Assembly: GCA_900318865.1 (NCBI GenBank)
Contig: ONMF01000002.1
Coordinates: 124,001 to 188,000, forward strand
Reading direction: 5' to 3'
DNA length: 64,000 nt
From: an uncultured Prevotellaceae bacterium
GTDB taxonomy: Bacteria; Bacteroidota; Bacteroidia; Bacteroidales; Muribaculaceae
The notes beneath the pieces are model-generated. The model was given only the letters and a program-made list of their open reading frames with translations. It made no database searches and was not told the DNA's origin. The stretch's first letter is position 1; the number at the start of each line of letters is the position of its first letter. The translations under genes and the position numbers were made by a program. Below are positions 1-64,000 of this stretch, piece by piece.

Positions 1-20
1 AAATTCCATCACATCACGGA

Positions 21-66
21 AACAAGACCACCCGGTGAGGCTGTTGCCTCACCGGGTGGTCTTGTT
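21..66. terminator. Bidirectional-type hairpin downstream of the ROK kinase gene
   Basis: A perfect 21-bp inverted repeat (21-41 and 46-66) with a 4-nt loop is followed on the plus strand by a T run (65-71). The T tract favours termination of a plus-strand gene lying left of the window. The same stem can also stop the minus-strand kinase gene, which ends at 82. Confidence 0.85.
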
Positions 67-81
67 TTTTTACGGAACGTG

Positions 82-1047
82 TCAGGCATCTTTCACTTCC
101 CAGCCCAGTGCCGAGGCGCCCAGGATGGCGGCATCGGCCTCCTTCATCTCGCTGAAGAGGATCTTGGCCTTGCCTTTGAAGATGGGCAGCACATTCTTGT
201 CGAATGCTTCCCTGACGGGCTTCATGATGAGGTCGCCACTCTTGGCCAGGCCACCGAAGATGATGAATGCCTCGGGGCTGGAGAAGGTGGTGAAGTCGGC
301 CAACGCCTCGCCCAGGATGGTGCCGGTGTAGTCAAAGATTTCCTTGGCCAGCTTGTCGCCTGCCATGGCGGCATCAAACACGTCTTTCGACGTGATGCTG
401 TCTATATCCAGCTCACGCAGTTTCGACTCGTCGGAGCGAATTTCCAGGAACTCGCGTGCTGTGCGTGCCACGCCGGTAGCCGAGCAATAAGCCTCCAGGC
501 AGCCCGTGCGTCCGCAGCCGCACATGCGTCCGTTGTTGCGTTTCATAATCACATGGCCCAGCTCGCCGGCAAATCCGTCGTGACCATAGACCATCTGGCC
601 GTTGATCACGATGCCGCTGCCCACACCGGTGCCCAGTGTGATCATGATGAAGTCCTTCATGCCGCGTGCCGCGCCGTAGGTCATCTCACCGATAGCTGCG
701 GCGTTGGCATCGTTGGTGATGATGCAGGGAATGCCGAATTTCTTGCTGATGAGGTCGGCCAGGGGTATGGGCGTGGGCCACGGCAGGTTCACGCCGTCCT
801 CGATGATGCCGGTGTAGTAGTTGGCGTTAGGGGCGCCGATTCCGATGCCGTTGATTTTATCCTCAGCGTCGGCCGCCACGATGATGCGGTTGATTTCGGT
901 ATACAATTCATCGATATAGTCGTCGATGTTGCTGTGCTTCGCTGTCTTAATCGAGTCGCTGGCAATCACATTGCCGCGGGCGTCCACAATACCGAAGGCG
1001 GTGTTCGTGCCGCCCATGTCGATACCAATTACATAAGGTTTTGCCAT
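82..1047 (-). CDS. ROK family sugar kinase (glucokinase-like)
   Basis: This is a cytoplasmic ATP-dependent sugar kinase of the ROK family, probably phosphorylating glucose or an amino sugar. The N-terminal phosphate-binding loop GIDMGGTN is at residues 8-15. The catalytic segment TNDANAA carries Asp113. The motif GELGH at 161-165 supplies the His, and CGCGRTGC at 176-183 supplies the Cys ligands of the structural zinc site. Its length of 321 residues is normal for a ROK kinase, and the absence of an N-terminal helix-turn-helix separates it from ROK repressors. A consensus promoter lies about 50 nt before the ATG and a hairpin follows the stop, so it is probably monocistronic. The exact sugar cannot be read from the sequence. 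Confidence 0.92.
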   Translation of the reverse strand: MAKPYVIGIDMGGTNTAFGIVDARGNVIASDSIKTAKHSNIDDYIDELYTEINRIIVAADAEDKINGIGIGAPNANYYTGIIEDGVNLPWPTPIPLADLISKKFGIPCIITNDANAAAIGEMTYGAARGMKDFIMITLGTGVGSGIVINGQMVYGHDGFAGELGHVIMKRNNGRMCGCGRTGCLEAYCSATGVARTAREFLEIRSDESKLRELDIDSITSKDVFDAAMAGDKLAKEIFDYTGTILGEALADFTTFSSPEAFIIFGGLAKSGDLIMKPVREAFDKNVLPIFKGKAKILFSEMKEADAAILGASALGWEVKDA

Positions 1048-1099
1048 GTTGATTTGTTGTTTTTTATGGTTTGTTAATAAGAAATTGTTTACGGTTCAA

Positions 1100-1131
1100 C
1101 AAAGGTAATGCATTTCATCGACAATAGCAAA
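1100..1131 (-). promoter_or_regulatory. Bacteroidota promoter of the ROK kinase gene
   Basis: On the minus strand the -7 box TACCTTTG occupies 1107-1100 and the -33 TTTG occupies 1131-1128, with 20 nt between them. This matches the Bacteroidota sigma-ABfr consensus exactly. Confidence 0.75.
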
Positions 1132-1151
1132 TGCCGGGCTGCAAAATTTGA

Positions 1152-3551
1152 TTAGAAGTTCAACTGCAGGCGCGCGTTGATTTGACGGCGCGTCAGGTAG
1201 TTGGGAACGGCGTACTGGATAGCGTTCACATCGGTAATCCAGTAGTAGCTGCTCACGTTAGAGATGTCGAACAGGTTGAACACGTCCACGCCCAGCCAGA
1301 TGCTCTTGAAGTGGCTCAGGAAGCCCGTGGTGGGACGGTGCTGGCCACCCACCAGCTGGAAACTGAGGCCCACGTCCACACGCTTGTAGGCAGGCTGGCG
1401 GAAGTAGGACTGGTCGCGCGTCATGCGCGGTGATGTGGTGGGCAGGCCGTCGCTCACGATGGCTTTGAGCGAGAATTTGAGGCGCGGCAGCTTGGGAAAG
1501 TAGTCGGTGAAAAAGAGCGCGAAACTGTAACGCTGGTCGGTGGGGCGAGGCACCTTCACGCCGTTAAGGGTTTCCTGGGTCTTCATCAGCGAGAAACTGA
1601 TCCAGGAGTCGGTGCCTTCCACAAATTGTCCGAACAGCTTCAGGTCGATGCCGGCCACATAGCCTTTCGACTGGTTCAGGCCGCTGTACACCACCTTCAA
1701 GTTATCCACCTCGTAGGGGATGAGGTTGGCCAGATTCTTATAGTAGATTTCGGTGGTGAACTTGAAGGGGCGGTTGAGTGCCCTGAAGGTGTAATCACCG
1801 CCCACGATGGCATGGATGCTGCGCTGCGACTTGATGTTGTGGTTCAGGTCGATATAGACGTTGCCCAGCGTGTCGGTGCGCTCGTAGCGGTATTCCTTGT
1901 AGAACGGGGCTTGATAATAGAGCCCGCCGGCCAGGCGCAGCGACAGCCGGTTGTTGCGCTCGGGCACAAAACCGATGCTGAAACGCGGCGACACCAGCGT
2001 CTCCTTGTTGAAGTCCCAGTAGCTCACACGCACTCCCCCGTTAATCGACCACAAGCCGCGGTCGGTCATGAGTTTGTAGGTGTCCTGCACATAGGCGGCA
2101 AAGCGCGTGGTGTTCAGGTCGTGGCTCGACGACTGACTGTAGACCACGTTCACCTCGCCGGGAACATGAGGCAGCGAATAGCCCGCGCTGTCGCGCCACT
2201 GCCACTCGCGCGAGCGGTCGTAGATGCTCTCGCGGCGCATCGTCAGGCCGTACGACAGGTTGTGGTTGTTCAGCCCGGTGTTGCCCTTGAGGCTGATGTC
2301 GTACACGTTGAGCTTGAGACGCGTGCGCTCATGCTCGTGATATTTTCCCACGCCGAGCTCGCCACCCACCGACTGCTCGCCACTCGTGCCGGCCTCGTCG
2401 AGCCAGTACTCGCCGTGGATGTCGTAGGTCACCAGCTCGTCGGTGCGGTAGCCCGATGCCTGCAGGGTCAGGTCGGTGCCGCGGCTCAGCTTGTAGTTGA
2501 GCGACAAGGCCCCGAAGTAGGTGTGGAATTTATCTTTCTCATAGCCGTCGAAATACACGGTGAACGACTTGGCGTTGGTCGATGTGCCGAAACTCGTCTC
2601 ACGGTTCACGGGCGTGAAGCGGTAGTTGTTAATCGACACGTTGCCCAAAAACGACACCTTGAACTTGTCGGTGGGCTTGAACACGATGTGCGTCTGATAA
2701 TCGAAATACTGCGGGTCATACTCGCCTTTCGACTCCAGCGAGCCCAGCAGCGAGGAGTTACGCTTGTAGCGGAAGCCGTGCAGCTGTGAGAACTTGCGGC
2801 TGCTCTGACCCAGCGACAAGCTGCCGCCTTGCAGACTGGCCGACACACTGCCCTCGAACGACTGGGGCTCGCGGTAAGCGATGTCGAGCACGCTCGACAT
2901 CTTGTCGCCATACTCGGCGTTGAAGCCGCCCGTGGAAAAGTTCACACTCTTCACCATGTCGGGATTGATAATGCTCAAGCCCTCTTGCTGCCCGTTGCTG
3001 ATGAGCTGCGGGCGGTAAACCTCTATGCCGTTGATATACACCGAGTTCTCGTCGTAGGAGCCACCGCGCACCATGTACTGCGACGACATCTCGTTCTTCG
3101 AGCTCACGCCGGCCATGGTGGTGAGCACCGCCTCCACGCTGCCCCCCGACGCGTCGGGGGTGAGACGAATCGACTCCACGTCGATGCCTTGCATGGTGTT
3201 GGTCTGCTTTTTATATTCGGTGACTTGAAGCTCGGTCAGCTCGTGCGTTTTCTCATAGAGCTTGGGATTGAGCGTGATGGTACCCTGCGGCTTGATGAGC
3301 TGGCGCTTCACGGCCGCATAGCCGATGCAGGTGAACTCCACCACCAGGGTGTCCTGTGCGGCCACGGTGAGCTCATAGAGGCCCTTGGTGTCGGTGTTCA
3401 CACCCACCTGGGTGCCCAGCACGCGCACCGTTGCAAACTCGATGGGCTGGCCGCTCTCGTCCACCACCTTGCCCGTTATTTTGACCTGTGCAGCCATGCC
3501 CAGCGCACACAGCATGCACACGAATGCTGTCAATAAGTTTCGTGTCATCAT
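1152..3551 (-). CDS. TonB-dependent outer-membrane receptor with carboxypeptidase-regulatory-like N-domain
   Basis: This is an outer-membrane beta-barrel transporter energised by TonB. Residues 1-21 form a signal peptide ending near MAAQ. Residues 22-105 are a CarboxypepD_reg-like beta-sandwich starting with KITGKVVDESGQPI. The plug domain follows, with the segment YMVRGGSYDENSVYINGIEV. The remaining two thirds alternates aromatic-rich strands and ends in a typical terminal LQLNF. At 799 residues it is shorter than SusC proteins, has no SusD partner beside it, and is better called a general TonB receptor for an unknown substrate. The stop of engB lies only 29 nt upstream, so the two may share a transcript. 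Two adjacent ATG codons (3551 and 3548) are equally possible starts. Confidence 0.9.
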   Translation of the reverse strand: MMTRNLLTAFVCMLCALGMAAQVKITGKVVDESGQPIEFATVRVLGTQVGVNTDTKGLYELTVAAQDTLVVEFTCIGYAAVKRQLIKPQGTITLNPKLYEKTHELTELQVTEYKKQTNTMQGIDVESIRLTPDASGGSVEAVLTTMAGVSSKNEMSSQYMVRGGSYDENSVYINGIEVYRPQLISNGQQEGLSIINPDMVKSVNFSTGGFNAEYGDKMSSVLDIAYREPQSFEGSVSASLQGGSLSLGQSSRKFSQLHGFRYKRNSSLLGSLESKGEYDPQYFDYQTHIVFKPTDKFKVSFLGNVSINNYRFTPVNRETSFGTSTNAKSFTVYFDGYEKDKFHTYFGALSLNYKLSRGTDLTLQASGYRTDELVTYDIHGEYWLDEAGTSGEQSVGGELGVGKYHEHERTRLKLNVYDISLKGNTGLNNHNLSYGLTMRRESIYDRSREWQWRDSAGYSLPHVPGEVNVVYSQSSSHDLNTTRFAAYVQDTYKLMTDRGLWSINGGVRVSYWDFNKETLVSPRFSIGFVPERNNRLSLRLAGGLYYQAPFYKEYRYERTDTLGNVYIDLNHNIKSQRSIHAIVGGDYTFRALNRPFKFTTEIYYKNLANLIPYEVDNLKVVYSGLNQSKGYVAGIDLKLFGQFVEGTDSWISFSLMKTQETLNGVKVPRPTDQRYSFALFFTDYFPKLPRLKFSLKAIVSDGLPTTSPRMTRDQSYFRQPAYKRVDVGLSFQLVGGQHRPTTGFLSHFKSIWLGVDVFNLFDISNVSSYYWITDVNAIQYAVPNYLTRRQINARLQLNF

Positions 3552-3580
3552 ACTTTATAAACGCACAAGGGCCCGAAAAA

Positions 3581-4177
3581 TTATATCGAGCGGTTGATTG
3601 TTTGGATATAATCGAGCATCTCTTCGCGGCCGCGCTTGTCCTCGCTGCTGGTCATGAACACCGGGGGCAGCTCCTCCCAGCTTTTGAGCAACTCGCGTTT
3701 ATAGGCCTCCACCTTGTCGACACCGGCCACGCGGCCCATCTTGTCCATCTTGGTGAACACCAGCGCAAAGGGCACGCCGTTCTCGCCCAGCCAGGTGATA
3801 AAATCCAGGTCAATCTTTTGCGGCTCATGACGGCTGTCGACAAGCACAAAGAGGCAGGTCATCTGCTCACGCCCCAGGATATAGCCCTGGATGATGTGCT
3901 GCAACTTCTCGCGCTCTTCCTTGCCCCGGCGGGCATAGCCGTAGCCCGGCAGGTCGACGATATACCACGAGTCGTTCACTTTGAAATGGTTGATGAGCAG
4001 TGTCTTGCCGGGGGTGGCGCTGGTTTTTGCCAGGCCCTTGCGACCGGTGAGCATATTGATGAGCGACGACTTGCCCACATTGCTGCGCCCGATGAAGGCA
4101 TACTCGGGCAGCGACGTTGCCGGGCACTTGCGCCAGTCGCTGTTGCTGATCTCGAATTCGGCAGTCTTGATAATCAT
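3581..4177 (-). CDS. engB: Ribosome biogenesis GTPase YihA/YsxC (EngB)
   Basis: EngB is an essential GTPase assisting assembly of the large ribosomal subunit. The protein shows the P-loop GRSNVGKS, the switch II motif DLPGYG and the base-recognition motif TKMDK, in that order. I chose the ATG at 4177, giving 198 residues and the normal EngB N-terminus [15 protein letters not shown]. The open frame continues upstream to 4273, but that region holds a consensus promoter whose -7 box ends 20 nt before this ATG, so the longer start would lie upstream of the transcript. The TonB receptor gene follows after 29 nt. Confidence 0.95.
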
Positions 4178-4196
4178 GAGTCGGTCTGTTTTGATG

Positions 4197-4228
4197 CAAA
4201 GATACAAAAAAAACAGGGAGATGGCAAA
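4197..4228 (-). promoter_or_regulatory. Bacteroidota promoter of engB
   Basis: The minus strand carries TATCTTTG at 4204-4197 and TTTG at 4228-4225, separated by 20 nt. The position decides the engB start at 4177. Confidence 0.78.
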
Positions 4229-4277
4229 TTTCTTCCATCTCCCCTGTGTCAAGAAAAAGTGCGGCACTCGCACCGGT

Positions 4278-4961
4278 TCAGTTCTTGCCCATCACGATGC
4301 CCACCAGTGCGGTGACATCGGGCAGGCCCACCTCGGTGTCGCCGTTGATGTCGCCTTTCTCCTGCACCACGGGCAGCACACGGTCGGGCAACCGGAAGCC
4401 GCCATCAAAGAACACTTTGCCACCTGTGCATTTGGGGTCGATGAGACTTCCCAAATCACCATCAATCTCGGCCAGCACTTTGTTGTTCTCATTGATGATA
4501 TAGGTGGTTTCGGCAATCGTGTTCCAGTCGGCATCGCGTTGGCGATAATTGACAATCACCTCCACCAAGTCGTCGTTGTTGAACAGATCGACTGTGGCCC
4601 GAATCGAACAGCCACCATCATCAAAATCACCTGAATAGGAGCCCAAGCCCTCCAAATAATAACTGGAGTTGCCTTCGGGAGCCGGCAGCTCAATGGTGAA
4701 TTGTTTGTAGATGGTGGTGAGGTCGAGTTCATAGATGGTGATTCGCATTTGCCCATTGGTCGTGGTGCAAAACAAGGGGCGGATGCTGTTTTCGGCAAAG
4801 GAGTACATCACACGGTCGAAAGGCATAGGATAATCAGCCCGGTAATTGTCGTCTTCAGTCATTTCAACGGGAACGGGGAGTTTGTTGATGACCAAATCGG
4901 CAGCGCCGACGCTTGCGGCCATGAAAGCCAGCATCAAAACAAAAGTAAAATATCTTTTCAT
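4278..4961 (-). CDS. Secreted protein with a single dockerin-like repeat
   Basis: I do not recognise the main domain. The protein has 227 residues, with a Sec signal peptide at about 1-20 ([20 protein letters not shown]) and a beta-rich middle of about 170 residues. The C-terminus holds one calcium-loop repeat of dockerin type, [19 protein letters not shown]. Other dockerin-tagged proteins in this window carry two such repeats, so this is a half-dockerin. It lies between mdh and engB on the same strand. An 88-nt gap containing a strong hairpin separates it from mdh, so it is probably transcribed alone. Export is well supported; function is not. Confidence 0.8.
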
Positions 4962-4998
4962 AATAATGTAAGAATTTTGTTTTCAAATACTATAAAGA

Positions 4999-5028
4999 GT
5001 CGCCCCTGTGGCGAGCCACAGGGGCGAC
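4999..5028 (-). terminator. Hairpin downstream of mdh
   Basis: There is a perfect 14-bp GC-rich stem (4999-5012 and 5015-5028) with a very short apex, 28 nt after the mdh stop. In the minus direction it is followed by TCTTTATAG, a weak U tract. It probably ends the mdh transcript. Confidence 0.7.
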
Positions 5029-5056
5029 CCCCGAAATATCGGGTGAACCCTTCTGA

Positions 5057-6049
5057 TTACAGGTTGGGGTTGATTTTGCTCCACTCACTGATGGGCGGCA
5101 CGATGCCCAGCGTCACCAGCTCGTCGCGCATCTTGCAAAGGTGCTCGTAGCTGGCATCGAGCTTGGCGTTCTCCTCGGGGGTGCCGCAGGGCACCTCATA
5201 GCTGGCGCCATTCTCGTCGAGCGTGGTCTTCATGGCCATCATGATGTGGTCGTACTTGTCGTTCTGCACATAGGTGCCCACGGGGAAGCGGAATTTCTCA
5301 CCGCCCATGACGGAACGGATCATTTCCACCGACAGATAAGCCGGGCTCTGGAACGACGAGCGTCCACGCAGCTTGATGATGGCGGCACCGCCTTGGGTCA
5401 CAGCCGTCTTCATGGCTTCCCACTCCTCGGCGGGGAATTCCTCGGTGCCGATGATGTCGGTGAGCTTGCGGCCTGCAATCTCCACATGGCTGCCGAACAC
5501 GGCCATCTGCTCGCCGTGGCCGCCATAGGTGGCGCAACCGGTGATTTCGTCTTGCATCACACCGAATTTCTTGGCCAGCGCGCTTTGCAGGCGCGTGGTG
5601 TCCAGGGCGGCCAGCGTGGTCACCTGCGAGGGCTTCAGGCCGCTATAGAGCAGCGTCACAAGGCCCGTGAGGTCGGCGGGGTTGAAGATAATCACCACAT
5701 GCTTCACGTCGGGGCAATACTTCTGGATGTTCTGGCCCAGTTCCTCGGCAATCTTGCAGTTGCCGGCCAGCAAGTCCTCGCGAGTCATGCCCTCTTTGCG
5801 GGGTGCGCCGCCACTGGAGATGATGTACTTGGCGTTGGCAAAAGCCTCGGCCACATCGGTGGTGGCAGTGATTTTGACGTTGCCGAATCCACTCTGGCGC
5901 ATTTCCTCGGCCACACCTTCGGGCGAGAACACGTCGTAGAGGCAAATGTCGTTAGTCAAGCCCATCATCAGGGCGGTTTGAACCATGTTCGAGCCAATCA
6001 TGCCGGCGGCGCCGACGATGACCAGTTTGTCGTTTGTTAAAAAAGCCAT
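5057..6049 (-). CDS. mdh: Malate dehydrogenase (NAD-dependent)
   Basis: This cytoplasmic enzyme interconverts malate and oxaloacetate. In anaerobic Bacteroidales it serves the reductive branch towards fumarate and succinate, together with the fumarase encoded at 24.5 kb. The Rossmann motif VGAAGMIG is at residues 12-19. The substrate loop holds Arg84 and Arg90 (GAPRKEGMTRED). The catalytic pair is Asp150 with His178 (GGHGE), and Arg153 follows the Asp. Arginine in the loop position favours malate over lactate. The 330-residue length fits the lactate/malate dehydrogenase superfamily. A promoter starts about 90 nt upstream and a hairpin lies downstream, so the gene appears monocistronic. Confidence 0.95.
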   Translation of the reverse strand: MAFLTNDKLVIVGAAGMIGSNMVQTALMMGLTNDICLYDVFSPEGVAEEMRQSGFGNVKITATTDVAEAFANAKYIISSGGAPRKEGMTREDLLAGNCKIAEELGQNIQKYCPDVKHVVIIFNPADLTGLVTLLYSGLKPSQVTTLAALDTTRLQSALAKKFGVMQDEITGCATYGGHGEQMAVFGSHVEIAGRKLTDIIGTEEFPAEEWEAMKTAVTQGGAAIIKLRGRSSFQSPAYLSVEMIRSVMGGEKFRFPVGTYVQNDKYDHIMMAMKTTLDENGASYEVPCGTPEENAKLDASYEHLCKMRDELVTLGIVPPISEWSKINPNL

Positions 6050-6136
6050 GTCTTTAAATACTTTGTTTAATGGTTTATAGGTTGAAAAAAAATCAAATTT
6101 CTCTCTCGCTGTGAGTGCCGCAGCACAATCACACTA

Positions 6137-6167
6137 CAAAATTACACATTTCTTGTCAGTGCGCAAA
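6137..6167 (-). promoter_or_regulatory. Bacteroidota promoter of mdh
   Basis: The minus strand has TAATTTTG at 6144-6137 and TTTG at 6167-6164 with a 19-nt spacer. It implies a leader of roughly 80 nt. The recR promoter lies divergently about 80 bp away. Confidence 0.75.
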
Positions 6168-6243
6168 TTTATTCGGCGTTCATGTTGTTTAAATATATTT
6201 AAAACGCGCCGATTCACCCATCGCGCAAATCGCGGGCGCGATT

Positions 6244-6275
6244 GTTGCGGATACTGAAAAAATGATGTAACTTTG
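6244..6275 (+). promoter_or_regulatory. Promoter of the recR operon
   Basis: TAACTTTG is at 6268-6275 with GTTG at 6244-6247 as a near-consensus -33, 20 nt apart. The recR ATG is only 5 nt after the -7 box, so the transcript would be leaderless or nearly so. Confidence 0.7.
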
Positions 6276-6280
6276 TCGTC

Positions 6281-6910
6281 ATGGAACAGGAATTTGCGTC
6301 ATCACTGCTTGAAAACGCTGTCAGCGAGTTCGCCAAGCTGCCGGGCATCGGCCGCAAGACGGCTCTGCGACTGGTGCTCTACCTGCTCAAGCAGGAGCCG
6401 GGGCAGGCCGAAGCCTTCGGCGAGGCCATCGTGCGCTTGCGCCGCGAAATAGGCTACTGCACCGTGTGCCACAACATCAGCGAGACGCCCGTGTGCCCCA
6501 TCTGCAGCAATCCGGGCCGCGACGCCGCCACCATCTGCGTGGTGGAGAACGTGAAAGACGTGATGAGCATCGAGAACACCCACCAGCATCACGGGCTCTA
6601 CCATGTGCTGGGAGGGCTCATTTCACCCATGGACGGCGTGGGGCCGCAGGACATCGAAATCGATTCGCTCGTGGCACGGGTGGCCGCAGGAGGCATCAAG
6701 GAGGTGATTTTGGCCCTGAGCGCCACGATGGAGGGCGACACCACCAATTTCTACATCTTCCGCCGGCTTGCACCCTACCCCGACGTGCGCATCACCATCC
6801 TGGCGCGCGGGGTAAGCGTGGGCAACGAGATTGAGTACACCGACGAGCTGACGCTGGGGCGTTCCATCCTGAACCGCACCCTCTTCAGCGACACGTTTCA
6901 CAAAGAATAA
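6281..6910 (+). CDS. recR: Recombination mediator RecR
   Basis: RecR acts with RecO and RecF to load RecA at single-strand gaps. The 209-residue protein shows a helix-hairpin-helix ([12 protein letters not shown], residues 20-31) and a four-cysteine zinc module with Cys60, Cys63, Cys72 and Cys75. The Toprim domain starts near residue 85 (ICVVENVKD), and the family C-terminus [12 protein letters not shown] is present. It is the first gene of a tight plus-strand run (small ORF, GT2, GNAT, CotH-like). The ATG at 6281 sits 5 nt behind the -7 box, and no earlier in-frame start is reasonable. Confidence 0.97.
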
Positions 6911-6921
6911 CCACCCCAGTC

Positions 6922-7071
6922 ATGGCCGACAATTTTCTTGAAAAACAACGACAGGACTTCGAGGCGGCAAAGGCCCGGAAAGAACAGGAGCGGCGCCGAC
7001 GGTTGCAACGCTTCGCCGAGCAATACCGCAAGCGAAAAGCCCCCACCGCTACCCGGCAAGATAATCAATAA
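6922..7071 (+). CDS. Small basic, charged 49-residue protein
   Basis: An ATG 11 nt after the recR stop opens a 49-codon frame that ends 5 nt before the GT2 start. The product begins MADNFLEKQRQDFEAAK and is then rich in Arg, Lys, Gln and Glu, predicting one amphipathic helix, with a short Thr/Ala/Pro tail. Similar MADNxLE-type small proteins are, to my recollection, annotated beside recR in other Bacteroidales, but I cannot check this. Tight spacing on both sides supports it as a real translated gene. No function can be assigned. Confidence 0.6.
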   Translation: MADNFLEKQRQDFEAAKARKEQERRRRLQRFAEQYRKRKAPTATRQDNQ

Positions 7072-7076
7072 CCATC

Positions 7077-8201
7077 ATGGATATAACGGTTGTCATAGTC
7101 AACTATCGCGTCAAGCTGTTCCTGGAGCAGACGCTACGTTCGGTCGAGGAGGCCACCCAAGGCCTCGATGCCGAGGTCATCGTTGTGGACAACAACTCGG
7201 GCGACGACAGTATCGACTTCGTGCGGCAGCGTTTCCCGCAAGTCACCTTCATCGAGAACACCGACAACGTGGGCTTTGCCAGGGCCAACAATCAGGCCGT
7301 CATGCGGGCCGCCGGCCTCTTCACCCTCATCCTCAACCCCGACACCATCATCAGCCGCCCGTGCATCGAGCAGTGCATCGAGTGGATGCGCGGCCACGAA
7401 CGTTGCGGCGCCATCGGGGTGCGCATGGTCGACGGCAACGGCGTGTTCCTGCCCGAGAGCAAGCGCGCCTTCCCCACGCCCTGGGTGTCGTTCTGCAAGA
7501 TTTTCGGGCTGTCGGCGCTGTTTCCGCGCTCGCGGTGGTTCGCGCGCTATCACCTCCGCTACCTCGACGACCGACAGCCACACCGCATCGACATCCTGGC
7601 CGGTGCCTTCATGCTGTGCCGCACGACCCTGCTGCAACAGGTGGGCGGCTTCGACGAGGACTTTTTCATGTACGGCGAGGACATCGACCTCTCCTACCGG
7701 ATGGTGCTGGCAGGCTACGAAAACTGGTTTCTGCCGGTGGAAATCATCCACTACAAGGGCGAGAGCACCAAGAAAGACTCGATGCGCTACGTGCGGGTCT
7801 TTTATGAGGCCATGCTCATCTTCTACCGCAAGCACTATCCGCGCATGGGCGTGGTGTTCTACCCCATCGTGAAGCTGGGTGTGCTGGTGCGGGCTTCGAT
7901 GGCGGCACTCAAGCGCCTGCTCAAGTGGCCCAAGCGCCGTGCAGGTGGCGCGCATGCCGCCCACGCCCGATGGGTGGTGCTCAGCGATGACCCCGCGCGG
8001 GTGGCAACAGCGGCCGGCATCAGCACCTACGGCACCTCACTGCCCGCCGACGGCGCAGCCAGCGTGCTCATCGACGACGGCACCCACGACTACGACGCCA
8101 TCATCGGCATCATTGCGTCGGGTAGCCGAAAAGGCCTGGACTTCCACATCTGGTCGCACCGCAACCAACTCATCATTTCACCCAAAATGCAACAATCATG
8201 A
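7077..8201 (+). CDS. Family 2 glycosyltransferase with C-terminal extension
   Basis: This is a GT-A fold glycosyltransferase probably acting on cell-envelope glycans. The N-terminal nucleotide-sugar motif VVIVNY is at residues 5-10 and VVDNNSG at 36-42. The metal-binding NPD is at 87-89, and the acceptor/catalytic segment FDEDFFMYGEDIDLSYR begins near 202. No transmembrane anchor is obvious beyond a weak hydrophobic patch near residue 260. After about residue 290 there is an extra domain of some 85 residues (WVVLSDDPARVATAAG and on) that is not part of the usual fold. The stop codon overlaps the following GNAT start by 4 nt (ATGA), implying translational coupling. Sugar donor and acceptor are unknown. 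Confidence 0.88.
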   Translation: MDITVVIVNYRVKLFLEQTLRSVEEATQGLDAEVIVVDNNSGDDSIDFVRQRFPQVTFIENTDNVGFARANNQAVMRAAGLFTLILNPDTIISRPCIEQCIEWMRGHERCGAIGVRMVDGNGVFLPESKRAFPTPWVSFCKIFGLSALFPRSRWFARYHLRYLDDRQPHRIDILAGAFMLCRTTLLQQVGGFDEDFFMYGEDIDLSYRMVLAGYENWFLPVEIIHYKGESTKKDSMRYVRVFYEAMLIFYRKHYPRMGVVFYPIVKLGVLVRASMAALKRLLKWPKRRAGGAHAAHARWVVLSDDPARVATAAGISTYGTSLPADGAASVLIDDGTHDYDAIIGIIASGSRKGLDFHIWSHRNQLIISPKMQQS

Positions 8202-8731
8202 CACATGCTTCCCTGCTCAACGACAATGTAATCGCCCTCCGGGCCCTCGAGCCCACCGACCTCGATGTGCTTTTCAAGTGGGAAAACGACACCGACCTGT
8301 GGACGGTGACCGACACCGTGGCGCCCTACTCGCGCCAGGTGCTGTGGCAATATCTGGAAAACTACACCGCCGACATCTACCAAAGTCACGAGCTACGACT
8401 CATGGCGGTGCTCAAGGACACCGGCGAGGCGGTGGGAATTGTGGACCTGATGAATTATTCCCCGCTCAACAACCGCGCCGAGTTCGGCCTGCTCATCGCC
8501 GCCGAGCACCGTGGCAAGGGTTATGGCGAGCGGGCACTCGCGCTGGCATGCAACTATGCCCGCAACCACATCGGGCTGCGGCAAATCTACGCCTACGTGG
8601 CCAGCGACAACACCACCTGCCTGCACCTGCTGCATGAGGGCGGCTTCAGCACCATCGGCACGCTGCACCAGTGGCGGCGCCGCGGCACGCACTACCACGA
8701 CGTGGTGATGCTGCAATGCATTCTATCGTAA
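8198..8731 (+). CDS. GNAT N-acetyltransferase (RimJ/RimL type)
   Basis: This 177-residue single-domain acetyl-CoA-dependent acetyltransferase belongs to the Acetyltransf_3 group that includes RimL and SpeG. Visible features are the N-terminal LRALEPTDLDVLFKWEND strand-helix and the acetyl-CoA pyrophosphate loop AAEHRGKGYGERAL. The C-terminal segment IYAYVASDNTTCLHLLHEGGF contains the conserved Asn before the last helix. It is coupled to the GT2 gene by an ATGA overlap. The substrate could be a protein N-terminus, a polyamine or an amino sugar; the glycosyltransferase neighbour makes a sugar possible, but this is only inference. Confidence 0.88.
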   Translation: MTHASLLNDNVIALRALEPTDLDVLFKWENDTDLWTVTDTVAPYSRQVLWQYLENYTADIYQSHELRLMAVLKDTGEAVGIVDLMNYSPLNNRAEFGLLIAAEHRGKGYGERALALACNYARNHIGLRQIYAYVASDNTTCLHLLHEGGFSTIGTLHQWRRRGTHYHDVVMLQCILS

Positions 8732-8759
8732 TCTCACGCTCACAGCCCATCTCCCGGCC

Positions 8760-10352
8760 ATGAAACACACACACTCTATTTCCGCTTTCCTGGCGCTGGC
8801 ATGCTTTCTTCTCACCGCCAGCGTCCATGCCCAGCAATGGGACAACTATCGCCCCGACGTGACCACGGTGCAGCTCGACAGCACCAATCTGCCCATCATG
8901 CTCATCGATGTGGACGGCGCCATGATTTTCAAGGACGACTACATCACGGCACGCATGAAAATCATCGACAACGGCCAGGGGAACATCAATTATCTCGACA
9001 CCGTGGCGCATCCGGGCCAGCACATCGGCTACGACGGGTTCATCGCCATCAAGTATCGCGGCAATTCTTCCTTCGGCAGCGCCGACAAGAAGCCCTACAC
9101 CATCCGCACCCTCGCGCAACCGCTCGAGCAGGGCGGCAAAAAGCTGAAGGTGGAATTGATGGGATTGCCCAGCGACAACAACTGGGCGCTGCAGGCCTCC
9201 TACGCCGACAAATCGTTCATGCGCGACCTACTTTCCTACACGCTGGCTCACCGCTACATGGAGTTCACCCCGCAAGGACGCTACTGCGAGATGCTGCTCG
9301 ACGGCATTTACTATGGCGTCTACATCTTGAGCGAGAAGGTGACCAAGGGCGAAAACCGGCTGAACCTGAAGTCGCCCGGCGACAGCGGCGACAAGCTCAC
9401 AGGCGACTATCTGATTGAGGTGGACCGCGAGGACGAGCCGGGTTTTTACAGCGACTTCAGGCCCTACAGCAACAGCGGATGGGCCATCTCATCGGGGAAA
9501 ATCTATTTCCAATTTGATGAGCCCGACGCCGACGCTATCACCCAGCAGCAAGAAGCCTACATCAAGCAGGCTGTGCACGACATGGAGAATGCCTTCCGCA
9601 CAGGGCAGGATTACGCCAGCCACTTCGATGTGGCATCGATGATTGACTACCAGCTGGCCACCGAGGCATCGCACAATGTGGACGGATACCGCCTGAGCGC
9701 TAAACTCTACAAGCGGCGCGACAGCGTGGATCCGCGCTTCCACATCGCGCTCTGGGACATGAACCTGGCATGGGGCAACGCCGACTACTACAGCGGCTCG
9801 AGCACCAACGGATGGGTGCATGAGATGAACAACACGCTGGTGCGCTATCGCGACGACAAGCTGATTCCGCTATGGTGGTACGTTGTGAACCATGACGACT
9901 CTTATCTCAGCGCCCTCAAGCGCAGGTGGACTCAGTGCCGCGACGAGGATTACAGCACCGAGCACATCAACGAGGTCATCGACTCGCTCGCGCTCACGCT
10001 CACGCGCTGCGGAGCCATCGACCGCAACTACACGGCCTGGCCCAGGCTGAACACCTATGTGTGGCCCAACCCCTATGTGGGCGGCACGTTTGCCAACGAA
10101 GTGGCTCACCTCAAGCAGTGGATTAACTTGCGCATGCAGTTCATGGACCGCCAGCTCTACGCGCCTGTGGCAGGCGACGTGAATGGCGACGGCGAACTGT
10201 CAATTGCCGACCTCACCATGCTTGCCGACCTGGTGCGCAATCAAGACAGCAACAAGCGCAGCGATGTGAATGGCGACCATGAGACAAGCATTGCCGACGC
10301 CACCACCCTGGTGGCGCTGCTCATGGACCGGGACAGCGACGCTACGGACTGA
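8760..10352 (+). CDS. CotH-like secreted protein with C-terminal dockerin-like repeats
   Basis: This is a 530-residue exported protein. A signal peptide covers about residues 1-24 (cleavage after VHA). A CotH-type atypical kinase domain extends to about residue 460. It shows the family RGNSS motif at 100-104, KKPYTIR, the segment YGVYILSEKV, and FHIALWDMNLAWGNAD near the metal-binding site. The last 60 residues hold two calcium-loop repeats (GDVNGDGELSIADLT and SDVNGDHETSIADAT), a type I dockerin-like module. CotH domains occur in spore-coat kinases and also, with dockerins, in cellulosomal and gut-bacterial surface proteins. It is last in the recR operon, with 28 nt after the GNAT gene. Confidence 0.87.
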   Translation: MKHTHSISAFLALACFLLTASVHAQQWDNYRPDVTTVQLDSTNLPIMLIDVDGAMIFKDDYITARMKIIDNGQGNINYLDTVAHPGQHIGYDGFIAIKYRGNSSFGSADKKPYTIRTLAQPLEQGGKKLKVELMGLPSDNNWALQASYADKSFMRDLLSYTLAHRYMEFTPQGRYCEMLLDGIYYGVYILSEKVTKGENRLNLKSPGDSGDKLTGDYLIEVDREDEPGFYSDFRPYSNSGWAISSGKIYFQFDEPDADAITQQQEAYIKQAVHDMENAFRTGQDYASHFDVASMIDYQLATEASHNVDGYRLSAKLYKRRDSVDPRFHIALWDMNLAWGNADYYSGSSTNGWVHEMNNTLVRYRDDKLIPLWWYVVNHDDSYLSALKRRWTQCRDEDYSTEHINEVIDSLALTLTRCGAIDRNYTAWPRLNTYVWPNPYVGGTFANEVAHLKQWINLRMQFMDRQLYAPVAGDVNGDGELSIADLTMLADLVRNQDSNKRSDVNGDHETSIADATTLVALLMDRDSDATD

Positions 10353-10365
10353 GTGCAGCCACCGC

Positions 10366-11256
10366 TCAGCGTATTACCGTGCCGGGAGCCTGCGGATGGA
10401 ACGTGTTCTTCACCCACACGGCGATGCCCTTGCTTGCCACGGGGGCGATGGTGGGCGGATAAATGACCTTGGCGCCGGCATCGCACAGCCGCTGCGCCTC
10501 GGCATAAGTCATCTCGGGAATCAATACGGCATCGGCATTGCGCCGCGGGTCGCTGTCGTAAAATCCATCCACATCGGTCCAGATCTCAAGGCTGTCGGCA
10601 TCGAGGGCGGCCGCCACCAGCGCGGCGGTGTAGTCGCTGCCGCCACGGCCCAGCGTGGTAGCCTGGCCGGTGACGGCATCCTGAGCGATGAAGCCCTGAA
10701 GCACCACGCGCTCATGGCCGCACGAGCCCAGCACTTGCACAATCAGGCGCTCGGTGAGGGCGGCATCAAGCACAGGCTTGCCCGCGTCGTCGGGGCGGGT
10801 CTTGATGAAACTGGGCGAGTAATAAGGCGCGGCATCATCGAGCATGCTGGCCACGATGGCACTCGACAATATTTCGCCGTGGCACACGATGGTGTCGGCC
10901 AAGCGGCGGCGTTCCGGCTCGTCGAGGTCGGCGTTAAGGCACAGCATCGAGAAGAACGATGCCAGATTGCCGTCGACAAATTGCTCCACCACCTGCCGGG
11001 CCTGATGCTGGCGCGCGGCGGGCACCACCTGCTCTATCACATCCATGTGCCGCTGCCGCACGGCAGCCAGCAGGGGCTCATAGCCGGCATCGTGCGCGCT
11101 TGCCAGCCGTGTCATCTCTATCAATTGGTTGGTGACACCGCCCAGTGCGCTCACCACCACTATCACCGGGCCCTGCTGTGCCTCGACGATGCGCTTCACG
11201 TTCAGCAAACTCTCGACACTGCCCACCGAAGTGCCGCCAAATTTCATTACTTTCAT
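10366..11256 (-). CDS. Aspartokinase catalytic domain lacking ACT domains
   Basis: The protein catalyses, by homology, ATP-dependent phosphorylation of aspartate at the entry to lysine, threonine and methionine synthesis. It begins MKVMKFGGTSVGS with the family KFGGTS motif at 5-10. It continues with VVVSALGGVTN, the GRGGSDYTAAL loop and the EIWTDVDGF segment, and ends at APGTVIR. At 296 residues it stops exactly where the linker to two regulatory ACT domains would begin; ordinary LysC enzymes are about 400-450 residues. No ACT-like sequence follows, because the convergent CotH-like gene ends 13 nt away. The enzyme may be feedback-insensitive, may rely on a separate ACT subunit, or may be a truncated paralogue. 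Confidence 0.85.
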   Translation of the reverse strand: MKVMKFGGTSVGSVESLLNVKRIVEAQQGPVIVVVSALGGVTNQLIEMTRLASAHDAGYEPLLAAVRQRHMDVIEQVVPAARQHQARQVVEQFVDGNLASFFSMLCLNADLDEPERRRLADTIVCHGEILSSAIVASMLDDAAPYYSPSFIKTRPDDAGKPVLDAALTERLIVQVLGSCGHERVVLQGFIAQDAVTGQATTLGRGGSDYTAALVAAALDADSLEIWTDVDGFYDSDPRRNADAVLIPEMTYAEAQRLCDAGAKVIYPPTIAPVASKGIAVWVKNTFHPQAPGTVIR

Positions 11257-11838
11257 CCTGTGCTACTGATTGTTTGGTTTATAACAACAAAAATACTAAA
11301 ATCTCGGTGGAAATCACAATTATTGTGCCAAAATTTGGGAACACCCGTAAAAAGGTTGTCCCGTGCTGTCTTTGATAATCCCTCCCTGCAGCCCGGCGAT
11401 GCGGGGCAATGTCCACCCCTAAGCTGGGAGGGGGAATCGGGATGGTGATGCGTCGCAGACGCATCATTTGACAAAGCCCCATGTTTCGGCGCCGACGGCG
11501 GCAAACATGGGGTTGATGATGACGTTTCCGTCGATTGTTCCTCGCAGAGGCACAATCAATACGCCCGGTGCCGTCACCTCCGGCAATGCCGCGTTTTTTT
11601 CGATGGTGGGTTGTGCCTCTTCGAGGAACGCCAGCCCGGTGGCCGTTTCCCCCAGGTTTGGCGCATCCATGCGCCGAAACCCGGGGCTCTGTCAGCTTGT
11701 GCGACTTCGACGCACGGTTGATGCGGCACGGGGCGTGGCGGCAGCGGCGACGGCATGGGTGCAGCGTCGCCGAGCCCTGTCGCTGTATGGGCACACGCCC
11801 CCGGCCCTCCGGGCCACCCCCTCTACCTTAGAGGGGGA
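11257..11838. other. Gene-free stretch with hairpins and a possible remnant ORF
   Basis: No convincing gene is present. A weak minus-strand TATTTTTG at 11295-11288 could be the -7 box of the aspartokinase gene. A perfect 9-bp hairpin with a 3-nt loop lies at 11446-11466. A 68-codon minus frame at 11464-11670 ends in ETWGFVK, but it has no ribosome-binding context and reads like low-complexity Ala/Pro/Thr sequence. Short palindromic runs of C and G such as CCCCTCTAC/AGAGGGGG resemble dispersed intergenic repeats, and similar text recurs near 59.2 kb. Confidence 0.5.
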
Positions 11839-11986
11839 ACTGCCGCCGAAGTTACTCTCGCTCGGCAAAACTCAAATAAATTTGCTTTTGCGCTCGCTTA
11901 TTCGTAACGTTGACTGCCGCCGAAGTTACTCTCGCTCGGCAAAACTCAAATAAATTTGGTTTTGCGCTCGCTTATTCGTAACTTTG
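11839..11986 (+). repeat. 74-bp tandem duplication carrying a promoter
   Basis: Two directly adjacent 74-bp units (11839-11912 and 11913-11986) differ at only two positions. One difference changes the -7 box: the upstream unit reads TAACGTTG and the downstream unit TAACTTTG. Both keep TTTG 20 nt before it. The unit is related to the promoter repeats at 24430-24507, 35735-35792, 35812-35885 and 50693-50767. Confidence 0.9.
11955..11986 (+). promoter_or_regulatory. Functional promoter copy for yqgE
   Basis: TTTG is at 11955-11958 and TAACTTTG at 11979-11986 with a 20-nt spacer. The ATG at 11993 follows after only 6 nt, predicting a nearly leaderless mRNA. Confidence 0.78.
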
Positions 11987-11992
11987 TGAATT

Positions 11993-12598
11993 ATGAACGA
12001 CCTCCATCACGACATCTATCACCTCGACGATGAGCAACCCGCACCACAAGCCGGGTCGCTGCTGGTGGCCAAGCCCACCGTGCCCGACGACGTCTTTGCC
12101 CGCTCGGTGATTATCATCATCTCCAATCACGATGAAGAGGGAGCCATGGGACTGATTGCCAATCGCATCACCAATTTCACCGTGGCCGACGTGCTCGACG
12201 CCGTGCCGCGCGGCTCGTCGATTCCCGTCTATCTGGGAGGCCCGGTGGGCCTGAACACTTTCTTTTTCCTGCACACGCTGGGCCCCGACGTCATTCCCGG
12301 TGCGGGAGTTGTGGCGCCCGGGCTTTTTATCGGCGGAGACTTCGACGCAGTGAAGCGTTATCTGGCCAGCGGAGCGCCCGTGGACGGCCGAATCAAGTTC
12401 TTTGTGGGTTACAGCGGATGGGGCGAGCACCAGCTCGACGACGAAATCGAGCGGCACGACTGGGCCGTGGTAAGGCATTGGAACCCCGACACCGTGATGA
12501 GTGCCGACTTCGACACCATGTGGAGCCTCACGGTGCGCCGCCTGGGCCCGCGCTACCGCCTGTGGCTCGACATGCCCCTCGACCCCCAGCTTAACTGA
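11993..12598 (+). CDS. yqgE: YqgE/AlgH family protein (UPF0301)
   Basis: This is a 201-residue cytoplasmic protein of the YqgE/AlgH family, whose biochemical role is not settled; family members have been linked to regulation of exopolysaccharide. The family hallmarks are present: GSLLVAKPTVPDDVFARSVI near residue 21, the GAMGLIANR segment, YLGGPVGLNTFFFLH, and the FFVGYSGWGEHQLDDEI signature near residue 137. Length is typical. It is preceded by the tandem promoter duplication and followed by a hairpin, so it is monocistronic. Confidence 0.92.
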   Translation: MNDLHHDIYHLDDEQPAPQAGSLLVAKPTVPDDVFARSVIIIISNHDEEGAMGLIANRITNFTVADVLDAVPRGSSIPVYLGGPVGLNTFFFLHTLGPDVIPGAGVVAPGLFIGGDFDAVKRYLASGAPVDGRIKFFVGYSGWGEHQLDDEIERHDWAVVRHWNPDTVMSADFDTMWSLTVRRLGPRYRLWLDMPLDPQLN

Positions 12599-12630
12599 CC
12601 GCGCTCATTTGGCCACACATATTACAAATA

Positions 12631-12667
12631 GAAGACGGGGATGCCGCTCAAGGGCATTCCCGCCTTC
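12631..12667. terminator. Imperfect hairpin between convergent yqgE and PUL genes
   Basis: A 15-bp stem (12631-12645 with 12653-12667), with one G-U pair and one mismatch, sits between the two convergent stops. No strong T run follows, so activity is less certain. Confidence 0.55.
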
Positions 12668-12712
12668 ATTAAATATAATTAAGAAACTGCTTTCTTATTG
12701 ATGCCGCATGGC

Positions 12713-14530
12713 TTAGTTCTGGGTCATCAGGATGTTCACAAGGCTGGTGATGTCGGCAACGCTGGTTTCGCCGTCGCCGTTCACATCGCTGCGCTCGTTC
12801 GAGCTGTCTTCCGACACCAGGCTGGCCAGCATCGTCAGGTCGGCGATGCTCACCTCGCCGTCACCGTTCACATCACCCACGATGAACTCAGCAGGCTCTT
12901 CGCCCTGAACGAATTTCACCTTGAAGTATCCACCGGGGACACCGATTTTCATCTTGGCCACACGGCCGGTCACGCCCTCGGGAAGTGGTTCGGCCTGAAC
13001 AGTAACATTCACTTGATTGACAACAGATTGCTCGTCGTAATCAACATCTTTTGCCTCAAACGTCAGCCACTCGGGATATTCACCGTTTTCATCAATAAAC
13101 TCAAAGAATTCGGCAGTCTTGTTCGACTGGAAGTCATAGCCCACGAGTTCCAGCGGCTGATTGTTCTCGTCGGTGGCATTGAATGTCACGTTTCCACCCT
13201 CGACGGGGAACTCGTAGGTATCTTCATATTCATATAGAGGCATATTGTACGGATATTCAATGTTGAGGAAAATGGTGGGGGCTGTATAACCCAGCGACGA
13301 CGTGAAGAAGTTGTTCAGCTCACGGATATAGGATGGCGTGCCGTCCTCTTCGCAATGAAGCATATAGCCCAGATAACCGTAGCCCTCATCCTCTTCGTCG
13401 CCCGAAATGCGCATGCAGAAGGTTTTGATGTTCTCGTTGTCATATCCGCTCACCGCAACGGCAATTTCCTGATCCACGTCGATCGAGTACTCATAGGGAA
13501 GTCCGTCCTCGTCGATTCCTGTGAACGCAATCGACAGGGTGCCGACTGCCGGCGAGTTGTTGGTAGTGCTGAGCACAGCCTTGCCTTCGGCCAGGACATC
13601 ACCCAGAGCCAAAGTGTCGGCACTGTGCTCTTTCACTGCATAGACGCGAGCGGTAATCTCGGCTCCTTCTTCACCTGCTTCCGCACTGTCCCAAGCCAAA
13701 TTGTGATAAAACACGTTCACTCCGCGCAGGTTATAGGGGTGCTCAGGTTTCTCGCAATAAATGGCCATACCATTGTATCCGCTATAGTTCTTTCCGAACC
13801 AGTAGCCACCGGTTCCGCCGCTGGCATCCAAGGCGCCTTTATAGGTTATAGAACCCAATTCGCCATCAGCACGGTTGCCGGCAGTGAAGAACTTGGGCGA
13901 GAATCCGGCCACGTCATAACCATCTTCCTCCAACTCAGTGAAAGGGTCGAACAACGACTGAATATAACCTTTATATGTATTGGTCACAGGATTGGTTTTA
14001 TCGCTGTCGTCGAGGTAATAACTGAAGAGCTGATACTGATCCTCATTGTCGGCGGTGAGAATGGGGGCATTTCCAGAAAGCCAATTGAAGGCCACTTTCA
14101 GGTCGGTCACATCGTTGACCACAATCGAATCCCATGCCTGATTGACATGATTCTTGTAGGCCCACTCATAGCTGCTCGCATTCTCCGAGGCGTTGGGGAA
14201 GGTCACCTCACGGAACACCGGCAGAACAATTGTAGGAGCATAATAGGAGGCACCTTTCTTGGTCATTCCTATATAGAAAGAACCGGCGGGGCGATTGTAC
14301 CACGCCTTGGCCTGGCCATTGGCACGCTTGATGGCTGCGCGGCGCTGGGCCACGGTCTGTTCCGAGGCCTGCTGCATAGGCATCTCACTCAACTGGGGAG
14401 CAGACACCTTGGGCGAGGCCACCATCACATGCTGCTTCTTCACTGCAGCCGGCAATTTCTTTGCCACAAGTTGCGCATTGGCACCAACGGCCAACGTTGC
14501 AGCAACTGCTAAAAGTAACATCTTTTTCAT
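12713..14530 (-). CDS. Secreted protein with C-terminal dockerin-like repeats, last gene of the SusCD locus
   Basis: This 605-residue exported protein has a clear signal peptide (MKKMLLLAVAATLAVGANA). The body is beta-rich, Gly/Asp/Glu/Tyr-rich and acidic, and I do not recognise a catalytic motif. The last 57 residues form a two-repeat dockerin-like module, with GDVNGDGEVSIADLTML followed by SDVNGDGETSVADITSL. It follows the DUF4302-like lipoprotein gene after 116 nt containing a stable hairpin, so its expression may be separately tuned. Position suggests that it is the exported binding or processing component of the locus; this is inference. Confidence 0.82.
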   Translation of the reverse strand: MKKMLLLAVAATLAVGANAQLVAKKLPAAVKKQHVMVASPKVSAPQLSEMPMQQASEQTVAQRRAAIKRANGQAKAWYNRPAGSFYIGMTKKGASYYAPTIVLPVFREVTFPNASENASSYEWAYKNHVNQAWDSIVVNDVTDLKVAFNWLSGNAPILTADNEDQYQLFSYYLDDSDKTNPVTNTYKGYIQSLFDPFTELEEDGYDVAGFSPKFFTAGNRADGELGSITYKGALDASGGTGGYWFGKNYSGYNGMAIYCEKPEHPYNLRGVNVFYHNLAWDSAEAGEEGAEITARVYAVKEHSADTLALGDVLAEGKAVLSTTNNSPAVGTLSIAFTGIDEDGLPYEYSIDVDQEIAVAVSGYDNENIKTFCMRISGDEEDEGYGYLGYMLHCEEDGTPSYIRELNNFFTSSLGYTAPTIFLNIEYPYNMPLYEYEDTYEFPVEGGNVTFNATDENNQPLELVGYDFQSNKTAEFFEFIDENGEYPEWLTFEAKDVDYDEQSVVNQVNVTVQAEPLPEGVTGRVAKMKIGVPGGYFKVKFVQGEEPAEFIVGDVNGDGEVSIADLTMLASLVSEDSSNERSDVNGDGETSVADITSLVNILMTQN

Positions 14531-14595
14531 AATAAATACAATGTTTAGTGAATATAAATGAAATGTAAAACAATCTTTTTCTTTCGGTCGGCCAT

Positions 14596-14629
14596 GCCGG
14601 TGGGGCGATTGGAATGACGCCCCACCGGC
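14596..14629 (-). other. Stable intergenic hairpin inside the SusCD operon
   Basis: A perfect 12-bp GC-rich stem (14596-14607 with 14618-14629) has a 10-nt loop and lies between the DUF4302-like gene and the dockerin-tagged gene. No U tract follows in the minus direction, so it looks more like an mRNA-stabilising or processing element than a terminator. Confidence 0.6.
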
Positions 14630-14646
14630 ACCGCCGGTTTGATTTA

Positions 14647-16110
14647 TCAGGTGTGCTTGTTCCAGTCGAAGGAAATGTAGCTGCCGCTATCGGCTTTGTC
14701 GACAAACTTGAGGTCAAGCGGAGCCAGCAACGACGACGACGACACAATGAACGTGCGCGATGCCAGCGCGTCGACAAAGTCCTTAATGCCGCTCACATTG
14801 GCATAGTACAACTCGGCCGCTGCATCACCTGTGCCGTCAAGTTTGAAGGCAATCTCATTCTCGCCCGTGCGCTCATATTTCAGGTTGAAATTCAGCCTGA
14901 GCACGCTGGTGCGGCGCCTGAGGTTGAAGTACAAGTAATAAACCGGCTCGGTGATGGCACGCCGTGTAATCGGGTCGCGGACGACCTGCCCGTTCTCGTC
15001 GAGTTTCTCCACAAGGCGTCCCCACAGTTCAATGAACTGCAGCGTGGTGGTGCTGTTGTAGGCCTTGAGACTGGGTGCTATGCCATTGTAGACATCGGCC
15101 AGGCTGCCACCCAAATTCGATGCATTGAGCTTCCAGGCCATGTTCACATCCAGAGGAATCTTGTTGATAGTGTCGGCCGAAATCTTGGTCACACCGTCTT
15201 CACGGCAAAGCAACGAACCATCGGCCTGCTTGACAAAGGTCTGCACCGTGGTCACACCGGTCCTCAAGGCGTTACGGGCCACGGTGTCGGCAGGCACGGT
15301 GGCATTGACCGGGTAGAGGTCGAGTGTGATGGGTGACATGAAGCGCAGCCCTGCGGGGGTGATAATGGCATTGAAATAGTCGGTCATGGAGATGGCGTCG
15401 CCATACTGCGGATACATGCCCAGAATGAGCGACGCTCCATCGGTAATGACATAGCGCGAACCATTCTCCAGAGTCATATACACGGTGGGCACCTTGGCGT
15501 TGAAGAACGAGTCGGCCAGGGCTACCACATTGGTCAAATAAGGCTCATCGTCAATCGACTCGGCCACGCGGGTCATAATCATGTTCACGCTGTGTTTCTT
15601 GCCCTGCAAGAACAGTGTGTCGCCACGATAAGCCATCAAGTCGAACTCATAGTCGCCCTTGTGGCCATAACCATTTTCATCGGCCTCGGTGCCGGGGATG
15701 TCCTCGGGGTCGGCAAAAAGATGGAAATACTTGTTGTAGCTGCTTAGCGACAGCACGGGGCCATCGTCGCCAATGACATCCCACAGCGTGGTTTCGCTGC
15801 CGAACGAGGGGTTGGAGGCGTCAATATTGGTCAGCTTGCTGATGTAGACATTGTTGCCTGAAATCTTCACCGAGCCGTCCTTGTTGAAGGTCATCAGATA
15901 GACGTAACCGGGCTCATCGGATGTGGTGAAATACTCAAGCTGCCACTTGCCGCCCTGCGCCACCAAAATGTCGCTGTAGTTCTGGAGCGACTCACTCAGT
16001 CGCTCGGCAGCGCTCTTGTCGAAGAAGTCGTCCACTTCATTTTTACACGAGGTGAGCACGCTTCCCGCGATCACGAGCGTCAAAACTGCTATATTGATTA
16101 ATTTCTTCAT
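14647..16110 (-). CDS. DUF4302-like outer-membrane lipoprotein
   Basis: This 487-residue protein starts with a lipoprotein signal (MKKLINIAVLTLVIAGSVLTSC, lipid Cys at 22). It then carries the DUF4302-type start, with a helix over an SESLQNYSDILVAQGG-like segment and the strand WQLEYFTTSDEPGYVYLMTF. Proteins of this type accompany SusC/SusD and an HExxH lipoprotein in Bacteroidota uptake loci, and they are presumed to be surface-exposed binding components. The upstream HExxH gene ends 44 nt before this ATG, consistent with one operon. The substrate cannot be deduced; the family assignment is from memory of family features. Confidence 0.75.
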   Translation of the reverse strand: MKKLINIAVLTLVIAGSVLTSCKNEVDDFFDKSAAERLSESLQNYSDILVAQGGKWQLEYFTTSDEPGYVYLMTFNKDGSVKISGNNVYISKLTNIDASNPSFGSETTLWDVIGDDGPVLSLSSYNKYFHLFADPEDIPGTEADENGYGHKGDYEFDLMAYRGDTLFLQGKKHSVNMIMTRVAESIDDEPYLTNVVALADSFFNAKVPTVYMTLENGSRYVITDGASLILGMYPQYGDAISMTDYFNAIITPAGLRFMSPITLDLYPVNATVPADTVARNALRTGVTTVQTFVKQADGSLLCREDGVTKISADTINKIPLDVNMAWKLNASNLGGSLADVYNGIAPSLKAYNSTTTLQFIELWGRLVEKLDENGQVVRDPITRRAITEPVYYLYFNLRRRTSVLRLNFNLKYERTGENEIAFKLDGTGDAAAELYYANVSGIKDFVDALASRTFIVSSSSLLAPLDLKFVDKADSGSYISFDWNKHT

Positions 16111-16154
16111 TGTTCTTTCGTTTAATTGCGTGAGTAATGAAACTTAATCCTTAC

Positions 16155-17435
16155 TTAATCCACGAGTCGGCGCAAATCCTCGATGTTATAAGTTTTCTGA
16201 CGATACTGCACCATCTTGCGCAGGGCATCCAGGTCGATGCCCCATGCCTCGCGCAGCCACGAGCGCACAATCTCCACTTTCTGGTTGATGGCAGCCACAC
16301 CGTCGATGCCATCCTCGTCGGGGACGGGATACACCTTGATGGGGATGCGGGCACCCTTGGTGTCGAGCGCATAATAGTTGCTGCCCGAGGCGCGTGTCCC
16401 CACCTGGAAGCCGTACTTGTCGCGCTGAATGGGCACGCGCTGGCCCTGGGCGTTGATAATGGTGTCGGGGGTGAACGGTTGCACGGCAAACTGATAGTCG
16501 TTGGGCTTGTAGTAGGTGGTGTCGCTATTCTCCACCGTCATGCGGATGCCACTCTCGGCAATGGGAACTTTATTGTCATCACCGGCCTCATTGTTGCGAT
16601 AATAGAAGTAGCAATAATAGGTGGCTTTGGGGTCATCGGGGTCGCTTGGCATCCAGCCGCGGGCGGCATTCTTCATAATCTCGGCCCACTGGTCGTCGGT
16701 CTTGACAATGAAGTTGGCCATCGTCTCGGCAAAGTCCTCACGATAGGCGTCGCTGGCATAGTTGGTGACAAATCCCAACGAATTGCAATAGCCCGTCTGG
16801 CGGTCTTGCCAGTTGCTGCTGTCGTAATGACCGGCACTGATGGTGTTGAACACCGTGGGATAAGACTTCTTCTGGTGCAGGATGTGCGAGAACTCATGGT
16901 GCATGGTCTTGAAGTAGAACTCGTTCATCATCTCAAAGTTGCGGATGTCCATCTGGTTCACGCGGAACAGCGACACTTTGATGCCTCCCTCGGCAAGACC
17001 CAGAATCATGGTTCTGCTCGTGGGGTTATAGGCGGGCGAGCCAATCAGGTGGATGATGCGCGGCGCGTTGGCCTTGAGGAAGTCGATACCGTCCTCGGCA
17101 ATCGAGTCGTAGCACTCGAACCACAAGTACTTGGCCAGCACAGCCAGGTCGCGGGCATTATTGTAGGAAGCCGGCACCAGGTCATAGTTCATGTTGGTGC
17201 CCACATCCTGCATCTTGTAACGGAACTCCAGGTTGTAGACCTTGAGATAATTGTCTTGCAGCCACTTGTCGAGTTTGTAGGTCGACGATGTGGGGTCAAG
17301 CTCGGCCTCGCCCTCGGGGAAGATGCTGGTCGCCTCCGGCTCATCTTTGCTGCAGGAGCTCATCGTCAGCGTCAATCCCGCCACAAGCATGGCGGCCCAT
17401 ATATATTTCTTGATTGATTTCATATTCATTATCAT
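16155..17435 (-). CDS. Substrate import-associated zinc metallohydrolase lipoprotein (HExxH)
   Basis: This 426-residue lipoprotein has a lipobox ending at Cys28 (LTMSSC). Its gluzincin-type motif HEFSH lies at residues 180-184 inside MHHEFSHILHQKK. It matches the class of putative zinc-binding peptidases found next to SusC/SusD, which probably cut a peptide or glycopeptide at the cell surface before import. The segment SDAYREDFAETMANFI downstream could supply the third zinc-ligand Glu or Asp. The start is one of three clustered ATG codons at 17435, 17429 and 17423. It is 28 nt from the SusD stop, within the same operon. The metallopeptidase role is inferred from the motif and context. Confidence 0.85.
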   Translation of the reverse strand: MIMNMKSIKKYIWAAMLVAGLTLTMSSCSKDEPEATSIFPEGEAELDPTSSTYKLDKWLQDNYLKVYNLEFRYKMQDVGTNMNYDLVPASYNNARDLAVLAKYLWFECYDSIAEDGIDFLKANAPRIIHLIGSPAYNPTSRTMILGLAEGGIKVSLFRVNQMDIRNFEMMNEFYFKTMHHEFSHILHQKKSYPTVFNTISAGHYDSSNWQDRQTGYCNSLGFVTNYASDAYREDFAETMANFIVKTDDQWAEIMKNAARGWMPSDPDDPKATYYCYFYYRNNEAGDDNKVPIAESGIRMTVENSDTTYYKPNDYQFAVQPFTPDTIINAQGQRVPIQRDKYGFQVGTRASGSNYYALDTKGARIPIKVYPVPDEDGIDGVAAINQKVEIVRSWLREAWGIDLDALRKMVQYRQKTYNIEDLRRLVD

Positions 17436-17463
17436 TTGAGATTCATTACGTCTTGTGCGATGT

Positions 17464-19182
17464 TTAATTCTCCTCCCCGCCGGCGGTGGCAGGCTTGTAG
17501 GTCACGGCCGTCGGGCTGCCCAGGGCTGTGGCGCGGGTGCGGGTGGTCGGCTCCATGCCGGCACCGAGAACCTCGGTGGGAATCTGGATGGCATAGCGAG
17601 GATCGAGTACTTCGAGTTTGCGGGTGCCAGTGAGGCCCACGTTATGTTCAATCGACATACCGAAGCGCTTGATGTCGAACCAGCGGCCACCGGTGTGTAC
17701 CAGTTGGATGCGGCGGATGTGCTGGCAGGCTTGCACGTAGGGCAAATTCGCTTCGGTCAGCGGATAATTGCTTGCGCACACTTCGTCGATGTGAATGGGC
17801 TTGACGATGCCGTAACCCTCGGTGTCCTGAGCGTAGAATTTCTCAATGACATCAGCAGTCATCTCGACCATGCTCGATGTGCTGGCCACGCCCTTCTTGT
17901 GGGCTTCGTCCCAAATCTTGAGGTCGGCCACACATCCTTCAAAGTCGTTCATGAACGCCTTGGCCTCGGCACGGCACAGCAGTGTTTCCTCGGCAGTGAA
18001 CTCACTGCGCACCACATGGCAGTAGCCGATGCCCTGAATCTTGTCGGTGTACTCAAATTGTTCACACATGTTTCCGCCAAAGTAGGTGCCATACTCCGAA
18101 TCGCCGTAAATCGGGGCGCAAAAGCCGTTAAAACAGGGATGCATCGAGAAAACCTCACCCTTGGAGTTGCGCCAGTGGCAATTCTCCCATGTGGGGCCGG
18201 GGCCCTGGATGGTGGCACGCTTGGCCTCGCGGTTGCAAGCATAACGCCCGCTGCTCACGAACCGGCGCCACCAGTGGGAATAGGTGCTGATGTTCAGGAA
18301 ATTGCCGGGGCGGGCCACATTGGTGTAATAACGGCCCATGTCGCTGATGTAGTAGTAAGCGCCGGCTTTCCCCCAAATGTCGTTCATCAGCGCTGCCGGG
18401 TCATAACCCTCGAAGCAAAGGTTGGCATACTCGATGACTTTCTCATATTCGCGCTTGAACAGATAGAACCGCGCCGCGAAGGCATAGGCGGCCTGCTTGT
18501 TGAAGTGGTACTTGGGCTGCTCGTAGTACAGGTCGGAAACCTTGGCCAGGCCGGCCACCAGATCCTTCTCAATCATCTCATAGTCTTGCGCCACGGTGCC
18601 GCGCTCATAGTGCGGGTTAACCGTTGTTTCGGGCTTGGTGGTATAGGGCACACCCTGGTCGGTGGCACTCGTTTTTCCGTAAGGCATACAGAAGATGTTC
18701 ACCAGCAGGAAGTGATGATAAGCACGGGTCAGGTGGGCCTCGGCCATGACGGCGTCGAGCTTGGCACGGTCATCAGTGCTCAGTGTCCCGTCAGCAATCA
18801 GTGCCTCGCCTTTTTCAAGCACGGCGTTGGCCACAGCAATGGCATGATAGCAACCGTTCCAAATTCCCGACGGCGAATCGTTGTCGGTGGCGGCTCGCAC
18901 GTCCTCCCAGGCGTAAATCTCGTCGTCGGCAAGGGAGTAGGAGCCTAAATTGTAACGGACGCCCTCGTTGCTGGGCGAATTGTTGTCAATGATATTGTCG
19001 CTGGAAAGCTCGCCCACCACAGCGTAGCTCTCATTTGTATAACCGTCAATCAGCAACTGACGCAACTGCTCCACGTTGACCAGCTCCACACGGGTGTCGG
19101 GGTTTTTGTCAAGGAAGTCGTTGCACGAGGTGAATGCCAGTGCAGCAAATATTGCGAATATTGATAAAAATCTTGCTTTCAT
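17464..19182 (-). CDS. SusD/RagB-like nutrient-binding outer-membrane lipoprotein
   Basis: This 572-residue protein has lipid Cys20 (ALAFTSC). The SusD-type N-terminus is NDFLDKNPDTRVE, and TPR-like helices follow (AEAHLTRAYHHFLLVNIFCM, then FAARFYLFKREYEKVIEYAN). The C-terminal region contains the conserved RWFDIKRFG segment. SusD proteins form a lid over their SusC channel and bind the substrate. It sits 28 nt after the SusC gene. With a metallohydrolase in the operon, a peptide or glycoprotein substrate is more likely than a plain glycan, but this is inference. Confidence 0.93.
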   Translation of the reverse strand: MKARFLSIFAIFAALAFTSCNDFLDKNPDTRVELVNVEQLRQLLIDGYTNESYAVVGELSSDNIIDNNSPSNEGVRYNLGSYSLADDEIYAWEDVRAATDNDSPSGIWNGCYHAIAVANAVLEKGEALIADGTLSTDDRAKLDAVMAEAHLTRAYHHFLLVNIFCMPYGKTSATDQGVPYTTKPETTVNPHYERGTVAQDYEMIEKDLVAGLAKVSDLYYEQPKYHFNKQAAYAFAARFYLFKREYEKVIEYANLCFEGYDPAALMNDIWGKAGAYYYISDMGRYYTNVARPGNFLNISTYSHWWRRFVSSGRYACNREAKRATIQGPGPTWENCHWRNSKGEVFSMHPCFNGFCAPIYGDSEYGTYFGGNMCEQFEYTDKIQGIGYCHVVRSEFTAEETLLCRAEAKAFMNDFEGCVADLKIWDEAHKKGVASTSSMVEMTADVIEKFYAQDTEGYGIVKPIHIDEVCASNYPLTEANLPYVQACQHIRRIQLVHTGGRWFDIKRFGMSIEHNVGLTGTRKLEVLDPRYAIQIPTEVLGAGMEPTTRTRATALGSPTAVTYKPATAGGEEN

Positions 19183-19210
19183 ATTGTTACTCCTTTTTCA
19201 GTCTAAATAA

Positions 19211-22200
19211 TTACAGGCCAAAACGAACAGTGAGTGTGAACTGCTTGGGCGTGGGCGATGCCACACCGCCGCTGTTGAAGAACTCGGGGTCGGCGCCGTT
19301 CAACTTCTTGTCGCTGTAAAGCAGGCAGATGTTGGTGGCGGCAAGTTTCACCGAGGCTGAGGTCAGTTTCAGCTTCTTGTAGAAGCTCTCGGGCAGATTG
19401 TAGGTCAGAGCCACCTCCTTCAGACGGATGAACCCGCCGTCGGCCACACGAGCCGTGGAGTAATTGTAGGCACTGTAGCCGCGGCCGATGTAGGTGTTGC
19501 GATAGTACTGACGACGTGATGCAATCACGGGGATGTCGGTTGTAGCCTCATCGCCGGGAACCACCCAACGGTTCTTGAACTCCTTGGGCAGAGCGTCGAG
19601 ATCGCTATAGCCGGCCGAGAACACAGGGTCAAGGCGCAACTTGTTGCCGAACGAATAGGTCATGAACACGTTCAGGTCGAATCCCTTCCACGAGAAATTG
19701 TTGCCGAAGCCGCCCGTGAACACGGGGTCGACGGGGCCTTCATACTTCAAGTTGGCCAAGTGTTCGGGATCCCACTCCTGGAAGTTGTAATCCCAGTTGG
19801 TCTTCACACCGTTCTCGTTGATACACACGGGCAAGCCATGCTCATCGAGGCCTTCGAACTGATAGGAGAAGATGGCGCGGTGAGGATAGCCCACCAGGGG
19901 GAATCCGGTGCCCTGCACCAGGTCGATGACACGCGAGCGCGAGTCCAGCTTGGTGATGTTGGTCTTCACATAGGAGAAAGTCCAGTCGGTGCTCCAAGCG
20001 AAGCCGCCCTTGGTCACGGGCTCGAAGTTCCTGGTCGAGAGCGTCCATTCCACACCGTGCGAGGTCATCTCGGCCACGTTGGCATATTTACTGGTTTCAC
20101 CACCCACACCTTGTGTGTAGATGCGGCCCATCAGGTCGTAGTTGTTACGCTTGAACCAGTCGAACACCAGATTGATGCGGTTGTGATAGAATCCCAAGTC
20201 GACACCGATGTTGAGCTCGTGTTTCTTCTCATAGGTCAGGTCGTGGTTGGCAAGTCCGTCAAGCGACAGACCCATTTCCATGGCCTCGGTTTCCTGACGC
20301 CAGGGGCGGGTGGGATAATACAATGCCTGGGAGTTGGCAAGCCCCATCAGTCCGCTCTCGCCGGTGAGCGAGTAGCTGGCGCGCAGCTTGGCATAGCTCA
20401 AATATTTGTTTCCTTTCCATTCCTGGAAGAAAGGCTCCTCGAACACGTTCCAGATTCCCGACACGTTCCACGTGGGCAGCCAGCGGTTCTGGTCGGTGCG
20501 GCCCATCAGGTTCGAACCCTCGTAGCGGAACGTACCCAGCAGGATGTAGCGTCCTTTGTAGCTGTAGGTGGGCTGAGTGTAGAAGGCGGCACTGCGGCGA
20601 TAGGTCTTGCCGTCGCTGAAGTAGGCGCCGTTCTCCTCCTGCATCTGCTTGAACAGATTGTAATTGAGGAAGGGAAGGTTACCGTTCTCGTAAACAATTC
20701 CATAGCCATTGAAAGCCTGCGCGTATCGCTCGATTCGTGTGCTCTCCACACCGGCCATCACCTGAATGAGATGGGCCTCATTGAAATTCTTCATGTATTG
20801 AGCTTGGGCACGGAAGTCGTACTGCGAGATGGAGTTCTTGTTGTAGAACAGGATACCACCCTGCGGAATGACCGACATCGGCAATGAGTTGGGGTCGTCG
20901 GGGTCGGTGTACAGGTAGGTGTTCGAGCCACGAATCAAGGCGTCATCGGGCACCACACCTGCGCGATAGGCCATGGCCTGGTTACTGTTGTCCTTCACAT
21001 AATGGTTACGCTCCGAACCGCTGTAACGATAGGCGGCAAGCAGATTGATATCGAGTTTCTGGTCTTGCTTGATAATGGGCTTGATATTCAACTCGCCTTG
21101 GAACTTGACGTCAAACACGCTGATGTCGATGTAATTGTTCTCCAGCTCATGGAATATGTTGAAATCGGTGTAGTTGCGGCGATAGTAGATATTGGGGTCC
21201 ATGGTGCGCGACGTGTTCAGCGCGTAGCTGTAGGGGTTGATGTCGAAGTCGCGGCGCACCTCGCCGTTCACCACGTCCACATTCTGGCTCAGCGTGCCGG
21301 GAGCTTTCTGCTTGCGGTAGCTGTCGCTGTTCAGAATCTTCACGCGAATCCTGTCGGTGATGTTATAGATGGCGTTGCTGTTAAAGGTGTAGCGCTCCAC
21401 CGAGCTCGACTTGTACCATCCCGGGTCGTTCATCAACGACACCGATGAATAGAACGAGCCCTTGTCGGTTCCGCCCGAGATGCTCACAGCATGGCTCTGC
21501 ATGATGTTGTTGTTGAACAGCAGGTCGAACCAGTCGGTGTTGGCATACTCGGCCTGGCGCAGATAGGAATTGCGTGCGGCCTCGGTGTTCTCAAGGCCGT
21601 ACTTGCCCGTGGCCGGGTCGTATGAGTTGATCAGGTTGTACATGCGTCCGTACACACCCGTTGCCGAGCCGTTGGCTATCGAGGCGAACTCCAGCCAGCC
21701 CTTTTGCTCCATCTCTTTGTAGATGCTCATCTGCTCCTGAGAGTTGCTGATATTGAAGTCGCGATAATTGGGCTTGAGGCGGTAGGTGAACTCACCGGTG
21801 TAGTTGATGCTCGTGTGGCCCTTGCGACCGGTCTTGGTGGTAATCACAATCACACCGGCATTGGCCTTTGCACCATAAATCGATGTCGCCGAGCCATCCT
21901 TGAGCACCTGGAAGGTCTCGATGTCGTCGGCATTCAGACCCGCCACCGCATTGGCAATCAGCGTCTGAGCGTCACCGCTCGACAGGTCGTCGGCACTCAG
22001 CTCCACGTTATCCTCAAGAATCACGCCGTCCACCACCCAGAGCGGGCGCGAACTGCCATAGATTGACGTGGCGCCGCGCACGCGAATCTTGGGTGCCGTA
22101 CCAAACGTACCCGACACATTCTGCACTTGCACACCACTCACACGGCCTTCCAGGCCACGGCTGGCGTCGGCCACACCCGACAATTTGGTCTTCGATGCGT

Positions 22201-22573
22201 CAACACTCGATGTGGCACCGGCGAACAGTCGCTTGTCCACATTGCCGTATCCCGTGACCACCACTTCCTGAAGCACCTCGCCTTTGGGCTTGATGTTAAC
22301 GGTCACATTGGGCTGGGCTTTCACTTCGGCGGTCTCATAGCCGACGTAGGTCACCACAATGGTCGAGCCGTTGGGCACCGTCAGTGTGAACTTGCCGTCG
22401 ATGTCGGTGGCTGCACCATTTCCTGGCTTTCCTTTTTGTGCCGCCGTGGCTCCAATCACTGGATCATTGTTCTCGTCGAGCACCACGCCATGAACCGTCA
22501 CTTGTGCCGAGACGGTGACTGCCGTGATGGCTGCCAACAAGAGCAAGAGTAATTTTCTGTAACTCATAAGCAC
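19211..22573 (-). CDS. SusC/RagA family TonB-linked outer-membrane transporter
   Basis: This is a TonB-dependent beta-barrel importer of 1120 residues. A signal peptide ends near TVSAQ (residue 24). A CarboxypepD_reg-like domain follows (VHGVVLDENNDPVIGATA to about residue 95). The SusC signature LQEVVVTGYGNVDKR leads into the plug, with IRVRGATSIYGSSRPLWVVDG. The barrel ends in LTVRFGL. It is the first gene of a five-gene locus in the order SusC, SusD, HExxH lipoprotein, DUF4302-like and dockerin-tagged protein. No sigma/anti-sigma pair or hybrid two-component regulator is adjacent, so control is distant or constitutive. A leader of about 180 nt precedes the ATG. Confidence 0.95.
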   Translation of the reverse strand: MLMSYRKLLLLLLAAITAVTVSAQVTVHGVVLDENNDPVIGATAAQKGKPGNGAATDIDGKFTLTVPNGSTIVVTYVGYETAEVKAQPNVTVNIKPKGEVLQEVVVTGYGNVDKRLFAGATSSVDASKTKLSGVADASRGLEGRVSGVQVQNVSGTFGTAPKIRVRGATSIYGSSRPLWVVDGVILEDNVELSADDLSSGDAQTLIANAVAGLNADDIETFQVLKDGSATSIYGAKANAGVIVITTKTGRKGHTSINYTGEFTYRLKPNYRDFNISNSQEQMSIYKEMEQKGWLEFASIANGSATGVYGRMYNLINSYDPATGKYGLENTEAARNSYLRQAEYANTDWFDLLFNNNIMQSHAVSISGGTDKGSFYSSVSLMNDPGWYKSSSVERYTFNSNAIYNITDRIRVKILNSDSYRKQKAPGTLSQNVDVVNGEVRRDFDINPYSYALNTSRTMDPNIYYRRNYTDFNIFHELENNYIDISVFDVKFQGELNIKPIIKQDQKLDINLLAAYRYSGSERNHYVKDNSNQAMAYRAGVVPDDALIRGSNTYLYTDPDDPNSLPMSVIPQGGILFYNKNSISQYDFRAQAQYMKNFNEAHLIQVMAGVESTRIERYAQAFNGYGIVYENGNLPFLNYNLFKQMQEENGAYFSDGKTYRRSAAFYTQPTYSYKGRYILLGTFRYEGSNLMGRTDQNRWLPTWNVSGIWNVFEEPFFQEWKGNKYLSYAKLRASYSLTGESGLMGLANSQALYYPTRPWRQETEAMEMGLSLDGLANHDLTYEKKHELNIGVDLGFYHNRINLVFDWFKRNNYDLMGRIYTQGVGGETSKYANVAEMTSHGVEWTLSTRNFEPVTKGGFAWSTDWTFSYVKTNITKLDSRSRVIDLVQGTGFPLVGYPHRAIFSYQFEGLDEHGLPVCINENGVKTNWDYNFQEWDPEHLANLKYEGPVDPVFTGGFGNNFSWKGFDLNVFMTYSFGNKLRLDPVFSAGYSDLDALPKEFKNRWVVPGDEATTDIPVIASRRQYYRNTYIGRGYSAYNYSTARVADGGFIRLKEVALTYNLPESFYKKLKLTSASVKLAATNICLLYSDKKLNGADPEFFNSGGVASPTPKQFTLTVRFGL

Positions 22574-22752
22574 TTTATTTTAAATATTTAATATGTTCTA
22601 CCAGTGTTTAGTCCTCCTTTTCAACTCCCTATCTATCATAAGTTTACAGAAAAACACAGCACCCTCCTGCAGCGCAGGACAGTTCTGGTTCTTCGTCGTA
22701 TTAGTGCTTATTCAAGATTTGCAGTTTCTTAATCGTAAGCCTAAACATTTTG

Positions 22753-22784
22753 CAAAGATAATATTTTTCTAAACAAAATCCACA
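22753..22784 (-). promoter_or_regulatory. Candidate promoter of the SusCD operon with about 180-nt leader
   Basis: TATCTTTG on the minus strand at 22760-22753 is a good -7 box; the -33 position 20 nt upstream reads TGTG rather than TTTG. The resulting leader to 22573 contains a small CCTGCGCTGCAGG hairpin near 22665 and no recognisable riboswitch. Confidence 0.55.
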
Positions 22785-22872
22785 TGATGTGAAGAAAAAA
22801 CTTAATTTTTACCAAAAAAAATAACATTTTCGGGGCATTGGGTAATAAACTAACATTTCGGCTCGCTGCTTT

Positions 22873-22904
22873 TTTGCATAAACCACTGAAAAACCGTAAT
22901 TTTG
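22873..22904 (+). promoter_or_regulatory. Bacteroidota promoter of the pseudouridine synthase gene
   Basis: TTTG at 22873-22876 and TAATTTTG at 22897-22904 are separated by exactly 20 nt. The leader to the ATG is about 55 nt. Confidence 0.75.
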
Positions 22905-22963
22905 CACATCTGCATGGCGCATTTACTGTTTTCGGCAGGTTATATATAATATAATAAGGTGTT

Positions 22964-23668
22964 ATGGACGTCGTTTACGAAGACAATCACATCATCATCG
23001 TCAACAAGGCCGTCGGCGAGCTCGTGCAGGGCGACCGCACAGGCGACATGCCCCTGGTGGACATCGTCAGGCAATGGATAAAAGAAAAATACAACAAGCC
23101 CGGCAACGTGTTCTGCGGCCTCACGCACCGCATCGACAGGCCCACCTGCGGGCTGGTGGTGCTGGCACGCACCAGCAAGGGGCTCACTCGCATGAACGAG
23201 CTCTTCCGCCGCGGTGAGGTCCACAAAACCTACTGGGCCATCGTCAAGAACCGGCCGCCGCACGACAGCGCCACACTCACCCACTGGCTCACCAGCGTGG
23301 AAAAGAACAACAAAACCTACGCCAGCCTGCATCCGCGCCAGGGAGCGGTGAAAGCTGTGCTCAACTACCGACTGCTGGCCAGCACCGACCGCTACCATCT
23401 GCTCGAAGTGGACCTCATCACCGGCCGCAAGCATCAAATCCGCTGCCAGCTCGCCGCCATTGGCTGCCCCATCAAGGGCGACCTCAAGTACGGAGCCGAG
23501 CGCAGCAACCCCGACGGTGGCATCGGCCTGCAGAGCCACCGCATCACCTTCACCCACCCCGTGAGCGGAAAAGTCATCGATGTCACCGCCCCCCTGCCCC
23601 ACGACGCGTTGTGGCAGGCACTGGCGGCCAACATTCATCCACAACGAAACGAAATTTCCCCATCATGA
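22964..23668 (+). CDS. RluA family RNA pseudouridine synthase
   Basis: This 234-residue enzyme isomerises uridine in rRNA or tRNA. The catalytic motif HRIDRPTCGLVV places the nucleophile Asp at residue 58. The family segments TYWAIVK, LITGRKHQIRCQLAAIG and PIKGDLKYG follow. It lacks an S4 domain, which is usual for short RluA-type enzymes in Bacteroidales, and the target site cannot be predicted. Its stop overlaps the next start by 4 nt (ATGA). Confidence 0.93.
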   Translation: MDVVYEDNHIIIVNKAVGELVQGDRTGDMPLVDIVRQWIKEKYNKPGNVFCGLTHRIDRPTCGLVVLARTSKGLTRMNELFRRGEVHKTYWAIVKNRPPHDSATLTHWLTSVEKNNKTYASLHPRQGAVKAVLNYRLLASTDRYHLLEVDLITGRKHQIRCQLAAIGCPIKGDLKYGAERSNPDGGIGLQSHRITFTHPVSGKVIDVTAPLPHDALWQALAANIHPQRNEISPS

Positions 23669-24387
23669 ACACTCCCGAGCTCACCCAGCCGGCCCTCACC
23701 CAATGGCAGTTCTACGCCAAGGCCATCACGCTGTTCGTTGCTTCGGCAGCCTATTTATACGTCATTTGGCATCAAGGGATGCGCGACCACGTTGAGGGCT
23801 ACAACCTGAAGAAATCCACCGAGCAGATACTCACAAAAATCGGCATGACCCTACTGGGTGTGCTGGCCGTCGTCACCTATTTTTTCCTGCCCGACTTCTA
23901 CCACACGTTTGCCGAGGACGCATCGCAGGCGGCCGCCGAAATCGCCATGGCGCCCGCGGGAAGCAAGATACAGGACTTTGAGCTGGCGCACGACGGGCTC
24001 GTCTGGGGTTGGCCCGGCTCTCAATTCGAATTCATCACCATCTACGGCATCCCGCTCAGCGCAGTGCTCATGGGGGCGCTCATCTACATCATGGCATTGA
24101 TGCCGTCGCCCGTGGGGAAAGTCAAAAAAGCGCTCAAAGTGTTCATGCACGTTGCCATGGTGGTGGCTCTGTTCGGATTCACGCGCCTCCATTATTTCAA
24201 TGCCGGCGAACTGTTGCCCATCGTCATTGCGGCGGCTGCGGCCGCGGCATGCTGGATCCTGAGCGCCGCCACTGCTGCCGACCTCCAAAACCCGCCCATG
24301 TGGTTCAAGCGCAGCTATGGCAAGGTCACCCCGCCCCGCGTGCCGCCACAGAGCCCGTCCACTCCCGTGCCGCCTCCGCTGCCCTGA
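23665..24387 (+). CDS. Integral membrane protein of unknown function
   Basis: I do not recognise this 240-residue protein. About four hydrophobic helices are visible: near residues 18-36 (FYAKAITLFVASAAYLYVIW), 58-75 (IGMTLLGVLAVVTYFFL), 124-145 and 160-215. The C-terminal tail is Pro-rich (PPRVPPQSPSTPVPPPLP) and probably cytoplasmic. The ATG at 23665 overlaps the pseudouridine synthase stop as ATGA, which favours this start over an upstream in-frame ATG at 23611. Translational coupling suggests co-expression but says nothing definite about role. Confidence 0.75.
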   Translation: MNTPELTQPALTQWQFYAKAITLFVASAAYLYVIWHQGMRDHVEGYNLKKSTEQILTKIGMTLLGVLAVVTYFFLPDFYHTFAEDASQAAAEIAMAPAGSKIQDFELAHDGLVWGWPGSQFEFITIYGIPLSAVLMGALIYIMALMPSPVGKVKKALKVFMHVAMVVALFGFTRLHYFNAGELLPIVIAAAAAAACWILSAATAADLQNPPMWFKRSYGKVTPPRVPPQSPSTPVPPPLP

Positions 24388-24429
24388 CGCGATGGCTTCC
24401 GCACCAAGGCCATCCTAATCCATGACGGC

Positions 24430-24507
24430 GGCTCCGCCCAAGTTACTGCCTCTCGGCATAAAAAAGAATAAATTCTTTTGTTCTGCACTCGTTTATTCGT
24501 AACTTTG
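24430..24507 (+). repeat. Promoter-bearing repeat copy upstream of fumarase
   Basis: This unit resembles the yqgE tandem units (shared AAGTTACT, CTCGGCA and TTATTCGTAACTTTG). It also resembles the 35.8-kb copy (shared GGCATAAAAAA and TTTTGTTCTGC), linking the two subfamilies. It contains TTTG at 24477-24480 and TAACTTTG at 24500-24507, 19 nt apart, and drives the fumarase gene with a leader of about 32 nt. Confidence 0.75.
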
Positions 24508-24544
24508 CACCACCGACTAATTACTCAATTTTATCACAAACACT

Positions 24545-26197
24545 ATGGCAAATATTCCCGAATTCAACTACGCTCCCATGTTCCAACTGGGAGAAGACAA
24601 AACCCAATACCGCTTGCTCGGCACCCAGGGTGTGAGCATGGGGGAATTTGAAGGCAAGCCCATCCTGAAAGTGGCGCCCGAGGCGCTCACCCTGCTGGCA
24701 CAGCAGGCCTTCCACGACGTGGAGTTCATGCTACGGCGCGAGCACAACATGCAGGTGGCAGCCATCTTGCGCGACCCCGAGGCCAGCGAGAACGACAAGT
24801 ACGTGGCTCTGCAGTTCCTGCGCAACGCCGAGACGGCGGCCAAGGGTGTGCTCCCCTTCTGCCAAGACACCGGCACAGCCATCATCCATGGCGAAAAAGG
24901 ACAGCAAGTGTGGACGGGCTTTAACGACGAGGAGGCCCTGTCGCACGGCGTGTACAACACCTTCACTCAAGACAACCTGCGCTACTCGCAGAATGCCGCC
25001 CTCAACATGTACGACGAGGTGAACACCCGCTGCAACCTGCCGGCACAAATCGACATCGAGGCCACCGAGGGCGACGAATACCGCTTCGTCATGGTGGCAA
25101 AGGGTGGCGGCAGCGCCAACAAGACCTATTTCTACCCCATGACAAAAGCCACCATCCAGAACGAAGGCACACTGCTGCCCTTCCTGGTGGAGAAAATGAA
25201 GAGCCTGGGAACAGCTGCCTGCCCGCCCTATCACATCGCTTTCGTGATTGGCGGCACCAGCGCCGAGAAGAATCTGCTCACGGTGAAGCTGGCGAGCATC
25301 AAGTTCTACGATTCTCTGCCCACCACGGGCGATGCCACCGGACGCGCCTTCCGCGACGTGGACCTGGAGCAGAAGTTGCTGGCCGAAGCACGCAAAATAG
25401 GCCTCGGAGCACAATTTGGCGGTGTGGCGCTGGCCCACGACATCCGCGTCGTGCGTCTGCCGCGCCATGGAGCCAGCTGCCCCATCGGCATGGGCGTGAG
25501 CTGCTCGGCCGACCGCAACATCAAGGCCAAAATCAATCGCGACGGCATCTGGCTGGAGCAGATGGACAGCAACCCCACCGAGCTCATCCCCGAGGAGATG
25601 CGCCGGCCCGGTGAAGGAGGCAAGGGCATCGAGATTGACCTGGACAAGGGCATCGACGCCGTGCGCCGTGAACTCACCAAATACCCGGTGAGCACCCGCG
25701 TCAACCTCAAGGGCACCATCATCGTGGCGCGCGACATTGCCCACGCCAAGCTCAAAGCACGGCTCGACGCCGGCGAGGACATGCCGCAATACTTCAAGGA
25801 CCATCCCATCCTCTATGCCGGCCCGGCCAAGACGCCCGAGGGCTACCCTTGCGGCTCGATGGGCCCCACCACGGCCAACCGCATGGACCCCTACGTGAAT
25901 GAGTTCCAGGACCACGGCGCATCGCTGGTCATGATTGCCAAGGGCAACCGCACCCAAGAAGTGACCGACGCTTGCCAGCGCCATGGCGGTTTCTACCTGG
26001 GCACCATCGGCGGCGTGGCAGCCGTGCTGTCGCAAAGCAGCATCAAGAGCATCGAGTGCGTGGAGTATCCCGAGCTGGGCATGGAAGCCATCTGGAAAAT
26101 CACCGTTGAGGACTTCCCCGCATTCATCCTGGTCGACGACAAAGGCAACGACTTCTTCAAAGAAATCGGCAAAAAAGCCTGTCAAGGCTGCCATTGA
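24545..26197 (+). CDS. Fumarate hydratase, class I (iron-sulfur)
   Basis: This oxygen-sensitive [4Fe-4S] enzyme interconverts malate and fumarate. The length of 550 residues is typical of class I enzymes that fuse the alpha and beta parts. The N-terminal catalytic half carries Cys106 in [10 protein letters not shown]. Two further candidate cluster ligands lie in GTAACPPYH and [13 protein letters not shown]. The C-terminal half shows [20 protein letters not shown] and the end region [10 protein letters not shown]. Together with mdh at 5-6 kb it fits the reductive branch to succinate. It has its own repeat-type promoter and a strong terminator, so it is monocistronic. Confidence 0.95.
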
Positions 26198-26229
26198 TGT
26201 GTAAAATATGTTAAATAACATATCTTTTT

Positions 26230-26260
26230 CGGCCCGTGCTATTGACACGGGCCGTTTTTT
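26230..26260 (+). terminator. Rho-independent terminator of the fumarase gene
   Basis: The 9-bp stem CGGCCCGTG (26230-26238) pairs with 26246-26254 and is followed by six T residues (26255-26260). Confidence 0.92.
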
Positions 26261-26264
26261 GCAG

Positions 26265-26272
26265 TACCTTTG
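26265..26272 (+). promoter_or_regulatory. -7 box of the tRNA promoter
   Basis: TACCTTTG lies 14 nt before the tRNA 5' end; the -33 position (ATTG at 26241-26244) falls inside the loop of the preceding terminator hairpin. Confidence 0.65.
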
Positions 26273-26286
26273 CACTCGCAAAACAT

Positions 26287-26361
26287 CGCGGAGTGGAGCA
26301 GTGGCAGCTCGTTGGGCTCATAACCCAAAGGTCGTCAGTTCGAGTCTGGCCTCCGCCACCA
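26287..26361 (+). tRNA. Initiator tRNA-fMet (CAU)
   Basis: This 75-nt cloverleaf has anticodon CAT in the loop CTCATAA. The anticodon stem carries three consecutive G-C pairs (GGG/CCC), the hallmark of initiator tRNA. The first acceptor position is unpaired, another initiator feature: C1 faces C72. The T arm (GTTCGAG core) pairs well, the D loop is short, and the 3' CCA is encoded at 26359-26361. Confidence 0.93.
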
Positions 26362-26363
26362 TT

Positions 26364-26401
26364 AGGAGTTGAACTTGGAAAAGTTCGACTCCTTGTTTTT
26401 T
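26364..26401 (+). terminator. Terminator of the initiator tRNA gene
   Basis: A 13-bp stem (26364-26376 with 26381-26393) with loop GGAA is followed by TGTTTTTT to 26401. Its T tract overlaps the next promoter's -33 element. Confidence 0.9.
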
Positions 26402-26430
26402 GCACACATCGCAAATTGTTTGTAACTTTG
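26399..26430 (+). promoter_or_regulatory. Promoter of the GT4 glycosyltransferase gene
   Basis: TTTG at 26399-26402, formed by the end of the tRNA terminator T run, is 20 nt before TAACTTTG at 26423-26430. The ATG at 26435 follows after 4 nt, predicting a leaderless mRNA. Confidence 0.75.
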
Positions 26431-26434
26431 AAAC

Positions 26435-27613
26435 ATGAAACGCATCGCTGTCATCTTCGAGGGACGCATCGACCAGCGCATGGGCGTGTTTAACGCGGTT
26501 ATCAACCGTGTGAAGCACCTGCAGGCCATCGCCCCGTATCGCGTGGACGTGTACATGATCCAGGTCTACGACGGTTGGCTCATGCGGCAGCTGCGGCGCA
26601 CCCCGAAGACAGTGAGGCCGGCAACATTCATCGACCAGGGCATCCACATCAAGATGCTGTGGTACAAGCGGAGCTGGGCCGACTCACTGCGGCACCGCCT
26701 GCTCAAACGCCAGCCGCGCAACTTCCTGCGGTGGTGCTCGGCCATGGCTTGGAAGCTGCGAGGTTACGACCTGGTCACGGCCCACGACCGGCTGGCTGGT
26801 CACATGGCCGCAATGGCCGGAACGCAATTGAGCATCCCGCACTTCATCACCTGGCATGGCGGCAGCATCAATACCGACCCGTTTCACGACACGGTGGTGA
26901 TGCAATCCACCCGCCGCCTGCTGGCCGGTGCACGCTGTAACTTCGGCGTGAGCAACGCCTTGTGCCACGTGGCACGGCAGATTGAGCCTTCGTGCGTCAT
27001 CGCGCCCCTGTACAACGGAGCATCGAGCGAATTTCATCCCTATACCGCGGTCCAACGGCATGCCCTGCGGCAACGCTATGGCCTGAACGCCGACACAAGG
27101 GTCGTGATTTTTGTCGGCCGGCTCGATGAGGACAAGAAAGCCTTTCTACTTCCCGACATCTTCCACCACATCCAAGCAACCTACGATGGCAGCCTCACAT
27201 TCTGGACCGTGGGCGACGGGCCGCTCGCCGACACGGTGGCCCGCTCGCTGGCCGAACGGCTTGATCCGGGCCTCTACACCATGTGGGGCAAGCAAGACCC
27301 AAGCGTCATCCCCCACCTACTTAACTGCGCCGATGTGCTGGTGCTTCCCAGCCGGATGGAAGGTCTGCCGCTGGTGGCCATCGAAGCCATTGCCTGCGGG
27401 TGCAACGTGGTTGCCACCCGAGTGGGCGGCACACCCGAGGTGGTGGGCGAAGAGAACACGGTTGCTGTCGACGACGATTTGGTTCCCAACATGGCACGCA
27501 GGGCGGTTACGATGCTGCAACACCACGTCGAGCAGTCGCTGCCACCAGCCATCGACTGGCGCGCCACCGCCCAAGCCGAAAATGAGCACTATCTACAGGC
27601 CATGGCCCGATAA
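26435..27613 (+). CDS. Family 4 (GT-B fold) glycosyltransferase
   Basis: This 392-residue cytoplasmic or membrane-associated glycosyltransferase uses a nucleotide sugar. The N-terminal acceptor domain contains HFITWHGGSIN. The C-terminal donor domain starts with VVIFVGRLDEDKKAF near residue 220. It carries the GT4 E-x7-E motif in the segment PSRMEGLPLVAIEAIACG, followed by VGGTPEVVG. It starts directly behind its own promoter. The next gene (PIG-L deacetylase) is 67 nt downstream with another -7 box. GT4 plus PIG-L is a known pairing in bacillithiol and mycothiol synthesis and in surface glycan synthesis; which applies here is not known. Confidence 0.9.
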   Translation: MKRIAVIFEGRIDQRMGVFNAVINRVKHLQAIAPYRVDVYMIQVYDGWLMRQLRRTPKTVRPATFIDQGIHIKMLWYKRSWADSLRHRLLKRQPRNFLRWCSAMAWKLRGYDLVTAHDRLAGHMAAMAGTQLSIPHFITWHGGSINTDPFHDTVVMQSTRRLLAGARCNFGVSNALCHVARQIEPSCVIAPLYNGASSEFHPYTAVQRHALRQRYGLNADTRVVIFVGRLDEDKKAFLLPDIFHHIQATYDGSLTFWTVGDGPLADTVARSLAERLDPGLYTMWGKQDPSVIPHLLNCADVLVLPSRMEGLPLVAIEAIACGCNVVATRVGGTPEVVGEENTVAVDDDLVPNMARRAVTMLQHHVEQSLPPAIDWRATAQAENEHYLQAMAR

Positions 27614-27651
27614 ATGGCTGGCCGAACGTAGTTTTTTCGATTTTATTTGCC

Positions 27652-27659
27652 TACCTTTG
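27652..27659 (+). promoter_or_regulatory. Candidate -7 box before the PIG-L deacetylase gene
   Basis: TACCTTTG lies 21 nt upstream of the ATG at 27681. No good TTTG is found at the right distance; the region 27629-27638 is T-rich. Confidence 0.5.
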
Positions 27660-27680
27660 CAACACCTAACGCTCAACAAC

Positions 27681-28325
27681 ATGAAGAAAATTTTAATCAT
27701 ATCACCACACGCCGACGATGAGATACTGGGCTGCGGCGGATACATGCTCAAAGAAATCAAGCGTGGAGCCTCGGTGCACATCATCTACGGCACAATCGGA
27801 GGCAAGGATGCCCGGCAAAACATCGACGAGCGCATGGCCGAGGTGAGAGCCGTGACCGCCGAGCTGGGTGCCACCTTCAGTGTTATCGCCTACAACCACG
27901 ACACCCTGCTCGACACCCTGCCCTCGGTCGACATCATCTCGGCCCTCGACAAGGAAATTGCGGCATTGGAGCCCCACGAAGTATTTGTCAACTACCCGTC
28001 GAACCATCAAGATCACATCAAGCTCTACCAGTGCGCCGTGACCGCCATGCGGCTAAAGGAAGGATATATTCCCCCTTTCTTCGCACTCTACGAGTATCCT
28101 TTCATCACGAGCAACGATCGACTCAACGGAGGCATGTACTACTACAATATCAGCGACTGCATCGACAAGAAGATTAAGATTTTTGAGATGTATAAATCGC
28201 AGGTAAAGACCTCGCCGTCGCCACTGAACGCCACGGGCATACGCTCTTTGGCCGCCATGCGCGGGCTGGAAGCTGGCTGCCCCTTTGCCGAGAAGTTCTA
28301 TATCCAACGCTTATACAAAGAATAA
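27681..28325 (+). CDS. PIG-L/LmbE family N-deacetylase
   Basis: This 214-residue zinc-dependent deacetylase removes acetyl groups from N-acetylglucosaminyl compounds in characterised members. The zinc motif PHADDE occupies residues 9-14 and the third ligand motif HQDH lies at 109-112. The ATG at 27681 directly follows a suitable leader, and longer in-frame extensions would run into the GT4 gene. Its stop overlaps the next ATG by one base (TAATG), so it is co-translated with the ATP-grasp protein. Together with the preceding GT4 gene this suggests a glycoside that is made, deacetylated and then ligated, which is inference. Confidence 0.9.
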   Translation: MKKILIISPHADDEILGCGGYMLKEIKRGASVHIIYGTIGGKDARQNIDERMAEVRAVTAELGATFSVIAYNHDTLLDTLPSVDIISALDKEIAALEPHEVFVNYPSNHQDHIKLYQCAVTAMRLKEGYIPPFFALYEYPFITSNDRLNGGMYYYNISDCIDKKIKIFEMYKSQVKTSPSPLNATGIRSLAAMRGLEAGCPFAEKFYIQRLYKE

Positions 28326-29197
28326 TGAACTATATCGTTTTTGAATCGGGTAGCCGGGCCGGACTCAGCACCGAATTGTTCTTTGTCAACTACTGTGCCA
28401 TGATGCCCGGCACTGCTCACATGCTGTACCTCTCCGACATGGACACCATGTTCCAGCACATCGAGTCCACCCATCCGCGCGTGCGCCACATCCACGACAA
28501 AGAGGCCTTCAAACTGCTTGAGCAGCCCGAATCGGTCATTTTCCCGGCCGATGAAATGACCCGCCAAGTCAACGACGCGGGCAGGCGGCATGCCGGCAGG
28601 CACCAAATCTCACGCGTGGAGGACGTCTACTACAACAAGATGGAGACCAACCGTTACCTTGCCCGCCAGACGGCCGGATGCGCCATCAAGGTGCCACTCA
28701 CTTTTCCCACCGACAACGTGTGCTTGCGTCCCAACGGCCGCTCGGCTGGCAGCCGCGGCCTGCAACTGCTGGAAAGCACATGCGTGACACAGCGCATCGA
28801 CATCGAACGCGAATTTGTGGTCGACATCTTGCGCGACGACAATCACATGGAGATTTTCCCGAGGGAGGTGACGCTGAAAAACGGTTACGACCGCTTTGTG
28901 AAATTGCTGCCGCGCGACGACGACTTCGCCGGGGTCATACGGGAATTTGTGCTCAGAGCCTACCCGGCCAATGAAGGCATGTTCAGCGACATCTTCCACC
29001 TTCAACTGGCCATGACGCCACAAGCCGAGATTTACTATATCGAATCCTCGAAGCGCATTTCAGGAACCTCCTTGGTCAATCTGGCCGCGGGCATGAACCC
29101 GTTCTGCTTCATCAACCACGCCCCACAACCGGCGCCCATGCCTGATTTTACCGTGGGGAAATGGTACCGTTTCGAAGATTTCCTGCTCGCTCTGTAA
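28325..29197 (+). CDS. ATP-grasp-like ligase
   Basis: This 290-residue protein resembles carbamoyl-phosphate-synthase-type ATP-grasp enzymes. Features in order are a nucleotide lysine region near KMETNRYL, the phosphate loop RPNGRSAGSRGLQLL, and IEREFVVDILRDD. The metal-binding end is YYIESSKRISGTSLVNL. The conserved Asn of the usual IExNxR metal motif is replaced by Ser (IESSKR), so metal binding may differ. It lies one base into the PIG-L stop and 18 nt before priA. An ATP-dependent carboxylate-amine ligation, for example an amino acid onto a deacetylated amino sugar, is plausible from context but unproven. Confidence 0.78.
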   Translation: MNYIVFESGSRAGLSTELFFVNYCAMMPGTAHMLYLSDMDTMFQHIESTHPRVRHIHDKEAFKLLEQPESVIFPADEMTRQVNDAGRRHAGRHQISRVEDVYYNKMETNRYLARQTAGCAIKVPLTFPTDNVCLRPNGRSAGSRGLQLLESTCVTQRIDIEREFVVDILRDDNHMEIFPREVTLKNGYDRFVKLLPRDDDFAGVIREFVLRAYPANEGMFSDIFHLQLAMTPQAEIYYIESSKRISGTSLVNLAAGMNPFCFINHAPQPAPMPDFTVGKWYRFEDFLLAL

Positions 29198-29215
29198 CCC
29201 GCCGTCATCCGCTCC

Positions 29216-31678
29216 ATGCCACGCTTTGCCGAAGTCCTGCTGCCACTGTCCATTCCGGGCACCTACACCTACCGCATCGCACCGGGCGAGGCCGTCGGGG
29301 TGGGACATCGTGTGCTCGTGCCCTTCGGACGCAAGAAGATTTACACCGGCATCGTCACCATGCTTCACGACATCGAGCCCAAGGGCTACGAGGTGAAAGA
29401 AATCATGGCCCGGCTCGACGACAAGCCCATCCTGCGCCATCCGCAGCTCAAATTCTGGAACTGGATTGCCGACTACTACCTGTGCTCCATGGGCGAGGTC
29501 TACAAGGCGGCGCTTCCGGCGGGATTGAAGGTGGAAAGCGAGACGTTCATCAGTGTGAACCCTGATTTCGAGGAAGCGCAGCCCGGCGCGCTCACCGACC
29601 GCGAGCGCGTGGTGCTCGACTTTGCCGCACAGCGCGGCCGGGTACAGATCACCGACATCACACGGGCCACGGGCTTCAAGAATGTGGAAGGGCTGGTGAG
29701 CAAGATGCTCGACATGAACGCCATCCGCGTGAGCGAGCGCGTGGTGGACAACTACCGGCCCAAGACGGAATCTTGTGTGCGATTCACCATCGCGCGCGAC
29801 GACGAGACGTCGCTGCACGCGTTTTTCGACCAGGTGAAGCGCGCCCCCAAGCAAGAAGCGCTGCTGCTGGCCTATCTGGACTTGTCGCGATGGATGCAAC
29901 GCGCCGAGTTGCAGCAAGTCACCAAGGACGACCTGCTCAAGCGTGCCGCGGTGAGCGCCGCGGTGCTGCAGGCCGCGGTGGCCAAGGGCATGTTTGAGAT
30001 TTACAAGCGTCCCGTCAACCGGTTTGCCGAAATGGGCTCGCACCCCGACCCCGCGCCCCAGCTCAGCGCCGACCAGCGCCGCGCCTACACCGAGATTCAT
30101 CACAGCATGCGCGAGCATGCCATCACACTGCTTCACGGGGTCACTTCGAGCGGGAAAACGGCTGTTTACATGCACCTGATTGCCGACGTGCTGGCCATGG
30201 GAAACCAAGTGCTCTATCTGGTGCCCGAGATTGCGCTCACCACCCAATTGACGCGCCGGCTGCGGCGAGTCTTCGGCGACAAGCTGCTCATCTATCACTC
30301 CAAGTTCAGCGACAATGAGCGCGTTGACATCTGGCGGCGGCTACTCACCACTTCCGAGCCGCTGGTGGTGATCGGGGTGCGCTCGGCCGTGTTTCTGCCT
30401 TTCAGCAAGCTGGGCCTGGTCATTGTCGACGAGGAGCACGACAGCAGCTACAAGCAGCAAGACCCTGCCCCGCGCTACAACGGACGCAATGCGGCCATCG
30501 TGCTGGCAAGCATGCACGGCGCCAAGGCATTGCTGGGCTCGGCCACACCGGCCATCGAGGTTTACTACAAAGCCCTTGCCGGAAAATATGGCCTGGTGAG
30601 GCTGCTCACCCGCTATGGCGACATCGAGATGCCGCAGGTGCAGGTCATCGACACCAAGCAGGAACGCAAGCGCCGCCGCATGGCAGGGCTGTTCTCACAG
30701 CAACTCATCGACCAGTGCAGCGCGGCGCTGAAAAATGGCGAGCAGGTGATTCTGTTCCAGAACCGACGCGGCTACGCGCCCATGGTCACTTGCAAGGAGT
30801 GCGGCTGGGTGCCGCGATGCGAGAACTGCGACGTGTCGCTCACCTACCACAAGCACACCCACTCGCTCACCTGCCACTACTGCGGCTACACCCTCACCCT
30901 GCCCGACCTGTGCCCCGCCTGCCACTTGCCCGGCATCGAGATTGTGGGCTACGGCACCGAGCGCATCGAGGACGACATCGACAAGGTGTTCCCCGATGAA
31001 AAGATTTCGCGCATGGACCTCGACACCACGCGCAGCAAGAGCAGCTACGACCGCATTATCGACGACTTCTCGTCGCACAAGACCAACATCCTGGTGGGCA
31101 CGCAGATGGTCACCAAGGGGCTCGATTTCGACGCAGTGAGCATCGTGGGCATTCTCAATGCCGACACCATGATCAACTTCCCCGACTTCCGCGCCCACGA
31201 AAGGGCCTTCGACATGCTCGAGCAGGTGGCGGGCCGGGCGGGCCGGGCACACAAGCAGGGACAGGTCATCGTGCAGACGAGCGACCCGTCGAGCCCGGTC
31301 ATCGGCTTTGTGCAGGAGCACGACTACGACGGGTTTTATCAGCACGAGCTGGCCGAGCGCGAGAAATTCCGTTACCCTCCCTTCACCCGCATCATCAACG
31401 TCTACCTCAAGCACCGCGACGATGCCACCGTGGGCGAGGTGGCTGTGCGCTACAGCAACATGCTCCGCCAGGTGTTCGCCCACCGTGTCATGGGCCCCGA
31501 GCGGCCGCTCGTGGGGCGGGTGCAGAACCTCTACATCCGCCAGATAGTGCTCAAAATGGAGAACGAGGCTTCCATGCCGAAGGTGAAGCAGATTCTGCGG
31601 CAAATCTACGAGAACTTGATTGCCATCGATGCGCGCATGAAGTCGGTGCGGCTCTATTTCGATGTCGACCCGGTTTAG
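29216..31678 (+). CDS. priA: Primosomal protein N' (replication restart helicase PriA)
   Basis: PriA recognises stalled forks and reloads the replisome. The 820-residue protein has the N-terminal 3' DNA-binding domain, Walker A GVTSSGKTAVY, Walker B VDEEHD and LLGSATPA. The eight-cysteine zinc module is CKECGWVPRCENC, then CHYCGY and CPAC. The helicase motifs TQMVTKGLDF and EQVAGRAGRAHK follow. Length is slightly above average for the family. It lies 18 nt after the ATP-grasp gene, so transcription may continue from the glycosyltransferase promoter. No terminator is obvious after the stop. Confidence 0.97.
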   Translation: MPRFAEVLLPLSIPGTYTYRIAPGEAVGVGHRVLVPFGRKKIYTGIVTMLHDIEPKGYEVKEIMARLDDKPILRHPQLKFWNWIADYYLCSMGEVYKAALPAGLKVESETFISVNPDFEEAQPGALTDRERVVLDFAAQRGRVQITDITRATGFKNVEGLVSKMLDMNAIRVSERVVDNYRPKTESCVRFTIARDDETSLHAFFDQVKRAPKQEALLLAYLDLSRWMQRAELQQVTKDDLLKRAAVSAAVLQAAVAKGMFEIYKRPVNRFAEMGSHPDPAPQLSADQRRAYTEIHHSMREHAITLLHGVTSSGKTAVYMHLIADVLAMGNQVLYLVPEIALTTQLTRRLRRVFGDKLLIYHSKFSDNERVDIWRRLLTTSEPLVVIGVRSAVFLPFSKLGLVIVDEEHDSSYKQQDPAPRYNGRNAAIVLASMHGAKALLGSATPAIEVYYKALAGKYGLVRLLTRYGDIEMPQVQVIDTKQERKRRRMAGLFSQQLIDQCSAALKNGEQVILFQNRRGYAPMVTCKECGWVPRCENCDVSLTYHKHTHSLTCHYCGYTLTLPDLCPACHLPGIEIVGYGTERIEDDIDKVFPDEKISRMDLDTTRSKSSYDRIIDDFSSHKTNILVGTQMVTKGLDFDAVSIVGILNADTMINFPDFRAHERAFDMLEQVAGRAGRAHKQGQVIVQTSDPSSPVIGFVQEHDYDGFYQHELAEREKFRYPPFTRIINVYLKHRDDATVGEVAVRYSNMLRQVFAHRVMGPERPLVGRVQNLYIRQIVLKMENEASMPKVKQILRQIYENLIAIDARMKSVRLYFDVDPV

Positions 31679-31806
31679 TCCTCAAAAACCGGCCGGCCCC
31701 TGAAAGCCTGGAGGAATGTGAGCCACACTTCGCTATAGTAACACCGTGAGAAGGGAGTACGGTGACATGCATCATGACCACAGCAACCCTGAAAAGAACA
31801 GACACT

Positions 31807-32466
31807 TCATTTTTCCTTAACTTTTGGACAATGGTGGATGATAAAATCAAGAACAAAGTCAAAATCTTCGGCACTGGTATAAATCTGGTTCTTGGCAAAG
31901 GGTTCATTCACCTTGATCGTGTGCCAGCGGCGCTGTGCCTTGACACTGCGCACCTTTGAGAAGTCCGACGAGAGCGATGTGTGACCGGCAATAAGCAGTC
32001 CCTGCCCTGCACGACCGGGGCTGCCGGTCAGGAAACCCGCTCCCCCGACAGCCTTTCCCATACGTCGGGCTATCTTCTTCTGGGAGGACACCTGCTCATG
32101 GAGAATCCCTTTTTCATCCATGGTGAACATGACAATGTATTTCCATCCATATTGGGCGGCCACAATCAGGTAAGCCAATGCACTGATGGCAAGAAACACC
32201 AATACCGCAACGCCCCACCACTTGAGGTCATCGACGATGACTGAAAACTCGCCACGAAACACCGGGCCGATGTAACTGGTAACAAAGGCGATGACACCCA
32301 ACACCCCGAAAATCTTGCACACGGTGATATAAATGGAAGGGTTGGTAAGCATATTCATTGGGTAGGTCCACCGATATTTCCCATCGGTGCACAGTCGAAC
32401 ATTTCGGCCAGAATAATTCGTTTTTTCGAGCGGTCCGGTTGCAACTTTCTTTGAAGACTCTTTCAT
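31807..32466 (-). CDS. Two-helix membrane protein of unknown function
   Basis: I do not recognise this protein. From the ATG at 32466 it has 219 residues. A charged N-terminus (MKESSKKVATGPLEKTNYSG) is followed by two transmembrane helices near residues 51-70 (ITVCKIFGVLGVIAFVTSYI) and 83-105. A cytoplasmic domain of about 110 residues follows, with YGWKYIVMFTMDEKGILHEQ and a Gly-rich stretch. The strand pattern after the helices resembles small PH-like membrane domains, but the similarity is too weak to name. A start at 32529 is possible but adds a hydrophobic Ile-rich segment with no ribosome-binding context. Base composition is lower in GC than its neighbours. Confidence 0.65.
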   Translation of the reverse strand: MKESSKKVATGPLEKTNYSGRNVRLCTDGKYRWTYPMNMLTNPSIYITVCKIFGVLGVIAFVTSYIGPVFRGEFSVIVDDLKWWGVAVLVFLAISALAYLIVAAQYGWKYIVMFTMDEKGILHEQVSSQKKIARRMGKAVGGAGFLTGSPGRAGQGLLIAGHTSLSSDFSKVRSVKAQRRWHTIKVNEPFAKNQIYTSAEDFDFVLDFIIHHCPKVKEK

Positions 32467-32598
32467 GGCGGTAACTTTTGTACAGATTATAATTAAAACA
32501 AATGGGTGAAGTATTGGGATGGTCATCAAGGCGCCGATTCACAGCTGGAACGAACTGGCGGAGTCCGTACCCGATGGCATATTGCGCGGGTAAATCCT

Positions 32599-33294
32599 TT
32601 AAAAATCGAGCAGGCCGATGTGCTTGCGCACGTAGGTCATGTTGTAACGGGTGAAATGCCACCACTCACGGCTGTAGGTAAAAAAGCCGTTGTCGGTGAG
32701 CATCTTGCGCAGCAACTGCCTGTTTTTCATGGCTTCGGCGCTAATGCGTCCCTGGTGCACCAGTGCAGGCTCGTCGGTGATGTGGGCATCGCTGGTGAAG
32801 GAGTCGAATGGGGTGCCCATGTCCACCGGCCGGCCATCGTAGGTGAGGCCTATGTCCACGGCGATGCCATAGTTGTGGGGGCCGCCGCGGTGCGGACTGG
32901 CCACGTACTTCTGCTTGTCGGTGCCCTTGACGAGGTTCCACATGATGCGCTGCACGCTCACGGGGCGGGCTGCGTCGTAGACGATAAAACTCCACTTGGG
33001 GTCGATGGCCTGTAACTGCTTCAAGGCTTTGAGCAACGACTGCGCCGTGGCCTTGTAGAGGTAGGCCTTTTTCAGGCCGCCGTACATGTCGCGCCCCACG
33101 AAATTGTCGGTCGTGGAATATTTCAGGTCAACGGTGATGGAGGGGTCGAGCGTGGCCACATCCACGAGGCCCTGCTTGCGCATCAGCGCGTCGAAGTCGG
33201 TAGCGGCTGCGGCTTTCCCGCGGCCCACGGCAGGCAGCCACAGCAGCAGCAACAGCGGCATGAGCATCCATCGATACATGGTCATCCTCTTCAT
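32599..33294 (-). CDS. D-Ala-D-Ala dipeptidase-like M15 metallopeptidase (VanX/DdpX type)
   Basis: This zinc dipeptidase, by homology, hydrolyses D-Ala-D-Ala. The 231-residue protein has an N-terminal signal (LMPLLLLLWLPAVG), so it is periplasmic. The VanX-type active site is intact: Arg110, His140 and Asp147 in the segment PHNYGIAVD, and Glu210 with His213 in EWWHF. It starts 6 nt after the PBP1A stop, so both genes are expressed together from the PBP1A promoter. Periplasmic enzymes of this type recycle D-Ala-D-Ala in Gram-negative bacteria; vancomycin resistance is not implied. Confidence 0.9.
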   Translation of the reverse strand: MKRMTMYRWMLMPLLLLLWLPAVGRGKAAAATDFDALMRKQGLVDVATLDPSITVDLKYSTTDNFVGRDMYGGLKKAYLYKATAQSLLKALKQLQAIDPKWSFIVYDAARPVSVQRIMWNLVKGTDKQKYVASPHRGGPHNYGIAVDIGLTYDGRPVDMGTPFDSFTSDAHITDEPALVHQGRISAEAMKNRQLLRKMLTDNGFFTYSREWWHFTRYNMTYVRKHIGLLDF

Positions 33295-33300
33295 GGTGGG

Positions 33301-35706
33301 TTAATCAAAAACTCCTTCCATCACGCCGTCATCGGCTTCGCTCACTTCCTCCACGTGGCCGCCACCGCCGCCACCGCCCATGAATATCTCACCGGCGCAG
33401 GGGTTATAGCCCTTGGGAAACTGGAACTTGATGTCCTGCGTATAGGGCAGCGCCGGGTCTTTGTACACTTGTTGCATGTACAGCCCGTAGAGCGGCAATG
33501 CCGCCGCGGCTCCCTGGCCATAGGCCATGCTGTTGAAGTGGATGTGATATTCTTCACCGCCCACCCACACGCCGGTCACCAGCTCGGGCGTGAAGCCCAT
33601 GAACCAGGCGTCGCTGTTGTAGTTGGTCGTTCCGGTCTTTCCGCCCATCTGAGCCTTGATGCCGAATTGCGAGCGCAGGCGTGCACCGGTTCCGTGGTCC
33701 ACCACCCCCGAGAGCATGTCCACCATCTTCAGATAGGTGTCCTCGCTCATGATTTCGGTCTGCTCGCCGTTGAACTCGGCCAGCACGTTGCCCTTGTTGT
33801 CGCAGATGCGCGTCACATAAATGGGTGCCACGCGCATTCCGCCGTTGGCAAAGGCCGAGTAGGCCGCCACCATCTCGCGCAGGGTAATCTCACCCACGCC
33901 CAGGCTCAGCGCCGGCACCGAGTCGAGTTTGCTGGTGATGCCGAAGCTCTTCATCCAGCGGGCCAGCTCCTGCGGGCTGTAGACGGGATAACCTTGCTGC
34001 TCGATCCAGTTGGGCGACGTGCCCTTCATGAACCCGGCCGAGATGGAGTTGGTGGAGTGCGTCAAGGCCGACTTGATGGTCATCGAGCCGCCCACGCCCT
34101 TGGGATTCCACACCGAGTTGTACCAGCGGATGTTGGGAGAACCACCAGGGCGCATCGAGCACGGCGTGAGTCCCAAGTTCTCCACGGCGTAGGAGTAGAC
34201 AAAGGGCTTGACGGTGGAGCCGATTTGCCGGCGTCCGGTCGACACCATGTCGTATTTGAAGAAACGGAAGTCGGGGCCGCCCACGTAGGCCTTCACGTGG
34301 CCCGTGACGGGATCCATCGACAGCATGGCGCAGCGCAGATAGCTCTTGGTGTAGAGAATCGAATCGAGCGGCGACATCACGGCATCGTAGTCACCGTCGT
34401 AGCTGAACAGGCGCATCGATGTCTTTTCCTTGAAGTTGGCCATGATTTCGGCTTCGCTCTTGCCGGCCTTCTTGAGCACACGGTAGCGCTCGGTTTTGCG
34501 GATGGCGGCATTGATGAGTGCCTGCTTGCCGGCGGCCGACAATTCGGCCGTGTTGTTGGTGTAAGGATTCTTGGTGCCGCCACGCTCGCGCAGGAAAGCC
34601 GGCTGCAAGGTGCCGCCCATGTGCTTGCGCACGGCCTGTTCGGCGTAGGTCTGCATGCGCTCGTCGATGGTGGTATAGATTTTCAGGCCGTCGCTGTACA
34701 GGTCGTAGTGGCCTCCGCCGGGACGTGTGTTCTTGTTGCACCACCCGAAGAGCGGATTGGTGGCCCATGCCACCGAGTCGTCGATATAGGCCTGCTCGTT
34801 CCACGACGGATAATTCTTGCGCTCGGGCTTCTTGGCCGTCATCACGCGGCGCAATTCCTCGCGGAAGTAAGGTGCCAGGCCGTCGTTGTGGTCCACCTTG
34901 TGATAGGTGAGCACCAGCGGCAGGTTTTTGAGAGAGTCGCACTCGGCGCTCGACAGGAAACCGGCCTTGAGCATCTGCTCGAGCACCACGTTTCGGCGCT
35001 CACGTGTGCGCTCGTTGTGGCGCAGCGGATTGAAGTACGACGGGTTCTTGCACATGCCCACCAGTGTGGCGCTTTCCTGCACGTTGAGCGTGGCGGGGTC
35101 TTTGCCGAAGTAGACCCACGCCGCCGTTTTGATGCCCACGGCGTTGTTCAGAAAGTCGAACTGGTTGAAATACATCTTGATGATTTCGTCCTTCGTATAG
35201 TAGCGCTCGAGCTTGATGGCGATAATCCACTCGATGGGCTTCTGCAGGGCGCGCTCAAAGATGTTGCTCGATTCGGGCGAATAGAGCTGCTTGGCCAGCT
35301 GCTGCGTGATGGTGCTGCCGCCGCCGGCACTCTTCTGCCCCATGATTACGCGCTTGACCATGGCTCGGAAAATGGCTTTCACATCAATGCCCGAGTGGCT
35401 CATGAAGCGCACGTCCTCGGTGGCTATCAACGCTTCGGGTAGATACTTCGAGAGCTGGTCGAAGTCCACATACACGCGGTTGCCCTTCGAGCGATAGTAA
35501 CGTCCCATCTCCTCGCCGCCGGCGGCATAGATGGTCGACGCAAACTTGTCGGTGGGATTTTTCAGCTGGTCGATGGGGGGCATGTAGCCTATCACACCAT
35601 TATAAATAAGGACAAACAGCAGCAGCACCGATGCCACGATGATGCCAAAGCCGCACCACATGTGCTTGACGACATTTGTGTCCTTCTTTTTCTTCGAGTT
35701 GGCCAT
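33301..35706 (-). CDS. Penicillin-binding protein 1A (bifunctional transglycosylase/transpeptidase)
   Basis: This class A PBP polymerises and cross-links peptidoglycan. The 801-residue protein has a short Lys-rich cytoplasmic tail and one N-terminal transmembrane anchor (about 15-37). The glycosyltransferase domain carries ATEDVRFMSHSGID and GGSTITQQLAKQLY. The transpeptidase domain carries the Ser nucleophile in GSTVKPF, the SxN motif in HSTNSIS and KTGTTN. The C-terminus is Gly-rich (GGGGGGG) and acidic. A perfect-spacing promoter lies upstream within a promoter repeat, and the VanX-like dipeptidase gene follows after 6 nt. Confidence 0.95.
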   Translation of the reverse strand: MANSKKKKDTNVVKHMWCGFGIIVASVLLLFVLIYNGVIGYMPPIDQLKNPTDKFASTIYAAGGEEMGRYYRSKGNRVYVDFDQLSKYLPEALIATEDVRFMSHSGIDVKAIFRAMVKRVIMGQKSAGGGSTITQQLAKQLYSPESSNIFERALQKPIEWIIAIKLERYYTKDEIIKMYFNQFDFLNNAVGIKTAAWVYFGKDPATLNVQESATLVGMCKNPSYFNPLRHNERTRERRNVVLEQMLKAGFLSSAECDSLKNLPLVLTYHKVDHNDGLAPYFREELRRVMTAKKPERKNYPSWNEQAYIDDSVAWATNPLFGWCNKNTRPGGGHYDLYSDGLKIYTTIDERMQTYAEQAVRKHMGGTLQPAFLRERGGTKNPYTNNTAELSAAGKQALINAAIRKTERYRVLKKAGKSEAEIMANFKEKTSMRLFSYDGDYDAVMSPLDSILYTKSYLRCAMLSMDPVTGHVKAYVGGPDFRFFKYDMVSTGRRQIGSTVKPFVYSYAVENLGLTPCSMRPGGSPNIRWYNSVWNPKGVGGSMTIKSALTHSTNSISAGFMKGTSPNWIEQQGYPVYSPQELARWMKSFGITSKLDSVPALSLGVGEITLREMVAAYSAFANGGMRVAPIYVTRICDNKGNVLAEFNGEQTEIMSEDTYLKMVDMLSGVVDHGTGARLRSQFGIKAQMGGKTGTTNYNSDAWFMGFTPELVTGVWVGGEEYHIHFNSMAYGQGAAAALPLYGLYMQQVYKDPALPYTQDIKFQFPKGYNPCAGEIFMGGGGGGGHVEEVSEADDGVMEGVFD

Positions 35707-35734
35707 AATTCTTGCAATATTACGCTTTAAATGG

Positions 35735-35792
35735 CAAAATTAGTGCAAACCGAGCGAAATGCCAAATTTATTTGAGCATTTCCGAGGTGAAG
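35735..35792 (-). promoter_or_regulatory. Repeat-type promoter of the PBP1A operon
   Basis: On the minus strand TAATTTTG at 35742-35735 and TTTG at 35766-35763 are 20 nt apart. The region shares the string CTCAAATAAATTTG and the same spacing to the -7 box with the yqgE tandem units, so it is another copy of the promoter repeat. It is arranged head to head with the copy at 35812-35885. Confidence 0.78.
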
Positions 35793-35811
35793 CCTCATTT
35801 CACCGAATTTT

Positions 35812-35885
35812 GGCGGCGTCGAGGCATAAAAAATGAAAAATTTGCATTTTTCATTTTGTTCTGCGCTCAACTTGCGCTAATTTTG
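35812..35885 (+). repeat. 74-bp promoter-bearing repeat upstream of the SGNH hydrolase gene
   Basis: This unit is closely matched by the inverted copy at 50693-50767, with the shared string CATTTTGTTCTGCGCTCAAC. It contains a perfect 12-bp AT-rich inverted repeat at 35830-35857. TTTG (35855-35858) and TAATTTTG (35878-35885) form a promoter with a 19-nt spacer. The ATG at 35891 follows after 5 nt. Confidence 0.82.
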
Positions 35886-35890
35886 CTATC

Positions 35891-36568
35891 ATGAAACAGA
35901 TACTTATCATGCTTGCAGCATTTGTTTTATCGGTAAGCGCCGAAGCCAGTGACTGGGCTAAAACCGACCGATACGCGGCGGCCAACGACTCGCTGGCACA
36001 GTGCGTCAACGACGGGCACCGCGTGGTGCTCATGGGCAACTCCATCACCGACGACTGGGTGGACTTTCATCCCCGATTTTTCACCGACAACCGACTCATC
36101 GGCCGCGGGGTATCGGGCCAAACGAGCTCGCAGATGTTGGCGCGGTTCCGCCTCGATGTGCTGGCATTGAAGCCCAGCGTGGTGGTCATCAACGCCGGCA
36201 CCAACGACATTGCCGAAAACACAGGCCCCTACAATGAGGACCTGACCATGAGCAACATCGTGTCAATGACCGAGCTGGCGCAGCTGCATGGCATCGGCGT
36301 GGTGCTCACCTCGGTGCTGCCGAGCAACGGTTTCGTGTGGAACAAAAGCATCACCGACGCGGCGGCCAAGATTGTGAGCCTTAACGAGCGCATCAGCCGT
36401 TATGCCCATGACAACGGCATCGCCTATGTGGATTACTATCAGCACATGGTAGTGCCCGCCACCGGGGCGTTGACTGCTCATTACACCTACGACGGCGTGC
36501 ACCCCACCGCGGCGGGCTACGAGGTGATGGAAGCCTTGCTGCTGCCGGTGGTCACACAATTGAGATAA
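35891..36568 (+). CDS. Secreted SGNH/GDSL hydrolase
   Basis: This 225-residue exported esterase-type hydrolase has a signal peptide of about 18 residues (LAAFVLSVSAEA). The block I nucleophile is Ser51 in MGNSITDDW. Block II Gly is in RGVSGQTS, block III Asn in NAGTNDI, and block V Asp/His in YDGVHPTAAG. Substrates could be acetylated glycans or lipids. It is transcribed from the repeat promoter as a near-leaderless mRNA. The GH13 amylase gene follows after 40 nt without a terminator, so the two may work together on modified polysaccharides. Confidence 0.92.
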   Translation: MKQILIMLAAFVLSVSAEASDWAKTDRYAAANDSLAQCVNDGHRVVLMGNSITDDWVDFHPRFFTDNRLIGRGVSGQTSSQMLARFRLDVLALKPSVVVINAGTNDIAENTGPYNEDLTMSNIVSMTELAQLHGIGVVLTSVLPSNGFVWNKSITDAAAKIVSLNERISRYAHDNGIAYVDYYQHMVVPATGALTAHYTYDGVHPTAAGYEVMEALLLPVVTQLR

Positions 36569-36608
36569 CTTTAATAAGCACATTGATATTCAACAAAATT
36601 CCAACAAA

Positions 36609-39590
36609 ATGAAAAACTCACTGTATCGCCTCATCGTCGCTGCATTGCTTGCAGTGTCGGCTGTCGGCACACCGGCATGGGCGGCCTTTACGGGCGGACG
36701 CACCGACTTTCGCGACGAAACCATCTATTTTGTGCTCACCACACGTTTTTACGACGGCGACCCCACCAACAACACTTACTGCTGGGACGGCTCAAAAGAC
36801 GCCGCCAACCACGACCCTGAGTGGCGAGGCGACTTCAAGGGGCTGATTGAACGGCTCGACTACATCAAGGCTCTGGGATTCACCGCCGTGTGGATTACTC
36901 CTGTGGTGCAAAACGCTTCGGGATTCGACTATCACGGCTACCATGCCATGGATTTCAGCACCGTGGAACGGCGACTGGAGAGCGACGACGCCAAGTTTCA
37001 GGACCTGATTGACGCGGCACACGCCCGGGGCATGAAGATTGTGCTCGACGTGGTGCTCAATCACACGGGAAATTTCGGCGAGGAAAATCTGTGCAAGCTT
37101 TTCAACCGCGACTATAGCAAGCCGCAGAGCGATCTGAAACAGTGCATGGTGCCCTTCACCCTGTCGCAGGGCGGCAAGCTCAAGGACAACTACTTGAACT
37201 TACCCGGGACCCAGCAATACAGCGACCGCCTCACCAAGATGAAAAACACCGACGGCGTGAATCACGACAGCCACAACCTGTGGCACCACTACGGCAACTT
37301 CAACTGGGATGAGCCCAACCGCTGGTGGGCACAGATTGCGGGCGACTGCGTGGACCTGAACACCGAGAACCCACAGACCTATCAATACCTCATCGACTGC
37401 TACGGCACGTTCATCAAAATGGGGGTGGACGCATTCCGCATCGATACCGGCGGACACATCAGCCGCCTCACGTTCAACAAAGCGTTTGTGCCGGCCTTCA
37501 TGGCGCTGGGCGAGCAATACAAAAGCCGACGACTGGACAACTGCCCCTTCTATATGTTTGCCGAGGTGTGCGCGCGATTCAGCGACGTGACCTATCGCAG
37601 CCAGCCGGCGCTGTCGCCCTACTTCTACACGTGGCAGAGCGACGAGGCACTGCTCGGCCAGTGGAATGAAACGAGCGATTACTGGAATGGCGTGGAGGTC
37701 TACGAGTCGACCGACCCGGCCACGCTGGCCAACCAGTCGCTCTGTCTTCAGGAAGAAGCCGCCAACCGCAGCGAAAGTTCCCAACCGCGAAGCAACAACG
37801 CCCTGCTCATCGGCAACGATTACCATGCCCCCGACTACAGCCGGGCAAGCGGGCTGGGGGTGATTGACTTCACGGCGCACTGGAATTTCCAGAACGCGGG
37901 CAGGCTGTGGGGCATTCTCGACAAGGACAACCTCTACAACGATGCCACCTTCAACGTGGTGTACGTCGACAGCCACGACTATGGCCCCGACAGTTTTGAG
38001 CGCTTCAACGGCGGCACCGACCAGTGGGCCGAGAACATGTCGCTCATGTTCACCATGCGCGGCATCCCGTGCCTGTACTACGGCAGCGAGATTGAGTTCC
38101 GAAAGGGCATCGTTATCGACAAAGGCACCGACCTGGCACTGAAAAACACCGGCCGGGCCTACTACGGCGGCTACCTCAAGGGCGATGTGACGGTCACCGA
38201 CTTCGGGCAAGTGGCTGCCGCCAGCGGCAACGTGGCCGCCACACTGAGTCATCCGCTCGTGCACCACCTGCAACGGCTCAACGCCATCCGCGCCGCCGTG
38301 CCGGCACTGCGCAAGGGGCAGTACTCCAAGCAAGGCTGCTCCAGCAATGGCGGCTACGCCTTCAAACGCCGCTACACGGCCGACGGAATCGACAGCTACG
38401 CCCTGGTGGCGCTCAATGCCACCGCCACGTTCACCGGCGTGCTGAACGGCACCTACCGCGACTGCGTCACCGGACACGAGATAGTGGTCACTGACGGCAC
38501 GCTCACCACACCGGTGTTCTCGGGCAAGGGCAACCTGCGCGTCTATGTGCTCGACGGGCCTGGAAAGGTGGGCAACGACGGCCCCTATCTCTACGGCACA
38601 GCCAAGCACACCCCCACCCTGCTCCCCTACGACGGCACCGAGGAAGAGGGTGACCCCACCACACAGTACGTCACCGGAGGCGGTAGCGGTAGCGGAACGG
38701 TCATCGACCTCGACGACCTGGACGTTTATGAGCCCACCGTGGACGACCCCAGCGAAATGTGTGTCTTCTACGAGGCCGACCCGTCGCGAAATGAGGTCAC
38801 CGTGTGGGCCTGGAGCAGCGGCAAGAACTTCACTGGCGGCTCCTGGCCCGGACAGAGCGCCACACTCAAGGGTAAAACGGCCCAGGGCGACCGCCTCATC
38901 TACAAGTGGACCGGCAACGTGGCCTACGGAGGCACCAACAAGCCCACGGGTATCATCTTCAGCTCTTACGGCAACCAGCAGACAGAAGACCTGGCCTACG
39001 TGAACCACGGCTACTACGTGGACGGCGTGTTCGACCACAAAGTGGGCCCTGACAGCCCCGACGTGGAGCCCGACACCACACAGGCCGCCATCAGCCATGC
39101 CACCATCTTCCTGAAAGACCCCACCCCGGCACCAAACTCCTGGAGCAAGGTCTATTTCTACGCCTGGGACGACAACGGACAGCTGCTGGGCGGCTGGCCT
39201 GGACAGCTCATGACCGACACCAAGGTGGTGAATGGCCAGCGGTTCTACTGTCACACGTTCGACATTGCCAATAGCGACTATACATTCAACATCATTTTCA
39301 ATCAGGGCGACGGCAGCCACCAGACCGAAGACATCAAAGGCCTGAACCGCGACACCTACTTCGAGATTGCCTCCACGACCAACAAATACACCGTGCGCGA
39401 CATCACCGACCAGTGGGCCACCCCCACCGGCGATGTGAACGGCGACGGCGAAGTAAGCATCGCCGATGTCACGGCGCTGGTGGCAATGGTGCTCAGCGAC
39501 CTGAGCAACGAGAGAAGCGACGTGAACGGCGACGGTGAGACTGGCATCGCCGACGTCACTGCGCTGGTGGGCTTGCTGCTGGCCCAGTGA
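36609..39590 (+). CDS. Secreted GH13 alpha-amylase with two starch-binding modules and a dockerin-like module
   Basis: This 993-residue extracellular starch-degrading enzyme has a signal peptide of 25 residues. The GH13 barrel runs from about 30 to 560, with LDVVLNH, the nucleophile Asp in DAFRIDTGG, the acid/base Glu in FAEVCARF and the third Asp in VDSHDYGP. A beta-sandwich follows. Two repeated modules of CBM26-like type come next, around 715-820 and 835-930, each with a WPGQ motif and an IIF strand. The last 57 residues form a two-repeat dockerin-like module (GDVNGDGEVSIADVTAL and SDVNGDGETGIADVTAL). It lies 40 nt after the SGNH hydrolase gene. Confidence 0.93.
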   Translation: MKNSLYRLIVAALLAVSAVGTPAWAAFTGGRTDFRDETIYFVLTTRFYDGDPTNNTYCWDGSKDAANHDPEWRGDFKGLIERLDYIKALGFTAVWITPVVQNASGFDYHGYHAMDFSTVERRLESDDAKFQDLIDAAHARGMKIVLDVVLNHTGNFGEENLCKLFNRDYSKPQSDLKQCMVPFTLSQGGKLKDNYLNLPGTQQYSDRLTKMKNTDGVNHDSHNLWHHYGNFNWDEPNRWWAQIAGDCVDLNTENPQTYQYLIDCYGTFIKMGVDAFRIDTGGHISRLTFNKAFVPAFMALGEQYKSRRLDNCPFYMFAEVCARFSDVTYRSQPALSPYFYTWQSDEALLGQWNETSDYWNGVEVYESTDPATLANQSLCLQEEAANRSESSQPRSNNALLIGNDYHAPDYSRASGLGVIDFTAHWNFQNAGRLWGILDKDNLYNDATFNVVYVDSHDYGPDSFERFNGGTDQWAENMSLMFTMRGIPCLYYGSEIEFRKGIVIDKGTDLALKNTGRAYYGGYLKGDVTVTDFGQVAAASGNVAATLSHPLVHHLQRLNAIRAAVPALRKGQYSKQGCSSNGGYAFKRRYTADGIDSYALVALNATATFTGVLNGTYRDCVTGHEIVVTDGTLTTPVFSGKGNLRVYVLDGPGKVGNDGPYLYGTAKHTPTLLPYDGTEEEGDPTTQYVTGGGSGSGTVIDLDDLDVYEPTVDDPSEMCVFYEADPSRNEVTVWAWSSGKNFTGGSWPGQSATLKGKTAQGDRLIYKWTGNVAYGGTNKPTGIIFSSYGNQQTEDLAYVNHGYYVDGVFDHKVGPDSPDVEPDTTQAAISHATIFLKDPTPAPNSWSKVYFYAWDDNGQLLGGWPGQLMTDTKVVNGQRFYCHTFDIANSDYTFNIIFNQGDGSHQTEDIKGLNRDTYFEIASTTNKYTVRDITDQWATPTGDVNGDGEVSIADVTALVAMVLSDLSNERSDVNGDGETGIADVTALVGLLLAQ

Positions 39591-39601
39591 GCGGGACACA
39601 A

Positions 39602-39633
39602 CTTGCAACAATGGAAATGATTTAGTAAATTTG
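39602..39633 (+). promoter_or_regulatory. Promoter of the flavin reductase gene
   Basis: CTTG at 39602-39605 and TAAATTTG at 39626-39633 are 20 nt apart. The ATG at 39642 follows after 8 nt. Confidence 0.62.
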
Positions 39634-39641
39634 CAAGTGCA

Positions 39642-40220
39642 ATGAAACTAAACTGGAGACCCGGCACCATGATTTACCCCTTGCCAGCACTGCTGGTGAG
39701 CTGTGGGGCGACACCCGACGAATACAATATCTTCACCGCAGCATGGGCCGGCACCATCTGCAGCGACCCGGCCATGTGCTACGTCTCCATTCGCCCCGAG
39801 CGACACAGCCACGACATCGTGGAGCGCAACATGGCCTTCACCCTCAATCTGACCAACCGCGACTTGGCACGCGCCACCGACTGGTGCGGCGTGCGCAGCG
39901 GGCGCGACTGCGACAAGTGGCACGAGATGGGCCTCACCCCGGTCAAGGGGGTTACCGTGCCGGCGCCCTACATCGAGCAGGCACCCATGAGCATCGAATG
40001 CCAGGTGCGCGACATCATGCGGCTCGGCACGCACGACATGTTCATCGCCCAGGTGACCAACGTCATAGCCGACGACCGCTATATCAACCCCGACACCGGC
40101 TCGTTCGACATGGAAGCCGCACAGCTCATCGCCTACTGCCACGGCCACTACTACACCCTGGGGCAGGAGCTGGGACACTTCGGATGGACGGTGCGCAAGC
40201 GAAACAAGAATCATCATTAA
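39642..40220 (+). CDS. Flavin reductase-like FMN-binding protein
   Basis: This 192-residue protein of the flavin reductase-like split-barrel family binds FMN; some members reduce flavin, others act as NADH oxidases or store-type flavoproteins. The N-terminal motif is YPLPALLVSCG, followed by NIFTAAWAGTICSDPAMCYVSIRP, which fits the FMN phosphate-binding region. SIECQVRDIMRLGTHDMFIAQV is the conserved later strand pair. It contains several cysteines. The glyA gene starts 23 nt downstream, so both are probably co-transcribed. The physiological electron acceptor is unknown. Confidence 0.88.
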   Translation: MKLNWRPGTMIYPLPALLVSCGATPDEYNIFTAAWAGTICSDPAMCYVSIRPERHSHDIVERNMAFTLNLTNRDLARATDWCGVRSGRDCDKWHEMGLTPVKGVTVPAPYIEQAPMSIECQVRDIMRLGTHDMFIAQVTNVIADDRYINPDTGSFDMEAAQLIAYCHGHYYTLGQELGHFGWTVRKRNKNHH

Positions 40221-40243
40221 CTAATTAACCCAATATCATCATT

Positions 40244-41524
40244 ATGTTAAGAGACCAAGAAATTTTCAACATGATTGAGCGCGAGCACGAGCGCCAGCAA
40301 CACGGCATCGAGCTCATCGCCAGTGAGAACTTTGTGAGCGACCAAGTGATGCAAGCCATGGGAAGTTGCCTCACCAACAAATATGCTGAAGGCTACCCCG
40401 GCCACCGCTACTACGGCGGATGCCAGTGCGTCGACGAGGTGGAAACCCTGGCCATCGAGCGCATCAAGAGCATATTCGGAGCCGAATATGCCAACGTGCA
40501 GCCTCACAGCGGCGCCCAGGCCAACATGGCGGTGTTCATGGCTTGCCTCAAGCCGGGCGACAAGTTCATGGGATTGAACCTGGCACACGGCGGACACCTG
40601 TCGCACGGCAGCCCGGTGAACTTCTCGGGACTGATGTTCCACCAGTGCGAGTACAACGTGCGCCCCGACGACGGACGCGTGGACTACGACATGATGGAGG
40701 AAGTGGCACTGCGGGAGCGGCCGCGCCTCATCGTGGGCGGAGCCAGCGCCTACAGCCGCGAGTGGGACTATGCACGCATGCGACGCATCGCCGACCAGGT
40801 GGGCGCCATCCTGATGATTGACATGGCGCACCCCGCCGGACTCATTGCCGCCGGACTGCTCGAAAACCCGCTCAAATATGCCCACATCGTCACCAGCACC
40901 ACCCACAAGACTCTGCGTGGGCCGCGCGGCGGCATCATCCTCATGGGCAAAGACTTCGACAACCCCTGGGGCAAGGCCACCAAGAAAGGCGTCATCCGCA
41001 AGATGTCGTCGCTGCTCGACAGCGCCGTCTTCCCCGGCGTGCAGGGCGGACCGCTCGAGCACGTCATCGCGGCCAAGGCCGTGGCTTTTGGCGAGATTCT
41101 GCAGCCGTCGTGGAACGACTATGCCACCCAGGTGCGCACCAACGCGCAAGCCATGGCGCAGGCACTCATCGACAAGGGCTACAAAATTTGCTCGGGCGGA
41201 ACCGACAACCACTGCATCCTCGTCGACCTGCGCACCAAGTTCCCCGAGCTCACGGGCAAAGTGGCCGAGAACGCTCTGGTGGCAGCCGACATCACCGCCA
41301 ACAAGAACATGGTGCCCTTCGACGACCGCTCGGCATTCCAGACCTCGGGCCTGCGACTTGGCACGCCGGCCATCACCACACGCGGCGTGAAGCAGGACAT
41401 GATGGGCCCCATTGTGGAGCTCATCGACACCGTGCTCCATGCACCCGAGGACGAAACGGTCATCGCCGCCGTCCGCGCCAAGGTGAACACCATGATGAAA
41501 GAATACCCCATGTTCGCATGGTAA
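40244..41524 (+). CDS. glyA: Serine hydroxymethyltransferase
   Basis: This PLP enzyme converts serine and tetrahydrofolate into glycine and 5,10-methylene-tetrahydrofolate, the main one-carbon source. The 426-residue protein shows [10 protein letters not shown] near the start, [32 protein letters not shown] and the PLP lysine in [32 protein letters not shown] is near the C-terminus. All expected substrate and cofactor motifs are present. The gene is 23 nt after the flavin reductase gene and is followed by a hairpin. Confidence 0.97.
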
Positions 41525-41596
41525 CCAATCACTACTTGCCGTGAATGCCGCCACGGTGAAATGAGTGGCAGCTCTCAGGCGAGCACTCTGACACAT

Positions 41597-41632
41597 GTCG
41601 CTCATCCACGCCAATGCTGGCAGATGAGCGAC
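41597..41632 (+). terminator. Hairpin downstream of glyA
   Basis: A perfect 10-bp stem GTCGCTCATC (41597-41606) pairs with 41623-41632 and is followed by TCGTTTTA. The hairpin sits 72 nt after the stop. Confidence 0.7.
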
Positions 41633-41650
41633 TCGTTTTATGCCCCGGAA

Positions 41651-41682
41651 TTTGCCCATGTCGACCGAAATGATTAACTTCG
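41651..41682 (+). promoter_or_regulatory. Promoter of fabG
   Basis: TTTG at 41651-41654 is 20 nt before TAACTTCG at 41675-41682, which has one mismatch to the -7 consensus. The leader to 41726 is about 40 nt. Confidence 0.6.
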
Positions 41683-41725
41683 CCACCCGAAAGCAAAAAA
41701 ACAAGCAATTATAACTACTCAACCA

Positions 41726-42472
41726 ATGAAACTTCTTGAAGGAAAAGTCGCTTTGATCACTGGTGCCGCACGAGGCATCGGCAAAGCCATCGCGCTGAAG
41801 TTTGCCAGCGAAGGTGCAGACATCGCGTTCACCGACCTCGTCATCGACGAGAACGGAAAACAAACCGAGCAGGAAATCCAGGCCCTGGACGTCAAGGCCA
41901 AAGGCTATGCGTCGAATGCCGCCAATTTTGCCGAGACCGAGCAGGTCGTGGCACAAATCAAGCAGGAATTCGGACACATCGACATCCTGGTCAACAACGC
42001 AGGCATCACCAAGGACTCCCTCATGCTCCGCATGACCGAGGCACAGTGGGACGCCGTGATTGCAGTGAACTTGAAGAGCGCGTTCAACTTCATCCACGCC
42101 CTGGTGCCCGTCATGATGCGCCAGCGTGCAGGCTCCATCATCAACATGGCCAGCGTGGTGGGAGTGCACGGCAACGCCGGCCAGGCCAACTACGCCGCCT
42201 CCAAGGCCGGACTTATCGCCCTGGCCAAGAGCGTGGCTCAGGAGATGGGCAGCCGCGGCATCCGCGCCAACGCCATCGCACCGGGCTTCATCGAGACGGC
42301 CATGACGGCCGCTCTGCCCGAGGACATCCGTAAGCAGTGGGTCGAGAAAATTCCGCTGCGCCGCGGAGGCACCGTCGACGACATCGCTGCCGTGGCCACC
42401 TTCCTGGCCAGCGACATGTCGAGCTACGTCACCGGCCAGGTCATCCAGGTCGACGGCGGCATGAACATGTGA
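41726..42472 (+). CDS. fabG: 3-oxoacyl-[acyl-carrier-protein] reductase
   Basis: This NADPH-dependent short-chain dehydrogenase of fatty acid elongation has 248 residues. The cofactor motif TGAARGIG is at 12-19 and NNAG at 90-93. The catalytic tetrad is Asn115, Ser143, Tyr156 and Lys160 (YAASK). The FabG-type C-terminus VTGQVIQVDGGMNM is complete. It has its own promoter and a terminator, outside any fab cluster. Since short-chain reductases are numerous, the acyl-ACP assignment rests on overall similarity and on the FabG-specific C-terminus. Confidence 0.93.
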   Translation: MKLLEGKVALITGAARGIGKAIALKFASEGADIAFTDLVIDENGKQTEQEIQALDVKAKGYASNAANFAETEQVVAQIKQEFGHIDILVNNAGITKDSLMLRMTEAQWDAVIAVNLKSAFNFIHALVPVMMRQRAGSIINMASVVGVHGNAGQANYAASKAGLIALAKSVAQEMGSRGIRANAIAPGFIETAMTAALPEDIRKQWVEKIPLRRGGTVDDIAAVATFLASDMSSYVTGQVIQVDGGMNM

Positions 42473-42522
42473 TGAAGCAAGTACCGCTCACCACATTCAC
42501 TCACAAGTACACCAAAAAAAAC

Positions 42523-42555
42523 AGGCCTCAAGGTATGTTCCCTTGTGGCCTTTTT
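42523..42555 (+). terminator. Terminator of fabG
   Basis: The stem AGGCCTCAAGG (42523-42533) pairs with 42541-42551 with one mismatch, and a T-rich tail follows. Confidence 0.82.
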
Positions 42556-42620
42556 CTTATTGCGCCACGCCCTATGAAGTTTCTTTTCACGCATACGCAT
42601 GAAAAACGGGAAAAATGAAG

Positions 42621-42628
42621 TAACTTTG
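42621..42628 (+). promoter_or_regulatory. -7 box directly before the 42.6-kb lipoprotein gene
   Basis: TAACTTTG lies 4 nt before the ATG at 42633. No TTTG is seen at the -33 position. Confidence 0.5.
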
Positions 42629-42632
42629 TGCT

Positions 42633-43496
42633 ATGGTACAAAAGAAGTATTTCACGGCCCCCTTACGACAACAGCCCATTTCATCGATGATAGCCGCCAT
42701 CACCGGTAAATCGTTCATTTGCCCTCGGTACGGGAGGACGCATGGCAGCCCGACTTGCGTCAAATCACTATTCACGAGCATGATAACCATGCTCATGCTG
42801 TGTGGATGCTCTGCCGGCAAGTTACCGCCTTTTGCATCGGCGCAGGCATGGACACTGGATGGCAACAAGGCGGTCAGCTCGGCTCACGACCTGACCATCA
42901 ACTTCGGAGGAAAGGACGTTTTCCCCATCACCAACATGAGTGATGGCGGATACGATCTGAACTTCATCACCGGCGATGCACAATTCCAGGCCTATGACCC
43001 TCGCTGCAAAGAACATATCGCATCTGCCATCCGCCAGATTCCACTGAATATCGACTCACTGGAATTTGTGCTTGCCGACCAGTTTATCGTGTTCACGCCT
43101 CGTGTCGCCAACAGCTGGATGCCCGATTTGGTGCGTCAGGCCGATGGCACCGAACTGGTGGTCGAGGCAAACCCCAGAACCAGCACCGTCCAGCCTCATG
43201 ACGAGATTTGGCGCAATTTCATCTTCGATGGCAAGCGTCATCGTATTCTTGTGATTGACCGATTGGTGAAGAATGGAAAACACATCGGCATCGTCTATCT
43301 CATGCAAAGCGAAGACAAAAAGGTGCCTTTTTCCTCTACAATCCACTACGATGTCACATCTCCACGCAATGTCCAACCCGTGGGCGAACACATGAGGGCT
43401 CTGTTCGATATCACGATTGATGCCGCCCTCTCTCACGACAGGCGACGCGTCATGCGCAGTAGTGATGCAGAAGCAAATCGTAGAGAAATCAAATAA
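42633..43496 (+). CDS. Putative lipoprotein of unknown function
   Basis: I do not recognise this protein. The frame encodes 287 residues from 42633. A hydrophobic stretch ending in LMLCGCSAG near residues 53-61 looks like a lipobox, so the mature protein would be a lipoprotein of about 230 residues. The 48 residues before it are unusually long and polar for a signal. Either they are a real cytoplasmic extension or translation starts at the ATG at 42780, giving a very short signal. The -7 box right before 42633 argues for the longer form. The body has mixed alpha/beta character with FDGKRHRILVIDRLVKNGK and IGIVYLMQS. It converges on the 43.6-kb gene. Confidence 0.65.
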   Translation: MVQKKYFTAPLRQQPISSMIAAITGKSFICPRYGRTHGSPTCVKSLFTSMITMLMLCGCSAGKLPPFASAQAWTLDGNKAVSSAHDLTINFGGKDVFPITNMSDGGYDLNFITGDAQFQAYDPRCKEHIASAIRQIPLNIDSLEFVLADQFIVFTPRVANSWMPDLVRQADGTELVVEANPRTSTVQPHDEIWRNFIFDGKRHRILVIDRLVKNGKHIGIVYLMQSEDKKVPFSSTIHYDVTSPRNVQPVGEHMRALFDITIDAALSHDRRRVMRSSDAEANRREIK

Positions 43497-43533
43497 TAGA
43501 TAGTCCATTTTCAGCAATTAAGATGCATCACAT

Positions 43534-43577
43534 AAAACAACGTGGGTGGAGCCAAGCGCTCCACCCACGTTGTTTTT
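43534..43577. terminator. Bidirectional terminator between convergent genes
   Basis: A stem of about 18 bp (43534-43551 with 43559-43576) and 7-nt loop is flanked by an A tract on the left and a T tract on the right, so it can work for both convergent transcripts. Confidence 0.9.
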
Positions 43578-43600
43578 CCGGTGCCACAGCACCGCGCCTT

Positions 43601-44377
43601 TCAGCGCACGATGACCTTGCGGCCGTTCACGATGTAGACGTTCGGAACCAGGTTGTTGACGTCGGCGGCGCGCACTCCGCTGGCCACCTTCATACCCTGG
43701 ATGTTGTACACGTCCACCACGTCGCTGCCGGCCACGATGTCGGTGATGCCGGTCACTTCATTGGCTCCCAGGTGGCGGGCCACCATGGTGAGGGGCTGCT
43801 GGGTGGAGGTGGTGATGTAGCAGCGGGTGGCGTAGAACACATTGTCTTCACTGTCGACGCGGGTGAAGCGTGCCTCAGCGTTGTGCAGGGCCAGGATGCC
43901 GTATTTTCCCTTTCCCTGGGCCTTGAGCGCGGCTCCGCTCATGGTCACCTGCACACCGGCCTCGGTGGTGAAGGTGAGCGGCGAGTAGTCAGGGGTGAGC
44001 CGGGTGTTCACGAGGAATTTCTTCGTTCCGGTCTCACCGGCATAATACAGGATGTAGGGCACGCCGGCCTTCACGCCCTCGGCCTTGCACTCCTGGAAGC
44101 AAAGCTCCACTACGCTGCCCTGCTGATTCACGCCCACCAGGCGCTCCAGCTGCCATCCCTGCCCCAGGACCGCGTCGAGGTCTTGCTCGCTCATGTCGAA
44201 CGGCAGCGCCACGGTGTTCCACCCGGTGAACAGGTAGCGGTTCATCGTCACGTCGCATTGCATGCCTGCATACTTGTCGACCGCTGTGCCACTGTAGGTG
44301 TTCAGGGTCACTTTCGTCTGTGCGCTGGCCGTCATCACCATAGCGGCCACTGCGATAATCGAGAAGATTTTTTTCAT
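43601..44377 (-). CDS. Secreted beta-rich protein with a sorting-type C-terminal tail
   Basis: This 258-residue exported protein has a signal peptide of about 19 residues (AAMVMTASAQ). The middle contains a repeated beta pattern around WNTVALPFDMSEQDLDAVLG, a segment type seen in many Bacteroidales secreted proteins. The last 38 residues (VDVYNIQGMKVASG, later VYIVNGRKVIVR) match the pattern of type IX secretion sorting tails: a strand-turn-strand ending in NGxKxxxR/K. Whether the tail directs type IX secretion depends on por genes not seen here. It is monocistronic with its own promoter and terminator. No enzymatic motif is visible. Confidence 0.78.
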   Translation of the reverse strand: MKKIFSIIAVAAMVMTASAQTKVTLNTYSGTAVDKYAGMQCDVTMNRYLFTGWNTVALPFDMSEQDLDAVLGQGWQLERLVGVNQQGSVVELCFQECKAEGVKAGVPYILYYAGETGTKKFLVNTRLTPDYSPLTFTTEAGVQVTMSGAALKAQGKGKYGILALHNAEARFTRVDSEDNVFYATRCYITTSTQQPLTMVARHLGANEVTGITDIVAGSDVVDVYNIQGMKVASGVRAADVNNLVPNVYIVNGRKVIVR

Positions 44378-44417
44378 AATGATGTATTTTTAGAGTTAGG
44401 TATCACATGTTTTCTCA

Positions 44418-44449
44418 CAAAATTACGAAATTTATTCGTTCTTGTCAAC
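44418..44449 (-). promoter_or_regulatory. Promoter of the 43.6-kb secreted protein gene
   Basis: The minus strand carries TAATTTTG at 44425-44418 and GTTG at 44449-44446 with 20 nt between, about 40 nt before the ATG. Confidence 0.65.
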
Positions 44450-44488
44450 AATCGCGGCCGGAAAAAACGGAAAAATCGCATTCCGGGC

Positions 44489-45973
44489 TCAGAACTGGGC
44501 ATAGATGAACGGCTGCACGTCGGCCGCGGCGAAGTGGACTACGAGCTGCACCACTACAATGAAAAGGAGCAACTTGAAAATCCAGAACGAGTCGATGAAC
44601 ATCTGCCGCAGGTCGGCCACGATGCGCTTGGGCACAAAATGGGCAGCAAAGGCCACCGCCATCATGATGCACCAGGTGGAGCGCACGCTGGCAAAGACGG
44701 GGAAATAAGCCGGGTCGAAGCGCGAGAACGTGCCGCTGATCACCTGCCAGGCCGTAGTAAAACTGTCGGCGCGGAAAAACACCCACAGCAGCGACACCAC
44801 CACGAAGGTGGTCAGCCACGACAGGAACTTCACGGGCCAGCTGTCAGGAATCTTTTTGAGCGACGGCAGCAGCGCCTTGTGCACGCACAGCGCCAGGCCG
44901 TGACCCGCGCCCCAGAAGACGAATGTCCAGGCCGCGCCGTGCCACAGGCCGCCCACCAGCATGGTGGTCATCAGGTTCACATACTGGCGCACCTTGCCGC
45001 GGCGGTTGCCGCCCATGGAGATGTAGACGTAGTCGCGCAGCCAGAACGAGAGCGACATGTGCCAGCGCCGCCAGAACTCGGTGACACTGCGCGAGCGGTA
45101 AGGCAGGTCGAAGTTCACGCCCAGGTCATAGCCCATGACCGAGCCCAGACCGATGGCCATGTCGCTATAGCCCGAGAAGTCGCAATAAATCTGCATCGTG
45201 TAGCCCACGATGGCCATGAGCAGCTCCACGCCGCTGTAGCCGGTGGGGTTGCCGTAGGCGATGTTGACGTATTGCGCGATGTAGTCGGCCACAACGGCTT
45301 TTTTGAGCACACCTATCATGAACAGCCACAAGCCGCCGTAAATCATCTGGGCGTCGGGGCGCTTATTGGCCCGCAGCTGCGGCATGAACTCGGATGCCCG
45401 CACGATGGGGCCCGCCACCAGGCAGGGGAAGAACGACAGGAAGAACAAATATTCCAGATAGCTGTCGGTGGGCTGCAACTTGCCCTTGTACACATCCACC
45501 ACATAGCTGATGGTGCGGAAGGTGTAGAACGAGATGCCGATGGGCAGCACGATGTCGAGCGGCTGGAAATTGCTCTGGACGAGCGCGCTCAGGTTGGCCA
45601 GCGCAAAGTTGGTGTACTTGAAGGCAAGCAGCGTGCCGGCCGAGAGCACCAGCGACAGCCACAGCAGCCCCTTGCGGGTGGCAGGCACGCTGCTGGCATG
45701 AATGCGGCGCGCCACCCACCAGTCGATGAGCGACGTGGCCACCAGCAGCAGGAAGTACCAGCCGCTGGACTTGTAGGAAAAGAACAGCGAGAAGGCGATG
45801 ACAAAGAGCATCATCTGCGTGCGACGGCTCTTCAGCATGCCATAAAGCGGCAAAAACACGATGGCCAGCACCCAGAAAAGGCCGCTGGAGAACATCAACG
45901 GCTCACCGGGGGTGTAGCTCAGCTGCTCCAGCACATGGTGCCACAAAGTGGAAAAATCGTAACTCAAATCCAT
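44489..45973 (-). CDS. MBOAT family O-acyltransferase (AlgI-like)
   Basis: This 494-residue polytopic membrane protein of the MBOAT family moves acyl groups across the membrane for O-acetylation of surface or periplasmic polymers (AlgI, PatA). About ten hydrophobic helices are visible. The conserved His lies in GGLWHGAAWTFVFWG, preceded by the family motif FWRRWHMSLSFWLRDYVYI. DLPYRSRSVTEFWRRWH marks the re-entrant active region. It starts 18 nt after an SGNH gene, the usual partner that completes the transfer on the outside. The pair lies downstream of peptidoglycan-peptide genes, so peptidoglycan or another periplasmic glycan is a reasonable target, as inference. Confidence 0.93.
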   Translation of the reverse strand: MDLSYDFSTLWHHVLEQLSYTPGEPLMFSSGLFWVLAIVFLPLYGMLKSRRTQMMLFVIAFSLFFSYKSSGWYFLLLVATSLIDWWVARRIHASSVPATRKGLLWLSLVLSAGTLLAFKYTNFALANLSALVQSNFQPLDIVLPIGISFYTFRTISYVVDVYKGKLQPTDSYLEYLFFLSFFPCLVAGPIVRASEFMPQLRANKRPDAQMIYGGLWLFMIGVLKKAVVADYIAQYVNIAYGNPTGYSGVELLMAIVGYTMQIYCDFSGYSDMAIGLGSVMGYDLGVNFDLPYRSRSVTEFWRRWHMSLSFWLRDYVYISMGGNRRGKVRQYVNLMTTMLVGGLWHGAAWTFVFWGAGHGLALCVHKALLPSLKKIPDSWPVKFLSWLTTFVVVSLLWVFFRADSFTTAWQVISGTFSRFDPAYFPVFASVRSTWCIMMAVAFAAHFVPKRIVADLRQMFIDSFWIFKLLLFIVVVQLVVHFAAADVQPFIYAQF

Positions 45974-45991
45974 GACGGTGCTGTGTGGTTT

Positions 45992-46825
45992 TTACTTGAC
46001 GGGTTGCAGAACGATGGTGCGCGTGCGGGCTTTTGCCTCGGCGGGCACTTTAAGCTTGATGGGGTGAGCGCCGGTGGTCATCACCCAGCGGCACACACGG
46101 TCGCACCAGGCCGCCGCGCTGGCACGCGTGGGATGGGCGCCGTCCTTGGCGCGGTCGAAATGCTGCCCGTTGCTGAGGAAGAAACTGCCGTCGGCACACG
46201 AGGCCTCAAGCATGTCGTTGATGCCGGTGTCGGGCTTCCAGTTGGGCGGGCCTATCCACACATAGGGGATGTTGCCTATCTGCGACAGCATGTTGTCCAG
46301 GTAGCGCTGGCGTTTCTTCTTGATGTCGCTCACGAAAAGCTCGTTGGCCCCCAGACACACAAACACATAGTTGGGCTTGAACTGGTTGATGTACTCTTTG
46401 AGCTTGGTGGTTCGCCCCCACACCTCGGTGGTGCTGCTGTACCAGATGACGTTCACCAGCGTGTGGCCGTTGTGCTTGGCATAGGCTGCCAGGCGTGGCC
46501 CCAGGCCCTCGAGCATCGAGTCGCCGATGAAAAGAATGGTCTTGCTGGTGGTGTCCATGGGCGCGCGCCAGCCCTTGGGGTGGACCGGCGCGGCGGGCAC
46601 GGCAGTGGTGGCCTTGCCGTCCTTTCGGGTGGCGGCGGTTTTGCGGGTTGCCACACGCTTGGGATTCTCACTGGCCTGGACCGGGCTGAACAGCGTCTCG
46701 GCAAACGAGGCGGTCTTGAGCGTGGACGAGCCCAGCTCCAGCCCATCGGTATGGACCGACAAGGCCGCGAAAATGGCCAGCGCGATTATCAAGATGGCCA
46801 ACAGGCCACCCAACGGTTTGTTCAT
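45992..46825 (-). CDS. Periplasmic SGNH hydrolase-type acyltransferase partner
   Basis: This 277-residue protein has one N-terminal membrane helix (LLAILIIALAIFAALSV), a Ala/Thr/Lys-rich linker to about residue 85, and an SGNH domain. Block I is FIGDSMLEGLGP with the nucleophile Ser. Block III is CLGANELF, and block V is AKDGAHPT with Asp and His. Its pairing with an MBOAT gene resembles PatA/PatB and DltB/DltD-like systems, in which this partner transfers the acyl group to the polymer. It is 30 nt after the epimerase stop and 18 nt before the MBOAT start. Confidence 0.88.
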   Translation of the reverse strand: MNKPLGGLLAILIIALAIFAALSVHTDGLELGSSTLKTASFAETLFSPVQASENPKRVATRKTAATRKDGKATTAVPAAPVHPKGWRAPMDTTSKTILFIGDSMLEGLGPRLAAYAKHNGHTLVNVIWYSSTTEVWGRTTKLKEYINQFKPNYVFVCLGANELFVSDIKKKRQRYLDNMLSQIGNIPYVWIGPPNWKPDTGINDMLEASCADGSFFLSNGQHFDRAKDGAHPTRASAAAWCDRVCRWVMTTGAHPIKLKVPAEAKARTRTIVLQPVK

Positions 46826-46855
46826 ATATGAGTGTTTGTGGTTATCCTAATTTTG

Positions 46856-48010
46856 TTATTTGCCGGCAAGCAGCTTGATGCCGATGCCGGGAATGTCGTG
46901 CAGGGTGATTTTGCCGTTCTCCACAGTCATGCCCGTGAAGCGGTCGTTGGCAATGAGCAGATTGCCGTCGAGGTCGGCATAGTCGACCAGTGGCGACAGA
47001 TTGGCAGCTGCCGTCACAGCACACGATGTCTCGGTCATGCAGCCCACCATCACTTTCATGTCGAGCGCGCGCGCCAGGGTCACCATCTTGTAGGCCTCGT
47101 GCAGGCCGGTGCTCTTCATCAACTTGATGTTGATGCCGTCGTACACACCCTTGAAGCGCACGATGTCGGGCAGGCGCTGGAAGGCCTCGTCGGCGATGAT
47201 GGGCAGCGGCGAGCGCTCGCGCAGCCAGGCCGTCTCGTCGATCATCTCCTTGTCGAAGGGTTGCTCCACAAACCAGCAGTTGCGCTCGGCCAGCCAGTGG
47301 CACATCTCCAGCGCGTGCTCCTTGCTGGTCCAGCCCTGGTTCACGTCGACGCAGATGGGCACGTCGGGCATCATCTCGCGGATAATGTTGATGGTTTCCT
47401 GGTCTTTGTCCAGGCCCATCTTCACCTTGATGAGCTTGAAGCCACGGCACTCTTCCACCTTCTGACGCACTTTCTCCTCGGTGTCGATGCCGATGGTCAT
47501 GCTCGTGACCGGTGTTTTATCGGGATTCAGACCCCAGATTTTATACCAGGGCTGGCCCATGATTTTACCCAGCAAGTCGTGAAGGGCGATGTCCACGCTG
47601 GCTTTTGCGGCGCGGTTGTTGGGCGCCACATTGTCCACATAGGTGAGAATATCCTCTATGCGGAAGGGGTCGGTGAACTGCTCCAGGTCGAGCGACGACA
47701 GGAACTTGGTCACGCTCTCCACGCTCTCGCCCAGATAGGGCGGCATCGAGGCCTCACCATAGCCCACAATTCCGTCGTACTCGAGCTTCACCTGCACGTC
47801 GGGCGTGGTGGTGCGGCTGTAACGAGCCAGGTTGAAGGCATGGCGCAACTTCAACTCATAGGGTTCGAACGTCAACTTCAGTTTCCCCGATTTTCCACGA
47901 TGGTTCACATTGATGCGTTTGCCGCGCTTGGTGGCGGCATCGAGCGAGATGGGCGAGGCGGCTGCAAGTGCCGTGAGTCCTGCTCCCACAATAAATTTTC
48001 GTCGGTCCAT
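46856..48010 (-). CDS. Dipeptide epimerase (L-Ala-D/L-Glu type), enolase superfamily
   Basis: This enzyme epimerises L-Ala-D-Glu released from peptidoglycan into L-Ala-L-Glu so that ordinary peptidases can use it. The 384-residue protein has the KxK catalytic pair in LIKVKMG. Metal-binding acidic residues lie in CVDVNQGW, FVEQPF and IADEAF, and the opposite-face Lys is in NIKLMKS. The family ending CMTETSCAVTAA and YADLDGNLL is present. The N-terminus MDRRKFIVGAGLTALAAA resembles a twin-arginine signal, suggesting export, which is unusual for a cytoplasmic salvage enzyme but seen in Bacteroidota homologues. It lies 62 nt after the NlpC/P60 gene, with a promoter between them. Confidence 0.92.
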   Translation of the reverse strand: MDRRKFIVGAGLTALAAASPISLDAATKRGKRINVNHRGKSGKLKLTFEPYELKLRHAFNLARYSRTTTPDVQVKLEYDGIVGYGEASMPPYLGESVESVTKFLSSLDLEQFTDPFRIEDILTYVDNVAPNNRAAKASVDIALHDLLGKIMGQPWYKIWGLNPDKTPVTSMTIGIDTEEKVRQKVEECRGFKLIKVKMGLDKDQETINIIREMMPDVPICVDVNQGWTSKEHALEMCHWLAERNCWFVEQPFDKEMIDETAWLRERSPLPIIADEAFQRLPDIVRFKGVYDGINIKLMKSTGLHEAYKMVTLARALDMKVMVGCMTETSCAVTAAANLSPLVDYADLDGNLLIANDRFTGMTVENGKITLHDIPGIGIKLLAGK

Positions 48011-48055
48011 GATGTGTCTTTTGTCTAAAGTTATGTGTTTTTGTTTTCCAAACTA

Positions 48056-48086
48056 CAAAGATAATCAATTTTTCAGAAATACCAAG
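48056..48086 (-). promoter_or_regulatory. Internal promoter before the dipeptide epimerase gene
   Basis: The minus strand has TATCTTTG at 48063-48056 and CTTG at 48086-48083 with 19 nt between. The -33 overlaps the end of the NlpC/P60 coding sequence. It could express epimerase, SGNH and MBOAT separately from the two upstream genes. Confidence 0.62.
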
Positions 48087-49212
48087 GGTGGCGCTTCACC
48101 GTAGTGATGCCCCGGGTGCCAATCTGTCCGTCGATGCGGCTGATGGACAGCGGCGAATACAAGTAATCGGGCGATGCCGGGTCAAGGCTGTTGACCTTCA
48201 CCTGGCCCGAGCAGTGGATGTAGCGCCCGTCGCGCAAGTAGATACCCACGTGGGTCACACGCCCGGTCTTGCTGTTGCCGAAAAACAGCAGGTCGCCCAG
48301 CCGCGCATCGTGCCAGTGGGCTATCTTCTGGCCGGTCAAGGCCTGCTGCGAGGCATCGCGCTGCACAATGATGCCGTTGGCCAGATAACACACTTTCACC
48401 AGTCCTGAGCAGTCGGTGACCTTGGTGCTGGTGCCACCCCACAGATAGCCCGAGCCCATCATCCGGCGCGCCACGCGCTCGATGAGTGCGCTGTCAAAGG
48501 TCTGCTCGGCCCAGCCGGCCAGCTCGGCGACCTCGGCCTTGAGCACATAGCCCGTGCGGCCGTCGGGCGTGGCCAGTTGAAGCCACTTGCCACTCTCGCC
48601 GCGCCACTCCAGAATGTTGCCCATCACCAGGTCGCTCACGGTTTCATCGCCCTTGGGCTCGGCCACCAGCCGCGTGCAGTATTCCGTCACGATGTAGCGC
48701 CGGGCGGCACGCCAGGTGGCCATCTCGGCCTCGGTCTTGTAGGCCAGCGAGCTCACCGGCACCCAGGCGATATAGTCATCGGGCATCTGCACCCGCGCCC
48801 AGTCGTCGTCAATATCCAGCACACACACGGGCTGTCCCATCAGTCCCTGAGTGGCCACTTCGGCACTGTGCTTGCCCTGCGTGCGCAGGGTGGCCACCGA
48901 CAGTTTCACCAGCGCCCAGTGTTTACTTGCCGGCACCGAGTTCTCAAGCACCACCAGATGGTTCTTGAAGTCCTTGATGCCGCGCGAGCGCAGGCCGGCC
49001 TCGATGGCCGCGCTCTGCTGCAGCGTGCCCACGGTGCCCACCAGCACCGAGGTGCCGCCCTGGCCCACCATGCGCACGTCCCAGATGGCCGTGCGGCTGT
49101 CGGGGGCCAGTTCCTTCTTCATCTGGTCCAACACATTGTTCATTTTCACTTGGGCGGTCATTGCGCCCGTCAGCAGCAACGCGGCTGCCATGATGGTGAG
49201 TATACGTTTCAT
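48073..49212 (-). CDS. NlpC/P60 cysteine peptidase with SH3-like domains (YkfC-like)
   Basis: This gamma-D-glutamyl-L-diamino acid endopeptidase cuts free murein peptides between D-Glu and the diamino acid. The 379-residue protein has a signal peptide of about 20 residues and two bacterial SH3-like regions around 120-250. The C-terminal NlpC/P60 domain has the catalytic Cys in TDCSGLVKV, His in RVTHVGIYL, and a polar third residue (His) in YIHCSG. This is the YkfC arrangement. It stands 15 nt after the transglutaminase gene and before the dipeptide epimerase gene, the expected order for making and then epimerising L-Ala-D-Glu. Confidence 0.93.
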   Translation of the reverse strand: MKRILTIMAAALLLTGAMTAQVKMNNVLDQMKKELAPDSRTAIWDVRMVGQGGTSVLVGTVGTLQQSAAIEAGLRSRGIKDFKNHLVVLENSVPASKHWALVKLSVATLRTQGKHSAEVATQGLMGQPVCVLDIDDDWARVQMPDDYIAWVPVSSLAYKTEAEMATWRAARRYIVTEYCTRLVAEPKGDETVSDLVMGNILEWRGESGKWLQLATPDGRTGYVLKAEVAELAGWAEQTFDSALIERVARRMMGSGYLWGGTSTKVTDCSGLVKVCYLANGIIVQRDASQQALTGQKIAHWHDARLGDLLFFGNSKTGRVTHVGIYLRDGRYIHCSGQVKVNSLDPASPDYLYSPLSISRIDGQIGTRGITTVKRHPWYF

Positions 49213-49227
49213 GTTTTAATGGATATA

Positions 49228-50655
49228 TTACTTGATGAGATGGGCCACCGGGGTGACACCGTGCACCGTGAGGTGCGAGTGCCAGTGGTCGTAATAGAGG
49301 TTGCCGCCGCGCCACTCCACCTCGCCGGGCTGGAAGTCGACGGTCTCGCTGCGGATGTAGGTCTTGGGCGGGCTAAGACGGTCGCCCACCCCTTCGTTGC
49401 TGGCCATGCGGTAAAGGTCAAGGCCGCTGATGTAGTAGTTCTCAAGCGGAGTGTCCATCGTGCCGCGGCCGAACGACGGGTCGGTGGGTACCCATCCCAC
49501 ACCCTCGAAATAGGTCTCGGCCCAGTCGTGCCAGCCCTCGTCGCCGGGATTGATGACCCATCCGCTCTCCCAGCGGGCGGGGATGCCCAGCGAGCGCACC
49601 AGCGTGATGTAGAGCAAAGCCACCTGGCCGCAGTCGCCATGGCCGTTGTCGAGCACATACTGCGGGATGTTGGCCAGCGTGCTGTATTCGCGGGCGCCGG
49701 CCCAAGGATAAGCACGGGAAATCCATTTGTAGATCATCGAGGCTTGCAGCACCGGATTGGTCTCATTGCCCACGATTTGGCGTGCCAGGGCACGCATCTC
49801 GTCGGTGATGAGCACGTGGCGAGGCTCGCTGGCCGTGTAGCGGCGGTACTGCTCGCTGTCGGTCTTGTAGGGCCGCACCAGCGCCAGCAGGTCGTCATGC
49901 GCGATGTGCCGCTCGCCCACCTCGTAGGAGAATGTGTATTCAAAATGCGTGGGCTTGCCTTTCTCGGCCACAGCCTCCATGTAGACGGTGTGATGCTTGC
50001 TGCCCTCGCTCATCACCACGGGTCGGTTGCCGCCATCGAGCTGGATGCGGCGCTGACGCAGATTCTCGTAGGGGAAGGGCATCCACACGCGCAGCGTCTC
50101 GCCGGCCGGCACGGCATCGGCATCCACATCGAGGGTGAACGTGGCGCTCACACGCCGCCAGTCGCGCACGCCATGCGGGTCGGCCGGGGTGCGCATGGCT
50201 TCGCGCAGATAGCGCAGCCGCTCCTTGTAGCTTGCCTCGTCGTCCTGACCGGTGCGCTCCTGGAACTCGTCGGCCAGCAGCCACAGGTTGCGCACACTCT
50301 TGCGGAACCACCACTCCTGCCCGTCGATGACCATGTACTCAATTTTCTTGCCTTTTTTCCAGGCCGATATTTGTTCATCGGTGGTCTGGGGCACTCGCTC
50401 GCGTATCAATCGGGCACCCTGCTCGGGTGTCATGTTGAAATCCTTGCGGATGCGCTGCATGATGGTCTGCAACGAGTCGATGCGCACGGCGTCGGCACGG
50501 CGCACCTTCTTGGGCAGCGACTTCATGATTTTCTCGGCACGGGCAAACTCGCCCTGCGCGATGCAACGGTCCACCTGGGGCTGCCAGTCGGCATCGGCGG
50601 CCATGAGCCCCGCGAAAGCCGTCAAGCACACGATAAGCAACAGTACTCTTCTCAT
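49228..50655 (-). CDS. Secreted transglutaminase-like cysteine protease
   Basis: This 475-residue exported protein has a signal peptide ending near LMAADA. An N-terminal helical region of about 130 residues is followed by a beta domain (VSATFTLDVDADAVPAGETL). The transglutaminase-like core has the catalytic Cys in NGHGDCGQVALLY, His in EGWHDWAETYF and Asp in WVPTDPSFG. It probably acts as a peptidase or amidase on peptidoglycan-derived peptides. It heads the muropeptide set (NlpC/P60, dipeptide epimerase) and is preceded by a promoter repeat at 50693-50767. Confidence 0.9.
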   Translation of the reverse strand: MRRVLLLIVCLTAFAGLMAADADWQPQVDRCIAQGEFARAEKIMKSLPKKVRRADAVRIDSLQTIMQRIRKDFNMTPEQGARLIRERVPQTTDEQISAWKKGKKIEYMVIDGQEWWFRKSVRNLWLLADEFQERTGQDDEASYKERLRYLREAMRTPADPHGVRDWRRVSATFTLDVDADAVPAGETLRVWMPFPYENLRQRRIQLDGGNRPVVMSEGSKHHTVYMEAVAEKGKPTHFEYTFSYEVGERHIAHDDLLALVRPYKTDSEQYRRYTASEPRHVLITDEMRALARQIVGNETNPVLQASMIYKWISRAYPWAGAREYSTLANIPQYVLDNGHGDCGQVALLYITLVRSLGIPARWESGWVINPGDEGWHDWAETYFEGVGWVPTDPSFGRGTMDTPLENYYISGLDLYRMASNEGVGDRLSPPKTYIRSETVDFQPGEVEWRGGNLYYDHWHSHLTVHGVTPVAHLIK

Positions 50656-50692
50656 ATTATTCGTATATTATGGATTTATCCACAAATTTAAT

Positions 50693-50767
50693 TAAAATTA
50701 GTGCAAGTTGAGCGCAGAACAAAATGAAAAATGTAGATTTTTTCTTTTTTTATGCCTCAACGCCGCC
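50693..50767 (-). repeat. Inverted copy of the promoter repeat, upstream of the transglutaminase operon
   Basis: On the minus strand this 75-bp unit matches the 35812-35885 copy with few changes, sharing GGCGGCGT, GAGGCATAAAAAA and CATTTTGTTCTGCGCTCAAC. It carries TTTG at 50723-50720 and TAATTTTA at 50700-50693, 19 nt apart, one mismatch from the -7 consensus. A second possible -7 box, TAAATTTG, lies just downstream at 50690-50683. Confidence 0.82.
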
Positions 50768-50859
50768 TAATTTATCCAAATAATTCGATTTTGCCTCAAT
50801 TGTGATGAAATAATCCCGCCAAAACTCCGTTTTTTTCAGTAACGACATCTTTATCAATC

Positions 50860-51528
50860 ATGACACTTCTCGAAGCCATAGCGCAGCGCCACAGCGTGCG
50901 CCGCTACACCGACCGACCTCTGACGGCCAACCAAATCGACCATCTGAACGCACTCATCGACACCTGCAACCAGGAGGGACATCTGCACCTGCAACTCGTC
51001 ACCGACGAGCCGCGGGCTTTCAGCAGCTGGATGGTGCACTATGGAGCGTTCAGCGGGGTGCGCAACTATATTGCGCTCGTAGGCCCCAAGGCCGATGACC
51101 TCGACGAGCGCATCGGATACTATGGCGAGCGGCTGGTGCTCGAGGCGCAGCGCATGGGCCTGCACACATGCTGGGTGGCACTCACCTACCGCAAGGTGGC
51201 CAACGCCTTCACCGTCAATCCCGGAGAGCGCTTGCGCAGCGTCATCACCATCGGGCAGGGTGTGGATGGGGGTCATGGACACAAAGTAAAAACCATCGAC
51301 AAGGTAGCACGCTGGCAGGGCACCATGCCCCAATGGTTCCGCCAGGGAGTGGAGGCCGCCTTGCTGGCCCCCACGGCCATCAACCAGCAGAAGTTCCGGT
51401 TCACGCTGCACGATGGCGATGTGGTCGAGGCCACCCACGGCCTGGGGCCTTACGCCGCCATCGACCTGGGCATCGTCAAATTACATTTTGAACTCGGCGC
51501 AGCCCCCCACCCCTTCACCTGGCAATAA
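50860..51528 (+). CDS. Nitroreductase family flavoprotein
   Basis: This 222-residue FMN-dependent oxidoreductase fits the putative TM-type nitroreductase group that contains an internal second half. The N-terminal MTLLEAIAQRHSVRRYTDRP is the FMN phosphate-binding arginine region. YYGERLVLEAQRMGLHTCWVALTY matches the conserved dimer and FMN helix, and the C-terminal half contains LLAPTAINQQKFRFTL. A physiological substrate is not evident. It is the last normal-GC gene before the AT-rich island. A promoter is not clear in the AT-rich 90 nt upstream. Confidence 0.88.
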   Translation: MTLLEAIAQRHSVRRYTDRPLTANQIDHLNALIDTCNQEGHLHLQLVTDEPRAFSSWMVHYGAFSGVRNYIALVGPKADDLDERIGYYGERLVLEAQRMGLHTCWVALTYRKVANAFTVNPGERLRSVITIGQGVDGGHGHKVKTIDKVARWQGTMPQWFRQGVEAALLAPTAINQQKFRFTLHDGDVVEATHGLGPYAAIDLGIVKLHFELGAAPHPFTWQ

Positions 51529-51944
51529 ACCGCCAGCCACATCCCATATTGCAAGAGGTGCAGAGTCGCAGGAAAACACCAACCATCTCATCGCCTCACA
51601 TGTTGTTTTGAACCACCAAGCTAACAAGTAAAAAAATTTCATCAGCTCATTGATTTCTCGTAAATTTATTATAATTTTGTAAATTGTAGGGATTATTCCT
51701 ACATTAACTTTTTAGAAAATGACTTAACCAGACATAGAGTTAATCAAAGGAAGTGTTTACTTCTACTTGATGTGTCCCTGAAATCGCCAAATTCAACGAC
51801 ACTCATCAACAGTAGTAGTGAATGCTTACGCCATAATGGTGTGAGCTTCATTTGTTGTATGAGTGTAGGCGTTTGGCGATGCCTTGGGACAGCAATAATG
51901 AAGTCTTGCACCTTCTTTTATTGCTTTGTCGCAAAAAAGAAATT
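51529..51944. other. AT-rich intergenic leader of the island, 416 nt
   Basis: No credible gene is present; a 64-codon frame at 51772 has no coding character. Base composition changes from GC-rich to AT-rich at about 51.6 kb, which may mark the left edge of the acquired segment. TAATTTTG at 51672-51679 is a possible -7 box for the island, leaving a leader of about 260 nt with no identifiable structure. I see no tRNA, integrase or clear terminal repeats. Confidence 0.5.
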
Positions 51945-52343
51945 ATGGAAAAAGAACAATTACTGAAAAACCATTTTTTAAGTCTTTACTGCATGGTTTT
52001 AGCTGACGGAGTAGTTTCACCCAAAGAAATGGAATCACTCTACAACATTGGGCGCACGAACTACAATCTGAGCGAGAAAGAAATCAATGAAGCCATAGTT
52101 GCTTCGGGCACGACTTATGCGATTCCAACTTCCCCCGAAGAATGTGTCAAGATTCTTTATGAAATGGCTATTATTGCATGGGCCGACAATAACATCGATG
52201 ACAATGAAATCAGATTATTACACACTTATGCGCTTCGTTTTGGCGTAAACGAGTGTGACGTGCCCGACTTTGTAAATTTTCTTCTCGACAAGGCACAAAA
52301 TCAATCTAGCGAGGAAGATGTCATTAAAGAATTAACAGCTTAA
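51945..52343 (+). CDS. TerB-like protein
   Basis: This 132-residue all-helical protein resembles the tellurite-resistance TerB fold. Two internally repeated acidic helices show the pattern: CMVLADGVVSPKEMESLYNI near residues 17-36, and IIAWADNNIDDNEIRLLHTY near 84-103. These acidic turns are the metal-binding positions in known TerB domains. I chose the ATG at 51945 (MEKEQLLKNHFLSLY). An in-frame upstream ATG at 51852 adds residues without family character. The gene is AT-rich and lies 11 nt before the coiled-coil membrane gene. TerB proteins act as membrane-associated scaffold or sensor modules; the role here is unknown. Confidence 0.8.
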   Translation: MEKEQLLKNHFLSLYCMVLADGVVSPKEMESLYNIGRTNYNLSEKEINEAIVASGTTYAIPTSPEECVKILYEMAIIAWADNNIDDNEIRLLHTYALRFGVNECDVPDFVNFLLDKAQNQSSEEDVIKELTA

Positions 52344-52354
52344 CACCTACCATT

Positions 52355-53599
52355 ATGAGTTTTAGTATCAAGAATCTTTTCAAAAAAAGCAATTCGGTTG
52401 CACAACAGCAGGTTCAACCTTTGCTTGGCCAACAAGCACCAACAAATCCCAATGACCGCAGACTTGGTGAAACATACCAAAATTGGGGCATAAGAATGTG
52501 CGCCACCGTTGCTGGATCGGTTTCGGCACTTGCTCCCATGTTACAAAAGGCGTTCTTGGACGAATATAATGCTCAAGCACAAAATGCTGCATTGCAACAA
52601 CAGTTCAGGAGTAATATTCAATCACAAATACAACAAAAACAGAATGATGTGGCAAACATTAATAGCCAAGTCGAAAAAGAACAAGATACAATTCAAACTA
52701 AAAAAGATATAATCAAACAACATCAAGAACAAATAAAACAACTCAAAGAACTCAAGGAAACCAAAAACAAGGATGAGGTTGTGAAGTTTCGCATTGGTCT
52801 TCTTATCCTTTTGCCACTTACTTTCTATCTGATTCTCTTTTACAGTAGCACTTTCTATTCCGCTTTTTTAGAGAGCGGCATTGTTTCTGACGTTACAAAT
52901 GCAATGTTTAACCCCAAAGCGTTTCCTAATGCTTGGAGCAAAAGCATATTCTCATTCTTAATGATGATTTTGTTCCCTATTATATTTATGGGACTGGGAT
53001 TTAATTTGCATTATTTTGCCAAAGACAAAGGAATCTTGAAATATTTCAAGTTGATTGCCATTTTATTAGTGACATTTGCATTTGATTGTATTCTTGCATA
53101 TAAAATTGGTGAGAAAATCTATAATGGAATGGTTATGAACGGAATAATCCCTGATGGTGTTCCTTACACAATCTCAGCAGCAATGAAAGATGTGAGTTTT
53201 TGGGCTGTCATATTTTGTGGCTTCATCGCTTATATTATTTGGGGACTCGTATTCGATCAGATTATGAGCGCATATTCCAAACTCGATTTAAATAAAGTCC
53301 AAATAAGGAATTTGGAAAAAAACATTTTAGGCTTGGAAAGTGACATTGAATCACTTGGTAATAGCATAACTAACCACAACTCACAAATCGCCACACTGCA
53401 AAATGAAATAACTGAATTAGAAGCCAATCTCACTAATAGAGTAAACATCAATTATGCCGTCATTCGACGTGAAATGACCAATTTTTTCACTGGGTGGATT
53501 ACCCAAATGAATGTTTTAGGTATAAGCGCAATCGAACAAACAAACGCCAACTCTACATTTAGCAATTCAATATCAACTTTAATACCTCAACAGCAATGA
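52355..53599 (+). CDS. Four-helix membrane protein flanked by two coiled coils
   Basis: I do not recognise this 414-residue protein. The N-terminal 45 residues are polar. A small Ala-rich hydrophobic patch follows, then a Gln/Lys-rich coiled coil at about 75-140. Four transmembrane helices lie near 145-172, 198-220, 230-250 and 280-300. A second coiled coil runs at about 305-365 with heptad-like ILGLESDIESLGNSI spacing. The two coiled coils would lie on the same side if all four helices span. The gene is strongly AT-rich, 11 nt after the TerB-like gene, and overlaps the next start by 4 nt (ATGA). It may be the membrane platform of a three-protein complex. Confidence 0.75.
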   Translation: MSFSIKNLFKKSNSVAQQQVQPLLGQQAPTNPNDRRLGETYQNWGIRMCATVAGSVSALAPMLQKAFLDEYNAQAQNAALQQQFRSNIQSQIQQKQNDVANINSQVEKEQDTIQTKKDIIKQHQEQIKQLKELKETKNKDEVVKFRIGLLILLPLTFYLILFYSSTFYSAFLESGIVSDVTNAMFNPKAFPNAWSKSIFSFLMMILFPIIFMGLGFNLHYFAKDKGILKYFKLIAILLVTFAFDCILAYKIGEKIYNGMVMNGIIPDGVPYTISAAMKDVSFWAVIFCGFIAYIIWGLVFDQIMSAYSKLDLNKVQIRNLEKNILGLESDIESLGNSITNHNSQIATLQNEITELEANLTNRVNINYAVIRREMTNFFTGWITQMNVLGISAIEQTNANSTFSNSISTLIPQQQ

Positions 53600-54474
53600 A
53601 AAAGAATATCACGTTTGCATTTGCAATCACTCTTGTTTTCATATTTTTGATGAAACTCACCTGCTCCTGTAGTAGTGGGGAGAGTAATGATGCATCGAAG
53701 AAAGAAAACTCAAACGATTCAAAAAAAATCAACATTACTTTGTTAATTGATTTATCCGATAGGATTATTCGGCCCAATCCTAATCAACTGAATATCGACT
53801 TGGATATCGCCGAATTTCTTACAAAAAGTTTTACTGATTCATGCATGCATTGGGAATCAAGCATTAAGGGTAATGGACTGCAAAATGCAGAACACAGTTT
53901 TAAAATCATGTTCTACCCAGAGCCCAACGACCCATCTGTAAATTCTCTTGCAGCCAAACTTCAGATTGATGCAAGCAATATTCCACAGGGCAAAGAAAAA
54001 CTACACATCATTAAAGATGCCCCAGACACTATAAGGCATAATCTCAATCAGATTTATAATATAGCTACAAAAGCAGGAAATTTTCATGGCAGTGATATTT
54101 GGGGATTTTTTGACTCAGGAGATGTGGAGGCACAGTGCATCCGTAAAGATTATCGAAATATCCTTGTGATTCTTACTGATGGCTACTTATATGAGCGTTC
54201 CAACCTAATACACAATGGCAACAGTACAAATTACATAACAGATGCAGTTCTCAAAAATCCAAATTCAGGACTCATTGCGAATCGGAACAACCTCAATAAT
54301 CTTGAAGTATTAATTTTAGAAATCAACCCAAAAGACCCTCATCACTTGCAAAAAATGAAATCGCTCCTTACAGACTGGATAAAAAAACAAGGAGTAAAAC
54401 ATTGTGAAGTGACCAAAACGCAACTTCAAGTCAACACTCAAACCACTATCAATAATTTTTTGAACAATAAATAA
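53596..54474 (+). CDS. VWA-like lipoprotein
   Basis: This 292-residue protein has a lipoprotein signal with Cys23/Cys25 (FLMKLTCSCSSG) and a Ser/Asn/Lys linker. The fold looks like a von Willebrand A domain: first strand ITLLIDLSDR (Asp52, Ser54), a GSD segment at 165-167, and NILVILTDGYL at 188-198, typical of the strand bearing the third metal-site Asp. The second Ser of the classical DxSxS motif is replaced by Arg, so the metal site may be altered. The start overlaps the membrane gene by ATGA, implying coupling. A hairpin terminator follows. Function unknown; VWA partners are common in Ter-type systems. Confidence 0.75.
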   Translation: MKKNITFAFAITLVFIFLMKLTCSCSSGESNDASKKENSNDSKKINITLLIDLSDRIIRPNPNQLNIDLDIAEFLTKSFTDSCMHWESSIKGNGLQNAEHSFKIMFYPEPNDPSVNSLAAKLQIDASNIPQGKEKLHIIKDAPDTIRHNLNQIYNIATKAGNFHGSDIWGFFDSGDVEAQCIRKDYRNILVILTDGYLYERSNLIHNGNSTNYITDAVLKNPNSGLIANRNNLNNLEVLILEINPKDPHHLQKMKSLLTDWIKKQGVKHCEVTKTQLQVNTQTTINNFLNNK

Positions 54475-54487
54475 CAATTAAATATTA

Positions 54488-54521
54488 AAAAATGAGGGCA
54501 TAAACATGTGTCCTCATTTTT
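54488..54521 (+). terminator. Terminator at the end of the AT-rich three-gene island
   Basis: A 10-bp stem AAAAATGAGG (54488-54497) pairs with 54512-54521 across a 14-nt loop, ending in T residues, 13 nt after the VWA-like gene. Confidence 0.78.
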
Positions 54522-54585
54522 AATACGTTCGTTTTTGGCATGGATTTTGTAATAGTTCTGCTGTTCCTAATTCTGTTCTTTTTGC

Positions 54586-54960
54586 ATGATAGCACGGATA
54601 TTCGACATGACCGCACAATGGTTGTTCACAACAAGCCAAAAACTGCACCTAACCTACAATGAAATGAACATTGTGGTTTATTACATGATGGTGCCGCTCA
54701 CTTGGCTCATCATGCTCGATGCCATTATCGGCAGCTGGCCCTGGCTCACTGTTGCATGGATCGCCGCCTGCATGGTGGTCATGATTGTGCATCGCAAAAA
54801 TTTCGAGCAGTGGTGCGACTCGGTGTTTAAACGCTCAGTCGATTTCTTACTGTGGTTCCGGCGAGTGGGTTGGAATTATACCCTGGCGTCGGTTATCATT
54901 TGCGTAGCAGTTCCGCTTCTGATATATGCCATTTTGACCATTTTACTAATCATCTTATAA
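54586..54960 (+). CDS. Small integral membrane protein
   Basis: I do not recognise this 124-residue protein. Three hydrophobic helices are visible: near residues 28-47 (NIVVYYMMVPLTWLIMLDAI), 50-67 and 98-124, the last ending the protein (LLIYAILTILLIIL). An internal ATG at 54607 (MTAQWL) could be the real start. GC content is closer to the chromosome than to the preceding island. The lipoprotein gene begins 15 nt downstream, so the two are probably one transcript. No function can be suggested from sequence. Confidence 0.65.
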   Translation: MIARIFDMTAQWLFTTSQKLHLTYNEMNIVVYYMMVPLTWLIMLDAIIGSWPWLTVAWIAACMVVMIVHRKNFEQWCDSVFKRSVDFLLWFRRVGWNYTLASVIICVAVPLLIYAILTILLIIL

Positions 54961-54974
54961 CATTCCATCTGCTT

Positions 54975-55793
54975 ATGAAACATTTTCACCTCATCGTGCT
55001 GCTGGCCGCTCTGCTCTTCGTTGCTTGCAACCAGAAGCCATCCAAGAGTAATTCTCTCAGCGTGGCCGTTACCCTGCCCGAGGGCTTGCAGCCACAAGAC
55101 ACCACCGAATTTATCGATGTTTTCCGCACCTTTCTGGAAGGGCCGCGCAAGGACCTCGACTCGCTGGCAAAAATGTCGGCAGCGGTCGCCTTCACGACGG
55201 GCCAGCAGATGAGCGAACAACAACTGAAACAGTACCTCAGTGCCAACACCGCTCATGTGGACTCCATCATGCACCGGTGCATCGACATGACCATCGAGGG
55301 TGACTTTACTCACTTGATGGAGGTGCTGGAGCAAGAACGGATGAATGTGTTCGTACATCCGGCCTGCACCACCGAGGGCATTCTGATGTACGACGCGGTT
55401 TTGATGACCCTGTACCAGACTTTGCTCGACAACAACGGCAACCCCTCGCAGGAACATCAGCAAAAAACGCTTCACATCTACGAAACCGAAGAGGTTTTGC
55501 TGGCTTTTCGCATTTTCACCGACAATGGCACAGGCGATTTAGACTATGTCATGGAGCAGTATGGCTACATTTTAGTCGACCTGCTCAAGGTGTACCGCCA
55601 AACGGGCAATAAGGAAAAAGCCATAGCCACAGCCCACAAACTCAACGATTTTCATGAGGCAAGATTCGGAAGCGATGACGAACTCTACGCTCAGTCGGTC
55701 AAACTATTGGGCGACATCTATGGCGAATATCAGATGACGGCACAGCGCGACAGCTGCTACCGCATCTACAACAAACTGAGCGGCACCAAATAA
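54975..55793 (+). CDS. Putative lipoprotein of unknown function
   Basis: This 272-residue protein begins with a clear lipoprotein signal (MKHFHLIVLLAALLFVAC, lipid Cys18). I chose the ATG at 54975 because the frame upstream lies within the preceding gene and lacks signal character. The body is helical and acidic, with LLDNNGNPSQEHQQKTLHIYE and VYRQTGNKEKAIATAHKLND. The latter segment resembles a TPR helix pair. No catalytic motif is seen. It ends the two-gene run with the small membrane protein and is followed by a strong terminator. Confidence 0.72.
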   Translation: MKHFHLIVLLAALLFVACNQKPSKSNSLSVAVTLPEGLQPQDTTEFIDVFRTFLEGPRKDLDSLAKMSAAVAFTTGQQMSEQQLKQYLSANTAHVDSIMHRCIDMTIEGDFTHLMEVLEQERMNVFVHPACTTEGILMYDAVLMTLYQTLLDNNGNPSQEHQQKTLHIYETEEVLLAFRIFTDNGTGDLDYVMEQYGYILVDLLKVYRQTGNKEKAIATAHKLNDFHEARFGSDDELYAQSVKLLGDIYGEYQMTAQRDSCYRIYNKLSGTK

Positions 55794-55813
55794 GCGGTCA
55801 CAACCACACAGCA

Positions 55814-55853
55814 CGGGCCGGCAGCATCTCGATGGAGGATAACTGCCGGCCCG
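55814..55853. terminator. Terminator between convergent lipoprotein gene and glmM
   Basis: A perfect 11-bp GC-rich stem (55814-55824 with 55843-55853) is followed by TTTATTT on the plus strand. Confidence 0.85.
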
Positions 55854-55879
55854 TTTATTTCATGAGAGGCTGAAGATGG

Positions 55880-57265
55880 TCAGCAAAGCTTCATCACGAT
55901 TTGCTTCACGTCTTCGCCCAGCTGCTGCGCCTCCTGCATGGTGTGCGCCTCGCTGTAGATGCGGATGATGGGCTCGGTGTTGCTCTTGCGCAGATGCACC
56001 CACGAGTTGTCGAAGTCGATTTTCACGCCATCGATGGTGGTGACACGCTCGCCGGCGTAATGCTGCTTCACGGCCTCCAGAATAGCGTCAACATCCATGC
56101 CGGGACGCAACTCGAGCTTGGTCTTGGCGATGGCGTACTGAGGATAGGTCTGTTTGAGCTCGCTCACCTTCATTCCGCTGCGGGCCAGCAGCGACAGGAA
56201 CAGGGCCACGCCCACCAGCGCATCGCGGCCGTAGTGCAATTCGGGATAAATGACCCCGCCATTTCCCTCGCCGCCAATCACGGCTCCGGTGCGGCGCATC
56301 TCGGTGGTGACATTCACCTCGCCCACGGCGGCAGCCGTGTAGGAGCAGCCATGGCGCTCGGTCACATCGCGCAGCGCGCGCGACGACGACAGGTTGCTCA
56401 CCGTGGCACCCGGCGTGTGGGCCAGCACATAGTCGGCCACAGCCACCAGCGTGTACTCCTCGACAAAGAACTCACCGTTCTCCATCACGATGGCCAGGCG
56501 GTCAACATCGGGGTCTACGACAAAGCCCACATCGGCAAGGCCTTGACGCATGAAATCACTGATAGCCGTCAGGTTCTCAGGTATTGGCTCGGGCGTGTGG
56601 CCAAAGTTGCCCGTCGGGTCACAAAAAAGTTTTTCCACCTTATTCACACCCAGTGCCTCGAGCAGCATGGGTATGGCAACGCCGCCCACCGAGTTTACGG
56701 CATCCACGGCCACCGTGAACCGTGCACGCTTGATGGCATCAACGTCGACCAGCGGCAAGGCCAGCACCGCGTCGATGTGCCGGCGCAGGTAGGTGTAGTT
56801 TTTTTGCTCGCGTCCCAGATGATCCACATCGGCGCAGTCGAAATCTTCGGCTTCGGCAAGCCTGAGCACTTCCTTGCCCTCGGCGTCGGTCAGGAACTCG
56901 CCGTTGTGATTGAGCAGCTTCAGCGCATTCCACTGCTTGGGGTTGTGCGAGGCAGTGATGATGATGCCGCCACAGGCTTTCTCGCCCACTACAGCCAGTT
57001 CGGTGGTAGGCGTTGTGGCCAGCCCGATGTTGACAACGTCGAAGCCCATGCCAGTGAGGGTGCCCACCACCAGGTTGAGCACCATCCGGCCCGACACACG
57101 GGCGTCGCGGCCCACCACGATAACATCCGAGCGGACAGGGCTGTTACGCCTCATAAAGGTGGCATAGGCCGAAGTGAATTTCACAATGTCGAGCGGCGTC
57201 AGTCCGTCGCCTGCGCGGCCCCCGATGGTGCCGCGAATTCCCGAAATAGATTTAATCAGTGACAC
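55880..57265 (-). CDS. glmM: Phosphoglucosamine mutase
   Basis: This enzyme converts glucosamine-6-phosphate to glucosamine-1-phosphate for UDP-GlcNAc and peptidoglycan synthesis. The 461-residue alpha-D-phosphohexomutase starts with SGIRGTIGG. The phosphoserine loop is TASHNPKQWNALKL with Ser106. The metal loop is DPDVDRLAI, the sugar loop GGEGNGGVIYPELH, and the phosphate loop RKSNTEPIIRIYSEA. The TASHNP form with the Bacteroidota-type flanks supports GlmM, although a related phosphomannomutase/phosphoglucomutase remains possible. It follows the DUF4827-like gene by 43 nt; nrnA, DUF4827 and glmM form one transcript. Confidence 0.9.
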   Translation of the reverse strand: MSLIKSISGIRGTIGGRAGDGLTPLDIVKFTSAYATFMRRNSPVRSDVIVVGRDARVSGRMVLNLVVGTLTGMGFDVVNIGLATTPTTELAVVGEKACGGIIITASHNPKQWNALKLLNHNGEFLTDAEGKEVLRLAEAEDFDCADVDHLGREQKNYTYLRRHIDAVLALPLVDVDAIKRARFTVAVDAVNSVGGVAIPMLLEALGVNKVEKLFCDPTGNFGHTPEPIPENLTAISDFMRQGLADVGFVVDPDVDRLAIVMENGEFFVEEYTLVAVADYVLAHTPGATVSNLSSSRALRDVTERHGCSYTAAAVGEVNVTTEMRRTGAVIGGEGNGGVIYPELHYGRDALVGVALFLSLLARSGMKVSELKQTYPQYAIAKTKLELRPGMDVDAILEAVKQHYAGERVTTIDGVKIDFDNSWVHLRKSNTEPIIRIYSEAHTMQEAQQLGEDVKQIVMKLC

Positions 57266-57308
57266 GATTGTAGAGTATTTTGAAGATTATTGATGTGTGA
57301 TGACGGTT

Positions 57309-57887
57309 TTAGATGTGGCTGCGGAAATACCTGATGTGAAACACATAGGGCTGCACATAAGAAATCTCGGAGGTGAGGCCAAATTGCGACTTGACAAGCA
57401 GGTTTATCTCGCTGTCCACGCCCACGTATTCCAGTGGCAGCTGCAACCCGTAGCCCCATTGTGACGACATCGGCAGCGTAAAGTCGGAGTAGATGAAATA
57501 GCTGGGGTTGGCGCTCATGTCGGTGGAATTGCCTTCATAAGGCGTCAGATTGCCGGTGTCGTACCACTGATTGATATTGTACCGCGTGTAGCGGAAGTAG
57601 ATGGTTTGCCCTTTCATGGCGCGGTCTTCCTTGCGAGGCGTGCACTTGATTACCTGCATGTACACGTTCCCGTCGGGGTTGATGCGGTAGAATGGCGCAT
57701 CCTCACCGGTTTCAAACACCGTGTCGGCAGGAATATTGTTCTCCACACGCTTGGTGGTCAAGTATGAATTGCACGAGTTTCGCTCGGTGTTCAAGCGGTT
57801 GGCATAGCTCTCACTGTCGCCACACGATGCGCACACGGTCGCCAGCGCCGCCGCAAGGGCCATTACCACTGTTTTTGTCATTTTCAT
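57309..57887 (-). CDS. DUF4827-like lipoprotein
   Basis: This 192-residue lipoprotein has a lipobox ending at Cys22 (TVCASC). The body contains a conserved-looking helical start (DSESYANRLNTERNSCNSYL) and a beta domain with IYFRYTRYNINQWY and YGLQLPLEYVGVDSEINLLV. The core resembles FKBP-type peptidyl-prolyl isomerase folds without the catalytic residues being evident; I assign the DUF4827 family from this and the neighbourhood. The start overlaps the nrnA stop by 4 nt, and glmM follows after 43 nt. Gene order nrnA, DUF4827, glmM appears to be conserved in Bacteroidales, from memory. Confidence 0.75.
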   Translation of the reverse strand: MKMTKTVVMALAAALATVCASCGDSESYANRLNTERNSCNSYLTTKRVENNIPADTVFETGEDAPFYRINPDGNVYMQVIKCTPRKEDRAMKGQTIYFRYTRYNINQWYDTGNLTPYEGNSTDMSANPSYFIYSDFTLPMSSQWGYGLQLPLEYVGVDSEINLLVKSQFGLTSEISYVQPYVFHIRYFRSHI

Positions 57888-58945
57888 CTTTCTATATCTG
57901 TTTCGTTTTTATTCTCGGTTGATTTGTTTTCCTTCATTTCTTCCAATATGGAGTGGAAGGTCTTCACGGCTTCGTCCATGGTGCCATAGAACTCACCACC
58001 CGCGGCATTGAGATGGCCGCCGCCGTTGAAATACTTCTCACAGATGGTGTTCACCGCAAAATCGCCTTCCGACCGGCACGACACTTTCACATAGTCGCAC
58101 TCCTCGCGGAAGTAGACCACCCAGTTCACCTCGGGAATCGACAGAGGCTTGTTCACAAGGCCCTCGGTGTCGCCCCGGCGGTAGTTGTAGCGGGTCAGCT
58201 CGTCGCGCGTGAGTACAATCAACGCCACGCCCATGTCGGGATAAAGCTCCATTTTCTGGCTCAGCGCATAGCCCTGCAGCCGCACGCTGTCGGCACTGAA
58301 AGTGTTCATCGCCAACTTGTAGAGCCGGTTACGGTCGGGGTGGCGGCGCATCAGCGATGCCACTATCTCGTAGACCTCGGCACTGTCGTTGCCGTAGGTG
58401 AAATTGCCGGTGTCGGTCATCATGCCGGTGTAGAGACACTGGGCCGCAAAACGGTCGAGCAGACTGAGCAAGCCCATCTGCATGAACACGCGGAACACAA
58501 GCTCACATGTCGACGATGCGTCGGGCTCCGACACCATCAGGTCGAACACCCCCTCCTCGGGCGACAGATGGTGGTCAATCAGCACCCGCCGCGCCGATGA
58601 CTGGCCGATGACTTCCCCCACCTTGTCAACACGATGCAGGCGGTTGAAATCCAAGCAGAATATCAGGTCGGCATGCTCAAGAACGTAGCGCGCCCGCAAC
58701 TCGGTTTTGGTAAACACCACCACCGTGCGCACGCCCGGCACAAACGACAGAGAGCGGGGCACCATGTCGGGGGTCACCACCTGCACCTCTTTACCCAGCC
58801 GCTGCAGCATGTGGGCCAAGGCCAGCGACGACCCGATGGCATCGCCGTCGGGCGACAGATGACACGTCACCGCGATGTTCTTGGCTCCGTCAATCATCGT
58901 GCGCATGCGTGCAATGACACGGCTGTCTATGATATTACTGATCAT
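57884..58945 (-). CDS. nrnA: DHH/DHHA1 phosphoesterase (NrnA-like oligoribonuclease/pAp phosphatase)
   Basis: This 353-residue manganese-dependent enzyme degrades short RNA oligonucleotides and 3'-phosphoadenosine 5'-phosphate. The metal motifs are HLSPDGDAIGSS, the DHH core in VLIDHHLSPEE, and TGMMTDTGNFTYGN. The DHHA1 domain has the substrate loop FNGGGHLNAAGGEF. It heads the operon with the DUF4827-like gene and glmM, directly behind a consensus promoter. All expected residues are present. Confidence 0.92.
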   Translation of the reverse strand: MISNIIDSRVIARMRTMIDGAKNIAVTCHLSPDGDAIGSSLALAHMLQRLGKEVQVVTPDMVPRSLSFVPGVRTVVVFTKTELRARYVLEHADLIFCLDFNRLHRVDKVGEVIGQSSARRVLIDHHLSPEEGVFDLMVSEPDASSTCELVFRVFMQMGLLSLLDRFAAQCLYTGMMTDTGNFTYGNDSAEVYEIVASLMRRHPDRNRLYKLAMNTFSADSVRLQGYALSQKMELYPDMGVALIVLTRDELTRYNYRRGDTEGLVNKPLSIPEVNWVVYFREECDYVKVSCRSEGDFAVNTICEKYFNGGGHLNAAGGEFYGTMDEAVKTFHSILEEMKENKSTENKNETDIER

Positions 58946-58968
58946 TACGCTCCAATCGGTTTAATTGG

Positions 58969-59000
58969 CAAAATTAGCACAATCTGAATACAAAAGCAAA
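58969..59000 (-). promoter_or_regulatory. Bacteroidota promoter of the nrnA-glmM operon
   Basis: The minus strand carries TAATTTTG at 58976-58969 and TTTG at 59000-58997, 20 nt apart, 23 nt before the ATG. Confidence 0.78.
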
Positions 59001-59357
59001 TTTTCATTCGCTTTTTGTTGAAACAGAAAAATTGAGAGTACATATTATAACCCAAAACAGCCTCACACCACGCATGGCGGCCACCGGAGGGGTTTCCCGT
59101 GGTCGCTTCAGGTTATTGTTGACGACACCTTGCCGCATAAGATAACGTGAGTTCGGCATAAATCTGGCTAATAGTCAGATGTCAACGACTCTTCCCCTAA
59201 GATAGGGGGAGCGGCCCATCGGGCCAAGGGAGTGTGTCCCGCGGCGACAATGGACAGTCATGCGGTAGCGACACACTCCTCCGCACTAAACGAAGGAGCA
59301 GAGTTTCGCTCCAAGTCTTTCACATTCAGAAAAGCTTGAGCAAGTTTAGTTTATCGC
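59001..59357. other. Gene-free stretch with dispersed-repeat text
   Basis: No gene is visible. The stretch contains CCCCTAAGATAGGGGG, the palindrome GGCCCATCGGGCC and a 10-bp inverted repeat around 59229-59279. Similar CCCCTCT/AGAGGGGG and GGCCCTCCGGGCC text is found at 11.80-11.84 kb, so this looks like a member of an intergenic repeat family. Confidence 0.55.
59229..59279. repeat. Inverted repeat in intergenic region
   Basis: GGAGTGTGTC at 59229-59238 is the exact reverse complement of 59270-59279, with a 31-nt middle. It could form a hairpin behind the minus-strand gene at 59358, or be the ends of a small non-coding element. Confidence 0.6.
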
Positions 59358-60155
59358 TCACTTAACCAAGATTTTCTTGCCGTTCTCGATGACGATGCCC
59401 TTGTAGTCGCGGCCCGCGGGCTGGCCCATGAGGTTGTGACGCTGGCCGCTCTTGGCGGTCGGTGCGTTCATTTCCTCAATGGTGGTGGGAAGGTCGGAGG
59501 AGCCTGTGTACTCTACGACATCGCCGCCGTTGTGGTCATACACGTTCCACCCCTTAGCCTTTGCCGCGGCAACCTGCTCGGCGGTACAGATGTTCTTCTC
59601 GTTAGCGTTCTGCGTATCGACAACAACCAACGTGCCGTTCTCCACCGCGGGCAGACTGGCAATCAGCTCTTCCATAGCGGCTTGTCCTATCTGGTTTCCG
59701 TAGCACTCCACATGGGTAATCCTGAGATTATGGCTGAAATCAAGCGAGGAAAAAAGGTTGTTTGGGCATAACAGCTGCCACAAATCGGGGTTGTACTGGA
59801 GGTCGACATCCGCAATCTCGTTGTTGCTGCAATCGATGCGGCCAGCGTGTTCAAACAACTCGATGGGCTGGATGGTCTGGAATTTGGTGTCGTCGCCGGT
59901 GTTGAACAGCCATACATACTCCTGGCCTGCCCGTTTTTGGTCAAAAGCTATCAACTCCTCTCGTGAAATGGAGCCATTCTTGTCGGAATCAACAGCATCG
60001 AAGATGGATTTCCATGCTGCCCCCCCACCAAATTCCTCTATATCAAGCGAACCATTGGAGTTCGTGTCGTGCTCGTTGAATTTTGCGTACTCGGCGGCAT
60101 TGACACCACACCACCATGCCAGGCACGAAATAACGATAATAATACTTCTTTTCAT
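59358..60155 (-). CDS. Secreted EF-hand/leucine-rich-like protein with sorting-type tail
   Basis: This 265-residue exported protein has a signal peptide of about 20 residues (ISCLAWWCGVNA). Two EF-hand loops follow, DTNSNGSLDIEE near 30-41 and DSDKNGSISREE near 56-67. A short leucine-rich-like region comes next, where IDCSNNEIADVDLQYNP, LDFSHNLRITHVECYGNQI and spaced Asn/Leu give the repeat pattern. The tail RHNLMGQPAGRDYKGIVIEN, ending in GKKILVK, is the sorting-type C-terminus common in Bacteroidales secreted proteins. The 60210 gene precedes it by 54 nt on the same strand. Function is unknown; calcium binding is probable. Confidence 0.8.
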   Translation of the reverse strand: MKRSIIIVISCLAWWCGVNAAEYAKFNEHDTNSNGSLDIEEFGGGAAWKSIFDAVDSDKNGSISREELIAFDQKRAGQEYVWLFNTGDDTKFQTIQPIELFEHAGRIDCSNNEIADVDLQYNPDLWQLLCPNNLFSSLDFSHNLRITHVECYGNQIGQAAMEELIASLPAVENGTLVVVDTQNANEKNICTAEQVAAAKAKGWNVYDHNGGDVVEYTGSSDLPTTIEEMNAPTAKSGQRHNLMGQPAGRDYKGIVIENGKKILVK

Positions 60156-60209
60156 TGTCTGGATACTATTATTTACAGATGAATGTCACATTCGTTCTTC
60201 GACTGCCAT

Positions 60210-60839
60210 TTATTCGGCCTCGCAATCACCCTCCTCCTCAAACGCGTTTATCGCCATGCGGAGTTGGTTGATATTGAAACGTATTAAGTCATTGTAATCC
60301 CATTGCCCCGACTGTTCAAGCATTTCAAGCATCTCCCGAAGCTGGTCGACACCCATTTCATCGATGAAATTGTCGTCTATCGGCACGCTGAAAAGCCAGT
60401 CGCAATGACTCACACCTCCACTAACTCTCTTTTGCCATTCCCTGCAGTACCGCTCTGGGCTATCGGCCGCAAAAACCACATAATAGGGGTTGTCCTCTTG
60501 GTATTGCTCCAAGCAAGCTATCATTGTCACCGTTTTACCCAACTTCTTCACCACATAGTCGCACGAATGGATATAAGGTGATTGAGGAAACATTGAACTG
60601 TAGCGGTTCACAGTGTTCTTATCACGAGTGAGCACAATTTCGGTATTGTTACTGTCATAGTAGTACACATATCCGTCGGGCAACACTTGTTTGAGTTTGA
60701 AAATGTGCATTCGGCTGCACAATACAGAAGCCTTTGACAAGTCAATCCAATCCTGGCTGGTGGCACTGAGACAGAATAACGCGAAAACGATGAAAAGGGT
60801 TGCTCTGCATAAAGCGTTGGGCAGTTGAATTTGTCGCAT
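60210..60839 (-). CDS. Exported protein of unknown function
   Basis: I do not recognise this protein. From the ATG at 60839 it has 209 residues with a signal sequence (CRATLFIVFALFCLSATS). The mature part is acidic with many Tyr, Asp and Glu. It contains YVYYYDSNNTEIVLTRDKN and ends in a Glu-rich AFEEEGDCEAE. An in-frame ATG at 60884 exists, but a candidate -7 box lies between the two, so the shorter form is preferred. It is followed on the same strand by the EF-hand protein gene. Confidence 0.65.
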   Translation of the reverse strand: MRQIQLPNALCRATLFIVFALFCLSATSQDWIDLSKASVLCSRMHIFKLKQVLPDGYVYYYDSNNTEIVLTRDKNTVNRYSSMFPQSPYIHSCDYVVKKLGKTVTMIACLEQYQEDNPYYVVFAADSPERYCREWQKRVSGGVSHCDWLFSVPIDDNFIDEMGVDQLREMLEMLEQSGQWDYNDLIRFNINQLRMAINAFEEEGDCEAE

Positions 60840-60857
60840 AGTTGTAATTTTTTGCCA

Positions 60858-60889
60858 TAAAGATAAGAATTTTTCCTCAATCAATCAAC
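60858..60889 (-). promoter_or_regulatory. Candidate promoter of the 60.2-kb gene
   Basis: The minus strand has TATCTTTA at 60865-60858, one mismatch from consensus, and GTTG at 60889-60886 with a 20-nt spacer. Confidence 0.5.
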
Positions 60890-60995
60890 TTTGTGATGCC
60901 CAAACATCACAAAACCATTTCAAAAGACGATGCGGGCAGCCAGCGGCAGTCATCAGCGTTTGCCACTCGCCACAATGTGATTTCTCGTTTGCAAG

Positions 60996-61027
60996 CTTGG
61001 GCATTTGGCCGGATTGTTGTAAATTTG
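60996..61027 (+). promoter_or_regulatory. Promoter of the DsbD-like gene
   Basis: CTTG at 60996-60999 and TAAATTTG at 61020-61027 are 20 nt apart; the ATG at 61032 follows after 4 nt, predicting a leaderless mRNA. Confidence 0.62.
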
Positions 61028-61031
61028 CAAT

Positions 61032-63014
61032 ATGAAACGACGCATTACCACTCTGATAATGTTTGTGCTGGCACTCGCCGGCACAGCACAAATGGTGAAT
61101 CCGGTGCACTGGAGCAAAGCGGTGAAGATGACCGACGACCGCCATGGTGTGGTCTCACTCACCGCCGCCATCGAGCCGGGTTGGCACTTATACAGTACCC
61201 GTCTGCCGGCCGGCGGCCCCATCCCCACCACCGTGGAGTGGAAAAAATTGGATGGCGTGAAGCTCGACGGCACGCTCAAGCCCTCATCGAAACCACACGA
61301 GCAGCACGACGACACCTTCGACATGACGCTGCAGTGGTGGACTGGCACCGTCACACTCACCCAGGCGTTCACAGCCACGACCGGTCAGTTTTCTCTTGAA
61401 GGCCAAGTGCGCTACATGGCATGCAACGATGTCACGTGCACGGCTCCCACCACCGAGCCGGTTTCTCTCAAGGGCAACGCACCCAGCCTCCAGGCCGGCA
61501 AGTCACATGAACCTCAAGCGGCCGACACGGCCCTGAGCGTCCAGCCGGCCGACACGGTTGCCACCGTGACGACCGACACCGAGGCCGAGGTGCCCGACGC
61601 CTGGGCACCTGTCGCATCACTTTGTGCCGATGGCACTGAGTCGGCAGCCGGCAGTTCGCTGTGGTGGATTTTCTGGGCATGCTTTGGCGGTGGATTACTG
61701 GCACTGCTCACGCCCTGCGTGTGGCCTATCATTCCCATGACGGTGAGTTTCTTCCTCAAGAAAAGTGAGTCGCAGGCATCGGCCGTGCGCAGTGCGGCGG
61801 TCTACGGCCTGTCGATTGTCATCATCTATGTGGCCCTCGGCCTGGCGCTCACAGCAGCTTTCGGGGCCAGCACGCTCAATGCCATCGCCACCAACGCCGT
61901 GGCTAACATCGTGTTTTTCCTTTTGCTGGTGGTGTTTGCCATCTCTTTCTTCGGAGCTTTCAGCCTCGAGCTGCCGGCATCGTGGAGCAGCCGCCTCGAC
62001 AAGGCTGCCACCAGCACAACCGGCCTGCTGAGCATCTTCTTCATGGCTTTCACGCTGGTGATTGTGTCGTTCTCCTGCACTGGCCCCATTATTGGCACCC
62101 TGCTGGTGGAAGCGGCCGGACAAGCCAACCGCATAGGTCCGGCGGTGGGTATGCTGGGCTTCTCGCTGGCATTGGCCATCCCCTTCACCCTGTTTGCCTT
62201 GTTCCCGTCGTGGCTCAAGGGACTGCCTAAATCGGGTGGATGGCTCAACACCGTGAAGGTGGTTCTCGGATTCCTGGAACTCGCGTTGTCACTCAAGTTC
62301 CTATCGGTCGCCGATTTGGCCTACGGGTGGCACATCCTCGACCGTGAAGTGTTTCTGGCTCTGTGGATAGCCATTTTCGGGCTGCTGGGCCTTTATCTGC
62401 TGGGAGTGTTCAACTTCAAAAGCGATGGCGAGAAGCAAAGCCGGGGCATCGGGGTCGTCCGCTTTTTCTTGGCATTGGCCTCGCTGGCCTTCACGGCCTA
62501 CCTGGTTCCTGGTTTATGGGGTGCACCGCTGCGCGCCACCAGTGCTTTCGTGCCGCCGCTCACCACTCAGGACTTCAATCTGGCCCACGACCAAATGACT
62601 CATTTCAACGACTACGACAAGGGAATGGAGGCCGCGGCAAAAGCCGGGAAACCGGTGTTTCTCGACTTCTCGGGTTACGGCTGCGTGAATTGCCGCAAGA
62701 TGGATGGTGCCGTGCTCAGCACCCAGCCGGTGCAGCAACTGCTCGCCGATGAGTTTGTCACCATCGAGCTGATGGTCGATGACAAGCACCACCTGCCTCA
62801 GCCACGGTATGTGGTGGAAAATGGCCACCAGGTGGAGCTGGCCACCTATGGCGACTTGTGGAGCTATCTGCAGCGGCACAAGTTCGGAGCCAATTCCCAG
62901 CCCTATTATGTTGTGCTCGACCCACAGGGCCGGCTGCTTTCGGGCCCGTTTGCCTACAAAGAGAGTGTTACCGAGTTCATCCACTTCCTGAAAGATGGGC
63001 TTAACAAAAAATAA
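61032..63014 (+). CDS. DsbD-like protein-disulfide reductase
   Basis: This inner-membrane protein moves electrons from cytoplasmic thioredoxin to periplasmic partners. The 660-residue protein has a signal sequence and then an N-terminal DsbD-alpha-like domain (WHLYSTRLPAGGPIPTTV; the Cys pair region is YMACNDVTCTAP). A linker follows, then an eight-helix membrane domain with Cys in LLTPCVWPIIPMTVSFFLKK and SFSCTGPIIGTLLVEAAG. The C-terminal thioredoxin domain has the CxxC in DFSGYGCVNCRKMD. All three redox cysteine pairs are present. It stands 20 nt before mazG. The family is often called cytochrome c biogenesis protein in annotations; electron transfer to periplasmic oxidoreductases is the best-supported role. 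Confidence 0.93.
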   Translation: MKRRITTLIMFVLALAGTAQMVNPVHWSKAVKMTDDRHGVVSLTAAIEPGWHLYSTRLPAGGPIPTTVEWKKLDGVKLDGTLKPSSKPHEQHDDTFDMTLQWWTGTVTLTQAFTATTGQFSLEGQVRYMACNDVTCTAPTTEPVSLKGNAPSLQAGKSHEPQAADTALSVQPADTVATVTTDTEAEVPDAWAPVASLCADGTESAAGSSLWWIFWACFGGGLLALLTPCVWPIIPMTVSFFLKKSESQASAVRSAAVYGLSIVIIYVALGLALTAAFGASTLNAIATNAVANIVFFLLLVVFAISFFGAFSLELPASWSSRLDKAATSTTGLLSIFFMAFTLVIVSFSCTGPIIGTLLVEAAGQANRIGPAVGMLGFSLALAIPFTLFALFPSWLKGLPKSGGWLNTVKVVLGFLELALSLKFLSVADLAYGWHILDREVFLALWIAIFGLLGLYLLGVFNFKSDGEKQSRGIGVVRFFLALASLAFTAYLVPGLWGAPLRATSAFVPPLTTQDFNLAHDQMTHFNDYDKGMEAAAKAGKPVFLDFSGYGCVNCRKMDGAVLSTQPVQQLLADEFVTIELMVDDKHHLPQPRYVVENGHQVELATYGDLWSYLQRHKFGANSQPYYVVLDPQGRLLSGPFAYKESVTEFIHFLKDGLNKK

Positions 63015-63033
63015 TTCTCATCAACCCTAATAT

Positions 63034-63852
63034 ATGCCTAACAACAGCAAAGAACAAAAACTGCAAGCCTTCGGCCGGCTGCTCGACGTGCTCGACACCC
63101 TGCGGGCCCGATGCCCATGGGACTCGGTTCAAACCAACGAAAGCCTGCGCCCCAACACCATCGAGGAAACCATGGAACTGGCCGACGCCATCATGGCCAG
63201 CGACAACGAGAAAATACGCAAAGAACTGGGCGACGTGCTTCTTCATGTCATCTTCTACGCAAAGATAGGCGATGAAAAGGGGGCTTTCGACATTGCCGAT
63301 GTGTGCCAGTCGCTGATTGACAAACTCATATTCCGTCATCCCCATATTTTCGGCAACGACAAAGCCGACACCAAGGAGCAAGTGCTTCAAAACTGGGAAG
63401 TGCTCAAAATGAAGGAAAAAGGCGGGAATAAAACCATCCTGAGCGGGGTGCCTCGCTCGCTGCCATCGCTCATCAAAGCCGAGCGAGTGCAGGAAAAAGC
63501 GGCTAATGTGGGGTTCGACTGGCAGAAGAAAGAAGACGTGTGGGACAAGGTGCGCGAGGAACTGGCCGAGGTGGAAACCGAAATGCGCACAGGCACCGCC
63601 AATGACTTGGAAAAGGAATTCGGCGACTTGATTTTCGCCATCGTGAACGCCGCCAGGCTCTATGGCGTCAGGCCCGACAATGCCCTGGAACGCACCAACC
63701 GCAAGTTCATTGCGCGCTTCAATCACATCGAGGCACGAGCGGCACAGCAAGGACGACATCTCAACGACATGACCCTTGCCGAGATGGACGAGCTGTGGGA
63801 CGAGGCCAAAGCCATGAAACTCGGCGAATCGGGCAACGAATCACCACTTTAA
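63034..63852 (+). CDS. mazG: Nucleoside triphosphate pyrophosphohydrolase MazG
   Basis: This house-cleaning enzyme hydrolyses nucleoside triphosphates to monophosphates and pyrophosphate. The 272-residue protein contains two MazG repeats. The first has CPWDSVQT, IEETMELADAI and ELGDVLLHVIFYAKI, giving the EExx(12-28)ExxD metal motif. The second has FDWQKKEDVWDKVREELAEV and EFGDLIFAIVNAARL. The final region is RFNHIEARAAQQGR. It follows the DsbD-like gene after 19 nt and probably shares its transcript. Length and motifs match classical MazG. Confidence 0.95.
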   Translation: MPNNSKEQKLQAFGRLLDVLDTLRARCPWDSVQTNESLRPNTIEETMELADAIMASDNEKIRKELGDVLLHVIFYAKIGDEKGAFDIADVCQSLIDKLIFRHPHIFGNDKADTKEQVLQNWEVLKMKEKGGNKTILSGVPRSLPSLIKAERVQEKAANVGFDWQKKEDVWDKVREELAEVETEMRTGTANDLEKEFGDLIFAIVNAARLYGVRPDNALERTNRKFIARFNHIEARAAQQGRHLNDMTLAEMDELWDEAKAMKLGESGNESPL

Positions 63853-63883
63853 TCCATCCCCACATGAATTCTCCGACCAGGGC

Positions 63884-64000
63884 ATGAAACAGAAATCTTC
63901 CATCACGGTTCCACAAGGAGTGACTCAAGTGCTGCTCCACGCATGCTGCGCCCCGTGCTCGAGTGCCATCGTGGAATGGATGCTCGGCAAGGGCATTCGC
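63884..64000 (+). CDS. queH: Epoxyqueuosine reductase QueH, N-terminal part
   Basis: Only the first 39 codons are in the window; the gene runs off the right edge. The visible sequence contains LLHACCAPCSSAIVEWML, the QueH (DUF208) N-terminal signature with the CC and C motif that binds the iron-sulfur cluster. QueH reduces epoxyqueuosine to queuosine in tRNA. The ATG at 63884 is the only good start; a preceding 7-codon frame at 63864 ends inside it. Confidence 0.85.
   Translation, partial: MKQKSSITVPQGVTQVLLHACCAPCSSAIVEWMLGKGIR

Follow-up and report, generated by a model that had tools for sequence, protein, structure and literature searches.

The window, that is, the whole stretch of 64,000 nucleotides analysed from an uncultured Prevotellaceae bacterium, contains three adjacent genes on the forward strand, referred to here as A, B and C. 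Gene A (51945..52343) encodes a TerB-family protein of 132 aa predicted to be cytoplasmic, gene B (52355..53599) a protein of 414 aa with four TM helices and a putative antiparallel coiled-coil stalk, and gene C (53596..54474) a predicted exported VWA-fold protein of 292 aa, the relatives of which usually carry a lipid anchor. A previous reading of the DNA from its sequence alone had described these genes as tightly packed and poor in GC. In agreement with this, the ORF coordinates gave a gap of 11 nt between A and B and an ATGA overlap between B and C, and the GC content of the three genes was 0.35–0.39, as compared with ~0.57 in the window.

The genes are flanked on the left by a nitroreductase-like gene (50860..51528) and on the right by gene D (54586..54960), which encodes a small protein with three TM helices; both are on the forward strand. 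Between C and D, folding of positions 54482–54526 of the same strand resulted in a terminator-like hairpin (−18.7 kcal/mol, z −4.9) followed by T residues. This hairpin was not among the terminators listed by the consensus scanner, and the Rfam search gave no match.

Products of the three genes

The assignment of the A product to the TerB type was confirmed by a match to PF05099 at 30.9 bits, the cut-off being 24.4, and no other TerB was found in the host genome. The closest solved structure by profile was PDB 2h5n (PG_1108, E 2.9e-7). The protein contains two acidic ADG...E repeats (D21/E28 and D81/E88), and residues D21, E28, L71 and E88 were invariant in a set of 36 relatives.

The AlphaFold model of the B product (pLDDT 89.6) contained the expected four membrane helices and two coiled coils. 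The coiled-coil pair is made up of helices 78–132 and 312–360, with helical tips at residues 41–76 and 367–409. Alignment of this helix pair with the hairpin of the dynein stalk 5ayh (VIA; rmsd 2.0, 106 aligned residues spanning 76..363) argues that, as modelled, the two coiled coils probably pair into one antiparallel stalk. Positively charged residues beside the membrane helices, as well as the fusion variants described below, suggest that this stalk is cytoplasmic. Asp244, located in the middle of TM3, was identical in 111/111 aligned B domains, those of the PLD and Runella fusions included, and the same was true for G45, G289 and G380. Searches of Pfam, NCBIfam, PADLOC and PHROGs with B gave no family beyond coiled-coil noise. 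Matches to SMC, JetC, LmuB, AAA_13 and similar models were rejected as noise of this kind, and the Foldseek matches were discarded as long-helix pairings without significance.

The AlphaFold model of the C product (pLDDT 88) bore out the VWA fold. Its top structural matches were VWA domains (Z up to 13.2, rmsd 3.2, 175 aligned residues; VIA), namely those of TFIIH subunits, Rpn10 and integrin I domains, and no family was found for C in Pfam, NCBIfam, PADLOC or PHROGs. The metal motif is altered, as had been noticed from the sequence, the canonical MIDAS pattern DxSxS...T...D being absent. Judged from the order of the motifs, the corresponding residues in C would be D52-L-S54-D55-R56, G165-S-D167 at the position expected for the MIDAS threonine, and T-D195-G; among these, D52, S54, R56, D167 and D195 were invariant in 56 sequences. 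The description of C as a lipoprotein was sustained for the family, with a lipobox-like motif in 89/114 relatives, but not for the window copy, in which the candidate motifs KLTC and TCSC are non-canonical. The closest relative of C (locus L017) has no lipobox cysteine. From these sequence features, C is best called a putative exported protein, usually lipid-anchored.

Conservation, insertion and neighbourhood

Using a profile built from an alignment, 363 relatives of C were found in 84,980 species genomes, whereas C alone as a single-protein query of genome contigs gave no match. The three-gene order was retained in distant genomes, as anticipated in the sequence-only reading: A-B-C was present in 75/97 inspected loci, spanning Bacteroidales, Flavobacteriaceae, Pontibacter and Pinibacter, and B-C without A in 12 more, several of the remaining loci being interrupted by contig ends. 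Among 395 evenly drawn Bacteroidota genomes, strong matches to B and strong matches to C were found in the same 20 genomes and were always adjacent, and these 20 genomes were also recovered with the Runella fusion protein (see below) as query. Mirror-tree correlations were 0.78 for B-C, 0.51 for A-B and 0.45 for A-C, the permutation maximum being 0.21, and dN/dS values of 0.01–0.11 for A, B and C indicated purifying selection on all three genes. The conserved order, the co-occurrence, the correlated distances and the low dN/dS together indicate that the trio is a functional unit, and confidence in both the unit and its layout is high. Order conservation in 75 loci and the dN/dS values place the gene set well outside what chance would give.

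Relatives of the trio in viral, phage and plasmid collections amounted to one viral contig, no phage and one plasmid, and because of this near absence the idea of a phage moron was dropped. Transfer or binning errors may explain the single copies seen in MAGs that carry the labels Treponema, Elusimicrobiota and Acidobacteria. In a Bacteroides MAG (L036:2689-4577), C is tandemly duplicated after A-B.

The proposal that the genes had been acquired by transfer gained support from an empty site in a genome of the same genus (G028, locus L182), located with the nitroreductase-like gene as chromosomal marker; the nitroreductase-like protein of this genome is 97% identical to that of the window. In G028 the DNA runs from the stop codon of the nitroreductase-like gene through ...CACATGTTGTTTTGA to a terminator and then to gene D. 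This continuity delimits the extra segment of the window at ~51613..54470 on the forward strand (~2.86 kb), in accordance with the drop in GC content, and the segment consists only of a leader of ~330 bp upstream of A and the three genes. Since the empty site has a hairpin homologous to the one found 3′ of C, the latter is ancestral to the insertion. The terminator described at the end of the island thus exists but is chromosomal and not part of the cassette. No integrase, transposase or tRNA was found in the inserted segment, the sole tRNA of the window being at 26287. Direct repeats at the insertion ends were only short ones, as expected by chance; the sequence TTTTGA, common to the left junction and a site near the C end, may be a coincidence.

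In this comparison of two genomes, A, B and C were gained or lost as one unit, a loss in G028 being possible instead of a gain. C was carried by 3/61 genomes of the genus and the nitroreductase-like marker by 49/61; this patchy distribution, along with the empty site, marks the trio as an accessory mobile trait. Gene D is missing in another genome of the comparison (G012), in which a gene E directly follows the nitroreductase-like gene, and the spot occupied by D may be a small insertion hot spot.

The small neighbours that recur around the trio belong to the families Excalibur, DUF4236, DUF6804, DUF3892, YidD, SNase, SH3 and HSDR_N, together with a zinc-motif lipoprotein, and several of these families occur in more than one order. 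About 40 Flavobacteriaceae loci (L049, L051 and L061 among them) have A-B-C in a fixed slot downstream of a two-component pair. In this slot, a TPR histidine kinase and a response regulator are followed by changing small genes (for Excalibur, DUF4236, YidD, DUF3892 and cysteine-rich proteins), by A-B-C and by the gene for a restriction-like protein of the HSDR_N type.

The expected nearness to defence genes was not observed, PADLOC families being no commoner at the neighbours than in random control genes. They numbered 47 per 103 neighbours in the unbiased set, 108 per 125 in the mixed set and 80 per 120 control genes picked at arbitrary positions in these genomes, a coarse comparison in which families and not proteins were counted. 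The scan of the mixed set would have looked convincing by itself, but against the random-gene control a reading of the A-B-C loci as defence islands is unsupported, and the absence of enrichment removes its main support. Divergent copies of B-C are located in CRISPR-III and RT/helicase loci.

Fusions and replacement of TerB

On plasmid pSP2_2 of Runella sp. SP2, B and C form one protein of 704 aa (L113:8582-10696) with a hydrophobic segment between the B and C parts; this is a single example, from a complete plasmid record. The gene lies between a WYL gene and the genes for a CRISPR primase-polymerase, Cas2 and Cas1, and type III-B genes adjoin.

In three other genomes (G536, G654 and G741), TerB is absent and a PLDc_2 domain (E ~1e-23) is fused to the N-terminus of a divergent B. 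The resulting protein of ~630 aa has one HKD motif and is followed by a divergent VWA lipoprotein of the C type with the motif D-M-S-S/D-R (L160:8075-10886, L211:8087-10857 and L212:2614-5398). In G536 and G654 this pair is found where other Flavobacterium have A-B-C, in a slot recognised by the TPR histidine kinase, the response regulator, the HSDR_N protein and the zinc-motif lipoprotein. TerB and the PLD domain therefore appear to have equivalent functional positions at the cytoplasmic N-terminus of B.

B-C without TerB was also found beside Csx1/CARF-type genes (L158:847-17982); the cluster includes reverse-transcriptase-like and Cas2-like genes, as judged by eye. On a viral contig (L112:731-10747), the B-C pair is accompanied by a reverse transcriptase and a DEAD helicase of 1455 aa, a group of genes that is possibly a defence cluster. 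In an Elusimicrobiota MAG (L102:481-6602), the genes after B-C encode a Sel1/TPR protein, which matched MotA_ExbB marginally, and an OmpA-domain protein, an arrangement that recalls ZorAB-like pairs.

Relation to known systems and proposed function

The trio had been regarded as a possible minimal relative of Ter systems. Membership of these systems is contradicted by the gene content: no match to the TerD family (PF02342) was obtained in the host genome, which is 97% complete, the control genomes being positive, and no kinase or phosphatase was matched in A–C and the two downstream genes, whereas the TerY-P triad consists of a VWA protein, a PP2C phosphatase and a Ser/Thr kinase. B had no Pfam match to TerC. 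The cassette also differs from Ter and TerY-P systems in that its VWA protein is predicted to be exported and has a non-canonical metal motif, and in that B matches no Ter family.

TerB (PF05099) is one subunit in the anti-phage systems Shango and Bunzi (PMC10952713, PMC10250203), which have only TerB in common with the cassette. Shango is composed of TerB, an ATPase and a helicase, whereas the cassette operon has no ATPase or helicase and the partners of TerB are a 4-TM stalk protein and a putative exported VWA protein; none of the Shango models was matched by A, B or C. In the MoxR-vWA ternary conflict systems, the VWA protein is a core component and the effectors are exchangeable (PMC7159879). 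These systems encode a MoxR AAA+ ATPase, which is absent from the three-gene operon, and in the cassette the VWA protein would be outside the cytoplasm, with the exchangeable part across the membrane from it. The PLD-domain defence systems Mokosh and Azaca resemble the TerB-less variant in having a PLD-family domain as output, but no 4-TM stalk protein with a VWA partner is described for them and the window copy has no PLD domain. No description of the trio was found in the open-licence PMC literature.

The reading preferred here, to which a probability of about 0.5 is given, is that of a horizontally moving cassette that builds an inward-signalling trans-envelope relay with an exchangeable cytoplasmic output, conditional protection being the likeliest role. 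C would be anchored on the periplasmic side, where it would bind the predicted periplasmic loops of B at residues 173–197 and 262–279 and sample the state of the envelope or a ligand. The change would be carried inward by the four-helix bundle of B, with its invariant buried Asp in TM3, and would pass through the cytoplasmic antiparallel coiled-coil stalk to an output module at the stalk tip, TerB (A) in the window and the PLD-family HKD domain in the variant. This cytoplasmic module would be an effector or would recruit one, and the response would be conditional protection from envelope assault, such as entry of phage or mobile DNA or attack by competitors. The scheme thus adds putative C-B and A-B contacts, a direction of signalling, a trigger and an output to the observed gene unit, folds, conservation, discrete insertion, and fusion and replacement variants. 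An inward direction, in which C senses, B transmits and A or the PLD domain acts, is proposed with moderate confidence because the cytoplasmic piece is the one that varies. C is more probably a sensor than the effector of the earlier view, the exchanged part being the cytoplasmic TerB or PLD domain. Confidence in any particular trigger is low, the candidates being the entry of phage or DNA, toxins of competitors and damage to the envelope. A defence role of A-B-C is plausible; its explicit form, put forward tentatively, is a trans-envelope immune relay in which the arginine-motif VWA protein detects attack at the envelope and B, by means of its buried Asp and of a coiled coil resembling the dynein stalk, activates an effector that is exchangeable, either TerB or a PLD nuclease.

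Several observations count against the relay: the neighbours of A-B-C are not enriched in PADLOC families, the trio is nearly absent from phages, viral contigs and plasmids, the B+C fusion is a single example, and the lipid anchor is not universal. The conserved chromosomal place that the trio often has in Flavobacterium and the low dN/dS also count against it and fit a housekeeping stress function as well. In the main rival reading, the trio would be a general module of the response to envelope or metal stress and not a conflict system, with C or A sensing the state of metal or cell wall and the relay adjusting physiology in a manner akin to tellurite-resistance proteins. TerB and VWA are folds that often bind metal, and the fixed slot that follows a two-component pair in the 40 Flavobacteriaceae loci, like the neighbours without defence enrichment relative to the control, is in agreement with such a module. 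It is made less likely by the patchy occurrence in the genus (3/61), the empty site in G028, the variants with a PLD-type domain instead of TerB, and the finding of B-C at type III CRISPR loci and at loci with a reverse transcriptase and helicase.

The Asp in the middle of TM3, retained in every aligned B domain including those of the PLD and Runella fusions, would also suit an ion-coupled force or gating device. B would then act as a channel or stator-like unit of four helices with Asp244 as the proton acceptor, and would be regulated by C and A, for example so as to depolarise the cell or to pull on the envelope. The Sel1 protein with its marginal MotA_ExbB match and the OmpA-domain protein next to B-C in L102 point in the same direction. 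A buried Asp can, however, be structural, the loop plan of MotA-type proteins differs from that of B, and the fold searches with B gave no significant match to MotA/ExbB or channels, although one could still exist; such a device is accordingly considered unlikely. Least probable is a role of the trio as an accessory membrane complex in a secretion machine. In the Bacteroidota T6SS, for instance, the membrane complex TssNQOPR includes a VWA-domain lipoprotein, TssR, and a protein with five TM helices, TssN (PMC10781749). The likeness, a VWA-bearing lipoprotein with a polytopic inner-membrane protein that has a cytoplasmic part, is superficial. Sizes, TM counts and gene set all differ: C has 292 aa against 790 for TssR, and B has four TM helices plus coiled coils. 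Moreover, the sheath family VipB/TssC (PF05943) gave 0 matches in the host genome.

The trio is present in hundreds of Bacteroidota genomes, and its central protein, B, lies outside the described families. If the relay operates as proposed, TerB would gain a defined place in a pathway, one shared with a nuclease-type domain, and the trio would represent an immune or stress system with its sensor outside the cytoplasm and its action within it. Through the PLD variant and Asp244, the invariant residue of TM3, the question of the relay is open to direct testing.
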